This document shows positions 1 through 41,267 of a DNA stretch of 41,267 nt, piece by piece. How positions within the stretch are numbered: the stretch's first letter is position 1; each line of letters starts with the position of its first letter. The DNA lies in IMG/VR virus record IMGVR_UViG_3300049048_000044, positions 1-41,267 of that record; one strand, written 5' to 3'. The position numbers and the translations under genes are program-made. The stretch is from a virus. The notes beneath the pieces are model-generated. The model was given only the letters and a program-made list of their open reading frames with translations. It did no database searches and was not told the origin of the DNA.

Positions 1-127
1 CCAGCACATCGCACGCCACGAGGCGCAGGAAGTCGACGGCCGATGCCGGCGCGCCCGGCTGGTGCGGCAGCACGAGCTCGACGCCCTGCCGCGGGTCGCG
101 CTCGATCTGCGTGCACATCTGCGGCCG
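1..127. repeat. Terminal direct repeat, left copy (circular closure)
   Basis: These 127 bases are identical to the last 127 bases of the window (41141-41267). One gene runs across the join without interruption. The length of exactly 127 matches a common assembler k-mer, so this is most simply the overlap left when a circular or permuted phage genome is assembled, rather than a biological terminal repeat. The unit genome is then 41,140 bp. Confidence 0.93.
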
Positions 128-129
128 GC

Positions 130-288
130 TCACAGGCCCACCGCCAGCGCGAGGCACAGCGTCAGGAACAGGGCGACCGGGAACGGCCAGCGCACCGCCG
201 GCTCGCGGCCCATCCGGGCGACCGCTTCCTCGGCCATCAGGGCGTCCGCCTCGCGGCACGCCTTGGCGAACTGGTCGCGCGGGCTCAC
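130..288 (-). CDS. Small single-pass membrane protein (52 aa)
   Basis: The reading frame starts at a GTG (288-286) that overlaps the TGA of the upstream gene at 285-503 in a GTGA junction, and ends in TGA at 130-132. The first 33 residues are charged and helical. The last 18 or so (from PFPVALFLTLCLALAVGL) form one hydrophobic segment running to the C-terminus, as in a tail-anchored membrane protein. I do not recognise a family. It is the first of three consecutive GTG-started membrane microproteins; the next begins in its stop codon at 133 and crosses the circular junction. The tight coupling argues that it is a real gene. Confidence 0.6.
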   Translation of the reverse strand: MSPRDQFAKACREADALMAEEAVARMGREPAVRWPFPVALFLTLCLALAVGL

Positions 289-503
289 GGCGTCACCCTC
301 AGGCCGGCCGGCTTGTGCAGCGCCACGACTGCGTCGTTCAGGCTGAGGTAGGCGTCCATCAGCGGCTGGCAGGCCTCGCCTGCGCCGATGTTCTCCGCCA
401 TGTCCTTCAGGCGGTTGACGCCATAGCGGGCCTCGCGGATCGCTTCGAGCAGCGAGCGCGCCGACTCCGCGCAGATCGGCGGCGTGGGTGCGGGCAGGCT
501 CAT
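285..503 (-). CDS. Hypothetical helical protein (72 aa), leftward early operon
   Basis: A 72-residue, mostly helical protein with no hydrophobic segment and no motif I recognise. Its ATG (503) overlaps the stop of the upstream gene (500-808) as ATGA, and its own stop overlaps the GTG of the next gene, so it sits inside a translationally coupled string. It is the second gene downstream of the leftward promoter PL and would be expressed early after induction or infection. The lambda equivalent of this position holds N and small host-takeover genes, but nothing in the sequence shows N-like arginine-rich character, so the function is unknown. Confidence 0.65.
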   Translation of the reverse strand: MSLPAPTPPICAESARSLLEAIREARYGVNRLKDMAENIGAGEACQPLMDAYLSLNDAVVALHKPAGLRVTP

Positions 504-808
504 GCCGCCATCCTCGCCACGAGCGTCAGCGCGCGGCCGTAGCGGTCAGAGAGCAGGGCAGTGGCGCGCGCCGTGATGCCGGCCGCGATCAACTCGGTCT
601 TGCGGGCGTTGTGCTGAGTCCAGTCGCCGGTGACGAAAGCCTCGGCGGCCATCGCGTCGAGTTCGGCGTACTGCTCGGGGTGGAACCCACCGAGGATGTC
701 GACCAGCTCGGACTGGTCGTTGCGGATCTCGTGTTCGATGCGCTCGAAGGCAACGCAGGTGCCGCAGCGGGCGGCGTCGCCTGAGCAGGTGCAGCGGGGT
801 GCGCTCAT
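500..808 (-). CDS. Hypothetical Cys-containing protein (102 aa), first gene after PL
   Basis: First gene of the leftward operon. A purine-rich ribosome site (GGAG) lies just before the ATG at 808. The N-terminus has a cysteine cluster, C-T-C about residues 6-8 then C16 and C19, which could bind a metal; the rest is a helical, acidic domain. I recognise no family. Being first after PL makes it the earliest leftward product and therefore a candidate regulator or host-takeover protein, by position only. A 7-bp hairpin in its leader (821-840) sits immediately upstream of the ribosome site. Confidence 0.65.
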   Translation of the reverse strand: MSAPRCTCSGDAARCGTCVAFERIEHEIRNDQSELVDILGGFHPEQYAELDAMAAEAFVTGDWTQHNARKTELIAAGITARATALLSDRYGRALTLVARMAA

Positions 809-820
809 CGTGGACTCCTG

Positions 821-840
821 ACCCGGCGGGTGTGCCGGGT
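821..840 (-). promoter_or_regulatory. Leader hairpin between PL and the first gene
   Basis: ACCCGGC (821-827) and GCCGGGT (834-840) form a perfect 7-bp stem with a 6-nt loop in the PL transcript, ending about ten bases before the ribosome site of the gene starting at 808. No T-run follows in the direction of transcription, so it is not an intrinsic terminator. It could act as a boxB-like antitermination element, a 5' stabiliser or a translational control hairpin; the sequence does not decide between these. Confidence 0.45.
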
Positions 841-848
841 AGGAATCC

Positions 849-877
849 AGATTAGGACTGTCCTAACGCAACGTCAA
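849..877 (-). promoter_or_regulatory. Leftward early promoter PL with operator OL1
   Basis: Read on the minus strand: -35 box TTGACG (877-872), 17-bp spacer, -10 box TAATCT (854-849). The palindrome TTAGG-ACTGT-CCTAA (852-866) fills the spacer and touches the -10 box, so a bound repressor would block polymerase. The sequence CCTATTGACG at the -35 is identical to that at the rightward promoter (3587-3596), and the operator sits in the same place in both. This is direct evidence that the two promoters share one regulator. Confidence 0.82.
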
Positions 878-916
878 TAGGTGCAGCCTAAGCAGATCGC
901 GTTAGGTTGAGCCTTC
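877..916. promoter_or_regulatory. Operators OL2 and OL3
   Basis: Two further copies of the 15-bp operator lie upstream of PL: ATAGG-TGCAG-CCTAA (877-891), which reaches the -35 box, and TTAGG-TTGAG-CCTTC (902-916), with a degenerate right half. The centres of the three PL sites are 859, 884 and 909, exactly 25 bp apart. That is a little under two and a half helical turns and resembles lambda's three-operator arrays. A lone CCTAA half-site follows at 930-934. Confidence 0.72.
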
Positions 917-963
917 CGACGAACGGTCGCCTAAAGCAGAATGCGGGCTACCGTCTGCCTACG

Positions 964-1788
964 CTATTTGCCTTTGATCGGGTCGACCGCAGGCTTGTCG
1001 GGCGTAGCGGGGAGTTGCTTAGCACCAGCGGCTTGGGCCTCCCTCGCCAGCTTTAGCTCTTCACGCCTCGCCTCGATTTGTTCAAGTACGACCGTCGTAG
1101 CCGCAAGCGTCGCTTCGTTAGACGCGCTAACCGCCTGCCGAGAGTCTTGCTCGAGACTAGTGGTGGTTTTGATGTCGGACTTAATCGACCACACGCTACC
1201 GGCGAGCGTTGCAAGCACGGTCAGGAGACCACCGAGGAACAGCCCCTGGTAGTGCCTCCTGTCGTCTCGCATGTCGTTGCGACCCGCCGAAACATCGATT
1301 GCCAGGCGGCCGATCGCGTCCTCGATTCGGGCGATTCGGCCATCAATCTTGGTTTCCAGCGTCTCAAGCTTCGCTTGGAATAGGTCCCGCTCGGTCGCGC
1401 TCATGGGCGAATCATGGGGTGCTGGAGGTGAAGGATCAACATCGGAGGCCGCCTCGCGGCCAAGTGGCGCCTCCCAAGACTGGCTGAGCCGGATCTTCAG
1501 CCCGTCGGCCCTCGCCCTGTCGGCAAGAAGCCGCTGGCGGTAGCGCTCCAGTCGCAGCTGCGCCCTCGTTCGGCGGGCCCCCTTCCCAGACGGGGCAATG
1601 CCGTCCGAAAAAGTTGTTTGGGGGAAGGGGGCGACTCGTGCGCCTTCAAATGAGATTTGCGGCGCTGATCGGTCCGGGAGTTCGTCCGCGGTGACCGGCA
1701 CACGTTTTTCGCTGAGGCGACGAAGCCACGCGTCGCCCGTTACCGGAACGTCACGCGTCGGCATTTGCCGCGGATCCTCGCTTTGCAT
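964..1788 (-). CDS. Membrane-anchored coiled-coil protein in the rex position (274 aa)
   Basis: Last gene of the repressor operon and the one nearest PL. I use the ATG at 1788, which overlaps the end of the upstream gene by 38 bp; an upstream in-frame start at 1851 would lie wholly inside that gene. Residues 1-120 are basic and proline-rich with no recognised fold. Residues about 130-175 look like a coiled coil. One strong transmembrane segment covers about 181-203, and about 205-255 is again helical and charged. No signal peptide is visible. Base composition looks less GC-rich than the neighbours. The place between repressor and PL corresponds to lambda rexA/rexB, so expression in the lysogen and a role in host or superinfection phenotype are reasonable inferences. 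The exact function is unknown. Confidence 0.7.
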   Translation of the reverse strand: MQSEDPRQMPTRDVPVTGDAWLRRLSEKRVPVTADELPDRSAPQISFEGARVAPFPQTTFSDGIAPSGKGARRTRAQLRLERYRQRLLADRARADGLKIRLSQSWEAPLGREAASDVDPSPPAPHDSPMSATERDLFQAKLETLETKIDGRIARIEDAIGRLAIDVSAGRNDMRDDRRHYQGLFLGGLLTVLATLAGSVWSIKSDIKTTTSLEQDSRQAVSASNEATLAATTVVLEQIEARREELKLAREAQAAGAKQLPATPDKPAVDPIKGK

Positions 1789-2044
1789 GCTCAAGAATGA
1801 CTTCAGCCAGCTTCTCGAGCTTGTTCGCGGGAAGCGAAATCTCCGCCACAACGATCCGCCTCGTAGGAACTTCCACCTTCATCGCAGTCAATTCGCCGGT
1901 TCCCTCCACGCGAGGCGTGTCGTTCAGGTCGATATGGTCGCGGAAGAAGAACACGTGCATCTGCCCGTCATTGGTAGGTCCGGCAACCGCGAAGCTGGTG
2001 GCGGCCGTCTGCAGCGGCGCCGCGGGGGAAAAAATTGCTGTCAT
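1751..2044 (-). CDS. Hypothetical protein (97 aa), partner of the downstream membrane protein
   Basis: A 97-residue protein starting at the ATG at 2044. The middle part reads as alternating beta strands. The end has a strand followed by an amphipathic helix (RRIVVAEISLPANKLEKLAE). That order vaguely recalls small DUF3467-type proteins, but I cannot assign it. Its 3' end overlaps the membrane-protein gene (964-1788) by 38 bp, so the two are probably translated together and may work as a pair. It shares the lower-GC look of that gene. Expression from the repressor promoter in the lysogen is inferred from gene order. Confidence 0.62.
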   Translation of the reverse strand: MTAIFSPAAPLQTAATSFAVAGPTNDGQMHVFFFRDHIDLNDTPRVEGTGELTAMKVEVPTRRIVVAEISLPANKLEKLAEVILEHAKRGSAANADA

Positions 2045-2094
2045 GTGCTGCCCTCGATGATTGATTGCTTCGCTGATCGCGCCTTGACGGCAAG

Positions 2095-2511
2095 TCAGCC
2101 GCCGCCGATCTTCTTGCAGGCGGCGCAGTCGGAGGTAGGGGAGGGCGTCCCACTCGGCGCGGTCTCGTGCCGGTCGGTGTAGCGGATCGCCTCCGCCTCA
2201 ACCAACGTGTTCCGGGTGTTCTGACTGCGAGACGCGCGGACGATCACGACATCAGCGCCGAGGGATGCACCGGCGGCCTGCAACTGAGGAATGGCGTCTG
2301 CAACGGACGGATCCGTCCAACCTGGCTTGTAACGGTTCGCAGAGACGATGCCGACCGACTCGTAGGGCCGCTTCGGCTCTGAATAGAGCACCTGGACCGA
2401 TCCGGCTGCGGTAGGCGCATAAGCCGTTGGCGAATTGCGATGGACCTGCGTGGTGGAGCATCCGGCCGCGGCTGCAGCCAAGGCGAGAGCGGTGAGCGTG
2501 CGGAGCATCAT
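2095..2511 (-). CDS. Predicted lipoprotein (138 aa) in the repressor operon
   Basis: The protein opens with a lipoprotein signal peptide: Met-Met-Leu-Arg, a run of Leu and Ala, then lipobox A-A-G-C with the acylated Cys at about residue 18. The mature part is a compact domain (about 35-115) and a C-terminal tail with C-A-A-C near the end. The ATG-ATG start at 2511 overlaps the stop of the upstream small membrane protein (AATGATG), so the two are coupled. The product would be exported and tethered to a membrane. A lipoprotein encoded between repressor and PL fits a lysogenic-conversion or surface-exclusion role, as known for some prophage lipoproteins, but no known exclusion family is recognised. 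Confidence 0.72.
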   Translation of the reverse strand: MMLRTLTALALAAAAAGCSTTQVHRNSPTAYAPTAAGSVQVLYSEPKRPYESVGIVSANRYKPGWTDPSVADAIPQLQAAGASLGADVVIVRASRSQNTRNTLVEAEAIRYTDRHETAPSGTPSPTSDCAACKKIGGG

Positions 2512-2702
2512 TTCTGCGGTCCTCGCATGCCTTCGATTGCACGCGTGAAGACGTACGGGATGACGGCAAACGCGCATGCCATGGCCGCAGCTGCCCCCTG
2601 CTGCGGCGCGCTGGCGTCGGTGGCCAGCAGCATGTCGAGTGCCAGGAGGCCGCCGATTCCGCAGCCGGCCAGCGTGATAAACCAGCAAATCTTTACGAAC
2701 AT
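2508..2702 (-). CDS. Small two-pass membrane protein (64 aa)
   Basis: Two hydrophobic stretches, about residues 4-24 and 37-55, are separated by a short loop containing A-P-Q-Q-G-A-A-A-A. The C-terminus (IPYVFTRAIEGM) is of a type I have seen in small uncharacterised membrane proteins from proteobacteria and phages. Start is the ATG at 2702; the stop overlaps the lipoprotein start. Together with the downstream lipoprotein and the coiled-coil membrane protein, it makes three envelope-directed products in one repressor-linked operon. No enzymatic function is suggested. Confidence 0.68.
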   Translation of the reverse strand: MFVKICWFITLAGCGIGGLLALDMLLATDASAPQQGAAAAMACAFAVIPYVFTRAIEGMRGPQK

Positions 2703-2711
2703 CGTCGCCCC

Positions 2712-3056
2712 CTAAGTAAGTCCCGCCTCGTCGAACGCGATCCCATCCCGGATGCACTCGACTCCGCGCTCTACGCGGTCCAGCAACGCCTTCAGATCCT
2801 CGTCCGGCATTTCCTCAAGGGTGGCGAAGCCTCTCATCTGCTGCCGTGTCCACTGTTCCAGTCCGTAGATGCGGGTCCAGTAGCGCACCCGGTCCCGCAC
2901 GTACTCCCTGCCTTCATCGGTGTACAGCGCGGGGGGCTTCGGCGGCAGGTCCGCCGTGGTGATCAGCCGCAGCTTTGGTTTCGCCGGTGGGAACTGCTTA
3001 GCTAGCTTTTGCTCGAGCAGCGCCGTGATCCTGCTCACTTCCTCTTCCTCGTTCAT
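2712..3056 (-). CDS. Hypothetical protein following the repressor (114 aa)
   Basis: The ATG at 3056 is preceded by a good ribosome site (GCGAGG) but lies 59 bp inside the 3' end of the repressor gene, so the two are transcribed together. The protein begins with an acidic M-N-E-E-E-E, has a proline-rich linker around residues 22-42 and a helical C-terminal half rich in Arg, Glu and Trp. There is no membrane segment and no family I recognise. The long overlap with the repressor suggests it was fixed in this position and is expressed in the lysogen. Confidence 0.62.
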   Translation of the reverse strand: MNEEEEVSRITALLEQKLAKQFPPAKPKLRLITTADLPPKPPALYTDEGREYVRDRVRYWTRIYGLEQWTRQQMRGFATLEEMPDEDLKALLDRVERGVECIRDGIAFDEAGLT

Positions 3057-3552
3057 TCCGCCTCGCCTGGTAGCCCTGCACTAGATCGGCCAAGGCGAAG
3101 CTGAAGGCGTCGTCAGGTTCTGGATCGGCCCGTGACTTCTCGTACTCGGCGACCGCTGCTAGCAGCAGCTCGGCGTCGAGTTCGTCTGTCACGTCAAATT
3201 CCATCTCGCGACGCGCAAGGAACCGCTTCAGGGCCTTGGCAGTGCGGGCGAGGGTGCGAGGCTGGTGTCGCACCGGCTGTGACGCCTCTGGGGGCAAGCC
3301 TGTGGATAGATCGCCGACACCGAAGTAGAGCGCGTCAAACGTGCTTCCATGGTCTTCGGCGATCCGACGAGCGGTCGAGGTGTTGGGCTTGAACTGACCG
3401 TTGAGCCAGTCGTTCGCGGTGACGGTCGAGACCTTGTACCGGTCCGCCAGGTACTTCCCGGCGCCCCGTCGCTGGATGTCGCGCGAGCGAAGGAGCCCGA
3501 CGAGTCGCTCGCCGAACTCCAGTGCGTCCTTATCTAAGGCCCTTTTTGCCAT
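2998..3552 (-). CDS. CI-like XRE-family repressor without a peptidase domain (184 aa)
   Basis: Leftward member of a divergent regulator pair. I choose the ATG at 3552, which opens a clean N-terminal helix-turn-helix domain (residues about 10-75, with the recognition region near 40-55, V-S-T-V-T-A-N-D-W-L). An AGGGAG lies about 11 bases upstream. The C-terminal half is charged and helical. I see no Ala-Gly cleavage site and no Ser/Lys dyad of the S24 (LexA/lambda CI) peptidase, so RecA-stimulated self-cleavage is unlikely. It should bind the TTAGG-N5-CCTAA palindromes next to it and at PL. Calling it the lysogeny repressor follows from position and fold; how it is inactivated at induction is unknown. 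Confidence 0.85.
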   Translation of the reverse strand: MAKRALDKDALEFGERLVGLLRSRDIQRRGAGKYLADRYKVSTVTANDWLNGQFKPNTSTARRIAEDHGSTFDALYFGVGDLSTGLPPEASQPVRHQPRTLARTAKALKRFLARREMEFDVTDELDAELLLAAVAEYEKSRADPEPDDAFSFALADLVQGYQARRNERGRGSEQDHGAARAKAS

Positions 3553-3576
3553 CGGGAAAGACTCCCTGATAGGCGG

Positions 3577-3620
3577 TAAGGTTTGCCCTATTGACGGGAA
3601 GATTAGGAGTGGCCTAATAA
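3577..3620 (+). promoter_or_regulatory. Rightward early promoter PR with operators OR1 and OR2
   Basis: Plus strand: -35 box TTGACG (3591-3596), 18-bp spacer, -10 box TAATAA (3615-3620), with the Cro-like ATG at 3629. The perfect palindrome TTAGG-AGTGG-CCTAA (3603-3617) lies between the boxes. A second, imperfect copy, TAAGG-TTTGC-CCTAT (3577-3591), abuts the -35. Centres are 26 bp apart. A very weak third match (3552-3566) would overlap the repressor start codon. The repressor's own promoter is not obvious but must lie within this 76-bp gap or inside the Cro-like gene. Confidence 0.83.
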
Positions 3621-3628
3621 TAGACGCC

Positions 3629-3853
3629 ATGGAAAATCCGACCCCTCTAGAGCGTGCGATCGAGAAGATGGGCACCCAGCAAGCGCTGGCTGATGCCCTG
3701 GGCATCCGATCCCCGTCCATCACCGAGTGGCACCGCAGGGGCATCCCCCCGGAGCGCTGCCGCCAGATCGAGGGGCTGACCGGCATTCGCCGCGCGGACC
3801 TGAGGCCCGACATCTTCGGCCCAGCCCCCAAGCCCGGCCGCCGGGTGGCCTGA
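3629..3853 (+). CDS. Cro-like / YdaS-like HTH regulator (74 aa)
   Basis: First gene of the rightward operon, starting at the ATG at 3629, nine bases after the -10 box, so the leader is very short. The protein is essentially one helix-turn-helix domain (residues about 5-60; Q-Q-A-L-A-D-A-L-G, then S-P-S-I-T-E-W), of the small YdaS/Cro type, with a Pro- and Arg-rich tail. By position and size it should be the Cro counterpart: it would compete with the repressor for the shared palindromes and turn down early transcription. A YdaS-type antitoxin reading is possible, but no toxin gene is adjacent. Confidence 0.82.
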   Translation: MENPTPLERAIEKMGTQQALADALGIRSPSITEWHRRGIPPERCRQIEGLTGIRRADLRPDIFGPAPKPGRRVA

Positions 3854-3854
3854 C

Positions 3855-4067
3855 GTGACCACGGACGAGCGCCTGGCGCTCTTTGCCCTCGTGCACGCCG
3901 TCGCGGCCGCGTCCCAAGCCATCGGCTTGGCGCTGCAGTCGCTCCACGCGCTGGCGGTGGCCCACGAGGACTCCATGCCCGACCCGCGGTTCGCGGGGAG
4001 CGCGCTGGTTTGCGTGGGCTGCCTGTTCGAACGGCTCGGGATCCCGGCCGTCGAGGTGCAGCCGTGA
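3855..4067 (+). CDS. Hypothetical helical protein (70 aa)
   Basis: Starts with GTG at 3855, one base after the Cro-like stop, and ends in TGA at 4065-4067, which overlaps the next GTG. The protein is almost entirely helical and Ala/Leu-rich, with a C-V-G-C pair near residues 53-56. A CII-type activator is often encoded here in lambdoid phages, but I see no helix-turn-helix in it, so I do not call it CII. The function is unknown; the coupled start and stop support it as a gene. Confidence 0.6.
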   Translation: MTTDERLALFALVHAVAAASQAIGLALQSLHALAVAHEDSMPDPRFAGSALVCVGCLFERLGIPAVEVQP

Positions 4068-4327
4068 GCCGTCCTGTCCATGGAGCCATCGTGCTCCCGT
4101 TCCCCGTGCGCCCGGCATCGGGCAATGCGGCGACGGCGTGTAGGACTTCTCCGACACCGGCAGGCGGGGAGCCATCCCTGTCAGGGGCTGCCTCGCCTGC
4201 CGGGCGGGCCGTGTTCTCCATCGGGCCCGAGCCCGAGCGCGGCCTCAGCGACGACGAGCTCGTCGACTGGATCCGGATGCACCTGCCGCGCGCGAAAGGC
4301 GGGATTTCGTCGGGAGGCCTGCCGTGA
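4064..4327 (+). CDS. Hypothetical protein (87 aa)
   Basis: The GTG at 4064 lies in the stop of the preceding gene (GTGA). The first 55 residues are low in secondary structure and rich in Pro, Ala, Ser and Gly. The last 30 contain a short acidic helix (L-S-D-D-E-L-V-D-W-I-R-M-H-L) that looks like a protein-interaction motif. No family is recognised. It is the last gene before the 383-bp gap that precedes the replication genes. Confidence 0.5.
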   Translation: MSRPVHGAIVLPFPVRPASGNAATACRTSPTPAGGEPSLSGAASPAGRAVFSIGPEPERGLSDDELVDWIRMHLPRAKGGISSGGLP

Positions 4328-4710
4328 ACTGACCGAACCCACTTCCGCGCCCCTTGCGAATCGGTAGGGCGCACCCGCGGCGAACCAGGCGGGCCGAGGC
4401 ATCGGGTGACGACCGATGAGGCTGCAAAGCCGGGGCTGGTTCAAGGGCTGACTGACCAAGGGTCGCCCTCTGCTCTACCGCCAGACGCGATCCAACGCGC
4501 TGGGGGGTAGGGGGGGGCTTAGGGCTCCCACCTGAAGCGGAGCCGCTCGGTAAAGCCAAGAAGCACAAAAGCCCGGCAGCAGGTCGAGGTTCTAGCTGGG
4601 AGTACGGGGATACCGCACACGCGAGGCAGGCGCGACGACCTGCCGGAAAGACGAAGCCCCCGGCATGTCGGGCAGACACGGGCCGAGGGCTTCGGGACAT
4701 CGAGGCAAGT
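4328..4710. other. Structured 383-bp non-coding gap before the helicase
   Basis: No convincing gene. It holds several potential secondary structures: a hairpin CATCGG/CCGATG with a 7-nt loop (4400-4418); three G-runs of 6, 8 and 3 (4502-4507, 4510-4517, 4522-4524), which come close to a G-quadruplex; a hairpin GGCAGG/CCTGCC (4625-4644); and an 8-bp inverted repeat CGAAGCCC/GGGCTTCG (4652-4659, 4687-4694) just before the helicase start. It could be a replication origin, an antitermination or attenuator region, or a structured RNA leader. Its place directly before the helicase and primase favours an origin or leader, as inference only. Confidence 0.45.
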
Positions 4711-6231
4711 ATGCACCAGCCACTGAGGCCCTACCAGCAAGACGGGATCGCGGACGTCCGCCATTCCCTTGCCGCCGGACATCGCTCCGTCCTGTTCCAG
4801 CTTCCGACGGGAGCCGGGAAGACCCGTATCGCCGCCGAGCTTTGCCGCATGGCGTCCGCGAAGCGTTCCCGCGTCCTGTTTCTCGCGCCACGCCGCGAGC
4901 TGATCACGCAGGCCGCCCAGGCGTTCACGCGCCAAGGGCTGTGGCCGGGCGTGATCATGGCCGGTGAGCCGATGAAGCGCACCGCCGACCTGCAGGTGGC
5001 GAGCTTCGACACCCTGCATGCGCGGGCGATCCGTTCGACGCGCATGGCGATGCCCGAGGCAGGCCTGGTAATCGTGGACGAGGCGCACCTGAGCCTAGCC
5101 GAGACCCGTCGCGCGATCATCGAGCACTACCGCGACGCCCGCATCGTCGGCCTGACCGCCACCCCCGCACGCAGCGACGGCCGGGGCATGGGCGAGCTCT
5201 ACGACGACCTGGTCATGGGCCCGAGCATCCGGCATCTGGTCGACGAGGGGCACCTCGTCCCGCTGCGGTATTTCGCGCCGACCGAGCCCGACCTTTCCGC
5301 GCTCAAGACCAACCGCGACGGCGACTACGTCGAGAACGGACTGGCGAAGCGGATGGACACGCCGCAGTTGGTGGGCGACATCGTCGAGAACTGGATGCGG
5401 ATCGCGCGCCATCGCCTCACGGTCGTCTTCTGTGTCAACCGGGCCCACAGCCGGCACGTGCGCGACCGCTTCCTCGCCGAGGGCATCCGCGCCGAGCACC
5501 TCGACGGCGAGACGCCGGTCGACGAGCGGGCCGCGATCCTCGCCCGGGTCCGGTCGGGCGAGACGCAGGTGCTGTGCAACGTGTTCGTCGCCAGCTACGG
5601 GCTCGACATTCCGACGCTCGACTGCGCCGTGCTCGCGCGGCCGACGAAGAACATCGCGCTGTACCTGCAGACGATCGGACGGGTGATGCGAACCTCGGAG
5701 GGCAAGCGCGACGCCCTCGTGATCGACCACGCCGGCGCGGTGAAGGAGAACGGGTTCGCCGACGACTTCATCCCGTGGAGCCTGGACGCCGAGGGCAAGG
5801 TCAAGGACCGGAAGCTGGCGCTGTCGCGGGAGAAGACCGAGCCCAAGCCGGTGACCTGCCCGCGGTGCTCGGTCCAGTTCGCCGGCCGCCGCGACTGCCC
5901 CGGATGCGGGTTCGCGTGCATCCCGCCGACCGCGGCGATCCCGACCCATGCCGCAGACCTGGTCGAGCTCGAGCGCGTGGCGAAGAAGGACAACCGCGAA
6001 GCCACGTGGGAGGACAAACAGCGGTTCATCGCCGGCTTGCGCGCCTTCGCCGCCGAGCACGGGCACGCCTCGGGCTGGGTCGCCCACAAGTACCGCGCGA
6101 AGTTCGGCGTGTGGCCGAACGACGCCCGGCTGCAGGACGTCCCTCCCGCGCCGTACAGCGACGAGCTCCGCAGCTGGCTGAAGTCGCAGCAGATCCGCTG
6201 GGCGAAGTCCAAGCAGAGGGCCGCGGCATGA
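4711..6231 (+). CDS. Superfamily 2 DEAH helicase with C-terminal zinc ribbon (506 aa)
   Basis: A full helicase: Q-motif-like start (R-P-Y-Q-Q-D-G), Walker A PTGAGKT (32-38), DEAH box (123-126), motif III TATP (149-152) and motif VI QTIGRVMR (320-327). Four cysteines at about 383, 386, 396 and 399 form a zinc ribbon, followed by a C-terminal domain of about 100 residues. ATP-driven unwinding or remodelling of DNA is the expected activity. Encoded immediately before the primase (4-bp overlap), it is probably the phage replication helicase, though SF2 rather than the DnaB type. It resembles helicases found beside Toprim primases in many siphoviruses of high-GC proteobacteria. Confidence 0.92.
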   Translation: MHQPLRPYQQDGIADVRHSLAAGHRSVLFQLPTGAGKTRIAAELCRMASAKRSRVLFLAPRRELITQAAQAFTRQGLWPGVIMAGEPMKRTADLQVASFDTLHARAIRSTRMAMPEAGLVIVDEAHLSLAETRRAIIEHYRDARIVGLTATPARSDGRGMGELYDDLVMGPSIRHLVDEGHLVPLRYFAPTEPDLSALKTNRDGDYVENGLAKRMDTPQLVGDIVENWMRIARHRLTVVFCVNRAHSRHVRDRFLAEGIRAEHLDGETPVDERAAILARVRSGETQVLCNVFVASYGLDIPTLDCAVLARPTKNIALYLQTIGRVMRTSEGKRDALVIDHAGAVKENGFADDFIPWSLDAEGKVKDRKLALSREKTEPKPVTCPRCSVQFAGRRDCPGCGFACIPPTAAIPTHAADLVELERVAKKDNREATWEDKQRFIAGLRAFAAEHGHASGWVAHKYRAKFGVWPNDARLQDVPPAPYSDELRSWLKSQQIRWAKSKQRAAA

Positions 6232-7121
6232 AGGCGCGCGAACTCGCACAGGGGAAGTGGCGGGCAGTGCTCCCGCTGCTCGGGGTTTCCAAGGACGTCC
6301 TCGACGGGAAGCACCACCCGTGCCCGTCGACCGGGCAGGGCGAGGACCGATTCCGCTTCGCCGACCGCAACGGATCGGGGAACTACTTCTGCGACTGCAG
6401 CGATGGCACGAAGGGTGGGCTGGGCCTGGTGATGTGCTGCAAGGGCATCGGCTACGCCGAGGCGGCGAAGGAGGTCGAGGCGATCGTCGGCCGTGCGGAA
6501 GCGGACCCGCCGCGCGAGAAGCGCGACCCGAGGCCCGCGCTCAAGCGGGTACAGGAACGCCTCAAGCCGGTCGGGTTCACCGTCCGGCGCTACCTGCAGG
6601 ACCGCGGGCTGCAGGTAGCGCCCGGGCTCCGCCAGGCGCGCCTGCGCTACTGGGACGGTCCGAAGAGCCTCGGTGACTTCGACTGCATGGTCGGGAAGAT
6701 CGTCGACGCAAATGGCAAGCCCCAGAGCTTCCACGTCACCTACCTCGACGGCGCCGCCAAGGCCAACGTGCCTTCCTCGAAGAAGGTGATGACGCCCGTC
6801 GAAACGATCACCGGCTGCGCGATCCGGCTCTATCCGGCCGCGGTGCACATCGGGATCGCCGAGGGGATCGAGACCGCTATCGCCGCCCACCTGCTGTCGG
6901 GCCTGCCGGTTTGGTCCGTGATGAATGCCCACGGGATCGAGAGCTTCGACCCTCCGGCCGGCGTTGAGCAGGTCACGGTGTTCGCCGACCACGACGAGAC
7001 CTACACCGGCCAGGCCGCGGCGTTTGCGTGCGCCAAGCGACTCGCTCGCCAGGGAGTCGCGGTGGACGTGCGCGTCCCTGACCGAGGCGACTGGAACGAC
7101 GTCCTGCGAGGTGCCGCATGA
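6228..7121 (+). CDS. Toprim primase with zinc-binding N-terminus (297 aa)
   Basis: The ATG at 6228 overlaps the helicase stop (ATGA). The N-terminus has a zinc-binding primase pattern: H-P-C-P about residues 30-33, then C55 and C57, with the G-E-D-R-F-R-F stretch typical of P4-like primases. The C-terminal part is a Toprim domain with G-I-A-E-G-I-E-T-A and F-A-D-H-D-E, which carry the metal-binding acidic residues. The family makes RNA primers or acts as a primase-helicase accessory. The protein lacks the large helicase domain of P4 alpha, and the separate upstream SF2 gene may supply that function. Confidence 0.88.
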   Translation: MKARELAQGKWRAVLPLLGVSKDVLDGKHHPCPSTGQGEDRFRFADRNGSGNYFCDCSDGTKGGLGLVMCCKGIGYAEAAKEVEAIVGRAEADPPREKRDPRPALKRVQERLKPVGFTVRRYLQDRGLQVAPGLRQARLRYWDGPKSLGDFDCMVGKIVDANGKPQSFHVTYLDGAAKANVPSSKKVMTPVETITGCAIRLYPAAVHIGIAEGIETAIAAHLLSGLPVWSVMNAHGIESFDPPAGVEQVTVFADHDETYTGQAAAFACAKRLARQGVAVDVRVPDRGDWNDVLRGAA

Positions 7122-7324
7122 GCATGACCGTGGAAGAAGCGCGCGCGGCGGTAGAGAGCACACGGCGCGCGATCGAAAGCGAGTTGTCCACGCTTGTCGT
7201 GCGACTTGGCCCTGGCTGGGACGTCCAGCTTTCCACCTCATGGATTGACGTCACACCGATGGACGGAGGTCGCTACGAAGTGCCCCGCGTCCAAATCGAA
7301 GCAAAGCTGGATGTGCGCTCATGA
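7118..7324 (+). CDS. Hypothetical protein (68 aa)
   Basis: The ATG at 7118 overlaps the primase stop; a second Met follows at residue 3. An amphipathic helix (residues 5-28) is followed by beta strands. No Cys, no membrane segment, no known family. It lies inside a continuous chain of overlapping replication genes, which supports it being translated. Confidence 0.62.
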   Translation: MSMTVEEARAAVESTRRAIESELSTLVVRLGPGWDVQLSTSWIDVTPMDGGRYEVPRVQIEAKLDVRS

Positions 7325-7509
7325 CCGCCACCTACTGCCTCGGCGGGTTCGCTCAGACGATTCGCGCCCTCAAGCCCGACAGCTGGCGTGAGGCGCTCAG
7401 CCAAATCCCCGAGAAGTGCACCCGCGGCTGCGGCGTGGACTGCCGGAAGGTGTGCCGCGACTACGCGGCGATGCAGTACCGGATTTCGAAGGGGAGGGGC
7501 CGGAAATGA
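7321..7509 (+). CDS. Small cysteine-rich protein (62 aa)
   Basis: The start overlaps the previous stop (ATGA at 7321) and the stop overlaps the next ATG. The centre has a cluster C-T-R-G-C-G-V-D-C-R-K-V-C (about residues 33-45), four Cys in thirteen residues, probably a zinc or structural site. The tail is strongly basic. Function is unknown; a small nucleic-acid-binding protein is a reasonable guess from the basic, Cys-rich character. Confidence 0.62.
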   Translation: MTATYCLGGFAQTIRALKPDSWREALSQIPEKCTRGCGVDCRKVCRDYAAMQYRISKGRGRK

Positions 7510-7913
7510 AGCATTCGACCGGACGCATGACGGTCGCCGATTCGGCGTACGTCGAAGCGTGCAAGACCTGGGAGTGCGTCGCGTGCTCCATCCGCGAAAA
7601 GTCCGAGGACTGCCCTCCGTTCTTCGTGCCGTTCATGGGCTGCGACTTCCACCACTTCAAGTCGGGGAACGTTCGCATCGGCCACCTTTGGGGCGTCGGG
7701 CTCTGTGCCTGGCACCACCGGGGCATCGGCATCGAGGGCTGGACGCCGGCAGCCATGCGTCGCCATTTCGGACCGTCGCTGATGGACGGCTCCCAGACCT
7801 TCCACAAGGCCTACGGCTACGACCCCGACCTGCTGGAAGCTCAGGACGCGATCCTCGCGCTCTACGGCGCCACGCCGCCCCAGCGCCCCGAGAACCGGAG
7901 GTGGGCGGCATGA
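7506..7913 (+). CDS. Ref-like HNH nuclease (135 aa)
   Basis: The sequence has a paired C-V-A-C (24-27), then C-D-F-H-H (46-50), R-I-G-H-L (58-61) and C-A-W-H-H-R-G (67-73), then G-P-S-L and F-H-K-A-Y-G-Y. This is the pattern of the phage P1 Ref family (recombination enhancement function), zinc-containing HNH-like nucleases that cut DNA at RecA-formed displacement loops. The ATG at 7506 overlaps the upstream stop. Placement between primase and resolvase genes fits a role in recombination-dependent replication or repair. The family call rests on the motif pattern, without a database search. Confidence 0.8.
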   Translation: MKHSTGRMTVADSAYVEACKTWECVACSIREKSEDCPPFFVPFMGCDFHHFKSGNVRIGHLWGVGLCAWHHRGIGIEGWTPAAMRRHFGPSLMDGSQTFHKAYGYDPDLLEAQDAILALYGATPPQRPENRRWAA

Positions 7914-8431
7914 CGCTGATGAGCCAGATCGTCCCGAAGTACCGCATGCGCCGGCAGCGGGTGACGACTCCGCTGTACGACTGCGGCGAGGCGGGCATGC
8001 TCACCGTCCGGCAGATCGCCAGCCTCACCGGGCTCTGCAAACAGTCGGTTCAGGGGCGCATCGACCGCGGACTCACGGGAGCCCAGCTTGTCGCGCCGCC
8101 GCTGACCCGCAGCCTCCGCGTGCCGACCTACGACTGCGGCTCCGCGGGCTTCCTGACCACCGCGCAGATCGCCAAGCGCACCGGCCTGACGCACAGCGGT
8201 GCGACCCGCCGCGTGCTGATGGGGATCCGTGGCGCTGCGCTGCTGGTGCCGAAGAAGGCTGACCGGACAGAGCAACCAGCCCGCGGGAGCCTGCTGCGCG
8301 CCCTGCGCATCGCCCGCGCGTTCCCGGATCGGGTGCCGACGATGTCCGAACTGCAGCGCGCCGTGCCGATGAGCCGGAGCAACGCCGCCCGTTGGCAGGC
8401 CGCCATGCGCGACCTGATGGAGGGCAAATGA
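7910..8431 (+). CDS. DNA-binding protein with two tandem HTH repeats (173 aa)
   Basis: Two 43-residue repeats lie at about 21-63 and 72-114, each beginning Y-D-C-G, followed by L-T and a Q-I-A helix-turn-helix core, and ending in a short basic arm and L-V-P or L-V-A-P. A third helix-turn-helix-like segment follows at about 140-170 (M-S-E-L-Q-R-A-V-P-M-S-R). The design suggests recognition of a tandem or extended DNA site, such as an origin or a transcript-control region. The start overlaps the Ref-like stop (ATGA). I know similar single-repeat units in phage regulators but not this arrangement, so the role is open. Confidence 0.72.
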   Translation: MTLMSQIVPKYRMRRQRVTTPLYDCGEAGMLTVRQIASLTGLCKQSVQGRIDRGLTGAQLVAPPLTRSLRVPTYDCGSAGFLTTAQIAKRTGLTHSGATRRVLMGIRGAALLVPKKADRTEQPARGSLLRALRIARAFPDRVPTMSELQRAVPMSRSNAARWQAAMRDLMEGK

Positions 8432-9030
8432 CCACTCTCCGAGGCGTGGTGCTCGCCTACCTCAAGCAGGTCGGGCCCAGCATCTGCGATGCAGTCACCC
8501 GCGATACCGGCATGCCCCGGCACAAGGTCGCCAAGGCGCTTTGCGACCTGGTCAAGGACGGCACCGCGGCGAAGCGTGAGGGGCGCCCTGTCGTCTACTC
8601 CTACGTCCGCGACCCGATGCCGATGGCAGAGCGCGCCATCCGGGCTACCCTCGCTGCCGAGGCCTACCGCGCCACCGTGCGGCTGACGCCGGAGCAGAAG
8701 AAGGCGAAGCGCTCGGCCCTGTCGAAGTCGTACTACGAGCGGCACAAGACCCGGCTGATCGAGAGGAAGGCAGAGCGTCGAAGGGAAGCGTCCAGGCTCG
8801 CCCCGCCGAAGCCCAAGCCGAGCAGGCGCCTAAAAGAGGATGCGGCGTTCACTCCGGCAGCGGTGAAGCTGTCGCCGGTCGACAAGTCGGCCCTGCCCGA
8901 CACCGAGGCATGGCTGGCCGCAAACGCCGACCGCCTCGTCCGGTTGGAGCCGGGTGCGAGCAGCCAGCCGCGGGACAAGCTGACGGCGGCACAGCGCCGC
9001 ATGGTGCTGGGCTTCGAGGTGGCGGCATGA
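8428..9030 (+). CDS. Winged-helix protein with basic linker (200 aa)
   Basis: Residues about 1-65 look like a winged helix (short helices, then A-K-R-E-G-R-P-V-V-Y-S-Y as the wing). Residues 95-140 are highly basic (many Lys and Arg with an S-Y-Y-E-R-H-K segment) and the C-terminus is a short helical domain. It overlaps its neighbours by 4 bp on both sides. By fold and place it could be a replication initiator-like DNA binder, as lambda O is, or a transcription factor. No iterons are visible inside the gene, so an O-type role is not supported directly. Confidence 0.65.
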   Translation: MTTLRGVVLAYLKQVGPSICDAVTRDTGMPRHKVAKALCDLVKDGTAAKREGRPVVYSYVRDPMPMAERAIRATLAAEAYRATVRLTPEQKKAKRSALSKSYYERHKTRLIERKAERRREASRLAPPKPKPSRRLKEDAAFTPAAVKLSPVDKSALPDTEAWLAANADRLVRLEPGASSQPRDKLTAAQRRMVLGFEVAA

Positions 9031-9485
9031 GGATCCTCGCCGTCGACCCGGGTACGACGTACTCCGGCTGGTGCGTCTGGGACGGCGCCGTGCATGCCTT
9101 CGGCGTCGACGCCAATGCGGAGGTGCTGGCGATGCTCTCTGCCAACACGCAGGGCGCCGACGTCGTGGCGCTCGAGATGGTCGCCAGCTACGGCATGCCG
9201 GTGGGGGCGGAAGTCTTCCGCACGGTCTGGTGGACGGGTCGCTTCGCCGAGGCGTGGATCCGACACCGTGGCGAGCACCCGATCGAGGTCTTCCGAAAGG
9301 AAGTGAAGCTCCACCACTGCCTCAACGCCCGGGCCAAGGACGCGAACGTCCGCCAGGCGCTGATCGATCGGCTAGGCCCGAAAGGGACCAAGAGCGAGCC
9401 GGGGCCCACATACGGAATCACCAGCCATGTCTGGCCCGCCCTCGCGGTGGCGCTGTACGTCGCAGACACACAGGGGGACGCATGA
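9027..9485 (+). CDS. RuvC-like Holliday junction resolvase (152 aa)
   Basis: The protein starts with an RNase H-fold strand carrying a catalytic aspartate (I-L-A-V-D-P-G-T, D7). A second strand ends in an acidic residue (V-V-A-L-E, E50), and a later K-D segment near 104-105 may supply another metal ligand. The order and size match phage RuvC-like endonucleases, which resolve branched DNA before packaging. The ATG at 9027 overlaps the preceding stop. Neighbouring Ref-like and replication genes support a DNA-processing role. The exact subfamily is not fixed. Confidence 0.8.
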   Translation: MRILAVDPGTTYSGWCVWDGAVHAFGVDANAEVLAMLSANTQGADVVALEMVASYGMPVGAEVFRTVWWTGRFAEAWIRHRGEHPIEVFRKEVKLHHCLNARAKDANVRQALIDRLGPKGTKSEPGPTYGITSHVWPALAVALYVADTQGDA

Positions 9486-10012
9486 CGATCGACGAGTTGC
9501 GCAACTGGCTCCGCCTCTGGGGCCGCACGTACGGGGAGCGGGCGGCAGACTTTGCGGACATCGACCGGGACAGCCCGGACGTCCACCCACTGGCGGTGGC
9601 GAGGCACTTCGCGCCGGGAAGCCGGACTGCGGTTGCCTTGGCTTCCCGTCGGGACGGTTCCAGCCGCCGCAAGCACATGGCTCGGGACTTGGCTGCCTGC
9701 GGCATTCGGGTGATCCCGGTGACGTTCGTCGACCCGGTAGCGGGGACATCGAGCTCCCGCGGCAGCTACGCAGCCCCGCCGCTGGCGCCGGCCCGTGTCC
9801 TCGAGATCCAAGCGCAGGTGATGCGGATGGTCGAGGACTTTCCGCGGTGGGGGTTGTCTCTGCAGGCGCAGTACTGCATCCGCGGCGCGCGTGGTGACAA
9901 GGCCGACTGGGTGGCCTCCATGCTCAAGGAAAAGGTGACGCCGCGCGACTATCGGACCTATCTCGACGGCGCCCACGTTTTCCTGCTCGGCCGGCTCACC
10001 GCTGCGGCATGA
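9482..10012 (+). CDS. Q-like late antiterminator (176 aa)
   Basis: Last gene of the rightward early operon, followed at once by a strong promoter and a terminator, exactly where lambda Q lies relative to pR'. The N-terminus (L-R-N-W-L-R-L-W-G-R) and the H-P-L-A pattern resemble small Q-type proteins of proteobacterial phages. The C-terminus (L-S-L-Q-A-Q-Y-C-I-R-G then L-L-G-R-L) has the helical look of a degenerate helix-turn-helix. There is no zinc finger. Identification rests mainly on position and these patterns. It would load at the 10054-10100 region and let polymerase read through the late terminators. Confidence 0.6.
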   Translation: MTIDELRNWLRLWGRTYGERAADFADIDRDSPDVHPLAVARHFAPGSRTAVALASRRDGSSRRKHMARDLAACGIRVIPVTFVDPVAGTSSSRGSYAAPPLAPARVLEIQAQVMRMVEDFPRWGLSLQAQYCIRGARGDKADWVASMLKEKVTPRDYRTYLDGAHVFLLGRLTAAA

Positions 10013-10053
10013 GCGCCGCTTGCACAGCGCGCGCACATCTCCGTCACAGGGTG

Positions 10054-10083
10054 TTGACATTTGGCGCCAACCGGCCCTAGAGT
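10054..10083 (+). promoter_or_regulatory. Late promoter, pR'-like
   Basis: TTGACA (10054-10059) is a perfect -35 box. After 18 bp comes TAGAGT (10078-10083) as -10; a 17-bp spacing gives CTAGAG. It sits in the gap right after the Q-like gene and 27 bp before a terminator hairpin, so the initial transcript would be only a few dozen bases unless polymerase is modified. This is the strongest sigma70-like promoter I can see in the window and should drive the whole late operon. Confidence 0.75.
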
Positions 10084-10109
10084 AGGCGCAAGCTAGAGAA
10101 ATTGCCCCC

Positions 10110-10141
10110 AAGCCCCGCCCAGCGCGGGGCTTCGTCGTTTT
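10110..10141 (+). terminator. tR'-like intrinsic terminator
   Basis: AAGCCCCGC (10110-10118) and GCGGGGCTT (10124-10132) form a perfect 9-bp stem with a 5-nt loop, followed by CGTCGTTTT. It lies directly downstream of the late promoter and upstream of every late gene, the lambda pR'-tR' layout. It would stop late transcription until the Q-like protein acts. Confidence 0.8.
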
Positions 10142-10183
10142 CGGGGTCCGGCTCCTCTCTCCGCCGGGTGTGGCCCCGTCTTT
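10142..10183 (+). terminator. Second, weaker terminator-like hairpin
   Basis: CGGGG (10142-10146) can pair with CCCCG (10174-10178), and CCGGC (10148-10152) with GCCGG (10163-10167), leaving an asymmetric internal loop, followed by TCTTTCT. It may back up the first terminator. The imperfect stem makes this less certain. Confidence 0.4.
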
Positions 10184-10253
10184 CTACGCCGGCTGCGGGC
10201 CTTGACCCCCGTAAAGCTGCCCTCAGGGCACGCCGGCACCTGTGAGGTGCCAG

Positions 10254-10385
10254 ATGGTCGTCATGGAGCGACAGGAAGACGGGAGCTATCTCGTCTACCG
10301 CGTGTTGCCGTGCCTGCCGTCGGCGCAGGCCGCCGCCGCGGCGCTCGAGCGTGTAGTGCCCGAAGCCTTCGAGGTCGAAGGGTGA
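10254..10385 (+). CDS. Small hypothetical protein (43 aa), first late gene
   Basis: An ATG at 10254 (or the in-frame ATG at 10263) opens a short frame ending in TGA at 10383-10385, which overlaps the GTG of the metallophosphoesterase gene (GTGA). The protein is beta-strand then Ala-rich helix (M-E-R-Q-E-D-G-S-Y-L-V-Y, then A-A-A-A-A-L-E). No family is recognised. The coupled junction and sensible composition argue for a real gene. Confidence 0.45.
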   Translation: MVVMERQEDGSYLVYRVLPCLPSAQAAAAALERVVPEAFEVEG

Positions 10386-11221
10386 AAGGCCGGCGGCACT
10401 ACGTCGTCCCGGACGTGCAATGTCGCCCGGGCGACGTGATGGATCACCTCGACTGGATCGCGCAGGACATCATCCGCCGCAAGCCCGACGTCGTGGTCTG
10501 CATCGGTGATTTCTGGGATCTGCCCAGCCTGTCGAGCTACGCGCCGCCAGGCGGTCTGGAGAAGGAGAACTCCCGGCTCCGGAAAGACATCGACTGCGGC
10601 TTTGAGGCCCTGCAGCGTCTAACGGTGCCGATCTGGAAGGAGTCGAAGCGCCTGGAGGCAAACCACAAGCGCCGTTGGACGCCGCGGCTTGTGTTTACCG
10701 AGGGCAACCACGAGCACCGCATCGCGCGCGTCGCTTCGAGCGATGCACGGTTCGAGGGCGTGGTCGGCACGCATCTGCTGCCGGTGGAGGAATGCGGTTT
10801 CGAGCGCATCCCCTTCGAGCAGCCGGTCGAGATCGACGGCGTCTGGTACGCCCACTACTGGAAGACCGCCCACTCGGCGAGGCCCATCGGCGGAACGATC
10901 GACAACCGGCTCAACAAGCTAGGGTTCTCGTTCGTCCAGGGCCACGAGCAGGGCAAGCGCTACGGCGACAGGCCGCTCGCCAACGGGCGGACGATCCACG
11001 GCGTGGTGGTGGGTTCCTGCTACCTCGGGGTCGAGCACTACCGGGGTCCGCAGGGCGCAAACGAATGGCGCGGCGTGGCGGTGCTGCACGACGTCCGAGA
11101 GGGCGACTTCGAGCCGATGTTCCTGACGCTGCGCTACCTATGCCGCGAGTACGCAGGCGAGGAGCTCTGCGACTACATGGCCAAGCGGTATCCGGGCAAG
11201 GACTGGAGCCACCTGGCATGA
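10382..11221 (+). CDS. Calcineurin-like metallophosphoesterase (279 aa)
   Basis: I use the GTG at 10382, coupled to the small upstream gene; it starts right before V-V-P-D-V-Q-C, the first metal-binding strand. Other signatures are V-V-C-I-G-D-F-W-D (second motif), E-G-N-H-E-H-R (third motif, GNHE), F-V-Q-G-H-E-Q-G and later conserved His. These are the motifs of the two-metal phosphoesterase superfamily. Phage members are found among replication or late genes, and their substrates (nucleotides, RNA or DNA ends) are not well defined. Being the first large gene after the late promoter, it should be expressed with lysis and packaging functions. Confidence 0.85.
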   Translation: MKGRRHYVVPDVQCRPGDVMDHLDWIAQDIIRRKPDVVVCIGDFWDLPSLSSYAPPGGLEKENSRLRKDIDCGFEALQRLTVPIWKESKRLEANHKRRWTPRLVFTEGNHEHRIARVASSDARFEGVVGTHLLPVEECGFERIPFEQPVEIDGVWYAHYWKTAHSARPIGGTIDNRLNKLGFSFVQGHEQGKRYGDRPLANGRTIHGVVVGSCYLGVEHYRGPQGANEWRGVAVLHDVREGDFEPMFLTLRYLCREYAGEELCDYMAKRYPGKDWSHLA

Positions 11222-11421
11222 GCCGGTCGAAGCCAGTTCCCGGTGCCGTCGAGGTGCTGCAGGAAGCGCTCGACTCGGCCAAGGCTGGCGAAGTGACCGA
11301 CGTCTACGTAGCGGTCCGCTACCGCGAGGGCGCCTGGGACACGGATTGGTACACCACAGACATTGATGCGATGGCTTTCGAGCTTCGCAGCGAAACGATC
11401 CGGCTCCGTTCGCGGGGCTGA
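11218..11421 (+). CDS. Hypothetical protein (67 aa)
   Basis: The ATG at 11218 overlaps the phosphoesterase stop. An N-terminal helix (A-V-E-V-L-Q-E-A-L-D-S-A) is followed by strands (V-T-D-V-Y-V-A-V-R-Y) and a C-terminal helix (M-A-F-E-L-R-S-E-T). No family is recognised. A terminator-like hairpin follows (11451-11468), which separates it from the lysis genes. Confidence 0.6.
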   Translation: MSRSKPVPGAVEVLQEALDSAKAGEVTDVYVAVRYREGAWDTDWYTTDIDAMAFELRSETIRLRSRG

Positions 11422-11450
11422 CGGTTCGGCCACGTCGAGAGACGCCGCCA

Positions 11451-11475
11451 GAGGCCCTTCGGGGCCTCGCCTATT
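11451..11475 (+). terminator. Terminator-like hairpin with UUCG loop before the lysis cassette
   Basis: GAGGCCC (11451-11457), TTCG loop, GGGCCTC (11462-11468), then CGCCTATTT. A stable 7-bp stem capped by a UUCG tetraloop. The T-run is weak, so it may be a partial terminator or an mRNA end-stabiliser. It lies 20 bp before the holin start. Confidence 0.55.
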
Positions 11476-11488
11476 TGCAGGACGCGCA

Positions 11489-11725
11489 GTGAAAGACCAT
11501 ACCGCCGAGACCATCGCCTCGTTCGCCACGAAGGCCACCTATTCGGGCGGCGCAACAGCCGTCATCGGGGGCTTCACGGCCAGCGAGATCGCCGCATTCG
11601 TCGGCGCCGCGGTGGCGGTCATTGGCTTGCTTGTGCAGGTCTACTTCAAGGTCCGGACCGATCGACGCGAGGTGGAGCTCCACAAGCATCGTCTCGCCGA
11701 ACTGTCGGAAGGCGACGCGTCGTGA
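11489..11725 (+). CDS. Holin, phage 21 S-like (78 aa)
   Basis: A GTG start at 11489 gives a protein with two membrane segments: a weak, Gly/Ala/Thr-rich first one (about residues 8-28) and a strong second one (about 32-53, E-I-A-A-F-V-G-A-A-V-A-V-I-G), then Q-V-Y-F-K-V-R-T-D-R-R and a charged tail. The N-Y/V-Y-F-K-I/V-R-x-D-R-R junction matches the phage 21 S holin. In that family a weakly hydrophobic first segment can leave the membrane and the holin forms small pinholes that depolarise the cell. This fits the SAR endolysin encoded next, with which it overlaps by 4 bp. Confidence 0.8.
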   Translation: MKDHTAETIASFATKATYSGGATAVIGGFTASEIAAFVGAAVAVIGLLVQVYFKVRTDRREVELHKHRLAELSEGDAS

Positions 11726-12276
11726 GCAAGGCGAAGGCTGCTGGAGCGCTGGTCCTGGGCTCGGCGGCACTCATAGCCTTCCTCGGCGACTGGGAGGGTG
11801 GGCGCGACGTGCGCGGCGACTCGGTGGCCTACGCCGACCGCCTCGCCGGTGGCCTGCCGACGGTGTGCGCGGGGCTCACGCGCCACGTGACCAAGACGCC
11901 GATCGTCGTCGGACAGAAGTGGTCGGCGGCGAAGTGCGATGCCGAGGAAGCGCGGGCCATCGCGGTCATGCAGTCCCGGCTGGTGAGCTGCTTCATCGGC
12001 CCTCCACCGCAGAGCGTGTTCGACGCAGCAAGTTCGCACGCCTGGAACAACGGCCTCTCCGCCACGTGCGGGAGCCTCGCCATGCAGGCGTGGCAGCGTG
12101 GCGACTGGGCCCTCGGCTGCCGTCGGCTTTACCGGTCCGACTCGGGCCGCCCGGTGTGGAGCTACGTGAAGACCGGGCGCCTTCAGCCGAATGGCCGCCC
12201 CGAGATGAAGTTCGTGCAGGGCCTGGCCAACCGGCGGGTCGCTGAGTACCGCATGTGCCTGGAGGGCATCCGATGA
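11722..12276 (+). CDS. SAR endolysin, glycoside hydrolase family 24 lysozyme (184 aa)
   Basis: GTG start overlapping the holin stop. Residues about 4-22 form a mildly hydrophobic Ala/Gly/Leu-rich segment without a cleavage site, as in signal-anchor-release endolysins. Right after it come W-E-G (E25), Y-A-D (D39) and L-P-T-V-C (T47), the E-D/C-T arrangement of T4-like lysozymes. The spacing between E and D is longer than in T4 lysozyme, and G-L-T replaces the usual G-H-T. The enzyme cuts peptidoglycan after release from the membrane on depolarisation. The holin upstream and spanins downstream make the lysis role secure. Confidence 0.88.
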   Translation: MSKAKAAGALVLGSAALIAFLGDWEGGRDVRGDSVAYADRLAGGLPTVCAGLTRHVTKTPIVVGQKWSAAKCDAEEARAIAVMQSRLVSCFIGPPPQSVFDAASSHAWNNGLSATCGSLAMQAWQRGDWALGCRRLYRSDSGRPVWSYVKTGRLQPNGRPEMKFVQGLANRRVAEYRMCLEGIR

Positions 12277-12782
12277 TCGCGTTGACGCCGGGCCAATGGA
12301 TCAAGCTGGTCGCTTCCATCGCGCTCGCCTCTGCGCTCTTCGGGTCCGGCGTGAAGTGCGGCCGATCCATCGAGGCCAAGTCGCACAACCAGACCAAGGT
12401 GGCCCACGCCCGAGTCCTCTCCGAGATCGCCGCCAAGACCGAGAGGGCGAGGCAGGCGATGCAGGCCTACACCTCCTATGTTCAGGACCGCTATGTCGAG
12501 CAGTCCGCCCGCTACGAGACCGAGAAGCGCGATGCGTACAACCGTGGCCGTGACACTGCTCTCGCTGTGCGCCGTGGCGATCTCAGGCTGCAGGACCGCT
12601 GGACCTGTGATCGAGCCACCGCCGGAAACCTGCCGACTCCCGACGCCTCCGGCGAACCTGATGGCCGAGCCGCAGACCGAGCGGAAAGTGCGGGACGAAT
12701 TGTTCAAGCAGCCGCCGAGTGCGACGCCCAGGTGAGAGGCCTGCAGCAGCTGTTCTCGGCCCAGAAGGGAAAAGCGGGATGA
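12273..12782 (+). CDS. Rz: Rz-like inner-membrane spanin (169 aa)
   Basis: The ATG at 12273 overlaps the endolysin stop (ATGA). One N-terminal membrane segment (about residues 9-28) is followed by a long charged, coiled-coil-like periplasmic region, which is the Rz layout. A second lipoprotein gene is embedded in another frame (12532-12735), as in classical Rz/Rz1 pairs. The complex fuses inner and outer membranes in the last step of lysis. Sequence similarity to lambda Rz is not apparent; the call is by architecture and position. Confidence 0.82.
   Translation: MIALTPGQWIKLVASIALASALFGSGVKCGRSIEAKSHNQTKVAHARVLSEIAAKTERARQAMQAYTSYVQDRYVEQSARYETEKRDAYNRGRDTALAVRRGDLRLQDRWTCDRATAGNLPTPDASGEPDGRAADRAESAGRIVQAAAECDAQVRGLQQLFSAQKGKAG
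12532..12735 (+). CDS. Rz1: Rz1-like outer-membrane lipoprotein spanin (67 aa), nested in Rz
   Basis: Lies entirely inside the Rz gene in the +1 frame. I choose the ATG at 12532, which opens a signal peptide of 19 residues ending in lipobox I-S-G-C (C20). The mature part is proline-rich (P-V-I-E-P-P-P, then L-P-T-P-P), as in other o-spanins. It would be attached to the outer membrane and bind Rz across the periplasm. Full nesting constrains both proteins. Confidence 0.8.
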   Translation: MRTTVAVTLLSLCAVAISGCRTAGPVIEPPPETCRLPTPPANLMAEPQTERKVRDELFKQPPSATPR

Positions 12783-12976
12783 ACGCCCTCTGCCTCTGCC
12801 GGGACCAGCCCCAGCAGTGCGTCTGCACCCAGAGGACCGCGGCCGAGAGACGCGACCGGATCAATGCCGGGATGGCGTTCGCTGCTCAGGTGCTGGTGGC
12901 ACAGGCTCGTCGACAGGTGCCGGCTGCTCCCGTCCCGTATCCACTGGGCTACGGCGAGCGGGACGCGCAGGTCTGA
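12779..12976 (+). CDS. Small protein with paired CxC motifs (65 aa)
   Basis: The ATG at 12779 overlaps the Rz stop (GATGA). Two Cys pairs, C-L-C (about 5-7) and C-V-C (about 14-16), lie in the first 16 residues and could hold zinc or iron. Then comes a helix with Arg and Glu, and a short Pro-rich tail. It is not part of standard lysis cassettes. I recognise no family. A 109-bp gap without a gene follows before the first HNH nuclease. Confidence 0.55.
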   Translation: MNALCLCRDQPQQCVCTQRTAAERRDRINAGMAFAAQVLVAQARRQVPAAPVPYPLGYGERDAQV

Positions 12977-13085
12977 CCGATCGGGCAATCACGGCCCTGG
13001 TGCGGGCGGCCTCAGCGGTGCGCCAGTCGAAGGGCTGCAGGTTCATCAGCTAGATGCCACTCGCCGATGCGGCAAGGCGGTGTGA

Positions 13086-13412
13086 ATGGCGCGTCTCACG
13101 ACACTGAAGCCAAGGGTCAGCACGGCGCCCAGTCGCCTGAAGGTGGCCGAGCCCGGTAGCTGGCGAGCAGGCAAGACCAGCACGCAGCGCGGCTACGGCT
13201 ACAGGTGGCAGCAGGCACGGGCAGCGTTCCTCGCCAGGCATCCGCTGTGCGTGATGTGCGAGCAGGCAGGACGAGTGACGGCGGCCACGGTCGTCGACCA
13301 CGTGGTGCCCCATCGAGGCGACCAACGCCTGATGTGGGACGAGAGCAACTGGCAGCCGTTGTGCGCCCCGCACCACAGCAGGGACAAGCAACGAGAGGAG
13401 CAGGGCAGGTGA
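13086..13412 (+). CDS. HNH endonuclease (108 aa), packaging-associated
   Basis: A single HNH domain: C-V-M-C (55-58), V-V-D-H-V-V (catalytic His near 72), N-W-Q-P-L-C (N88) and A-P-H-H (96-97). The N-terminal half is basic with an R-G-Y-G-Y-R-W-Q motif, typical of HNH proteins beside terminases such as HK97 gp74. In that family the nuclease supports terminase cutting at cos. Its stop overlaps the GTG of the next small gene. Position just before the terminase genes supports the packaging role. Confidence 0.87.
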   Translation: MARLTTLKPRVSTAPSRLKVAEPGSWRAGKTSTQRGYGYRWQQARAAFLARHPLCVMCEQAGRVTAATVVDHVVPHRGDQRLMWDESNWQPLCAPHHSRDKQREEQGR

Positions 13413-13561
13413 AGCACACGCTCGACGAGACGTTCGACAGCCTGATGTGCGCTGTTGGTCAGGTCGCCTACGATGTCAGCCAGGCGCTCGATCACGCCTT
13501 TGGTCCGCTCGTCGCCAAGCGTGACGAAACTCTTCCGCAGGGGTCGGACGGCTCGGTATAA
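13409..13561 (+). CDS. Small hypothetical protein (50 aa)
   Basis: A GTG at 13409 in the HNH stop codon (GTGA) opens a short acidic, helical frame ending at 13561. No motif is recognised. The coupling to HNH is the main support. Composition is plausible for a real protein, but the short length leaves it uncertain. Confidence 0.4.
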   Translation: MKHTLDETFDSLMCAVGQVAYDVSQALDHAFGPLVAKRDETLPQGSDGSV

Positions 13562-13566
13562 AGGAC

Positions 13567-13600
13567 GGGCCGGACAGGTGCTACCAACACCAGCCGGCCC
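13567..13600. repeat. Inverted repeat upstream of the terminase-linked HNH gene
   Basis: GGGCCGG (13567-13573) and CCGGCCC (13594-13600) can pair, with GGTG and CACC inside extending the structure. It lies in the 123-bp gap between the two HNH genes. It could be a terminator or part of a cos/packaging site; HK97-type phages keep cos close to HNH and terS. No decisive feature is present. Confidence 0.4.
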
Positions 13601-13631
13601 TAACCACAACCGATCGAGTGAGGATCGAGCT

Positions 13632-13685
13632 ATGGCTGAGAGCCATTCTAGTTCCGTTCGTGCGTCTGCTGGGCAGGCGTGCTGA
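13632..13685 (+). CDS. Possible 17-residue leader peptide
   Basis: ATG at 13632, ending in TGA at 13683-13685, overlapping the HNH ATG as TGATG. It is Ser/Ala-rich with no known motif. It may simply be chance, but the exact overlap could couple its translation to the nuclease gene. Confidence 0.2.
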   Translation: MAESHSSSVRASAGQAC

Positions 13686-14587
13686 TGGCAGGCGTGAAAG
13701 GTAGGAGCGGAGGCCCGAGGGCGAACGCAGGCGGCCGGCGACCCGGCGCAGGCCGACCTCGCAAGGATCAGAGGGGAGGGGGGCATCCGAAGTCTGGAAC
13801 CCCCCACCCTTCTAGACCGCCCGTTTCCGCATGCAGGGAAAGTTTCGCCCTCTTTGATTTCGGTAATCAAAGAGTCGGCCTCGATTGCGTCGACTGCGGC
13901 GCTCCAGTGCCTCGTCTCGCCGGGGCCGGGAGACCGCGGAAGCGGTGCGAGGCGTGCAATCCGAGTGTCGCCGGGCTTGGCCTCTATAAGCCCGGACCGA
14001 CCCTGTCGGCGAAGTGCGCGGTAACCGAGTGCCAGGTCGAGTTCACGACCACAAATCGGCTTCGCCGGTATTGCTCGGCCAAGTGCCGAAACCGGGACTG
14101 CAACAGGGAGAAGCAAGAGTCCCGGCGGGATCGATCGCCGAGGTGCTGCGGCGGCTGTGGCGCGACGTTCGCGCCTGCGTACGGCGACCCGCAGCGCCGC
14201 TACTGCTCGCAGGAGTGCCGCCGGAAGTTCATCTATCGGATGAACCCCGGGAGCACGCATCGCCGGCGAGCTAAGCGGTACGGCAGGCGGTACGAGACGA
14301 TCAACAAGTGGGCGGTTTTCGAGCGGGACGGCTGGAAGTGCCAGATTTGCGGGTGCGACACGCCCCGCGAGCTAAGTGGCGCAAGGCAGCCAGACTCGCC
14401 GGAGCTTGACCACGTCATCCCATTGGCTGCCGGCGGCGATCACGTCATCGGCAACGTGCAGTGCGCGTGCCGTCAGTGCAATCTGGCGAAGGGCGCGCGG
14501 CTCACGGTAGGAGCGAGTCATGCCGCGAGGCGGATACAGGCTGGGCGCGGGACGCCCGAAGAAGGACGACAGCGCGAAGCCGGCTAA
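13685..14587 (+). CDS. HNH endonuclease with zinc ribbons and a terS-like N-terminus (300 aa)
   Basis: I use the ATG at 13685. Three Cys clusters follow each other: C-V-D-C/C-E-A-C, C-A-V-T-E-C/Y-C-S-A-K-C, and C-C-G-G-C/Y-C-S-Q-E-C. Then comes a complete HNH domain near the C-terminus (C-Q-I-C-G-C, L-D-H-V-I-P-L, N-V-Q, C-R-Q-C-N). The first 30 residues contain G-A-G-R-P-R-K-D, nearly the same as G-A-G-R-P-K-K-D at the start of the terminase small subunit encoded next, with which the gene overlaps by 68 bp. This looks like a homing-type nuclease that has taken up or duplicated a terS start. Whether it serves packaging or its own mobility is open. Confidence 0.8.
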   Translation: MAGVKGRSGGPRANAGGRRPGAGRPRKDQRGGGHPKSGTPHPSRPPVSACRESFALFDFGNQRVGLDCVDCGAPVPRLAGAGRPRKRCEACNPSVAGLGLYKPGPTLSAKCAVTECQVEFTTTNRLRRYCSAKCRNRDCNREKQESRRDRSPRCCGGCGATFAPAYGDPQRRYCSQECRRKFIYRMNPGSTHRRRAKRYGRRYETINKWAVFERDGWKCQICGCDTPRELSGARQPDSPELDHVIPLAAGGDHVIGNVQCACRQCNLAKGARLTVGASHAARRIQAGRGTPEEGRQREAG

Positions 14588-14840
14588 GAAGAAGGGCTCC
14601 GGACTGCTTGCGGCCACCAAGACCTACGAGGATCCGGCGAAGTTTCTCTCCGACCTCATGAACAACCCGCTAGAAGACATCAAGACCCGGGCTGACGCAG
14701 CAAAGGCCCTCATGCCTTACCTCCACGCCAAGGTCGGCGAAGGCGGGAAGAAGGAGAAGAAGCAGGAGGCCGCGCAAGGCGTCGCAGCCGGCGGTCGATT
14801 CCAGTCCCAGCGGCCGCCGCACCTGCGCGCGGTGAAGTGA
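14520..14840 (+). CDS. Terminase small subunit (106 aa)
   Basis: Short, basic N-terminus (G-G-Y-R-L-G-A-G-R-P-K-K-D) typical of phage small terminases, then a helical domain (D-P-A-K-F-L-S-D-L-M-N-N, then R-A-D-A-A-K-A-L-M-P-Y) and a basic tail. The gene lies immediately before the large subunit. It should bind the packaging site and load the large subunit. The start lies 68 bp inside the HNH gene. Confidence 0.8.
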   Translation: MPRGGYRLGAGRPKKDDSAKPAKKKGSGLLAATKTYEDPAKFLSDLMNNPLEDIKTRADAAKALMPYLHAKVGEGGKKEKKQEAAQGVAAGGRFQSQRPPHLRAVK

Positions 14841-14841
14841 C

Positions 14842-16530
14842 GTGCCGCAGTGGACCACGGCCTGCCCGGACTGGGCGGACCGGCTACGCGCGGGGCAGAG
14901 CATCATCCCGCCGCCGATCTTCCCCGGCCAGGCTGAGGAAGCGCTCAGGATCTTCAAGTCGCTCTCGATCGTCGACCTGCCAAAGGTCGAGGACGAGGCG
15001 ACCGGAGACCTTCGCCACCCGACCTTCGGGGAGTGTTGCGAGCAGTGGGTGTTCGACTTCGTGGCGGCCATCTTCGGCGCCTACGACGCGGAGACCGGCA
15101 AGCAGCTGATCCGCGAGTTCTACCTGCTGATCAGCAAGAAGAACACGAAGTCGACGATCGCGGCCGGCATCATGCTGACTGCAGTCATCCTCTGCTGGCG
15201 GTACGACGAAGAGCACCTGATCCTCGCGCCGACTAAGGAAGTCGCCGACAACTCGTTCAAGCCGGCCGCTGGCATGGTCCGGGCTGATCCCGAGCTCGCC
15301 GAGTTGTTCCACGTGCAGGACCACGTCCGCACCATCACGCACCGGGTCACCCGGGCCTCGCTCAAGGTGGTCGCGGCCGATACGGACACGGTCTCGGGCA
15401 AGAAGTCGGGCCGCATCCTCGTCGACGAGCACTGGCTATTCGGCACGCGTTCGAACGCCGAGTCGATGTTCATGGAGGCGACCGGTGGGCAGGTCTCCCG
15501 CGACGAAGGCTGGGTGATCTTCCTGACGACTCAGTCGGACGCGCCGCCGGCCGGGGTCTACAAGGAAAAGCTCAGCTACTACCGAGACGTCCGGGACGGC
15601 GTGATCGTCGACCCGAAGTCGCTGGGCGTGCTGTACGAGTTCCCCGAGGACATGGTCAAGGCGAAGGCCTACCTGGACCCGGCGAACTTCCACATCACGA
15701 ACCCGAACCTCGGCCGGTCGGTCAGCGCGGAATGGCTGGAGGATCAGCTGCGCAAGGTGCAGGGCCGTACGGACGGCACCTTCCAGCAGTTCCTCGCCAA
15801 GCACCTGAACGTCGAGATCGGCATGAACCTCCGGTCGGACCGGTGGGCAGGCGCCGACTTCTGGGCGAGTCAGGGGCAGGGCCTGACGCTGGAGCAGCTG
15901 CTCCAGCGGTCGGAAGTGATCGACGTCGGGATCGACGGCGGCGGTCTGGACGACCTGCTCGGACTCGCCGTCATCGGGCGGGACGCAGAAACCGGCGCGA
16001 AGCTGCTTTGGAACCATGCCTGGGCGCATCCCTCGGTGCTGGAGCGCCGGAAGCAGGAGGCGCCGCGGTTCCACGACTTCGCCGGGGACGGCGACCTGAC
16101 GCTGGTCGAGAACGTCGGGCAGGACGTCGACCACGTGGCGGAGATCGTGTCGCGCATCGAGTCGGCCGGCCTGCTCGATCGTGTTGGCGTCGACCCGGCA
16201 GGACTCGGCGGGATCCTCGACGCGCTCGAGGCGGCCGACGTCCCGAAAGACAAGGTGATCGGGATCTCGCAGGGCTGGAAGCTCTCGGGCGCGATCAAGA
16301 CGACCGAGCGGTGGCTGGCGGGGCGCGAGCTCGTGCACGCCGGCCAACCGCTGATGGCCTGGTGCGTCGGTAACGCCAAGGTGGTCCCTGTCGGGAACGC
16401 CGTGAACATTACGAAGCAGGCCAGCGGCGCGGCAAAGATCGACCCGCTGATGGCCACTTTCAACGCCGTGTCGCTGATGGCACTTAACCCGGCCGGTGCG
16501 GGCCGCTCTTTCTGGGACACCGCCGAGTGA
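14842..16530 (+). CDS. Terminase large subunit (562 aa)
   Basis: GTG start one base after the terS stop. ATPase region: a Walker A-like S-K-K-N-T-K-S-T (98-105) and Walker B R-I-L-V-D-E (191-196). The C-terminal nuclease part has acidic strands (V-G-I-D-G-G-G and V-G-V-D-P-A-G). Length and motif spacing match HK97-type TerL. It translocates DNA into the prohead and cuts it, with an HNH protein probably helping at cos. Its stop overlaps the portal start (GTGA). Confidence 0.95.
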   Translation: MPQWTTACPDWADRLRAGQSIIPPPIFPGQAEEALRIFKSLSIVDLPKVEDEATGDLRHPTFGECCEQWVFDFVAAIFGAYDAETGKQLIREFYLLISKKNTKSTIAAGIMLTAVILCWRYDEEHLILAPTKEVADNSFKPAAGMVRADPELAELFHVQDHVRTITHRVTRASLKVVAADTDTVSGKKSGRILVDEHWLFGTRSNAESMFMEATGGQVSRDEGWVIFLTTQSDAPPAGVYKEKLSYYRDVRDGVIVDPKSLGVLYEFPEDMVKAKAYLDPANFHITNPNLGRSVSAEWLEDQLRKVQGRTDGTFQQFLAKHLNVEIGMNLRSDRWAGADFWASQGQGLTLEQLLQRSEVIDVGIDGGGLDDLLGLAVIGRDAETGAKLLWNHAWAHPSVLERRKQEAPRFHDFAGDGDLTLVENVGQDVDHVAEIVSRIESAGLLDRVGVDPAGLGGILDALEAADVPKDKVIGISQGWKLSGAIKTTERWLAGRELVHAGQPLMAWCVGNAKVVPVGNAVNITKQASGAAKIDPLMATFNAVSLMALNPAGAGRSFWDTAE

Positions 16531-17732
16531 AGATTCTCGACCGACTGCTTGGTCGCAAAGCGGCCGCGCTAACGTATGACCAAATCGCGAGTCTGATCGA
16601 TGGCGTAGGCGGCGGGCGGGTAGCCGGCGTGGCCGTCACCGAGAAAAGCGCGCTACAGGTCTCTGCGGTGCTGGCGTGCGTGAAGACGATCGCCGACGGG
16701 TGTGCAACACCCGCACTGCACGTATACCGCGAAAAGGCAGACGGTCGACGGGAACGCGCTACCAACATCCCCGAGTACCGACTGCTCAGTCGTCGCCCTA
16801 ACGAATGGCAGACGTCGTTCGAGTGGCGCCGCATGATGACGTTGCACGCCGCTCTCTGCGGTGCCGGCCTCTCCATCAAGGTGAGAGGAGAGAATCGCCG
16901 AATCCGTGAGTTGATTCCGGTCATGCCCGGGCGGTGGGATGTTCGGAAGGTCTCGCGCTACGAAGTGCGCTACCGCTGCTGGGACGAGTTCGGCCTGATC
17001 GGCGAATTCGAGCCGGACGACGTCTTCGTGATCAACGGGGTCCAGTGGGACTGGGTCGGCAGCATGAATGCTGTTGCCCTTGCCCGCTCGGCGATCGGGC
17101 TGTCGCTCGCCACGGAGCGCAGCCAAGCGGCTATGCACGAGAACGGACTTCGTCCGAGCGGCGTCTACTCCGTCGAGGGGACCCTGACCGAGGACCAGCA
17201 CACCCGACTGACAGGGTGGCTAAAGCGCAAGGCAGGGCCCGAGAACGCGGGCTCGCCGCTGGTCATGGATCGTGCGGCCAAGTGGGTAAGCACGGTTATG
17301 ACGGGTGTCGACGCCCAGCACGTAGAGACCCGTCGACTTCAGGTCGAGGAAGTGTGCCGTGCATACGGTGTATTCCCGATCATGGTGGGGCACTCCGACA
17401 AGTCGGCGACCTTCGCTAGCTCCGAGGCCTTCTTCGGTGCCCATGTGAAGCACACCCTTGCGCCGTGGCACGTCGCCTGGACGCAGCGGATCGACGAGAT
17501 GCTGCTGGACGGTGCCGGCCCGCTCTTCGCGGAGTTCGACACCCGCTACCTCACGGCCGGCTCGATGAAGGACCGCGCCCAGTGGGCTCGGACCATGGCG
17601 GAGCTCGGCATCTATACGCGCAACGAGCTGCGCGACGAGGAGGGCAAGGATCCGCTGCCAGGCCTCGATGAACCCCTGACCCCGCTCAACATGGGCGGCA
17701 GCACCAAGGAACCCCCGAATGAAGACGAATAG
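16527..17732 (+). CDS. Portal protein, HK97 family (401 aa)
   Basis: GTG start in the TerL stop. It follows the usual HK97 portal pattern: an N-terminal segment (L-D-R-L-L-G-R-K), S-A-V-L-A-C-V-K-T-I-A-D, R-P-N-E-W-Q-T near 95, and P-G-L-D-E-P-L-T-P-L-N near the end. Length is normal for the family. Twelve copies form the DNA channel of the head and dock the terminase. It overlaps the protease gene by 14 bp. Base use looks slightly less GC-rich than in TerL. Confidence 0.94.
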   Translation: MKILDRLLGRKAAALTYDQIASLIDGVGGGRVAGVAVTEKSALQVSAVLACVKTIADGCATPALHVYREKADGRRERATNIPEYRLLSRRPNEWQTSFEWRRMMTLHAALCGAGLSIKVRGENRRIRELIPVMPGRWDVRKVSRYEVRYRCWDEFGLIGEFEPDDVFVINGVQWDWVGSMNAVALARSAIGLSLATERSQAAMHENGLRPSGVYSVEGTLTEDQHTRLTGWLKRKAGPENAGSPLVMDRAAKWVSTVMTGVDAQHVETRRLQVEEVCRAYGVFPIMVGHSDKSATFASSEAFFGAHVKHTLAPWHVAWTQRIDEMLLDGAGPLFAEFDTRYLTAGSMKDRAQWARTMAELGIYTRNELRDEEGKDPLPGLDEPLTPLNMGGSTKEPPNEDE

Positions 17733-18411
17733 GCTCGAGTGCCGAGAGGCGCCCAGCGGCCGAGAGGTCCGCTCGTACGCGCTGCAGATCAAGGCAACCG
17801 GCGACGACGGCACCATCGAGGGCTACGGCAGCGTCTTCGGCGTCCGGGACAACTACGACGACGTGATCGCGCCCGGCGCATTCCTAGAGTCCCTGAAGTC
17901 GCACAAGGCCGAGGGCACCATGCCGGCCATGCTGTGGCAGCACGATGCGAGCGAGCCGATTGGCGTCTGGACCGAGATGGTCGAGGACTCGAAGGGTCTC
18001 CGCATCAAGGGCCAGCTGGCACTCGACACGACCCGCGGCAAGGAAGCGCATGCTCTCCTGAAGCTCGGCGCCCTGAACGGCCTGTCGATCGGCTTCATGT
18101 CCAAGCAGTGGGCGTACGACCGTGACAGCGAGGTTCGAACCCTCACGGAGATCGAACTCTGGGAAGTCTCGCTGGTGACGTTCCCGGCGAACGAAAAAGC
18201 ACGCGTGACCAACGTCAAGGCATCGCCTGACGAGGTGGTCACGCCGAAAGATGCCGAGCGGGCCCTGCGAGAGGCAGGTTTCAGCAAGGCCGACGCGACC
18301 GCCCTGGTGGCTCGCGTCATGCGGATGGGCGAGGCGCGGAGTGAGTCCGCGGATTCGGCCGCGCAGGCAATGAAGGCGGCCACCCGGCTGCTGAAGACCC
18401 TTAGCGCCTGA
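17719..18411 (+). CDS. Prohead maturation protease, HK97 gp4-like (230 aa)
   Basis: S78-type serine protease: E-G-Y-G-S-V-F, a catalytic His in W-Q-H-D (H75), catalytic Ser in G-L-S-I-G-F (S123) and the acidic L-W-E-V-S-L-V-T-F-P (E149). It cuts the N-terminal delta domain of the capsid protein during head maturation. A C-terminal helix of about 60 residues may act in scaffolding or incorporation. A strong terminator follows before the capsid gene. Confidence 0.93.
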   Translation: MKTNRLECREAPSGREVRSYALQIKATGDDGTIEGYGSVFGVRDNYDDVIAPGAFLESLKSHKAEGTMPAMLWQHDASEPIGVWTEMVEDSKGLRIKGQLALDTTRGKEAHALLKLGALNGLSIGFMSKQWAYDRDSEVRTLTEIELWEVSLVTFPANEKARVTNVKASPDEVVTPKDAERALREAGFSKADATALVARVMRMGEARSESADSAAQAMKAATRLLKTLSA

Positions 18412-18438
18412 CCTCAACCGCTCAGGCAAACCCTTCGA

Positions 18439-18466
18439 CCCGCCTCTAAGGCGGGTTTTCCGTTTT
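18439..18466 (+). terminator. Intrinsic terminator between protease and capsid genes
   Basis: CCCGCCT (18439-18445), 3-nt loop, AGGCGGG (18449-18455), then TTTTCCGTTTT. A full intrinsic terminator in the middle of the head operon. Late transcription must pass it, so either antitermination or partial read-through is required. It may also make the capsid message separately stable. Confidence 0.8.
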
Positions 18467-18478
18467 CTGGAGACAGCA

Positions 18479-19855
18479 ATGCACCCGATGAACCGCGACT
18501 TTGGCGCCTTTCGCGCCAAGATGATGGCCTGCGCCCTGATGGCGGCCCTCTACGAAACCCGCGACGAGGCGAACATCAAGTCGGTGGCGGAGGCCCTCGA
18601 CAAGATCGCCACCGCGTTCGACGAGTACAAGAAGACCAACGATGCCCGTATCGAGGCCATCAAGGCGGGCAACTCGACCAGCGACCTCGACGCCAAGCTC
18701 GCGAAAATGGACTCCCACATCGACGGCCTGAACGAGGCGAAGAGCCGCCTCGAGAAGATGGAGGCCAAGCTGGCGCGTCCTGGCGTGCTCGGCTCCAGCC
18801 GCGAGGACGGCGAGTCCCGCGAGGCGACCGAGTACCGCCACGCGTTCGTCGACTGGATGCGCTCGCCGTCCGACCACGAGCGTCAGCAGCGCTGCACGCA
18901 GGCGGCCAAGGCCCTCGAGGCCAAGTCGCGCGAGGGCCGTGAGACCCGCTCCACCCAGACGGTCACCTCGACGGGTTCGGCCGGCGGGTTCGCGCTGCCG
19001 GAGGTCATCGAGCGCCAGATCGCGCGCCTGTCGGTGGACATCTCGCCCATCCGCCGTCTCGCGACGGTGCGGACGGTTGGCACCACCGACTACAAGGAGC
19101 TGTTCGACGTGAACGGCGCCGGCTTCGAGTGGGTCGGCGAGACCGGCACGCGCAGCCAGACCAACACGCCGGACCTGGCCGAGATTGCGCCCACCTTCGG
19201 CATGGCGTCGGCCAAGCCGCAGGCTTCCGAGGAGTCGCTGGACGACCTGTTCTTCAACGTCGAAAGCTGGCTCGTCGAGTCGGCGGCCGAGGCCATCGCG
19301 CAGGGCGAGGGCGCGGCGTTCGTTTCCGGCAACGGCACCAACAAGCCGACCGGCATCCTGTCGGGCCCGACGCCCGTCACGACCGTCGACGCCTCTCGCG
19401 CGTTCGGGACCCTGCAGTACATCGCGTCGGGCCAGGCGGCAGCCATGCCGACGTCCGCGGACATCTTCTTCGACCTGGTCTACTCGATGCGTGCCCGCTA
19501 CCGGAACAACGCGGCGTGGCTGACGAACAAGCTCGTGCTCGCCGCGATGCGCAAGTACAAGGACGCCAACGACCAGTACCTGTGGCAGCCGTCGCTGCAG
19601 GCCGGCCAGCCGTCGATGTTCCTGGGCTACCGCGTCGAGGAAGCGGAGGACATGCCGGCCGTTGCCGCCAACGCCTTCCCGCTCGCCTTCGGTGACTTCC
19701 GCGAGGGTTACCTGATCGCCGATCGCGTCGGCATGCGTGTGACGCGCGACGAGATCACGACCCCGGGCTTCGTGAAGTTCTACGTGCGCAAGCGCGTGGG
19801 CGGCAAGCTCCGCAACACCCAGGCGATCAAGCTGCTCAAGATCGCGGCGTCCTGA
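18479..19855 (+). CDS. Major capsid protein, HK97 fold (458 aa)
   Basis: The N-terminal 110 residues are helical coiled-coil (the delta/scaffold domain removed by the protease). The mature part begins near 150 with T-S-T-G-S-A-G-G-F-A-L-P and continues with typical HK97 signatures: S-P-I-R-R-L-A, G-F-E-W-V-G-E-T-G, G-T-N-K-P-T-G-I-L, F-G-D-F-R-E-G-Y. ATG at 18479; an in-frame ATG three codons later is possible. It forms the icosahedral shell. A hairpin with UUCG loop follows. Confidence 0.95.
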   Translation: MHPMNRDFGAFRAKMMACALMAALYETRDEANIKSVAEALDKIATAFDEYKKTNDARIEAIKAGNSTSDLDAKLAKMDSHIDGLNEAKSRLEKMEAKLARPGVLGSSREDGESREATEYRHAFVDWMRSPSDHERQQRCTQAAKALEAKSREGRETRSTQTVTSTGSAGGFALPEVIERQIARLSVDISPIRRLATVRTVGTTDYKELFDVNGAGFEWVGETGTRSQTNTPDLAEIAPTFGMASAKPQASEESLDDLFFNVESWLVESAAEAIAQGEGAAFVSGNGTNKPTGILSGPTPVTTVDASRAFGTLQYIASGQAAAMPTSADIFFDLVYSMRARYRNNAAWLTNKLVLAAMRKYKDANDQYLWQPSLQAGQPSMFLGYRVEEAEDMPAVAANAFPLAFGDFREGYLIADRVGMRVTRDEITTPGFVKFYVRKRVGGKLRNTQAIKLLKIAAS

Positions 19856-19872
19856 TCCATCGCGAAAACGGG

Positions 19873-19890
19873 AGGGCCCTTCGGGGCCCT
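19873..19890 (+). terminator. Hairpin with UUCG loop after the capsid gene
   Basis: AGGGCCC (19873-19879), TTCG, GGGCCCT (19884-19890), followed by TCCTCTT. A very stable stem but a weak T-run. It may terminate a fraction of transcripts or protect the 3' end of the capsid message. Confidence 0.55.
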
Positions 19891-19907
19891 TCCTCTTAGG
19901 AGGGCGC

Positions 19908-20105
19908 ATGCAACTCAAGATCATCAAGGACTTCGCCTTTGCCCATCGCGGCGTCGAGGTTCGCTCGTACGCCGCCGGCGAAACCATCGAGACCGACGAC
20001 GCCGAGCTCATCACGGTGGCGACGGCCGAGGGCTGGATCGAAGACCCGAAAGCCGACAAGCCGCCCTCGAACAAGGCGCGGAAGGCCGCCCCGGAGAACA
20101 AGTAG
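19908..20105 (+). CDS. Small head protein of unknown role (65 aa)
   Basis: ATG at 19908 with a good AGGAGGG ribosome site. Beta-rich N-terminal part (F-A-F-A-H-R-G-V-E-V-R-S-Y-A-A-G-E) and a Lys-rich tail. Short proteins of this type lie between the capsid and the first connector in many HK97-like phages, where they may be decoration or connector-assembly factors. No direct evidence of function. Confidence 0.68.
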   Translation: MQLKIIKDFAFAHRGVEVRSYAAGETIETDDAELITVATAEGWIEDPKADKPPSNKARKAAPENK

Positions 20106-20107
20106 CC

Positions 20108-20680
20108 ATGCGCCTGCGCCTGATCACTGCCCCCGCCGCGGAACCGCTGACGGTGGCCGAGGCGCGCGCGCAAGTGAGCGAGACCGACACGGTGCACGAT
20201 TCGGCGCTTACCGCCTGGATCACGACGGCCCGCGAGGCCCTGGACGGCCCGTCCGGTGCACTCGGCCGCGCGCTTGTGACGCAGGAGTGGGAGTTGCTGC
20301 TCGACGGGTTCCCCCGCGGGGATTCGATCGACCTGCCGCTGCCCCCGCTGCAGTCGGTGACCTCGGTGAGCTACGTGGACTCGGATGGCGCCACGCAGAC
20401 GCTGGCGACGTCGGTCTACGGGGTCGACACCGCGTCGGAGCCGGGGGCCGTGCACCTGAAGTACGGCCAGTCGTGGCCGGCGACCCGGGCCCAGCGCAAT
20501 GCCGTGGTGGTCCGCTTCACCGCGGGCTATGGCGGTGCTGCGGACGTCCCGAGCCGGCTGAAGTCGGCCATGAAGCTGCACGTCGCAGACCTGTTCGCCA
20601 ACCGCGAGGCCCAAGGCGAGCCGCTGGCAGCCAACCCGGCGTATGACGCTCTCACGTTCCCGTTCAAGGTGTTCCGGTGA
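20108..20680 (+). CDS. Head-tail connector, gp6-like (190 aa)
   Basis: Helical N-terminal part (L-T-V-A-E-A-R-A-Q-V, then A-L-T-A-W-I-T-T-A-R-E-A-L), a beta middle (L-D-L-P-L-P-P-L-Q-S-V-T-S-V-S-Y-V-D) and a C-terminal helix (M-K-L-H-V-A-D-L-F-A-N-R). This is the pattern of the HK97 gp6 adaptor family, which forms a ring under the portal. It lies second after the capsid gene and before head closure, the standard order. Confidence 0.86.
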   Translation: MRLRLITAPAAEPLTVAEARAQVSETDTVHDSALTAWITTAREALDGPSGALGRALVTQEWELLLDGFPRGDSIDLPLPPLQSVTSVSYVDSDGATQTLATSVYGVDTASEPGAVHLKYGQSWPATRAQRNAVVVRFTAGYGGAADVPSRLKSAMKLHVADLFANREAQGEPLAANPAYDALTFPFKVFR

Positions 20681-21012
20681 ACGCCGGTAAGCGGCGCAAA
20701 CTGCTCACGGTGCAGAGCCGCGACAGCGGTACCGACGCAGCCGGCCAACCGGTGTCCACGTGGACGCAGGTCGGGCAGGTGTTCGCTGACGTCCGTGCCC
20801 AGACCGGGCTCGGGACGATCCGCGGTACGTTTGAAGGCGTCGCGGCCGACGTGAACGCCTACAGCTTTCGTATCAGCTTCACGCGGTCGTTCGATGCCGG
20901 CATGCGCGTGCTGCTGGACGGGGAGGCGTTCGACATCACCGCTGTGCGTCACGATCTCGCCGGCCGGAAGTGGACCGACCTGGTGTGCACGTTGGGCGGC
21001 AACGATGGCTGA
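20677..21012 (+). CDS. Head closure / head-tail joining protein (111 aa)
   Basis: GTG start in the preceding stop. All-beta protein: L-L-T-V-Q-S-R-D-S-G-T-D, W-T-Q-V-G-Q-V-F-A-D-V, and F-D-I-T-A-V-R-H-D at the end. This matches the SPP1 gp16-like joining family. It closes the head after packaging and receives the tail. The neighbours on both sides support the call. Confidence 0.85.
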   Translation: MNAGKRRKLLTVQSRDSGTDAAGQPVSTWTQVGQVFADVRAQTGLGTIRGTFEGVAADVNAYSFRISFTRSFDAGMRVLLDGEAFDITAVRHDLAGRKWTDLVCTLGGNDG

Positions 21013-21469
21013 CCCCATCCGCGCCAAGCTCGACACGCAGGCATGGGACGGCGCGCTGACCCGTCTAGGCGGGAAGGCGATCCAAGACCTCGCGGCCTCC
21101 ATGGCCGTCGCCGGCGGTCAGGTCCTGCGGGACCAAGCCAAGCGCCTGGCACCGGTCGACAGCGGGACGCTCCGCGACTCGATCTACCTCGCCTACCGCG
21201 AGGCCAAGACCAACGACCGCCGCGTCATGTACTCGGTGAGTTGGAACAGCCGCGTCGCACCGCACGGGCACCTGCTCGAGTTCGGCCACTGGCTGGTGAA
21301 GGGCGGCAAGACCGGCAAGGGCGGCGAGCGCGTGGCATTCGTGGCGGCCCGTCCGTTCCTGGGGCCGGCGCTGCAGATCGCAGCAGACGACGCGAAGCGC
21401 GCCATGCTCGAACGGGGCAAGCAGCGCCTGCCCGAACTTCTGAGGGACGCAAATGGCGCTGGAAACTGA
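21005..21469 (+). CDS. HK97 gp10-like neck / tail completion protein (154 aa)
   Basis: The ATG at 21005 overlaps the preceding gene by 8 bp. The pattern A-K-R-L-A-P-V-D-S-G-T-L-R-D-S-I followed by H-L-L-E-F-G-H and A-A-R-P-F-L-G-P-A is diagnostic of the HK97 gp10 family. The protein is needed for joining or completing the tail. Standard gene order supports the identification. Confidence 0.9.
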   Translation: MADPIRAKLDTQAWDGALTRLGGKAIQDLAASMAVAGGQVLRDQAKRLAPVDSGTLRDSIYLAYREAKTNDRRVMYSVSWNSRVAPHGHLLEFGHWLVKGGKTGKGGERVAFVAARPFLGPALQIAADDAKRAMLERGKQRLPELLRDANGAGN

Positions 21470-21803
21470 CCTGAAGGCGGCGCTTGACCCGCTGGTTTCC
21501 GGCCGCGTCTATCCGGACGTCACGCCCGACAACCCGACGCTCCCTTGCATCGTCTACCAGCAGGTCGGCGGCGAGGCGGTCAACTTCGTCGAGGGCACGC
21601 TCCCCGACATGAACAACGCTCGCGTGCAACTGCACGTGTGGGCCAAGACACGCATCGAGGCCTCGACGCTGGCCCAGCAGGCCCGCGCCGCGCTGACCTC
21701 GGCGCTGGGCGCCACAACGCTCGGTGCACCGACCTCGCTCTACGAGGAGCCGCTGAAGCTCTACGGGAGCCGCTGCTTCTACGGCATCTGGTACGCCGCC
21801 TAG
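21453..21803 (+). CDS. Tail terminator / completion protein, DUF3168 family (116 aa)
   Basis: A DUF3168-type protein: A-A-L-D-P-L-V-S-G-R-V-Y-P-D-V-T-P, P-C-I-V-Y-Q-Q-V, and R-V-Q-L-H-V-W-A-K-T. It overlaps the gp10-like gene by 17 bp. It should cap the tail tube and bind the neck. The intrinsic terminator that follows separates it from the tube gene. Confidence 0.87.
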   Translation: MALETDLKAALDPLVSGRVYPDVTPDNPTLPCIVYQQVGGEAVNFVEGTLPDMNNARVQLHVWAKTRIEASTLAQQARAALTSALGATTLGAPTSLYEEPLKLYGSRCFYGIWYAA

Positions 21804-21826
21804 CGACCCGAGCCATCCCCGCAACC

Positions 21827-21852
21827 AAGCCGCCTCCGGGCGGCTTCTTTGT
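21827..21852 (+). terminator. Intrinsic terminator before the tail tube gene
   Basis: AAGCCGCC (21827-21834), TCCG loop, GGCGGCTT (21839-21846), then CTTTGT. Perfect 8-bp stem. As at other open junctions of the late operon, it lies between two genes that must both be transcribed. Confidence 0.72.
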
Positions 21853-21902
21853 GCCCCGCCGTTGGGCGGGAATCCACCCACCCGCCTCACCCAGGAGTCC
21901 CC

Positions 21903-22553
21903 ATGTCCGTCAAGCTGCCCAACGGCTCGACCGCTCACATCTCGAGCGGCTTCGGCACTGCCATCAACGTCACTGCCGTGACCAACGCCTCGACGGCGGT
22001 GGCGACGGCGACCGCACACGGCCTCGCCAACGGCGACTACGTCGTGTTCATCTCGGGCTGGTCGCGCGCCAGCAACCGCACCTACCGCGTCGCCAACGTG
22101 ACCACCAACACCTTCGAGCTCGAGGGCCTGGACACGGCGGACACCGACAAGTACACGGCAGGCTCCGGCACCGGCACCGTGCAGGAAGTGACCGGCTGGA
22201 CTCAGATCCAGCAGATCCTGAACATCACCAGCGAGGGCGGCCAGCAGAACTACGCCACCTTCCAGTTCCTCGAGGACGATGCCGAGCAGCGCATCCCGAC
22301 CAACAAGTCGGCCGCCGGCCTGAACATCGAGGTCGCTGACGACCCGTCGCTCGCGGGCTGGATCGCTGCCGTCGAGGCCAACGACGACGGCGACCCGCGC
22401 GCGTTCCGTGTCACCACGAAGAACGGCTCGAAGATCCTCTACTACTCGTACGTCTCGGCGAACAAGACGCCGAGCATGGACGTGAACCAGCCGATGCGCT
22501 GCCAGATCTCGATCTCGCACCTCAACGCCAACCCCGTCCGCTACGCCAGCTGA
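21903..22553 (+). CDS. Major tail tube protein (216 aa)
   Basis: I use the ATG at 21903, following AGGAG. The protein is Thr/Ser/Asn-rich and almost all beta (F-G-T-A-I-N-V-T-A-V-T-N-A-S, then N-R-T-Y-R-V-A-N-V). It has the size and place of siphovirus tail tube proteins: after DUF3168 and before the chaperone pair. The residues 25-80 part resembles a small Ig-like or beta-barrel insert. Assigned by architecture and position. Confidence 0.83.
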   Translation: MSVKLPNGSTAHISSGFGTAINVTAVTNASTAVATATAHGLANGDYVVFISGWSRASNRTYRVANVTTNTFELEGLDTADTDKYTAGSGTGTVQEVTGWTQIQQILNITSEGGQQNYATFQFLEDDAEQRIPTNKSAAGLNIEVADDPSLAGWIAAVEANDDGDPRAFRVTTKNGSKILYYSYVSANKTPSMDVNQPMRCQISISHLNANPVRYAS

Positions 22554-22559
22554 TGGCGC

Positions 22560-22585
22560 GGGGCGGCCCTGACCGGCCGCCCCTT
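22560..22585 (+). terminator. GC-rich hairpin after the tail tube gene
   Basis: GGGGCGGCC (22560-22568), 6-nt loop, GGCCGCCCC (22575-22583), then TT. A perfect 9-bp stem but only two T residues, so it more likely stabilises or paces the message than terminates it efficiently. Confidence 0.5.
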
Positions 22586-22596
22586 CCGGAGATCGC

Positions 22597-22905
22597 ATGT
22601 TCAAGATCCAGAGCAATCCCACGTTCGACGCCGCGCTCAAGATCGTGGGGCAAGGCCGCGAGCAGACGCTCAACGTCACGTTCCGCCACAAGACCCGCAG
22701 CGAGTACGGCGACCTGATGAAGTCCATCGCCGAGGGCAAGACCGACACCGCCGACGCCGTGCTGGCGATCGTCGACAAATGGGACGCCGACGCCCCGCTC
22801 AGTGCCGAGTCGGTGAAGCTGCTGGGGGAGCACCAGCCCGGCGCCGAATGGGCGATCCTCACGGGCTACGGCGACGCGCTGACGGTGGCCCGAAAGGGAA
22901 ACTGA
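22597..22905 (+). CDS. Tail assembly chaperone, short form (102 aa)
   Basis: Gene between tail tube and tape measure, the place of lambda G. A helical protein (F-K-I-Q-S-N-P-T-F-D-A-A, then R-S-E-Y-G-D-L-M). It ends at TGA 22903-22905, directly after the slippery heptamer G-GGA-AAC, in the right frame for -1 slippage. Chaperones of this type coat the tape measure during tail assembly, and the short form is normally made in excess. Confidence 0.85.
   Translation: MFKIQSNPTFDAALKIVGQGREQTLNVTFRHKTRSEYGDLMKSIAEGKTDTADAVLAIVDKWDADAPLSAESVKLLGEHQPGAEWAILTGYGDALTVARKGN
22896..22902 (+). other. Programmed -1 frameshift site (GGGAAAC)
   Basis: The heptamer reads G GGA AAC in the frame of the short chaperone, one codon before its stop. 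Slippage by one base back continues into the open frame ending at 23255 without a stop and gives a 219-residue fusion. A small GC stem (22912-22915 with 22920-22923) lies 9 bp downstream and may help. Lambda uses GGGAAAG at the same junction. Confidence 0.85.
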
Positions 22906-23255
22906 TCGGCGGCGCGAAGGCGCTCTACTGGACCCAGCCGCGAGAGGACGAGATGGAGTCCGCGGGCGTGGTGCCCGAGGACTTCGCGTCGCCAGAGGAC
23001 TGCTACGAGGACGGGATCTACTACGACGTAGGCGCCAGCGCTTGGCGCTTCGACCTGTGGGCCGAGAACTGGCCCGCCATAGACCTCTACCTGCGCATCC
23101 AGACGCAGTGGCGCGTCGGCATGAACGGCCGGACGGGCCTCGACTACAACGTCCTGTTCCACGAGATGGACCGCCGCGACCTCGCGCGCGATGACTACGA
23201 CGACCTGCTCGACTCGATCCGCGTGATCGAGCGGACGGTGCTCGACCTCGACTGA
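22902..23255 (+). CDS. Tail assembly chaperone extension, DUF1799-like (GT-type product)
   Basis: Open frame entered by -1 frameshift at 22896-22902; it adds 117 residues to the 102 of the short form. It has W-R-V-G-M-N-G-R-T-G-L-D-Y-N-V-L near the middle, typical of DUF1799 tail chaperones. No good independent start lies near its beginning; an internal ATG at about 22952 has no clear ribosome site. The fusion would bind the tape measure and recruit tube subunits, then leave the finished tail. Confidence 0.83.
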   Translation: MIGGAKALYWTQPREDEMESAGVVPEDFASPEDCYEDGIYYDVGASAWRFDLWAENWPAIDLYLRIQTQWRVGMNGRTGLDYNVLFHEMDRRDLARDDYDDLLDSIRVIERTVLDLD

Positions 23256-23263
23256 TTCCCCAG

Positions 23264-23290
23264 GGCCCGCCTCGCGCGGGCCTTCTTTTC
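23264..23290 (+). terminator. Intrinsic terminator before the tape measure gene
   Basis: GGCCCGC (23264-23270), 5-nt loop, GCGGGCC (23276-23282), then TTCTTTTC. Perfect 7-bp stem with a T-run, eleven bases before the tape measure start. It needs antitermination or read-through. Confidence 0.75.
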
Positions 23291-23299
23291 GGACTCGCC

Positions 23300-26170
23300 A
23301 TGACCGAGACGCTAGGCACTGCCCGGCTCGACATCGTCGTCGACACCTCGCAGTTCGACAACGCCATCGCTGCGGCCAAGTCGCGCGTGTCGGGCATGTC
23401 GCAGACCGCGCAGGCCGAGTACGAAAAGCTCAACGCCGCCGAAAAGCGTCGGGTCAACTCGCTCATCACGCAGGCCGACCTGATCGGCAAGACGCGCGAG
23501 GAGCAGATCCTCTACAACGCGGCGCTGAAGGGCGCGCCGACTGCCGTCCTGGAAGACCTGAAGCGTCGCCTCCAGGGCGTCAACCAGGCGACGAAGGACG
23601 GCACGATCTCGGCGAAGCAGTACAACGCCGCGCTCCGAGGCGTGCCGGCCCAGCTCACGGACATCTTCACGAGCCTGCAGGGCGGTCAGAACCCGCTCAC
23701 GGTCCTATTCCAGCAGGGCGGGCAGCTGCGCGACATGTTCGGCGGGATCGGCCCCGCGGCCTCGGCTCTGGGCGGTGCACTCGCCGGGCTCGTCAATCCC
23801 GCAACCATCGCCGCTGCTGCCGTCGCCGGTCTCGGCCTGGCGCTGCTCGAAAGCGAGAACCGGTCCGAGGCGTTCAACACGGCGCTGGTGAAGACCGGCA
23901 ACGAACTCGGCACCACCGCGGAAGGCCTGCGGGCCATGGCGGAGGCGATTGGCGAGATCGACGGCGTCACGCTCGGCACTGCGGACGAGGCGCTGCTGCG
24001 GGTCGCCAGTGGTGGGCGGATCGCTGCTGACCAGCTGCAGAAGGTTTCGGAGTCCGCCGCGCTCTGGGCGACCGCGACGGGGCAGAGCGTCGACTCCATC
24101 GTCGACAAGTTCGAAGACCTGGCGAAGGATCCGCTCGACGCGATCCTCAAGCTCAACGAGGCCGAGAACTTCCTCACTCAGGCGCAGCTCGACCGCATCT
24201 CGACCCTGAAGGAGGAGGGGCGCGAGCAGGAGGCGGCCCGCGTTGCGATCGACGCCTACGCCGACACGCTGAACCGTCGGGCCCCCGAGGTCATCGAAGG
24301 CCTCGGCAACATTAAGTCGCTGTGGATCGACATCAAGGACGGCGCGTCGGATGCCGCGGCGTTCGTCATGGACTTCGCCGACACGGCGGTTGGTGCCTAC
24401 CGCCGCGCAATGGAGGCGCAGGTCACCTTCGCTGCCCGGTATGCGGCAATCGCCACGTCCGGCAGCGGCGGCCCGCTGGATCGCATCCGCGCGCTGGCCG
24501 ACGCGGCTGGCGGGCTGATCTCCGGCGACCGCGGCTCGTTCGTCAAGAAGGGCCCCGCCGGGCTGCCCGGAATTGGCGCCCCGACGGTCGACTCGGCCGC
24601 AGCCCGCAAGGAACTGAAGGAGCAGGAGGAGGCGTCCAAGCGCTTCGCCGCGGTCGAACTGGAGAACCTGTCCAAGCGCGAGAAGCTCGAGCAGAAGATC
24701 CTCGAGATCAAGGCGGACGGCCTCAAGGCCGGCAAGGACCAGGCCACGATCGAGGCGCAGGTAACCGCCGAGCGCCGGAAGTTCGCCGAGGCTGAGGAAA
24801 AGGCCAATCGGAAGCGCACGCCCCGCGAGCGGCGGGAAACCGACCCGACGGAGAACATCGTCGCGCGCATCAAGCAGCAGATCTCGCTCAACGAGGCCGA
24901 AGCTGCGAGCGAGGAGAAGCTCACCGGCGCCGAGCGGCTGCGCATCCAGGTGCTGCAGGAACTGGACCGAATCGGCGGTAAGGCCACCGCTGCGCGTCGT
25001 GCGGAGATCGCTGGGCTGCTCGAGCAGGCCATCGCCAGCGAGAAGGCTGCGACCGCGGTTGAGAACCAACGAAAGGCGAAAGAGGCGCTGCTGGCACTCG
25101 ATAGCCGGCTCAAAGCGGCGTCTGAGAGTCGCGCTGCCGAAAACCGCGCCGCCTTGGCGCAGTTTGGGATGGGCGATCGCGAGATCGAGCAACTTCGCCG
25201 GCGTGCGGAGATCCTCCGCGAGTTCGAGGAAGGCGTGGCCGATGTACAGCGGAATCGTGCGAACAAGACCGCCGATGAACTCGCCGCCGAGTCCGCCGCT
25301 TGGGAGAAGTGGCGCGACGACGAACTGAAGAACGAAGGCAACTTCTGGCGGGCGATCGATGCCGAGCGCTCGGATGCTCTCAATGGTGTCCGCCGCGCGA
25401 TGGCCAACTACGTCGACGAAGCCGGCGACATCGCCGGCCAGACCGAGGCCATCTTCCGCAACGCCTTCGGCGGCCTTGAGGACGTGTTCGTCGAGTTCTT
25501 CACCAAGGGAAAGGCCGACTGGCGCGGCTTCCTCGACTCGATCGCCGCGGACATCACGCGCTTCATCGTGCGCCAGCAGATCGCCAAGCTTGCGCAGAAG
25601 TTCCTGCCGGGCCTCGGCGGTGGCGGGGACGACCAGGCGTCGGCGCTTGCGGGATCGGCGGCCCAACTCACTGCTTCCGGCGGCGTGCTGCTCAGCGCTG
25701 CAGGTGCACTGAGCGCATCGGCCGCGGCCTTGGCTGCAGCTGGTGCCGCTTCTGGCGGGGCGGCAGCCCTCGGCGGTGCGGCTGGCGGTTGGAATCCCAG
25801 CGGCGGCGGTGGCCTGTTCGGATCGATCCTGAGCTGGTTCACCAGCGGCGGGCTCAACGCCAACGGGAACGCATTCCTCGGCGGCAACGTCATCCCGTTC
25901 GCGAATGGCGGCCTGGTTACCTCCCCGACGTCATTCCCGATGTCGGGCGGCCGGAGGGGCCTCATGGGCGAAGCCGGGCCCGAGGCGATCGTCCCGCTCA
26001 AGCGCGGCCCTGACGGAAAGCTAGGTGTCCGCATGGAGGGCAGCGGAGGCGGCCAGTTCTCGCAGGTCGTCAACGTGCGCGTCGACGGCCGTCCGGACCG
26101 CCGCACCACCGACCAGGTGGCCATGAAGATCGGCCGCGAGTCGGCACGTGCCATGTCGAGGAACCGCTGA
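23300..26170 (+). CDS. Tail tape measure protein (956 aa)
   Basis: Longest helical protein of the tail module. The N-terminus resembles lambda H-type tape measures (V-D-T-S-Q-F-D, then L-F-Q-Q-G-G-Q-L-R-D-M-F-G), there is a hydrophobic Ala/Gly region at about 150-200 (probably involved in DNA passage), a long coiled coil at about 430-650, and a C-terminus F-A-N-G-G-L-V-T with G-L-M-G-E-A-G-P-E-A-I-V-P-L. At about 0.15 nm per residue (the usual rule) the tail would be about 140 nm. Its stop overlaps the next ATG (TGATG). Confidence 0.93.
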   Translation: MTETLGTARLDIVVDTSQFDNAIAAAKSRVSGMSQTAQAEYEKLNAAEKRRVNSLITQADLIGKTREEQILYNAALKGAPTAVLEDLKRRLQGVNQATKDGTISAKQYNAALRGVPAQLTDIFTSLQGGQNPLTVLFQQGGQLRDMFGGIGPAASALGGALAGLVNPATIAAAAVAGLGLALLESENRSEAFNTALVKTGNELGTTAEGLRAMAEAIGEIDGVTLGTADEALLRVASGGRIAADQLQKVSESAALWATATGQSVDSIVDKFEDLAKDPLDAILKLNEAENFLTQAQLDRISTLKEEGREQEAARVAIDAYADTLNRRAPEVIEGLGNIKSLWIDIKDGASDAAAFVMDFADTAVGAYRRAMEAQVTFAARYAAIATSGSGGPLDRIRALADAAGGLISGDRGSFVKKGPAGLPGIGAPTVDSAAARKELKEQEEASKRFAAVELENLSKREKLEQKILEIKADGLKAGKDQATIEAQVTAERRKFAEAEEKANRKRTPRERRETDPTENIVARIKQQISLNEAEAASEEKLTGAERLRIQVLQELDRIGGKATAARRAEIAGLLEQAIASEKAATAVENQRKAKEALLALDSRLKAASESRAAENRAALAQFGMGDREIEQLRRRAEILREFEEGVADVQRNRANKTADELAAESAAWEKWRDDELKNEGNFWRAIDAERSDALNGVRRAMANYVDEAGDIAGQTEAIFRNAFGGLEDVFVEFFTKGKADWRGFLDSIAADITRFIVRQQIAKLAQKFLPGLGGGGDDQASALAGSAAQLTASGGVLLSAAGALSASAAALAAAGAASGGAAALGGAAGGWNPSGGGGLFGSILSWFTSGGLNANGNAFLGGNVIPFANGGLVTSPTSFPMSGGRRGLMGEAGPEAIVPLKRGPDGKLGVRMEGSGGGQFSQVVNVRVDGRPDRRTTDQVAMKIGRESARAMSRNR

Positions 26171-26760
26171 TGAGCTTCGTCAACAAGCGCCTGCCGCTGC
26201 GGCTGGGCGCCGGGCTGCGCATCTCGCCCACATGGAAGACGCGCGTGACGATGCTCGACAACGGCCGCGAGGTGCGCAACCGCGAGTGGCTGTATCCGAT
26301 TTGGCGGGCGTGGGGCAGCCTCGGTGCGTTCACCCCGGATGACCGCGTGGCAATGCGCCGGTGGTTCGTGGCGATGGCCGGCCGGCACATGGCGTTCCGC
26401 GTGCGGGATCCGCTGGACTTCACGGCCACGGACGAAGTGATCGCGCCCTCCATCGGCACCAGCACACCGGTGCAGCTCCTGAAGACGTTCGCAATCGACG
26501 GGCTGGCCGGCGTGTCGGTGCTGATCCAGGCACCGGTCGACGGTTCGGTGACGGTCTACCGAAACGGCTCGCCCGTCACGTGCACCGTGGACGACGAGAC
26601 GGGGTTGGTCACGCCCGCCGCTCCGTGGGCTGCGGGCGACTACACCTGGTCGGGCCAGTTCGACCGCTGGATGCGCTTCGACAGCGACGAGAACGCCGTG
26701 CAGGCCAACGCCCTCAACGCCTACACCGCCGACATCGAGCTCGTGGAGGTTCGTCGGTGA
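26170..26760 (+). CDS. Distal tail protein, DUF2460 / GTA gp12-like (196 aa)
   Basis: A protein following the tape measure with an N-terminal pattern L-P-L-R-L-G-A-G, then F-R-V-R-D-P-L-D-F and a beta-rich second half ending in I-E-L-V-E-V-R-R. This matches DUF2460-type distal tail proteins, known from gene transfer agents and related siphophages. The next two tail-tip genes belong to the same set. It forms the hub ring at the tail end. Confidence 0.78.
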   Translation: MSFVNKRLPLRLGAGLRISPTWKTRVTMLDNGREVRNREWLYPIWRAWGSLGAFTPDDRVAMRRWFVAMAGRHMAFRVRDPLDFTATDEVIAPSIGTSTPVQLLKTFAIDGLAGVSVLIQAPVDGSVTVYRNGSPVTCTVDDETGLVTPAAPWAAGDYTWSGQFDRWMRFDSDENAVQANALNAYTADIELVEVRR

Positions 26761-27083
26761 GCGAGTATGCTGGAGCAGTGAAAGAGATGGCGCCCGAATC
26801 CGTGATCATGGCGTTCGACCCTGTCCTGTTCGACATGGCTCGGAACGACGACTACGCGGGCATCTACCGCGAGATTGCACGACGGATGGCTGCGGGCGGC
26901 TGGCGGCCGATTGAAACCGCGCCGCGCGACGGCACGGAGATCTTTGCCGCTGAATCGTGGGTCCATCCCCACGACGGCCTGACGTGGAACCATTACCCCG
27001 CAGCGTGGAAGGATGGGGGCTGGGCCACGGGGGACGACCCCGTCGACCCCTCGCACTGGATGCCGATTCCACCTGTCGAGTGA
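26757..27083 (+). CDS. DUF551-like protein inserted in the tail-tip genes (108 aa)
   Basis: GTG start in the preceding stop (GTGA at 26757). The second half carries G-W-R-P-I-E-T-A-P-R-D-G-T-E-I and, at the end, H-W-M-P-I-P, the DUF551 pattern seen in many phages with unknown role. Such a protein is not a normal tail component. Two terminators follow back to back (27091-27142), and the normal gene order resumes after them, so it looks like a moron: an extra gene placed between gp12- and gp13-like tail genes. Confidence 0.72.
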   Translation: MSEYAGAVKEMAPESVIMAFDPVLFDMARNDDYAGIYREIARRMAAGGWRPIETAPRDGTEIFAAESWVHPHDGLTWNHYPAAWKDGGWATGDDPVDPSHWMPIPPVE

Positions 27084-27090
27084 TCTAACC

Positions 27091-27119
27091 AACCCCGCTC
27101 CGGCGGGGTTTTCCATTTC
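27091..27119 (+). terminator. First of two tandem terminators
   Basis: AACCCCGC (27091-27098), TCCG loop, GCGGGGTT (27103-27110), then TTCCATTT. Perfect 8-bp stem with a T-run, right after the DUF551-like gene. Confidence 0.8.
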
Positions 27120-27120
27120 T

Positions 27121-27147
27121 AGGGCTGCCTTCGGGTGGCCCTTTTTC
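27121..27147 (+). terminator. Second tandem terminator (UUCG loop)
   Basis: AGGGCTGCC (27121-27129), TTCG loop, GGTGGCCCT (27134-27142), then TTTTC. Nine pairs including two G-U. Together with the preceding terminator it forms the strongest stop in the late operon outside its ends. Confidence 0.72.
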
Positions 27148-27156
27148 GTGGGCCTC

Positions 27157-28071
27157 ATGAAAACCATCCCCGTAGCCCTGCAGGCCCACTACGACCAGCC
27201 CGCGACGACCACCTGCCTGCTGACGCGCGTGGCGTGCAAGGACGGGACGGTGATCGGGTTCACGTCGCTGGATGCGGACGTGACCTACGACGACGGCCTC
27301 GGTTCCGTGGTTTACCGCGCGTCGAACGGCTTCGAGATGGACCGGATGCAGGCGACGGCCGACCTTGCCGTCGACAACACCGAGCTCCGCGGCTGGGTGT
27401 CGGCGGACGGCATCACCGAGGCACAGATCCGCTCGGGCCTGTTCGACTATTCGCGCGTCCGTATCTACCGGGTGAACTACCTCGACCTCGCCGCGGGGCA
27501 CGAGATCATCGCGGCCGGCACGGCGGGCGAGACGAAATTCGGGCGCGGCGGGTTCTCGATCGAGTTCCGCTCGCTGACCCAGCAGTTGAAGCAGCCGATC
27601 AGCAACGTCTACAGCCTGACGTGCCGCGCGAAGTTCGGCAGCCAGCCGATCGGCACGGGCGGCGAGCAGCCGGAGGAGCGGTTCCCCTGCGGCAAGGCGT
27701 GGACGTGGGTCGCCGGCACCGTCAGCGCGGTGGACGCGCTGGAGCCCGACCGCGTGTTCACCGTGACCGGCCTGTCCGACGTGGTGGTCCCCGGCGTGAT
27801 CGAGATGCTGACCGGGGCGAACGCCGGCGCGCAGATGGAGGTCGACGCCTACGCGGCCGGCGAACTGACGCTCGCGCTGCCGCTGCCCTACGCCCCGGCG
27901 CCGGGCGACACCTTCCGCTACCGCGCCGACTGCTCGAAGAAGTGGGACGACGACGCGGCCGGCTGCCTGTTCCACTGGGGCACCGAGCGCCCGCTGCACT
28001 TCCGCGGCGAGCCCTACATCCCGGTCGACGGCAAGGCGGGCATCCCGGGGGCCGAAATTGTCCGCGCTTGA
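27157..28071 (+). CDS. Tail-tip hub protein, DUF2163 / GTA gp13-like (304 aa)
   Basis: ATG at 27157. N-terminal DUF2163-type part with T-C-L-L-T-R-V, D-V-T-Y-D-D-G and A-D-L-A-V-D-N-T-E-L. The C-terminal part carries D-C-S-K-K-W-D-D-D-A-A-G-C-L-F-H-W-G, the BR0599 domain of GTA gp13 (the iron-sulfur-binding hub in the RcGTA structure). It belongs with the gp12-like gene before and the NlpC/P60 gene after. It forms part of the baseplate hub. Confidence 0.85.
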   Translation: MKTIPVALQAHYDQPATTTCLLTRVACKDGTVIGFTSLDADVTYDDGLGSVVYRASNGFEMDRMQATADLAVDNTELRGWVSADGITEAQIRSGLFDYSRVRIYRVNYLDLAAGHEIIAAGTAGETKFGRGGFSIEFRSLTQQLKQPISNVYSLTCRAKFGSQPIGTGGEQPEERFPCGKAWTWVAGTVSAVDALEPDRVFTVTGLSDVVVPGVIEMLTGANAGAQMEVDAYAAGELTLALPLPYAPAPGDTFRYRADCSKKWDDDAAGCLFHWGTERPLHFRGEPYIPVDGKAGIPGAEIVRA

Positions 28072-28594
28072 TCGCGCCAGGGCGGTGCTAGACGTGCCGT
28101 TCCAGCACCAGGGCCGCAACCCCGCCGTCGGGCTGGACTGCATCGGGCTGCTCGCGCACTCCTTCGCGGGCACGCCGTACGCCAGCCACGACGCCACCGA
28201 CTACGCCCCGGACCCGCACGACGGGCTGCTGGAGAGCCGCCTGCGCGCGGCGTTCGGCGAGCCGGTGTTCGTGTCGCCTGCGCGCGTGGCGGTGCCGCTG
28301 GACGTGCTGCAGCCGGGCGACGTGGTGGCGCTGCGCTACGAGCACGCCATCCGGCACGTCGGGCTCGTGGGCTCCATCGCCTACGGGCGCGAGACGCACC
28401 TGACGCTGATCCACACCGACAACATGGTCGGCCGCGTGGTCGAGCACCGCATCGATTTCAAGTGGGCGCGCCGCATCGCGCTCGTGTTCCGGCCGTTCTA
28501 TCCGGTCGGCCTTCTGTTGGCCGCAATCCCCGAGGGTGCCTTCATGACCAGTTTCGCGGGCGGCGGCTACAGCGACCCGGAGAAGATCGCTTGA
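28058..28594 (+). CDS. NlpC/P60 peptidase, GTA gp14-like tail-tip protein (178 aa)
   Basis: TTG start at 28058, overlapping the preceding gene by 14 bp; no better start is close. The catalytic Cys lies in V-G-L-D-C-I-G-L-L (C28), a likely catalytic His in R-H-V-G-L-V-G (H100), and a further His in L-I-H-T-D (H119). This is the pattern of NlpC/P60 endopeptidases that local phage tails use to open peptidoglycan at DNA entry. Its stop overlaps the TTG of the next gene. Confidence 0.83.
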   Translation: MSALDRARAVLDVPFQHQGRNPAVGLDCIGLLAHSFAGTPYASHDATDYAPDPHDGLLESRLRAAFGEPVFVSPARVAVPLDVLQPGDVVALRYEHAIRHVGLVGSIAYGRETHLTLIHTDNMVGRVVEHRIDFKWARRIALVFRPFYPVGLLLAAIPEGAFMTSFAGGGYSDPEKIA

Positions 28595-31500
28595 GCGGGT
28601 CCACGATTGGCGGCGTCGTCGGCGGAATCGTCGGCTTCTTCATCCCCGGCGTCGGCCCGCAGCTCGGCTTCATGATCGGCTCCGCCATCGGCGGCTACGT
28701 CGACCCGGTGAAGATCCAGGGGCCGCGGCTGTCCGATGCGTCGCGCCAGACCTCGCAGGACGGCGTGCCGATCCCGTTCGGCTACGGCACGTTTCCCACC
28801 GCGGGCAACGTGATCTGGACCGACCGGCTGATCGAGCGAAAGAAGACCAGCCGCCAGGGCAAGGGCGGGCCGAAGGTCACCGAATACACCTACACGCGCA
28901 GCTACGCGATCGGCATCTGCGAGGGCCCGATCGACGGCCTGCTGATGATCAAGCGCAACGGCAAGGTCGTGTACGACGCCCGCACCGCGCAGGACATCCC
29001 GGCCGCGATCCCGACGCCGGGCGGCGGCGGTCTGGCCGGCGAGGCGCTGCGCCGCGTGATCGCGTCCCTGAACGCCCAGCGGCAGGGCTTCCTCGGGAAG
29101 GCCACGATCTACCTCGGCGACGAGGACCAGCTGCCCGACGCGACCATCGAAGCCGTCGAAGGCGCGGGCAACGTCCCGGCGCACCGCGGCATGGCGTACA
29201 TGGTCGTGAAGGACGACGACCTCACGGACCTGCAGGGCGCGATCCCGCAGTTCGAGTTCGTGGTGGCGAAGAACGCGACCGAGACGGCGGCCGACACCAG
29301 CGAGCTCGTGCCGGGTCTCTACGGCCGTTTTGCGGACCAGGCGTTCCCGCTGGTCGACCCGGAGGCGAACTACACGTTCACGGGCAAGCGCGGCTCGTCG
29401 GCCACGTTCACGGCAGGCACCATCGCCGAGGTGCTGGCGCACTTCTCCGACTACTACGGCGTCACCCGGCCGGTCGAAACGTACCTGGGCTATTTCGCGC
29501 GGCAGACGATTCCCGGCGACATCGCGTTCTCCGCGATCGATACGCAGGAATCCGTGCTGAATAGCGAGTACCTGATCCTCGTCTACAACGAGCAGGAGCC
29601 CGACTTCTACGTCGACTCGGACCCCGCCAGCTTCTGCCCGATCATCCCCCGGCCCGCCGACGGCGAGATGTCGGCGCAGCGGTGGTGCGCGCGGACGGGC
29701 GAGCTCGTCTGGATGGCGAGCATTTTCCCGCCGCCATCGGGCTACCGCACCGGCTACAACAACTGCACGAACTACGCCCCGATCTCGGGCACGGGCAACT
29801 TCCCGAGCCTGATCGGCAGCGAGCCGGTCTACATCACGGTGCAGCGCAAGCGGTACGCGCCGACGTGGAGCCCGTCGCCGGGCTACGTCCCGATTCCGGA
29901 CGTGCCGGGCGCGTACGTCGGCCCGGACGGCGACATCGAGGTGCCCGTCACCTATGAATCCGTCACCGGCAGTTACAAGCTGCTGGCCCTGCCGGGTTCG
30001 TCGTTCAACACCTCCGCCGGCCCGCAGCGCCAATGGTGGGAGGTCGGCCCGGTCATCGAAGCGGACTCGGAGGACGACACCGAAGCCTTCTGGGAAGCGG
30101 CCTACGCCGAAGCCGTCGCGGACGGCACGCTGCCCGCGGGGTGGACCTACGGCAACGAGTACCCGGAGGACATCAGCCAGGTCTGGCGCGCGACGACGGC
30201 CGACACCAGTTCCCTCACGCTCGGCAGCACGCTGCTCTCGTCCATCGTCTCGGACCTGTGCGCGCGCGCCGGGCTCGCGGCCGACGAGGTGGACACCGCC
30301 GACCTGACGGACGTGGTGCGCGGCTACCGCGTGGCGTCCGAGGGCGGCGCGGATTCGATGATCGCGCCGCTGATGGGCTCGCACTTCTTCGACGTGGGCG
30401 AGTGGGACGGCAAGCTGCGGTTCGTGAAGCGGGGCGGGGCGCTGGCCTTCTCCATCGGAGCCGACGACCTCGCCGAGCGCGACGGCGACGCGGTGACGCT
30501 CGAGCGCGTGCAGGAGGCCGAACTGCTCCGCCGCGTGACGGTGGGCTACATCGACCCCGCGGCCGACTACGCGATCACCACGCAGAAGTGGGAGCGCCGT
30601 GCGGGCACGGTGGAGGCGAAGGGCGAGGCCACGTCCGAGGTGCCGCTGGTGCTGAGCGCCGACGAGGCCGCCCAGGTCGCCGAGAAGAAGGGCAAGATCG
30701 CTTGGAGCGAGACCGAGAAAGCCCTGTTCTCGCTGCCGGCGCTGAAGTGGGCGCGGCTCACGCCGACCGACGTCGGCACGCTCTACCTGCCCGACGGCGA
30801 CACCATGCGGATCCGCGTCGCCTCCCGTGAGGAGGACAGCGGCGCGCTGCTGGTTGAGGCGTCGCGCGACCGGCAGGCGGCCTACACCGGCACCGCGACC
30901 GGCACGCCGCCGATCCCGCCGTCGATCATCGACCCACCGCTGATCGGGCCGACCCTGCTCGCGGTGATGGACCTCCCGGTCCTGCGCGACGTGGACGACA
31001 AGCTGGGCGTGTACGTCGCCGTGGCCGGGCTGCTGGGCGGCTGGCGCGGCGCGACGCTGGAGATCAGCACCGACGCCGGCGTCAGCTACACCGAGGTCGC
31101 GGAACTGACCCGCAGCGCGACGATGGGCACGACCACCACGGCCCTGACCGCGTGGACGAGCTCCGAGTACCCGTCGCCGCAGTCGCTGACCGTGAAGCTG
31201 CCGGCCGCCCCCGAGTCGGTCGACTACGCCACGCTGCTGCGCTACGCCAATCGCGCCGCGGTGCAGCTGTCGAACGGGCAGTGGGAGGTGCTGCAGTACC
31301 AGACCGTGGTGTCGAACGGCAGCGGCTCCTACACGCTCTCGGGCCTGCTGCGGGGCCGATACAACACCACCCCCGGCGCCATCGCCGCGGGCGCGCGCTT
31401 CGTGCTGCTGGACGACACGGTGACCTTCATCGAACTGGAGGGCTACCTGCTCGGCCAGTCGGTGCTGGTCCGCGCCGTCCCGCTCGGCGTGGATCCCGAC

Positions 31501-32259
31501 ACGATCACCGGCACCGCGTTCTCGGTGGTCAACCCGAAGTCGCAGACCGAGTGGCCGGTGCATCGGGTGCGCTCCACCCGCGATGCCGGTGACCTGTTCA
31601 TCGAGTGGATCGGCCGCGCGCGGCTCGGCACCGACGACACGCCGCGGCACTCCCAGTATTTCGGGGGCTACCGGGTCACGATCACTGACGGCACGACCAC
31701 GAAGCACTTCGACACGCAGGCCCAGGCGTACGTCTACGCCTCGGCCGACCAGGTCGCCGACTTCGGGTCGGACACGTTCGACGCCACGATCACCGTCGCG
31801 CCGATCAACCTGCTGACCGGCGTGGGCACGGGCACCGGCGAGGCGCCCGACACGGGATCGCTCGCCAGCTGGACGCCGCTGTCCGGCGCGGCCGGCTGGT
31901 CGGTCTCGTCGGGCGTGATCACCTACGACCCGGTCGCGGGCGGCGCGGCGACGGCGCGGGTCGACTTCGACGGGCTGGTGCCGTTCCGCATGACCAACGC
32001 CTACCTGCCGCGCATGGACGCCTCCTGCGAGGTCAGCGCGGCCGGCGAATCGCTCGGCGCGGTCGGCGTGACCCTGTACGGGGCCACGGCAAGCGAGAAC
32101 GCCGGCTACACCGGCGGCACGCGCGTCGCCGCGGGCGTCTCGACCGTCACCAGCTACGCCTTCGCCTACACGATCCACCAGGCGGGCGTCTCGCTCGTCG
32201 CGTGGACGGACGGCACGAACCCCGTGTCCTTCTCCAACATCAGGTACTCGATCACATGA
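28591..32259 (+). CDS. Large tail-tip / host-specificity protein, GTA gp15- and J-like (1222 aa)
   Basis: TTG start at 28591, in the stop of the NlpC/P60 gene. The N-terminus is a Gly-rich hydrophobic segment (about residues 5-35), followed by G-Y-G-T-F-P-T-A-G-N-V-I-W and Y-T-Y-T-R-S-Y-A-I-G, the start typical of gp15/J central fibre proteins. The middle is a long hub region (with S-E-V-P-L-V-L-S-A-D-E-A near 690), then beta domains. The last 150 residues (S-L-A-S-W-T-P-L, etc.) look like a carbohydrate-binding or fibre end. It would form the tip that contacts the host. Confidence 0.88.
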   Translation: MSGSTIGGVVGGIVGFFIPGVGPQLGFMIGSAIGGYVDPVKIQGPRLSDASRQTSQDGVPIPFGYGTFPTAGNVIWTDRLIERKKTSRQGKGGPKVTEYTYTRSYAIGICEGPIDGLLMIKRNGKVVYDARTAQDIPAAIPTPGGGGLAGEALRRVIASLNAQRQGFLGKATIYLGDEDQLPDATIEAVEGAGNVPAHRGMAYMVVKDDDLTDLQGAIPQFEFVVAKNATETAADTSELVPGLYGRFADQAFPLVDPEANYTFTGKRGSSATFTAGTIAEVLAHFSDYYGVTRPVETYLGYFARQTIPGDIAFSAIDTQESVLNSEYLILVYNEQEPDFYVDSDPASFCPIIPRPADGEMSAQRWCARTGELVWMASIFPPPSGYRTGYNNCTNYAPISGTGNFPSLIGSEPVYITVQRKRYAPTWSPSPGYVPIPDVPGAYVGPDGDIEVPVTYESVTGSYKLLALPGSSFNTSAGPQRQWWEVGPVIEADSEDDTEAFWEAAYAEAVADGTLPAGWTYGNEYPEDISQVWRATTADTSSLTLGSTLLSSIVSDLCARAGLAADEVDTADLTDVVRGYRVASEGGADSMIAPLMGSHFFDVGEWDGKLRFVKRGGALAFSIGADDLAERDGDAVTLERVQEAELLRRVTVGYIDPAADYAITTQKWERRAGTVEAKGEATSEVPLVLSADEAAQVAEKKGKIAWSETEKALFSLPALKWARLTPTDVGTLYLPDGDTMRIRVASREEDSGALLVEASRDRQAAYTGTATGTPPIPPSIIDPPLIGPTLLAVMDLPVLRDVDDKLGVYVAVAGLLGGWRGATLEISTDAGVSYTEVAELTRSATMGTTTTALTAWTSSEYPSPQSLTVKLPAAPESVDYATLLRYANRAAVQLSNGQWEVLQYQTVVSNGSGSYTLSGLLRGRYNTTPGAIAAGARFVLLDDTVTFIELEGYLLGQSVLVRAVPLGVDPDTITGTAFSVVNPKSQTEWPVHRVRSTRDAGDLFIEWIGRARLGTDDTPRHSQYFGGYRVTITDGTTTKHFDTQAQAYVYASADQVADFGSDTFDATITVAPINLLTGVGTGTGEAPDTGSLASWTPLSGAAGWSVSSGVITYDPVAGGAATARVDFDGLVPFRMTNAYLPRMDASCEVSAAGESLGAVGVTLYGATASENAGYTGGTRVAAGVSTVTSYAFAYTIHQAGVSLVAWTDGTNPVSFSNIRYSIT

Positions 32260-33269
32260 CCACGCCACGGCTCGCGCTCGAGCAGATCCCCACCAACTCG
32301 CTGCAGCCCGGCACCGCGGTGAACGACGCGCTGCAGGTGCTGGACGCCACCGTGCAGCCCGTCGCGCAGGCCCTGACCGCCACTCCGCCGACCACGGTCG
32401 CGGGCGACGTGGGGAAGGTCTGGCTGATCGATGCGTCGGCGACCGGCGTGTGGGCAGGCAAGGACGGCCAGATCGCGCTCTGCACCGCGGCGGCGACGTG
32501 GCGCTACCTGACGCCCGGCACCGGCTGGCGCTACGACGTGGGCGGCACCATCTACCGCTACGCCGCGGGGCTGTGGACGGTGGCCCCCGTCGCCTTCACC
32601 GGCGGCAACCTGACCGCGGCGCTCAACGAAGCCAAGGGCGCAGACATCGCCTCGGCTGCCACGACCGACATCGGCGCAGCGACGGGTAACTTCGTCCACA
32701 TCACCGGCACCACGACGATCACCGCGCTGGGGACGGTGCAGGCCGGAACGCGGCGCGTGGTCCGCTTCGCCGGCGCGCTGACGCTCACGCACAACGCGAC
32801 GAGCCTGATCCTGCCGACCGGCGCGAACATCACCACCGCGGCAAACGACACCGCGGTTTTCGTCTCCGAGGGCTCCGGCAACTGGCGGTGCGTGGGCTAC
32901 CAGCGCGCGAACGGACAGGCGCTGGCAGCTGCGGCGGCGACGCTGCCGATCACCGCCCTGTCCATTGCCTCGGGCGTGGTGAACATCGACCTGTCGCTGG
33001 GCCGGCACTTCACCCTGTCCCTCACGTCGAACGTCACGTCGATCACGTTCACGAACCTGCCGGCCTCGGGCTTCGCCGCGGAGTTCTCGCTGCGGATCGT
33101 GCAGGACGCCACCGGCGGCCGTACCGTCGCGCTCCCGTCCTCGTTCAAGGCCACCGGAGGCTCGGATACCGCCGTCGCCTCTGCGGCCAACGCGGTGACC
33201 CTGCTCACGGCCGTGACCTTCTCGCAGGGCACGACCTGGACCTACGCGATGCAGGACGTGGCCGCATGA
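32256..33269 (+). CDS. DUF2793-containing tail protein (337 aa)
   Basis: ATG in the stop of the J-like gene. Residues about 1-115 match the DUF2793 pattern (L-P/A-L-E-Q-I-P, A-V-N-D-A-L-Q-V-L-D-A, then G-K-D-G-Q-I-A-L and W-R-Y-L-T-P-G-T-G-W). The rest is Thr/Ala/Ser-rich and all beta, as in fibres. It follows the central tip protein and is therefore probably a tail fibre or accessory fibre. Receptor unknown. Confidence 0.78.
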   Translation: MTTPRLALEQIPTNSLQPGTAVNDALQVLDATVQPVAQALTATPPTTVAGDVGKVWLIDASATGVWAGKDGQIALCTAAATWRYLTPGTGWRYDVGGTIYRYAAGLWTVAPVAFTGGNLTAALNEAKGADIASAATTDIGAATGNFVHITGTTTITALGTVQAGTRRVVRFAGALTLTHNATSLILPTGANITTAANDTAVFVSEGSGNWRCVGYQRANGQALAAAAATLPITALSIASGVVNIDLSLGRHFTLSLTSNVTSITFTNLPASGFAAEFSLRIVQDATGGRTVALPSSFKATGGSDTAVASAANAVTLLTAVTFSQGTTWTYAMQDVAA

Positions 33270-33958
33270 TGCTCCTCGGCATGATGGGCGCGAACGCGGC
33301 AGCCGGCGGAGGCGGCTCTGGCCCCGTAGTGCTGTCCAGCGTGACCGGCGAGGCCAGCAGCGGGAGCACGGTCCCGGTGGTGATCCAGCCGGTGAACGCA
33401 GGCGACCTCCTGGTCTGCGTCTACGGCAACGCGCGCCCCCGCGGATTCGGGACGACGGCCGGCTGGACGAACGCACTTGCCGAGACGACTGTGCGCCCTT
33501 GCATGGCTATCGCCCACCGCATCGCGGACGGCACGGAGGCGGGCACCACCGTGAACTTCGCCCTGTCCGGCACGACGTCGCCGGGCGCTGTCGCGCTGGT
33601 GTTCCGCGTACAGGCGGGCACCTTCAATACCTCGTCGCCCGTGGAAGCGATAGGCGCGGCCAGCGGGTCGTCACTTGCCCCCAACTCGCCCAACCTCTCG
33701 CCCTCGTGGGGCAGCGGCACGCACCGCTGGTTTGCCGCGTCGCTGTTCTCCAAGACGGACAACGCGCAGTCGGTCACGAGCTGGCCCTACACGGACAACC
33801 AGACGACAGCAGCCCACAGCGGAGCCGCTGGCGCGGGCATCCCGATCATTGCCCTGTGCGGGCAGACCATCACCGGAGCGTCCAGCGACCCGGCGGCCTT
33901 CGGCATCGGCTTCACGTCCGACTGGATCGCGCAAACCTTCGCCGTGCGCGGCGCGTAG
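33266..33958 (+). CDS. Distal tail fibre / receptor-binding candidate (230 aa)
   Basis: ATG-ATG at 33266 overlaps the preceding stop. A short Gly-rich start (A-A-A-G-G-G-G-S-G) links to one all-beta domain (residues about 25-228) with the look of a lectin or jelly-roll fold (V-N-A-G-D-L-L-V-C-V-Y, A-V-A-L-V-F-R-V). Last gene of the late operon, next to the fibre gene, where variable receptor-binding proteins are usual. No family can be named with certainty. Confidence 0.68.
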   Translation: MMLLGMMGANAAAGGGGSGPVVLSSVTGEASSGSTVPVVIQPVNAGDLLVCVYGNARPRGFGTTAGWTNALAETTVRPCMAIAHRIADGTEAGTTVNFALSGTTSPGAVALVFRVQAGTFNTSSPVEAIGAASGSSLAPNSPNLSPSWGSGTHRWFAASLFSKTDNAQSVTSWPYTDNQTTAAHSGAAGAGIPIIALCGQTITGASSDPAAFGIGFTSDWIAQTFAVRGA

Positions 33959-34025
33959 GACTTCCCCGACACCCGCGGCCGGCACCGGCTGATAGCCGCG
34001 CCCCACGACACGCGGCAACCTAGCA

Positions 34026-34101
34026 ACGCCCCGGCCGGCTCGGCCCACTGACGCAGGATGGACGCCTGCCGAGTCCGCCGTAGTCCAGCCGGCCGGGGCG
34101 T
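34026..34101. repeat. 15-bp perfect inverted repeat with inner hairpin
   Basis: ACGCCCCGGCCGGCT (34026-34040) is the exact reverse complement of 34087-34101. The 46-nt interior contains its own hairpin, GCAGG/CCTGC. The whole could form a branched RNA or DNA structure. It lies 67 bp after the last late gene. The following bases are CCAAAATTA, not a T-run, so simple termination on the plus strand is not clear. It may be a late-operon end structure, or a DNA-level element of attP. Confidence 0.6.
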
Positions 34102-34225
34102 CCAAAATTAGTAGGGCTGCTAATGCAGGATCAACGGCTTAGCCGCGCTTTCGCCTCCGTGTTTTGGACTGGCTGCGCTCCCTGAAAGTTAGCCGCGGCA
34201 AGGCGTCTAGGCCGATGCGGACCGC

Positions 34226-34273
34226 AGACTGTTAATCAGGGGGTCGTTGGTTCGAGTCCAACTTCGGGCGCCA
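34226..34273 (+). other. attP: attP core: 3' half of tRNA-Asn(GTT)
   Basis: The sequence has the anticodon loop CTGTTAA (anticodon GTT), a variable region, a perfect T-arm (GTTGG-TTCGAGT-CCAAC), then the 3' acceptor strand TTCGGGC, a discriminator base and CCA. No 5' acceptor or D-arm is present upstream, so it is a partial gene. Phages of this type integrate in tRNA genes and restore the 3' end from their own attP. The integrase gene begins 89 bp away. The exact crossover segment cannot be fixed without the host sequence. Confidence 0.85.
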
Positions 34274-34290
34274 GAATTAGGCTGTAAAAC

Positions 34291-34320
34291 AAGGGCTCGC
34301 AGCGATGCGGGCCTTTGTCG
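34291..34320. terminator. Terminator between attP core and integrase
   Basis: AAGGGCTCGC (34291-34300), 6-nt loop, GCGGGCCTTT (34307-34316): a 10-bp stem with two G-U pairs, followed by GTCG. On the minus strand it ends in AAGGCCC preceded by ACAAAGG, so it may work in both directions. After integration it would lie just downstream of the restored tRNA-Asn and could act as its terminator. Confidence 0.6.
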
Positions 34321-34361
34321 TTCCCGTCCCCCGTGTCCAATACTCCGGGGGCTGTCCAAAA

Positions 34362-35342
34362 TTACCGGACCGGCTTCACACGTTCCGCCTTCGCCCGGTA
34401 GTGCCGCTTCGTGACCTTCGGGTCGGCGTGGGCGAGCAGGGCGGTCGCATCCGCCTCCGAAACGTCGCTGCCAGCCTTCCTGCGGAGGTCGTGGAGGCGC
34501 ACGTCCTCAATCCCTGCACGATCCCGAGCCACGCGCCACAGCGCGCGCAGGCCGCTCGGCGTGTACGGTCCCGGCCCCCTCGCGGCGTGCCTGCCCTTCG
34601 GGCTGCTCTCGAACAGGTACTCGCGCCCGAACCGGCGCCACAGCCTGCGAGCCTCCGCGACAACCTCCTTTAGTTCGTCCGACCACAGCACCACCCGCCG
34701 GGCTCCGGTCTTACCCGCCTGGTAGTGGATGCCCTCGTCGTCCATGTCCGCCAGCCGCACGCGCAGAACGTCGCCCTGCCGCATCCCGGTCAGGTAGGCG
34801 AAGCGCATGATGCAGGCCAGCTTCGGGCTCGCCTGTGCGACCAGCGCGGCCAGTTCGGCGTCCGTCACGTACCGCTGGCGGGGCTTCTCCTCGTTGCGGT
34901 ACTGCAAGCCCTTCGCCGGGTCGTCGCCCTTGAAGGCGCCGATCCTGCGGGCGTGGGAGTAGGTAGCCGACAGCAGCGCGCGGTCGCGGTTCGCCTGCAC
35001 GTTGCCCTTGCGGGTCAGGTACTCGTAGACGTGCTCCGGCTGCACTTCCTCCAGCCCCATGTGACCGAATACTGCCGCGAGGTTCTCGGCGCTGCGCCGG
35101 TAGCCTTCGATGGTCGCCGGGCTCAGGCGCGCCGCCGAGGATTCGAGGTAATGCGACACGGCATCGCGCACCGTCCGCACGGTGGGCTTCGTGCCGACGA
35201 ACGCCGCGTAGCGGATCAGCGCCGGCCCGTATTCCTTCCCCAGCGGATGCCAGGTGCCGTCAGGCGCGACGAAGTAGTAGGCCCCGCGCCGCTGGTACAT
35301 CGACCGCGGCAGGTGACGGTTGTGCTTACGCGGGCGGCCCAT
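34362..35342 (-). CDS. int: Tyrosine integrase (326 aa)
   Basis: The full catalytic set is visible: R188 (T-G-M-R-Q-G-D), K211, H284 and R287 (L-H-D-L-R), H305 (L-A-H-A) and nucleophile Y315 (K-R-H-Y). The N-terminal 60 residues include an arm-binding-like domain with K-H-N-R-H-L-P, and about 65-150 is the SAM-like core-binding domain. The gene ends 89 bp from the tRNA-Asn core, transcribed towards it. It is last in the leftward operon and overlaps the upstream gene by 17 bp, so in the lytic cycle it would be made from PL. Confidence 0.95.
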   Translation of the reverse strand: MGRPRKHNRHLPRSMYQRRGAYYFVAPDGTWHPLGKEYGPALIRYAAFVGTKPTVRTVRDAVSHYLESSAARLSPATIEGYRRSAENLAAVFGHMGLEEVQPEHVYEYLTRKGNVQANRDRALLSATYSHARRIGAFKGDDPAKGLQYRNEEKPRQRYVTDAELAALVAQASPKLACIMRFAYLTGMRQGDVLRVRLADMDDEGIHYQAGKTGARRVVLWSDELKEVVAEARRLWRRFGREYLFESSPKGRHAARGPGPYTPSGLRALWRVARDRAGIEDVRLHDLRRKAGSDVSEADATALLAHADPKVTKRHYRAKAERVKPVR

Positions 35343-35568
35343 CTTCGCGGACCTCCAGTTTCAGGAGCGGCTCGCCGTTCACGCTCATATCTACGTCCGT
35401 GATGCCGTCATCGGTCCACACCAGGGTCAGCTCGGGGTCAGGCTCCACTTCGCCGCGCGCGAAGTCGTAGAGGTCGAGCGCGTATTCAATCTCGCGCAGC
35501 ATGGAGGCCCGCCGCTCCAGCGGAACAGCGAGCATGTCGGCCACCGTGCGGATGCGATAGCTGGTCAT
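35326..35568 (-). CDS. Hypothetical protein upstream of integrase (80 aa)
   Basis: ATG at 35568 in the DUF4224 stop (ATGA). Helix (V-A-D-M-L-A-V-P-L-E-R-R-A-S-M-L) then acidic beta part (L-T-L-V-W-T-D-D-G-I-T-D-V-D). It overlaps int by 17 bp. The trio DUF4224, this gene and integrase is close-set. It could help excision, but there is no DNA-binding motif to show it. Confidence 0.62.
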   Translation of the reverse strand: MTSYRIRTVADMLAVPLERRASMLREIEYALDLYDFARGEVEPDPELTLVWTDDGITDVDMSVNGEPLLKLEVREDGPPA

Positions 35569-35783
35569 GCGGCCTTCCCACTGATCCCACTCCAGTTCGG
35601 CGTGCTCGGGCCTCGTGCGGGCCGCGTTGCGGTCGTGACGGCTGCGCGCTCGACCAGCGGGCGCCCGGCGCCGTTCGGCCGGAACGGTACGCCCATCGCG
35701 GCCAGTTTGCGGCACTGTGCGGACCATCGCTTGCGGTCGGTCAGATCCTCGACCTCGTCGGGGGATAGCCACAGGTCAGCCAT
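35565..35783 (-). CDS. DUF4224 protein, possible excisionase (72 aa)
   Basis: The N-terminal half fits DUF4224: L-W-L-S-P-D-E-V-E-D-L-T, K-R-W-S-A-Q-C-R-K-L, and F-R-P-N-G-A-G-R-P-L-V. This small domain looks like a winged-helix reader and is found directly upstream of tyrosine integrases in many proteobacterial prophages, which suggests an excisionase or directionality role (inference from context). It overlaps the preceding gene by 8 bp. Confidence 0.82.
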   Translation of the reverse strand: MADLWLSPDEVEDLTDRKRWSAQCRKLAAMGVPFRPNGAGRPLVERAAVTTATRPARGPSTPNWSGISGKAA

Positions 35784-35955
35784 CGCGCACCTCGTCGTCG
35801 GTGGGGGTGGGGTGGGTCATGCGGGAGCAGAGCAGCGTCCACGCCACCATGCCTGCCAGCCACGCGACAAAGCGCATCAGGGGGTCGCCCTCCATCCAGA
35901 TTGCGACGGTGACGATCACTCCGATGGCGAAGGAGGGTATGGATGCTCCGCTCAC
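35776..35955 (-). CDS. Small two-pass membrane protein (59 aa)
   Basis: I use the GTG at 35955, in the upstream stop (GTGA). Two hydrophobic stretches (about residues 5-20 and 26-42) are followed by a polar acidic tail. No family recognised. Its position among accessory leftward genes points to an early host- or envelope-related role, unproven. Confidence 0.6.
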   Translation of the reverse strand: MSGASIPSFAIGVIVTVAIWMEGDPLMRFVAWLAGMVAWTLLCSRMTHPTPTDDEVRDG

Positions 35956-36512
35956 GATTCCCGCCCCTCGCCCCGCAGCAGGGCGCGCAGAACCTCGCGT
36001 ATCCGCCATGCGTCGAGGCGGTACTTGCTGGCGGACTGGTCAAAGCCCTTCGCTTCGCACTCGTTGGCGAAGTCCTCCCATTCCTGCGCCAGCGCCTTCA
36101 CGCCCGCCACGACCGCCTCAAGCTCCGCCACGCGGCGCTCTGCGGCCTGCGCTTGCTCGCGCATGGCGAGCACCTGCTGTTGCAAGGCGGCCCGTGCGTT
36201 CTCGGCGGCCTCGGCCCGGTACTCTGCGGCCTCCCTGGCGGTGCGCTCGGCTTCTGCCCTGACGTGCTGCTCGCTGGCCTCTCGCTGGAAGCTCGCCGCC
36301 ATAGCTCGCAGCGACTCGCGGGCAGTCTGCGCCTCTCGATAATCCTCCTCCCGCACTAGCGGCACGACTTCGCCGCCCAGATGGCCCGCCATTGTCCGAA
36401 CCGTTGCCTCCGCTGGGCTGCACGCGCCGTGGTCGCTCTGGACGCTCTGCCAATCTCCGGCCGCGTCGGAGCGAAGCAGGAGCCACGCTACCGGCTTGAT
36501 CGTCTCGATCAT
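35952..36512 (-). CDS. Coiled-coil protein (186 aa)
   Basis: The N-terminal 55 residues form a small mixed domain (P-V-A-W-L-L-L-R, then E-V-V-P-L-V-R-E-E-D). Residues about 60-150 are a continuous Ala/Glu/Arg-rich coiled coil. The C-terminus has a helical segment with W-E-D-F-A-N-E-C. It is like other phage early coiled-coil proteins whose function is not known. ATGA overlap with the upstream gene. Confidence 0.68.
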   Translation of the reverse strand: MIETIKPVAWLLLRSDAAGDWQSVQSDHGACSPAEATVRTMAGHLGGEVVPLVREEDYREAQTARESLRAMAASFQREASEQHVRAEAERTAREAAEYRAEAAENARAALQQQVLAMREQAQAAERRVAELEAVVAGVKALAQEWEDFANECEAKGFDQSASKYRLDAWRIREVLRALLRGEGRES

Positions 36513-36640
36513 TCCGTCTCCTCGCGTCTGGGGTGGGTGGACTGGCGGGCGGCGCTTGCGTCGTGCGCGAGTCCGAACACGGTAACGACCGTGGCGATAG
36601 CCAGCATCAGTGGGACCAGCTTCTCTACCCAGCGCCTCAT
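36509..36640 (-). CDS. Small membrane protein (43 aa)
   Basis: ATG at 36640 in the upstream stop. One hydrophobic segment (about residues 8-26, L-V-P-L-M-L-A-I-A-T-V-V-T-V-F) followed by A-S-A-A, which could be a signal-peptidase site, and a short basic tail. Could be a membrane microprotein or a secreted peptide. Confidence 0.5.
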   Translation of the reverse strand: MRRWVEKLVPLMLAIATVVTVFGLAHDASAARQSTHPRREETE

Positions 36641-37239
36641 TTCAGGCTCCCATCGGCGTTGAACGCTGCACCCGTGATGCAGGAATCTTCGTCGTGTCGG
36701 CCGGGCCTTGTGCAATCGCCGCACGCGCAATCCGCATCCCGCTCGGCCCCGCCTGCGTCGGTGCGGGTGTCCTTCCGCCCATGCAGGAAGCCCAGCCGCA
36801 TAAGCGCCTCGTCGTGCGCGGTGACGCCGTGCGGTCCAGCCTTGCGTGCCGTGCGGACCAGCCATGCCTCGGCGGCCTCCTCGTCCACCGCCTGCGCTGC
36901 GCCTGCGTCGGTGCGGGTGGCGATGCGCGTCAGCGCGTCATGCAGCGGTGTCACCATGTCGCGGTACTGCGCCTGGGTGATGGCGCAGCCGCCTTCATGG
37001 GGGAACGCGATCAGCACGTCGGCGCGGCGCTGGAATGTCCGCAGCGCCTCGGCCGCGATAGCCACCGCCTCGCCCGCCTGCGCTGCGCTGGCCTCGGTCG
37101 GCGGGGTGTGGCGCAATGCTTCGTGCAGGGCGCGCAGTTGTTCGTCGCTCGGGTCGCTAGCGAAATAGACACTCACGACGCACGGCGCCGCTCGGCCCAC
37201 ACCGTTCACGCGCGGCCACGCCTCCTGTTTTCCGCTCAT
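36637..37239 (-). CDS. Hypothetical protein with repeated segment (200 aa)
   Basis: ATG at 37239, coupled to the upstream gene by TAATG. The N-terminal part has beta strand V-V-S-V-Y-F; then mainly helical. A T-R-T-D-A-G segment occurs twice, coded by an identical 19-bp stretch (36751-36769 and 36901-36919). Near the C-terminus is a Cys cluster C-A-C-G-D-C and a further Cys. Function unknown. The repeat suggests internal duplication. Confidence 0.6.
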   Translation of the reverse strand: MSGKQEAWPRVNGVGRAAPCVVSVYFASDPSDEQLRALHEALRHTPPTEASAAQAGEAVAIAAEALRTFQRRADVLIAFPHEGGCAITQAQYRDMVTPLHDALTRIATRTDAGAAQAVDEEAAEAWLVRTARKAGPHGVTAHDEALMRLGFLHGRKDTRTDAGGAERDADCACGDCTRPGRHDEDSCITGAAFNADGSLK

Positions 37240-38003
37240 TACTGGTCTCCCTGTTCGCACCAGTTGGCAAGGTCGTTGCCGTATCGCGCGAGCCAGATGC
37301 CCCGCTCTCGCAGGTTGGCAACGATCAGCTTGTCGTCGGTCGGGTTGCCAAGGCGAATGTCCTTGATCGCCTGCCAGATGGCCTGCTCGGCGTCGTCCTT
37401 GCGGAGCCACTCCACCTTTTGCGGTGCTGCATCGAGAGCGACGAGCAGCGTATCCGCATGGCGGCGGATGACGTCGGCGCATCGCTCCATGAAGGCGGCC
37501 TGCATCTCCTCGCTAGCACCGATTGCGAGCCTCGCGCCCAATGCCAGCCGAATCGCCTGCGCCGCCTCCCCGCGCCCCGTGTCGCCCGGCTGCGTCGGCT
37601 TCGCGTTCAACGCGCGGGCCAGGAGAATTTCCGCTCGGTCGTCTGCCTGCGCGGGTGGGGGTGCGTAACCCTCAGCATCCATCGCGTAACGCTCACTGAG
37701 CGACAGCGCCTCCGCTGCGGCCACCTGGCGGGGTGCGGCGAGGGCGGCGTGATTCGCCAACGTTTCTAGCACCTGCGCAAGTCGCGGCGAAACGTGGCTG
37801 CGCTCGGTTGCGTAGCGACGCGCGAGGCGCACGGCCTCCCGCAGCGCCTCCCCGCTGTCCGTGGCCTGTGCGGGGGTGGCGCACTCGCCGGGGCATGACC
37901 ACACGGCCGGCATTTCGCCCACGGCGTTCGCGCGGACGACGCGCCCGACTTCATGCACGGTACGGCCGCACTTGTGGCACTTCGGTTGCGGGTGCGCGCT
38001 CAT
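37239..38003 (-). CDS. Hypothetical protein with N-terminal zinc ribbon (254 aa)
   Basis: ATG at 38003 in the upstream stop (ATGA). C-H-K-C at residues about 9-12 and C-P-G-E-C at about 37-41 make a zinc-ribbon start. Helical middle (A-L-R-E-A-V-R-L-A-R-R) and helical end (D-D-A-E-Q-A-I-W-Q-A-I). Phages of high-GC hosts often have such mosaic proteins in the early accessory area. Function unknown. Confidence 0.62.
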   Translation of the reverse strand: MSAHPQPKCHKCGRTVHEVGRVVRANAVGEMPAVWSCPGECATPAQATDSGEALREAVRLARRYATERSHVSPRLAQVLETLANHAALAAPRQVAAAEALSLSERYAMDAEGYAPPPAQADDRAEILLARALNAKPTQPGDTGRGEAAQAIRLALGARLAIGASEEMQAAFMERCADVIRRHADTLLVALDAAPQKVEWLRKDDAEQAIWQAIKDIRLGNPTDDKLIVANLRERGIWLARYGNDLANWCEQGDQ

Positions 38004-38485
38004 GCAGGGCCTCCGGTCTGTGGGGTGATGCGGGCGAACGGGATCGTGTAGCCCTTGGCGAAGGCGTCGCCCTGAGCGAGCCGGCGCGCCTTCTCGTCGG
38101 CCGTGATGAACGTCGCCGAGCCGTCGTGCCAGCCCCACAGGTCCACCACCACCTGCGCCTGCGGGGCTGCGGATTGCAGTGCGGCGGCTTTGAGCGCCGC
38201 GATTCGCTCCATGATCGGCTCGATGCCGTCGTCGTGATCGTCGTCAATGCCAAGCTCGACAGCGATGCGCGCGAGGCTCGCGCACGCCGAGACGAAAGCC
38301 TCGCGCCAATCCACCCTCGGCGCGGCGGCGGGGGATGCGAGGGCGGCGTCGCGGAGCATCGCGTCCAGTTCGCGCAGCAGCGAAGTCCGGTATTGGCCGA
38401 GCGACTGGAAGGTGATCGCGTGGGCGTCGTTAGCTACCGTGTCTCGCAGCACACGCAGCGCCCGCAGTTCGTCGTTATGGGTCAT
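38000..38485 (-). CDS. Hypothetical protein (161 aa)
   Basis: ATG at 38485 in the stop of the upstream HTH gene. Mostly helical; acidic D-D-D-H-D-D-G in the middle, and a C-terminal part with V-D-L-W-G-W-H-D-G-S-A. No family recognised. Part of the coupled accessory string. Confidence 0.62.
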   Translation of the reverse strand: MTHNDELRALRVLRDTVANDAHAITFQSLGQYRTSLLRELDAMLRDAALASPAAAPRVDWREAFVSACASLARIAVELGIDDDHDDGIEPIMERIAALKAAALQSAAPQAQVVVDLWGWHDGSATFITADEKARRLAQGDAFAKGYTIPFARITPQTGGPA

Positions 38486-38832
38486 CGCGCTTCCTCGCGC
38501 ACAAGGCGCATCCGGCGATCCGCGCCGCACTTCTCGCGCGGCTCCAGTCGGAAGCCGTACGCCTCGGCCAGCGCGCTGCACCAGCGGTAGGCCGACGCGC
38601 GCGAGACGCCAAACTCGGCCATGACCGCTTCGGGCGTCGGGAAGTGCCGCTGCTCGTGAGCCCACGCCCCGAACCGAAGGGCTGCGAGGATCGCGCCATA
38701 GCCGCGCGTGTTGTTGCTGGCGAGGAATCGCGGCTGCGCTGCGATGGCCGGCGCTCGCTCGCGTCGGACCGCGGCAGGGCGCACGCCACAGCCCAGCGAC
38801 GCGGCTCCAAAGTGGCTCGGTTGTGCGGACAT
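38482..38832 (-). CDS. HTH protein (116 aa)
   Basis: ATG at 38832. The second half has a helix-turn-helix: T-P-E-A-V-M-A-E-F-G-V-S-R-A-S-A-Y-R-W (about residues 65-84), followed by a short wing-like, basic tail. The first 40 residues are disordered. It may control part of the leftward operon or act on host DNA. A 12-bp inverted repeat precedes it (38854-38901). Confidence 0.7.
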   Translation of the reverse strand: MSAQPSHFGAASLGCGVRPAAVRRERAPAIAAQPRFLASNNTRGYGAILAALRFGAWAHEQRHFPTPEAVMAEFGVSRASAYRWCSALAEAYGFRLEPREKCGADRRMRLVREEAR

Positions 38833-38853
38833 CTCACACCTCGGGGAATAGGT

Positions 38854-38901
38854 GGCAGCGGCGGGTTTCGGTCGCCCTGGGGAGTGGGCCCCGCCGCTGC
38901 C
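38854..38901. repeat. 12-bp perfect inverted repeat between exonuclease and HTH genes
   Basis: GGCAGCGGCGGG (38854-38865) is the reverse complement of 38890-38901, with a 24-nt loop. No T-run on the transcribed strand. It separates the recombination genes from the accessory string and could be an attenuator, an RNA-processing site or the operator of the adjacent HTH protein. Confidence 0.55.
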
Positions 38902-38910
38902 GGGGAAAGG

Positions 38911-39564
38911 TCAGGCGGCGCGTCGCTCGAGCGTTTCGAGGATGGCGCGCACGTCGTTCTCAAGCGCCAGACAGGCCGCCTCCAGCTGTTCGATGAAGTC
39001 CTCGTCGCGCTCGACGCGCTGGACGTACAGGCGGTGTTCCGGCGGGAAGTCGGGGTGGAAACTCACAAAGTCCCACCACCGCCGACCAGTCACCCACAGG
39101 CCGCCCTGAATCTGCTCGACGTGCTCACGCGGCAGGCCGTTGATCAGCGTCGCCAGGTGGACCTCGCTCGATTCGGGCGACTTGACCTCGCCGCCGCCGT
39201 CGTCGCCGACAAGGAAGTCGGGCGAGGCTCCGATGAAGTCATGCACCGGGTGCCGGATGAAGCCACACAGGCGGACGATCACGCCCGTCTCTGCCTGGTA
39301 CGCGGCCACCGCGGCGGGCTCCACGTCGTGGCCCCACTGCAGCGCCGCCGCCTTGACCTGCCGTCGCGGCTTGCCGGTCAGGCGTTCGGCCGCCAACTGG
39401 TGCGCGTAGTCCTCCAGCGCCTTCGGCTGCGGCTTGGGCTGCCCTTTGCGCGGGCCGCTCTTGAACTCGCCGCGCTCCCGTGGAAGCGCGACGGTGTGCA
39501 TCTGCGACGCCGTGATCATGCCGGCGCGCTCGGCGAACCATTCGGGGCTGCGCTGATCACTCAC
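38911..39564 (-). CDS. YqaJ-family (lambda exonuclease-like) recombination nuclease (217 aa)
   Basis: GTG start at 39564, overlapping the upstream gene by 8 bp. The family motifs are clear: R-S-P-E-W-F-A-E-R (start), W-G-H-D-V-E-P (E82), A-S-P-D-F-L-V (D116), G-E-V-K-S-P (E126, K128) and H-V-E-Q-I-Q-G-G-L-W-V-T-G. These proteins digest one strand from double-strand ends and leave 3' overhangs. With the annealing protein upstream it makes a Red-like pair. Confidence 0.92.
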   Translation of the reverse strand: MSDQRSPEWFAERAGMITASQMHTVALPRERGEFKSGPRKGQPKPQPKALEDYAHQLAAERLTGKPRRQVKAAALQWGHDVEPAAVAAYQAETGVIVRLCGFIRHPVHDFIGASPDFLVGDDGGGEVKSPESSEVHLATLINGLPREHVEQIQGGLWVTGRRWWDFVSFHPDFPPEHRLYVQRVERDEDFIEQLEAACLALENDVRAILETLERRAA

Positions 39565-40426
39565 CGGCCGGCACCTCGGCTGCAGGCTCGGCGTCGGCCG
39601 CGCCAGCCTTCTCGGCGATCATCTGGAAGCCGGCCAGCTTGTCGCCCACCAGGCGGCGCTTCTCCTTCGGCCAGCCGGCCCACATCTCGCGGAACGCTTC
39701 GACTCCCTTCTTGGCGACCTCCTCGGCCTCCTTGATCGCTGCATTGCGCTCCGGGCTATCCGGCGGGATGGTCTGCGCCACGGCAGCGACTGCAGCCGCG
39801 CTCACCCGCGGCGCGCCCATCATCTCGGCGACGATCTCCTCGGGCAGGTCTTCGATGTCCTGAGTGAACAGGTCCGACGCCGCGGTGACGGTCAGCACAC
39901 CGTCGATCAGGCCGCGCTTCTTCGCCATCTTCAGCACGGTGTTCGACACGTCTGCCGGCGTCGTCCGCACCTGCTTCTTCTTCTCGACCTTGCCCTGGTA
40001 CTTGGAGAACTTGATGCGGCGGCGGTTCTCCGGCGTCAGGTCGAACTCCTCGTCGCACAGCGCGGCGCGCCATGCGTACTTGTCCTCGCTGCTGCTGCAC
40101 TCGCCGATGCCCGCGCCAAGGAACGTCCCCGACGCCGACAGGATGTTGACCTTGACCCGGTACGCGACCTCGCCGTCGATGCCGATCGACTCCACCTGCG
40201 GATCAGCCGCAAGGCGGAACGTGCTCATGATCTTCTCGGCGCCCGCCTTGTAGAGGCTGGGCTGCTTCGTCCCCGGGATCACGCCGTAGTGCGTTTCCTT
40301 CTTCATGACCTCCTGCATCACGTCCTGCATGAGGTTCACCTGCGCGCGCACGTCCGCCGCGGTGAGGGACCGGCTGCCGTAGTTCTCGACCGGTGGCTGG
40401 AAGGGAACGATGTTCTGCTGCGTCAC
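39557..40426 (-). CDS. Probable single-strand annealing protein (289 aa)
   Basis: GTG at 40426 after CAGGAG. Contains E-T-H-Y-G-V-I-P-G-T, S-L-Y-K-A-G-A-E-K-I, then G-I-G-E-C-S-S-S-E and N-T-V-L-K-M-A-K-K-R-G. I know this set of motifs from phage proteins placed beside YqaJ or other exonucleases. The fold is not certain; a Rad52/Erf-type annealing protein is the likely role, based mostly on the neighbour. The C-terminal 80 residues are Ala/Glu-rich. Confidence 0.75.
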   Translation of the reverse strand: MTQQNIVPFQPPVENYGSRSLTAADVRAQVNLMQDVMQEVMKKETHYGVIPGTKQPSLYKAGAEKIMSTFRLAADPQVESIGIDGEVAYRVKVNILSASGTFLGAGIGECSSSEDKYAWRAALCDEEFDLTPENRRRIKFSKYQGKVEKKKQVRTTPADVSNTVLKMAKKRGLIDGVLTVTAASDLFTQDIEDLPEEIVAEMMGAPRVSAAAVAAVAQTIPPDSPERNAAIKEAEEVAKKGVEAFREMWAGWPKEKRRLVGDKLAGFQMIAEKAGAADAEPAAEVPAGE

Positions 40427-40465
40427 TGGGATAGCTCCTGCCGGCCGGGGCCGGCGTTGGGGTGT

Positions 40466-40942
40466 TTAAGCCGCGCGCTTCCACTTGGAGCGGCGCGGGT
40501 TGGTGGCCTTCTCGGGATCGGGGTCAGGGATCACGACGCCGGCCTCTGCTCCGGTGCGCTGGATGAACTCCACGAACTGCCAGAAAGCATCGCCGTCGAT
40601 TACGTCGCGGTTGCCGTCCTCGTCCGTCGTCGTCGTCCGCAGCGGCACGCTCTCAAGGCCGGAGGGATTGGCCGGCGTCGGAGGCACCTTGCGCGACCGC
40701 CAGCCGAACCACTGGCCGCACAGCCACTCGTAGAGCGTTTCCGGCGCGTACCCCTGGGCCTCAGCGAGGAGGGGCACTGCGACGCCGCGCACATAGCGCA
40801 GCTGCCACGGGGAACGCTCCGGGCGCGCGATGCTGACCTTGACGTTGATCGGCTTCCCGACGGCGAACGCCTCCAGCACTCGGACGACGCCCGCAATAGC
40901 GGTCGACCGATCCTTCGGGGGCAGGGTGGCGACGTGCTTCAC
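40466..40942 (-). CDS. NinB-like recombination accessory protein, tentative (158 aa)
   Basis: GTG at 40942 in the upstream stop. N-terminal part with I-N-V-K-V-S-I-A-R-P-E-R-S and then Q-L-R-Y-V-R and a helical part ending in F-V-E-F-I-Q-R-T-G-A-E-A-G; the C-terminus is basic (R-R-S-K-W-K-R). The order (strand with I-x-R-P-x-R-S, helices, F-x-E/L-I-Q) is like lambda NinB, which binds single-stranded DNA in recombination, but similarity is weak. The neighbourhood (annealing protein, exonuclease) supports a recombination role. Confidence 0.5.
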   Translation of the reverse strand: MKHVATLPPKDRSTAIAGVVRVLEAFAVGKPINVKVSIARPERSPWQLRYVRGVAVPLLAEAQGYAPETLYEWLCGQWFGWRSRKVPPTPANPSGLESVPLRTTTTDEDGNRDVIDGDAFWQFVEFIQRTGAEAGVVIPDPDPEKATNPRRSKWKRAA

Positions 40943-41100
40943 AGCGCCCGCCCCCCGAACCACAGCAGCGCCGTGCAGGCGAGCAGCGTCGCGGTCATGA
41001 AGGCCCGGCCGGTGCGCCTGGCGCGGCGACGCGAGCCAGCGGAGGCCGTGGCGCATTCGATGCTGGAGCGCATCAGGCGGGCGGCGAGGTAGCGGTTCAC
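40939..41100 (-). CDS. Small membrane protein (53 aa), third of three
   Basis: GTG at 41100 in the stop of the gene that crosses the circular join; its stop overlaps the next GTG. Basic first part (R-R-R-A-R-R-T-G-R) and a C-terminal hydrophobic segment (about residues 33-50). Same design as the two before it: GTG start, charged part, membrane segment at the end. Function unknown. Confidence 0.58.
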   Translation of the reverse strand: MNRYLAARLMRSSIECATASAGSRRRARRTGRAFMTATLLACTALLWFGGRAL

Positions 41101-41258
41101 GAGAACCACCACAGCCCGGCGGCGAACACGAGCCCGGCAACCAGCACATCGCACGCCACGAGGCGCAGGAAGTCGACGGCCGATGCCGGCGCGCCCGGCT
41201 GGTGCGGCAGCACGAGCTCGACGCCCTGCCGCGGGTCGCGCTCGATCTGCGTGCACAT
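41097..41258 (-). CDS. Small membrane protein (53-58 aa) crossing the circular join
   Basis: In this window the frame can start at the ATG at 41258. On the closed circle the upstream GTG (131-133 at the left end) is in frame, overlaps the stop of the gene at 130-288 (GTGA) and adds five residues, so it is the more likely start. A hydrophobic C-terminal part (A-C-D-V-L-V-A-G-L-V-F-A-A-G-L-W-W-F) ends the protein. The part within the 127-bp repeat is also present at positions 1-118. Second of three tandem microproteins. Confidence 0.58.
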   Translation of the reverse strand: MCTQIERDPRQGVELVLPHQPGAPASAVDFLRLVACDVLVAGLVFAAGLWWFS

Positions 41259-41267
41259 CTGCGGCCG
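41141..41267. repeat. Terminal direct repeat, right copy
   Basis: Identical to 1-127. Gene frames continue smoothly from here into position 128 onward, which confirms that the two ends join. Confidence 0.93.

Follow-up and report, generated by a model that had tools for sequence, protein, structure and literature searches.

Rex-slot cassette of a lambda-like temperate phage, apparently assembled from independent parts and encoding a predicted RcsF-fold lipoprotein

The DNA analysed here, a window of 41,267 nucleotides (positions 1 to 41,267 of IMG/VR virus record IMGVR_UViG_3300049048_000044), carries five minus-strand genes between a repressor gene and PL (Table 1). This arrangement, all five genes reading in the repressor direction, had been described in a first-pass annotation, and the open reading frames and their codon statistics confirm it at the same coordinates. 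The palindrome TTAGGNNNNNCCTAA, searched for across the 41 kb with at most 2 mismatches, matches five times: three matches form the OL cluster, two form the OR cluster, and none lies outside these clusters. The number of matches is itself unremarkable, with 2.6 expected by chance; the remarkable feature is their placement, exactly in both regions expected for OL and OR. The two clusters bracket the repressor and the cassette, and a Cro-like gene diverges from the repressor on the side opposite the cassette. The rex position proposed earlier is thus borne out, and operator placement together with the diverging Cro-like gene gives good support to a lambda-like order, OL - accessory genes - repressor - OR - cro. 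Neither a sigma-70-like promoter nor a same-strand terminator was recognised in positions 700-4000, where the single terminator-like site lies on the strand opposite the cassette. Judged by its position, the cassette would be transcribed in lysogens, leftward with the repressor from PRM. A DNA search of INPHARED with positions 1-4700 found no related phage, and a tblastn search of the same collection with genes 1-5 gave no match. Relatives of genes 1, 3 and 4, described below, point to Xanthomonadales as the host group.

Table 1. Features of the immunity region, in window coordinates
Feature	Position	Strand	Description
OL operator cluster at PL	852-916		Three palindromic sites: 852-866 (perfect), 877-891, 902-916
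Gene 5	964-1788	-	274 aa; basic N-terminal part, coiled-coil-like stretch, charged C-terminus
Gene 4	1751-2044	-	97-aa soluble protein, predicted beta-beta-beta-alpha, GPTNDGQMHVFFFR motif
Gene 3	2095-2511	-	138-aa predicted outer-membrane lipoprotein, RcsF-like fold; lipid Cys 18, Ser at +2
Gene 2	2508-2702	-	64-aa small membrane protein; phrog_12304 (family annotated function unknown)
Gene 1	2712-3056	-	114-aa acidic protein, net charge -4; phrog_27415 (family annotated function unknown)
Repressor	2998-3552	-	184-aa HTH protein; weak HTH_3 and phage repressor matches
OR operator cluster, repressor/cro gap	3577-3617		Two sites: 3577-3591, 3603-3617 (perfect)
Cro-like gene	3629-3853	+	YdaS_toxin E 3.4e-19, P22_Cro E 1.3e-7

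The five open reading frames are real genes. Length by itself is weak evidence in such GC-rich DNA: among dinucleotide-shuffled versions of the region, 3% contain an ATG frame of 274 codons or more and 89% contain one of 114 codons or more. For each of genes 1-5, however, codon statistics score the gene's own frame best against all five other frames; plausible ribosome sites are present for genes 1-4, and relatives were found elsewhere for these same four of the five. Packing is tight, with 9 bp from the gene 1 stop to the gene 2 start, an ATGA common to the gene 2 stop and the gene 3 start, and the 38-bp overlap of genes 4 and 5 noted in the first-pass annotation. This last overlap would shrink to 14 bp with an alternative start of gene 5 at ATG 1764, which is preceded by GAGG and may be the true one. 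The stretch at 0.6-3.0 kb is the GC minimum of a genome that averages 68.1%. Gene 4 is lowest (59.5%), and gene 5 is like genes 1 and 2 (each about 62-63%); low GC therefore marks the whole cassette, not genes 4 and 5 in particular, as had been supposed. The view that none of the five products belongs to a known defence family stands: no PADLOC family was matched at E up to 1, NCBIfam gave no match, and Pfam gave none above cut-off. Viral scans with the single sequences of genes 1, 2, 4 and 5 likewise returned no relatives.

Gene 1 begins 59 bp within the 3' end of the repressor gene. Its relative in a Xanthomonadales prophage (genome G121, locus L034; BLASTP E 5e-17) likewise starts within the 3' end of a repressor gene, and BLASTP finds no similarity between that repressor and the one described here. 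Because the relative overlaps an unrelated repressor, gene 1 appears to be an immunity-region accessory tied to no single repressor lineage. A small gene after the repressor of another phage (L003) resembled gene 1 by eye; BLASTP gave no support, and we treat it as a positional analogue only. By position, the nearest analogue of gene 1 is Hex of phage 434, which is likewise the first gene past the repressor, overlaps the repressor 3' end, shares the repressor transcript from PRM and restrains spontaneous induction (PMC3564112). The likeness is one of position (Hex has 158 aa, gene 1 has 114 aa), and it stays positional because Hex acts on RecA-driven repressor autocleavage, whereas a family profile search found no S24 peptidase or autocleavage domain in the repressor here. 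The same absence weighs on the idea that the cassette merely tunes lysogeny, with gene 1 stabilising or modulating the repressor as Hex does and the remaining genes carried passively. Such a role would agree with the overlap seen both here and in G121 and with the action of Hex in 434, yet it would account for gene 1 only, and gene 3 recurs without gene 1; we consider it distinctly unlikely.

At the other end of the cassette, gene 4 has weak relatives, about 30% identical, in 8 of 300 Xanthomonadales genomes. They are single chromosomal genes, and no gene resembling gene 5 comes after any of them. Searching a whole class with gene 4 gave no match, and searching the order gave weak hits only; its alignment had no match in the viral search, and its structural model had none either. 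A likeness of the protein to DUF3467 was considered and is not claimed, as Pfam gave no DUF3467 match. The relatives, which form a family with the motif GPTDDGxxHLHFFR, have no Pfam model and in Xanthomonadales often adjoin a gene for a Na+/H+ antiporter-like membrane protein (L025, L026, L028, L030 and L032). Gene 5 encodes a protein with one hydrophobic segment, near residues 182-202. Viral, INPHARED, genome and plasmid searches gave it no trusted relative, and weak genome hits (E about 1e-4), which fall inside or beside ribosomal and housekeeping genes, were dismissed as chance matches; by sequence it appears to be an orphan membrane protein. The overlap of genes 4 and 5 permits a paired unit, which is possible, and comparative support is absent. 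The earlier suggestion that the two were acquired together loses its footing with the cassette-wide low GC and the solitary chromosomal relatives of gene 4, and the same pair, when looked for next to those relatives, was not found. We also considered a Rex-like, toxin-antitoxin or abortive-infection pair, in which the soluble protein would control the membrane-anchored one. Overlapping frames, the combination of products and the rex position speak for such a pair; no PADLOC model was matched, however, gene 4 relatives are unpaired, and RexB has several hydrophobic segments where gene 5 has one, which leaves the idea improbable.

Genes 2 and 3 are probably translationally coupled through the shared ATGA, which follows from the most likely start of gene 3 (position 2511). 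The gene 2 protein has two hydrophobic segments, of which the second only just reaches threshold. A search of 200 Xanthomonadales genomes for the phrog_12304 family, run without a positive control, gave no match. With the hydrophobic segments of genes 2 and 5 and the lipobox of gene 3, the description of three cassette products as envelope-directed fits. The lipobox of gene 3 reads AAGC and is followed by Ser at +2. In an alignment of 11 relatives the lipid cysteine is invariant, a core motif RYKPGWTDPTVSDAIPQL is shared, and Ser, Thr or Gly follows the lipid cysteine in every member. Gene 3 thus shares with lipoproteins of the Llp/Cor type a signal peptide with a lipobox and an outer-membrane sorting residue.

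The structural model of gene 3 has a whole-chain mean pLDDT of 70.5, with about half of the chain above 70 and core blocks above 90. Its best solved matches in Foldseek are RcsF structures (2y1b and 2l8y; E 4.1e-5 and 4.4e-5, prob 1.00), and further matches include the periplasmic domain of IgaA and BamA-bound RcsF. At a TM-score by target of 0.60-0.67 and about 18% identity to RcsF, the mature domain is predicted to adopt an RcsF-like fold. The periplasmic domain of RcsF contains four cysteines in two disulphides, a pattern absent from gene 3: the only cysteines of gene 3 are residues 18 (the lipid cysteine), 129 and 132, the last two lying in a C-terminal tail and not conserved in the family. 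None of the 11 relatives reaches the Pfam cut-off for the RcsF family PF16358 (best E 0.063), and sub-threshold Pfam hits among them fall to DUF4156 (five of 11), RcsF (one) and YbjQ_1 (one). By score and cysteine pattern, gene 3 is not a member of the RcsF family. A spanin assignment was rejected, as the hits cover the signal peptide only (E about 0.1) and the lysis genes (holin, lysozyme) lie away from the cassette, at 11363-12276; neither module location nor a family match places gene 3 among lysis or structural genes.

Relatives of gene 3 recur in the same slot and as cargo elsewhere. In two other IMG/VR phages (L002 and L003), the relative also occupies the repressor-to-PL slot. The control regions on either side have repeats in common, and visual inspection shows terminator-like hairpins past the cassette. 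The three phages have different operator repeats, and their repressors show no convincing similarity (pairwise BLASTP E 0.009, 3.1 and 7.5). Ten of the 300 Xanthomonadales genomes searched contain relatives, eight of them as strong matches; several copies lie near tRNA genes, and at three loci (L004, L036 and L039) phage or satellite-like genes accompany the relative. Genome G263 has two copies at two sites, and a Thoeris pair (L035:5354-6759, near tRNA-Ser), consisting of a macro-domain ThsA and ThsB (E 7e-116 and 1e-65), directly adjoins a relative in this genome. In genome G135, a CAP12/Pycsar-type TIR protein is encoded near a relative that is probably truncated. Two relatives in Pseudoxanthomonas have chromosomal surroundings with no obvious phage genes nearby, and a plasmid search with gene 3 gave no match. 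Between close pairs of relatives dN/dS is mostly 0.03-0.15; the family is under purifying selection. Recurrence as cargo and low dN/dS are hallmarks of a mobile accessory gene that is being retained. The most divergent relatives (L016 and L018, near 1489-1866) lie close to phosphoglycerate kinase in two genomes and possibly represent a resident chromosomal type.

Because genes 1 and 3 have relatives that are found apart from the remaining genes, the cassette appears to be made up of several independent cargo parts, which argues against the single undescribed five-gene system envisaged in the first-pass annotation. Genes that lysogens express from beside the repressor have already yielded proteins active in phage defence, such as Rex and BstA. 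Lambda rexA/rexB, the RexAB-type genes of P. putida and BstA of BTP1 resemble the cassette as lysogen accessory genes near a repressor, but RexA/RexB-type defence models are matched by none of the five proteins (PADLOC, NCBIfam and above-cut-off Pfam). The cassette is thus a real instance of the already known rex-slot kind, new in composition, with the recurrent lipoprotein of predicted RcsF fold as its noteworthy part.

We tentatively propose, with confidence somewhat short of even, that the cassette comprises lysogen-expressed morons, among which the gene 3 lipoprotein would act as an RcsF-fold envelope plug against superinfecting phages. RcsF first docks in BamA, from where it is passed on to OmpA, OmpC and OmpF (PMC7553776), and the T5 lipoprotein Llp binds the periplasmic side of FhuA, reshaping its outer loops and thereby preventing phage binding (PMC9586334). 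On the combined strength of these precedents, we propose the following hypothetical scenario, in which (i) a block of cargo genes within the immunity region of a lambdoid phage, built from independent parts, would be read leftward with the repressor from PRM; (ii) gene 1 would supply an immunity accessory, its translation running through the repressor 3' end, genes 2 and 3 a translationally coupled small membrane protein and RcsF-fold outer-membrane lipoprotein, and genes 4 and 5 a cytosolic and a membrane-anchored protein; (iii) the Lol pathway would carry the gene 3 lipoprotein to the outer membrane; (iv) there it would dock on a host beta-barrel, as RcsF does with BamA, OmpA, OmpC or OmpF, or Llp/Cor with FhuA; and (v) phages needing the occupied barrel would fail to bind or inject, leaving the lysogen safe from superinfection, while the products of genes 2 and 5 may work at the inner membrane. 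Phage exclusion by gene 3 is plausible: its slot holds a model match to the barrel-docking RcsF, and the gene recurs as cargo, with two copies adjoining or close to known defence genes. The flanking operator clusters, the shared slot in L002 and L003, the purifying selection on gene 3 relatives and the overlap of a gene 1 relative with an unrelated repressor also favour the proposal. Several points count against it: known superinfection-exclusion lipoproteins are usually encoded downstream of gpJ and not by the repressor (PMC9586334); the RcsF-like fold also occurs in IgaA, YdgH-type and DUF74 periplasmic proteins, which have no known phage role; the region has no recognisable promoter consensus; and the two Pseudoxanthomonas relatives have no obvious phage neighbours.

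The main rival is lysogenic conversion without exclusion, in which the lipoprotein, with gene 2, would shift envelope stress signalling or the surface properties of the lysogen, in the manner of an RcsF-like decoy or of a fitness lipoprotein of the Bor type. The predicted RcsF-like fold and the behaviour of gene 3 as mobile, conserved cargo would suit such a role, and the Serratia temperate phage vB_SspM_BZS1 has a putative RcsF homologue, a phage-borne RcsF-like lipoprotein that lies beside the lysis cluster, whereas gene 3 lies in the repressor operon (PMC7556043). Defence, however, would better account for the two gene 3 copies that adjoin known anti-phage genes. Most of what is known of the Rcs relay comes from enterobacteria, which makes an Rcs target in Xanthomonadales uncertain. 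We regard conversion of this kind as unlikely, though less so than the tuning of lysogeny discussed above.

The proposed plug shares features with known lipoproteins and differs from each of them. Like RcsF of E. coli, gene 3 encodes a lipoprotein whose linker is short and flexible, and the two agree in predicted core fold; the gene 3 family, in contrast, is phage- or element-borne and below every Pfam cut-off. Llp of T5 and Cor of phi80, N15 and T1 are also small phage lipoproteins, comparable in the predicted outer-membrane location and the proposed exclusion role. However, family libraries reveal no sequence relation between them and gene 3, Llp has about 61 residues against 138, and the Llp/Cor genes lie by receptor-binding or gpJ genes instead of in a repressor operon. 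If gene 3 does exclude phages, it would stand for a defence class missed by current family libraries, with a mechanism that is immediately testable by asking which barrel is occupied. A wider hypothesis, somewhat unlikely in our estimation, is that the RcsF-fold lipoproteins of Xanthomonadales temperate phages and satellite-like elements constitute a hitherto undescribed superinfection-exclusion system that occupies beta-barrels (BamA or porins), is retained in the repressor operon to ensure its production in all lysogens, and has gene 2 as its inner-membrane partner.

Several further genes were observed at the loci examined. A second exported-protein family with the motif CGEVNAKNxxGGYxGF (L034:7052-7468, L036:7471-7845 and L039:7393-7752) is encoded in the G121 prophage, within the repressor operon, by the L034 copy, which matches phrog_2320 (E 1.5e-21). 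The same family directly adjoins the RcsF-fold lipoprotein in L036 and L039, two satellite-like elements linked to tRNA genes. In genome G105, a PIN_12-domain protein (L037:7191-8312) with a GC3 of 0.45, far under its surroundings, directly adjoins a lipoprotein copy; it had no match in PADLOC and is a candidate defence gene. A membrane protein starting MDxxxxxTxGIAVVGATLGVFNA adjoins the lipoprotein in Rhodanobacter (L004:7365-7853) and is also encoded in the G121 prophage (L034:7785-8246).
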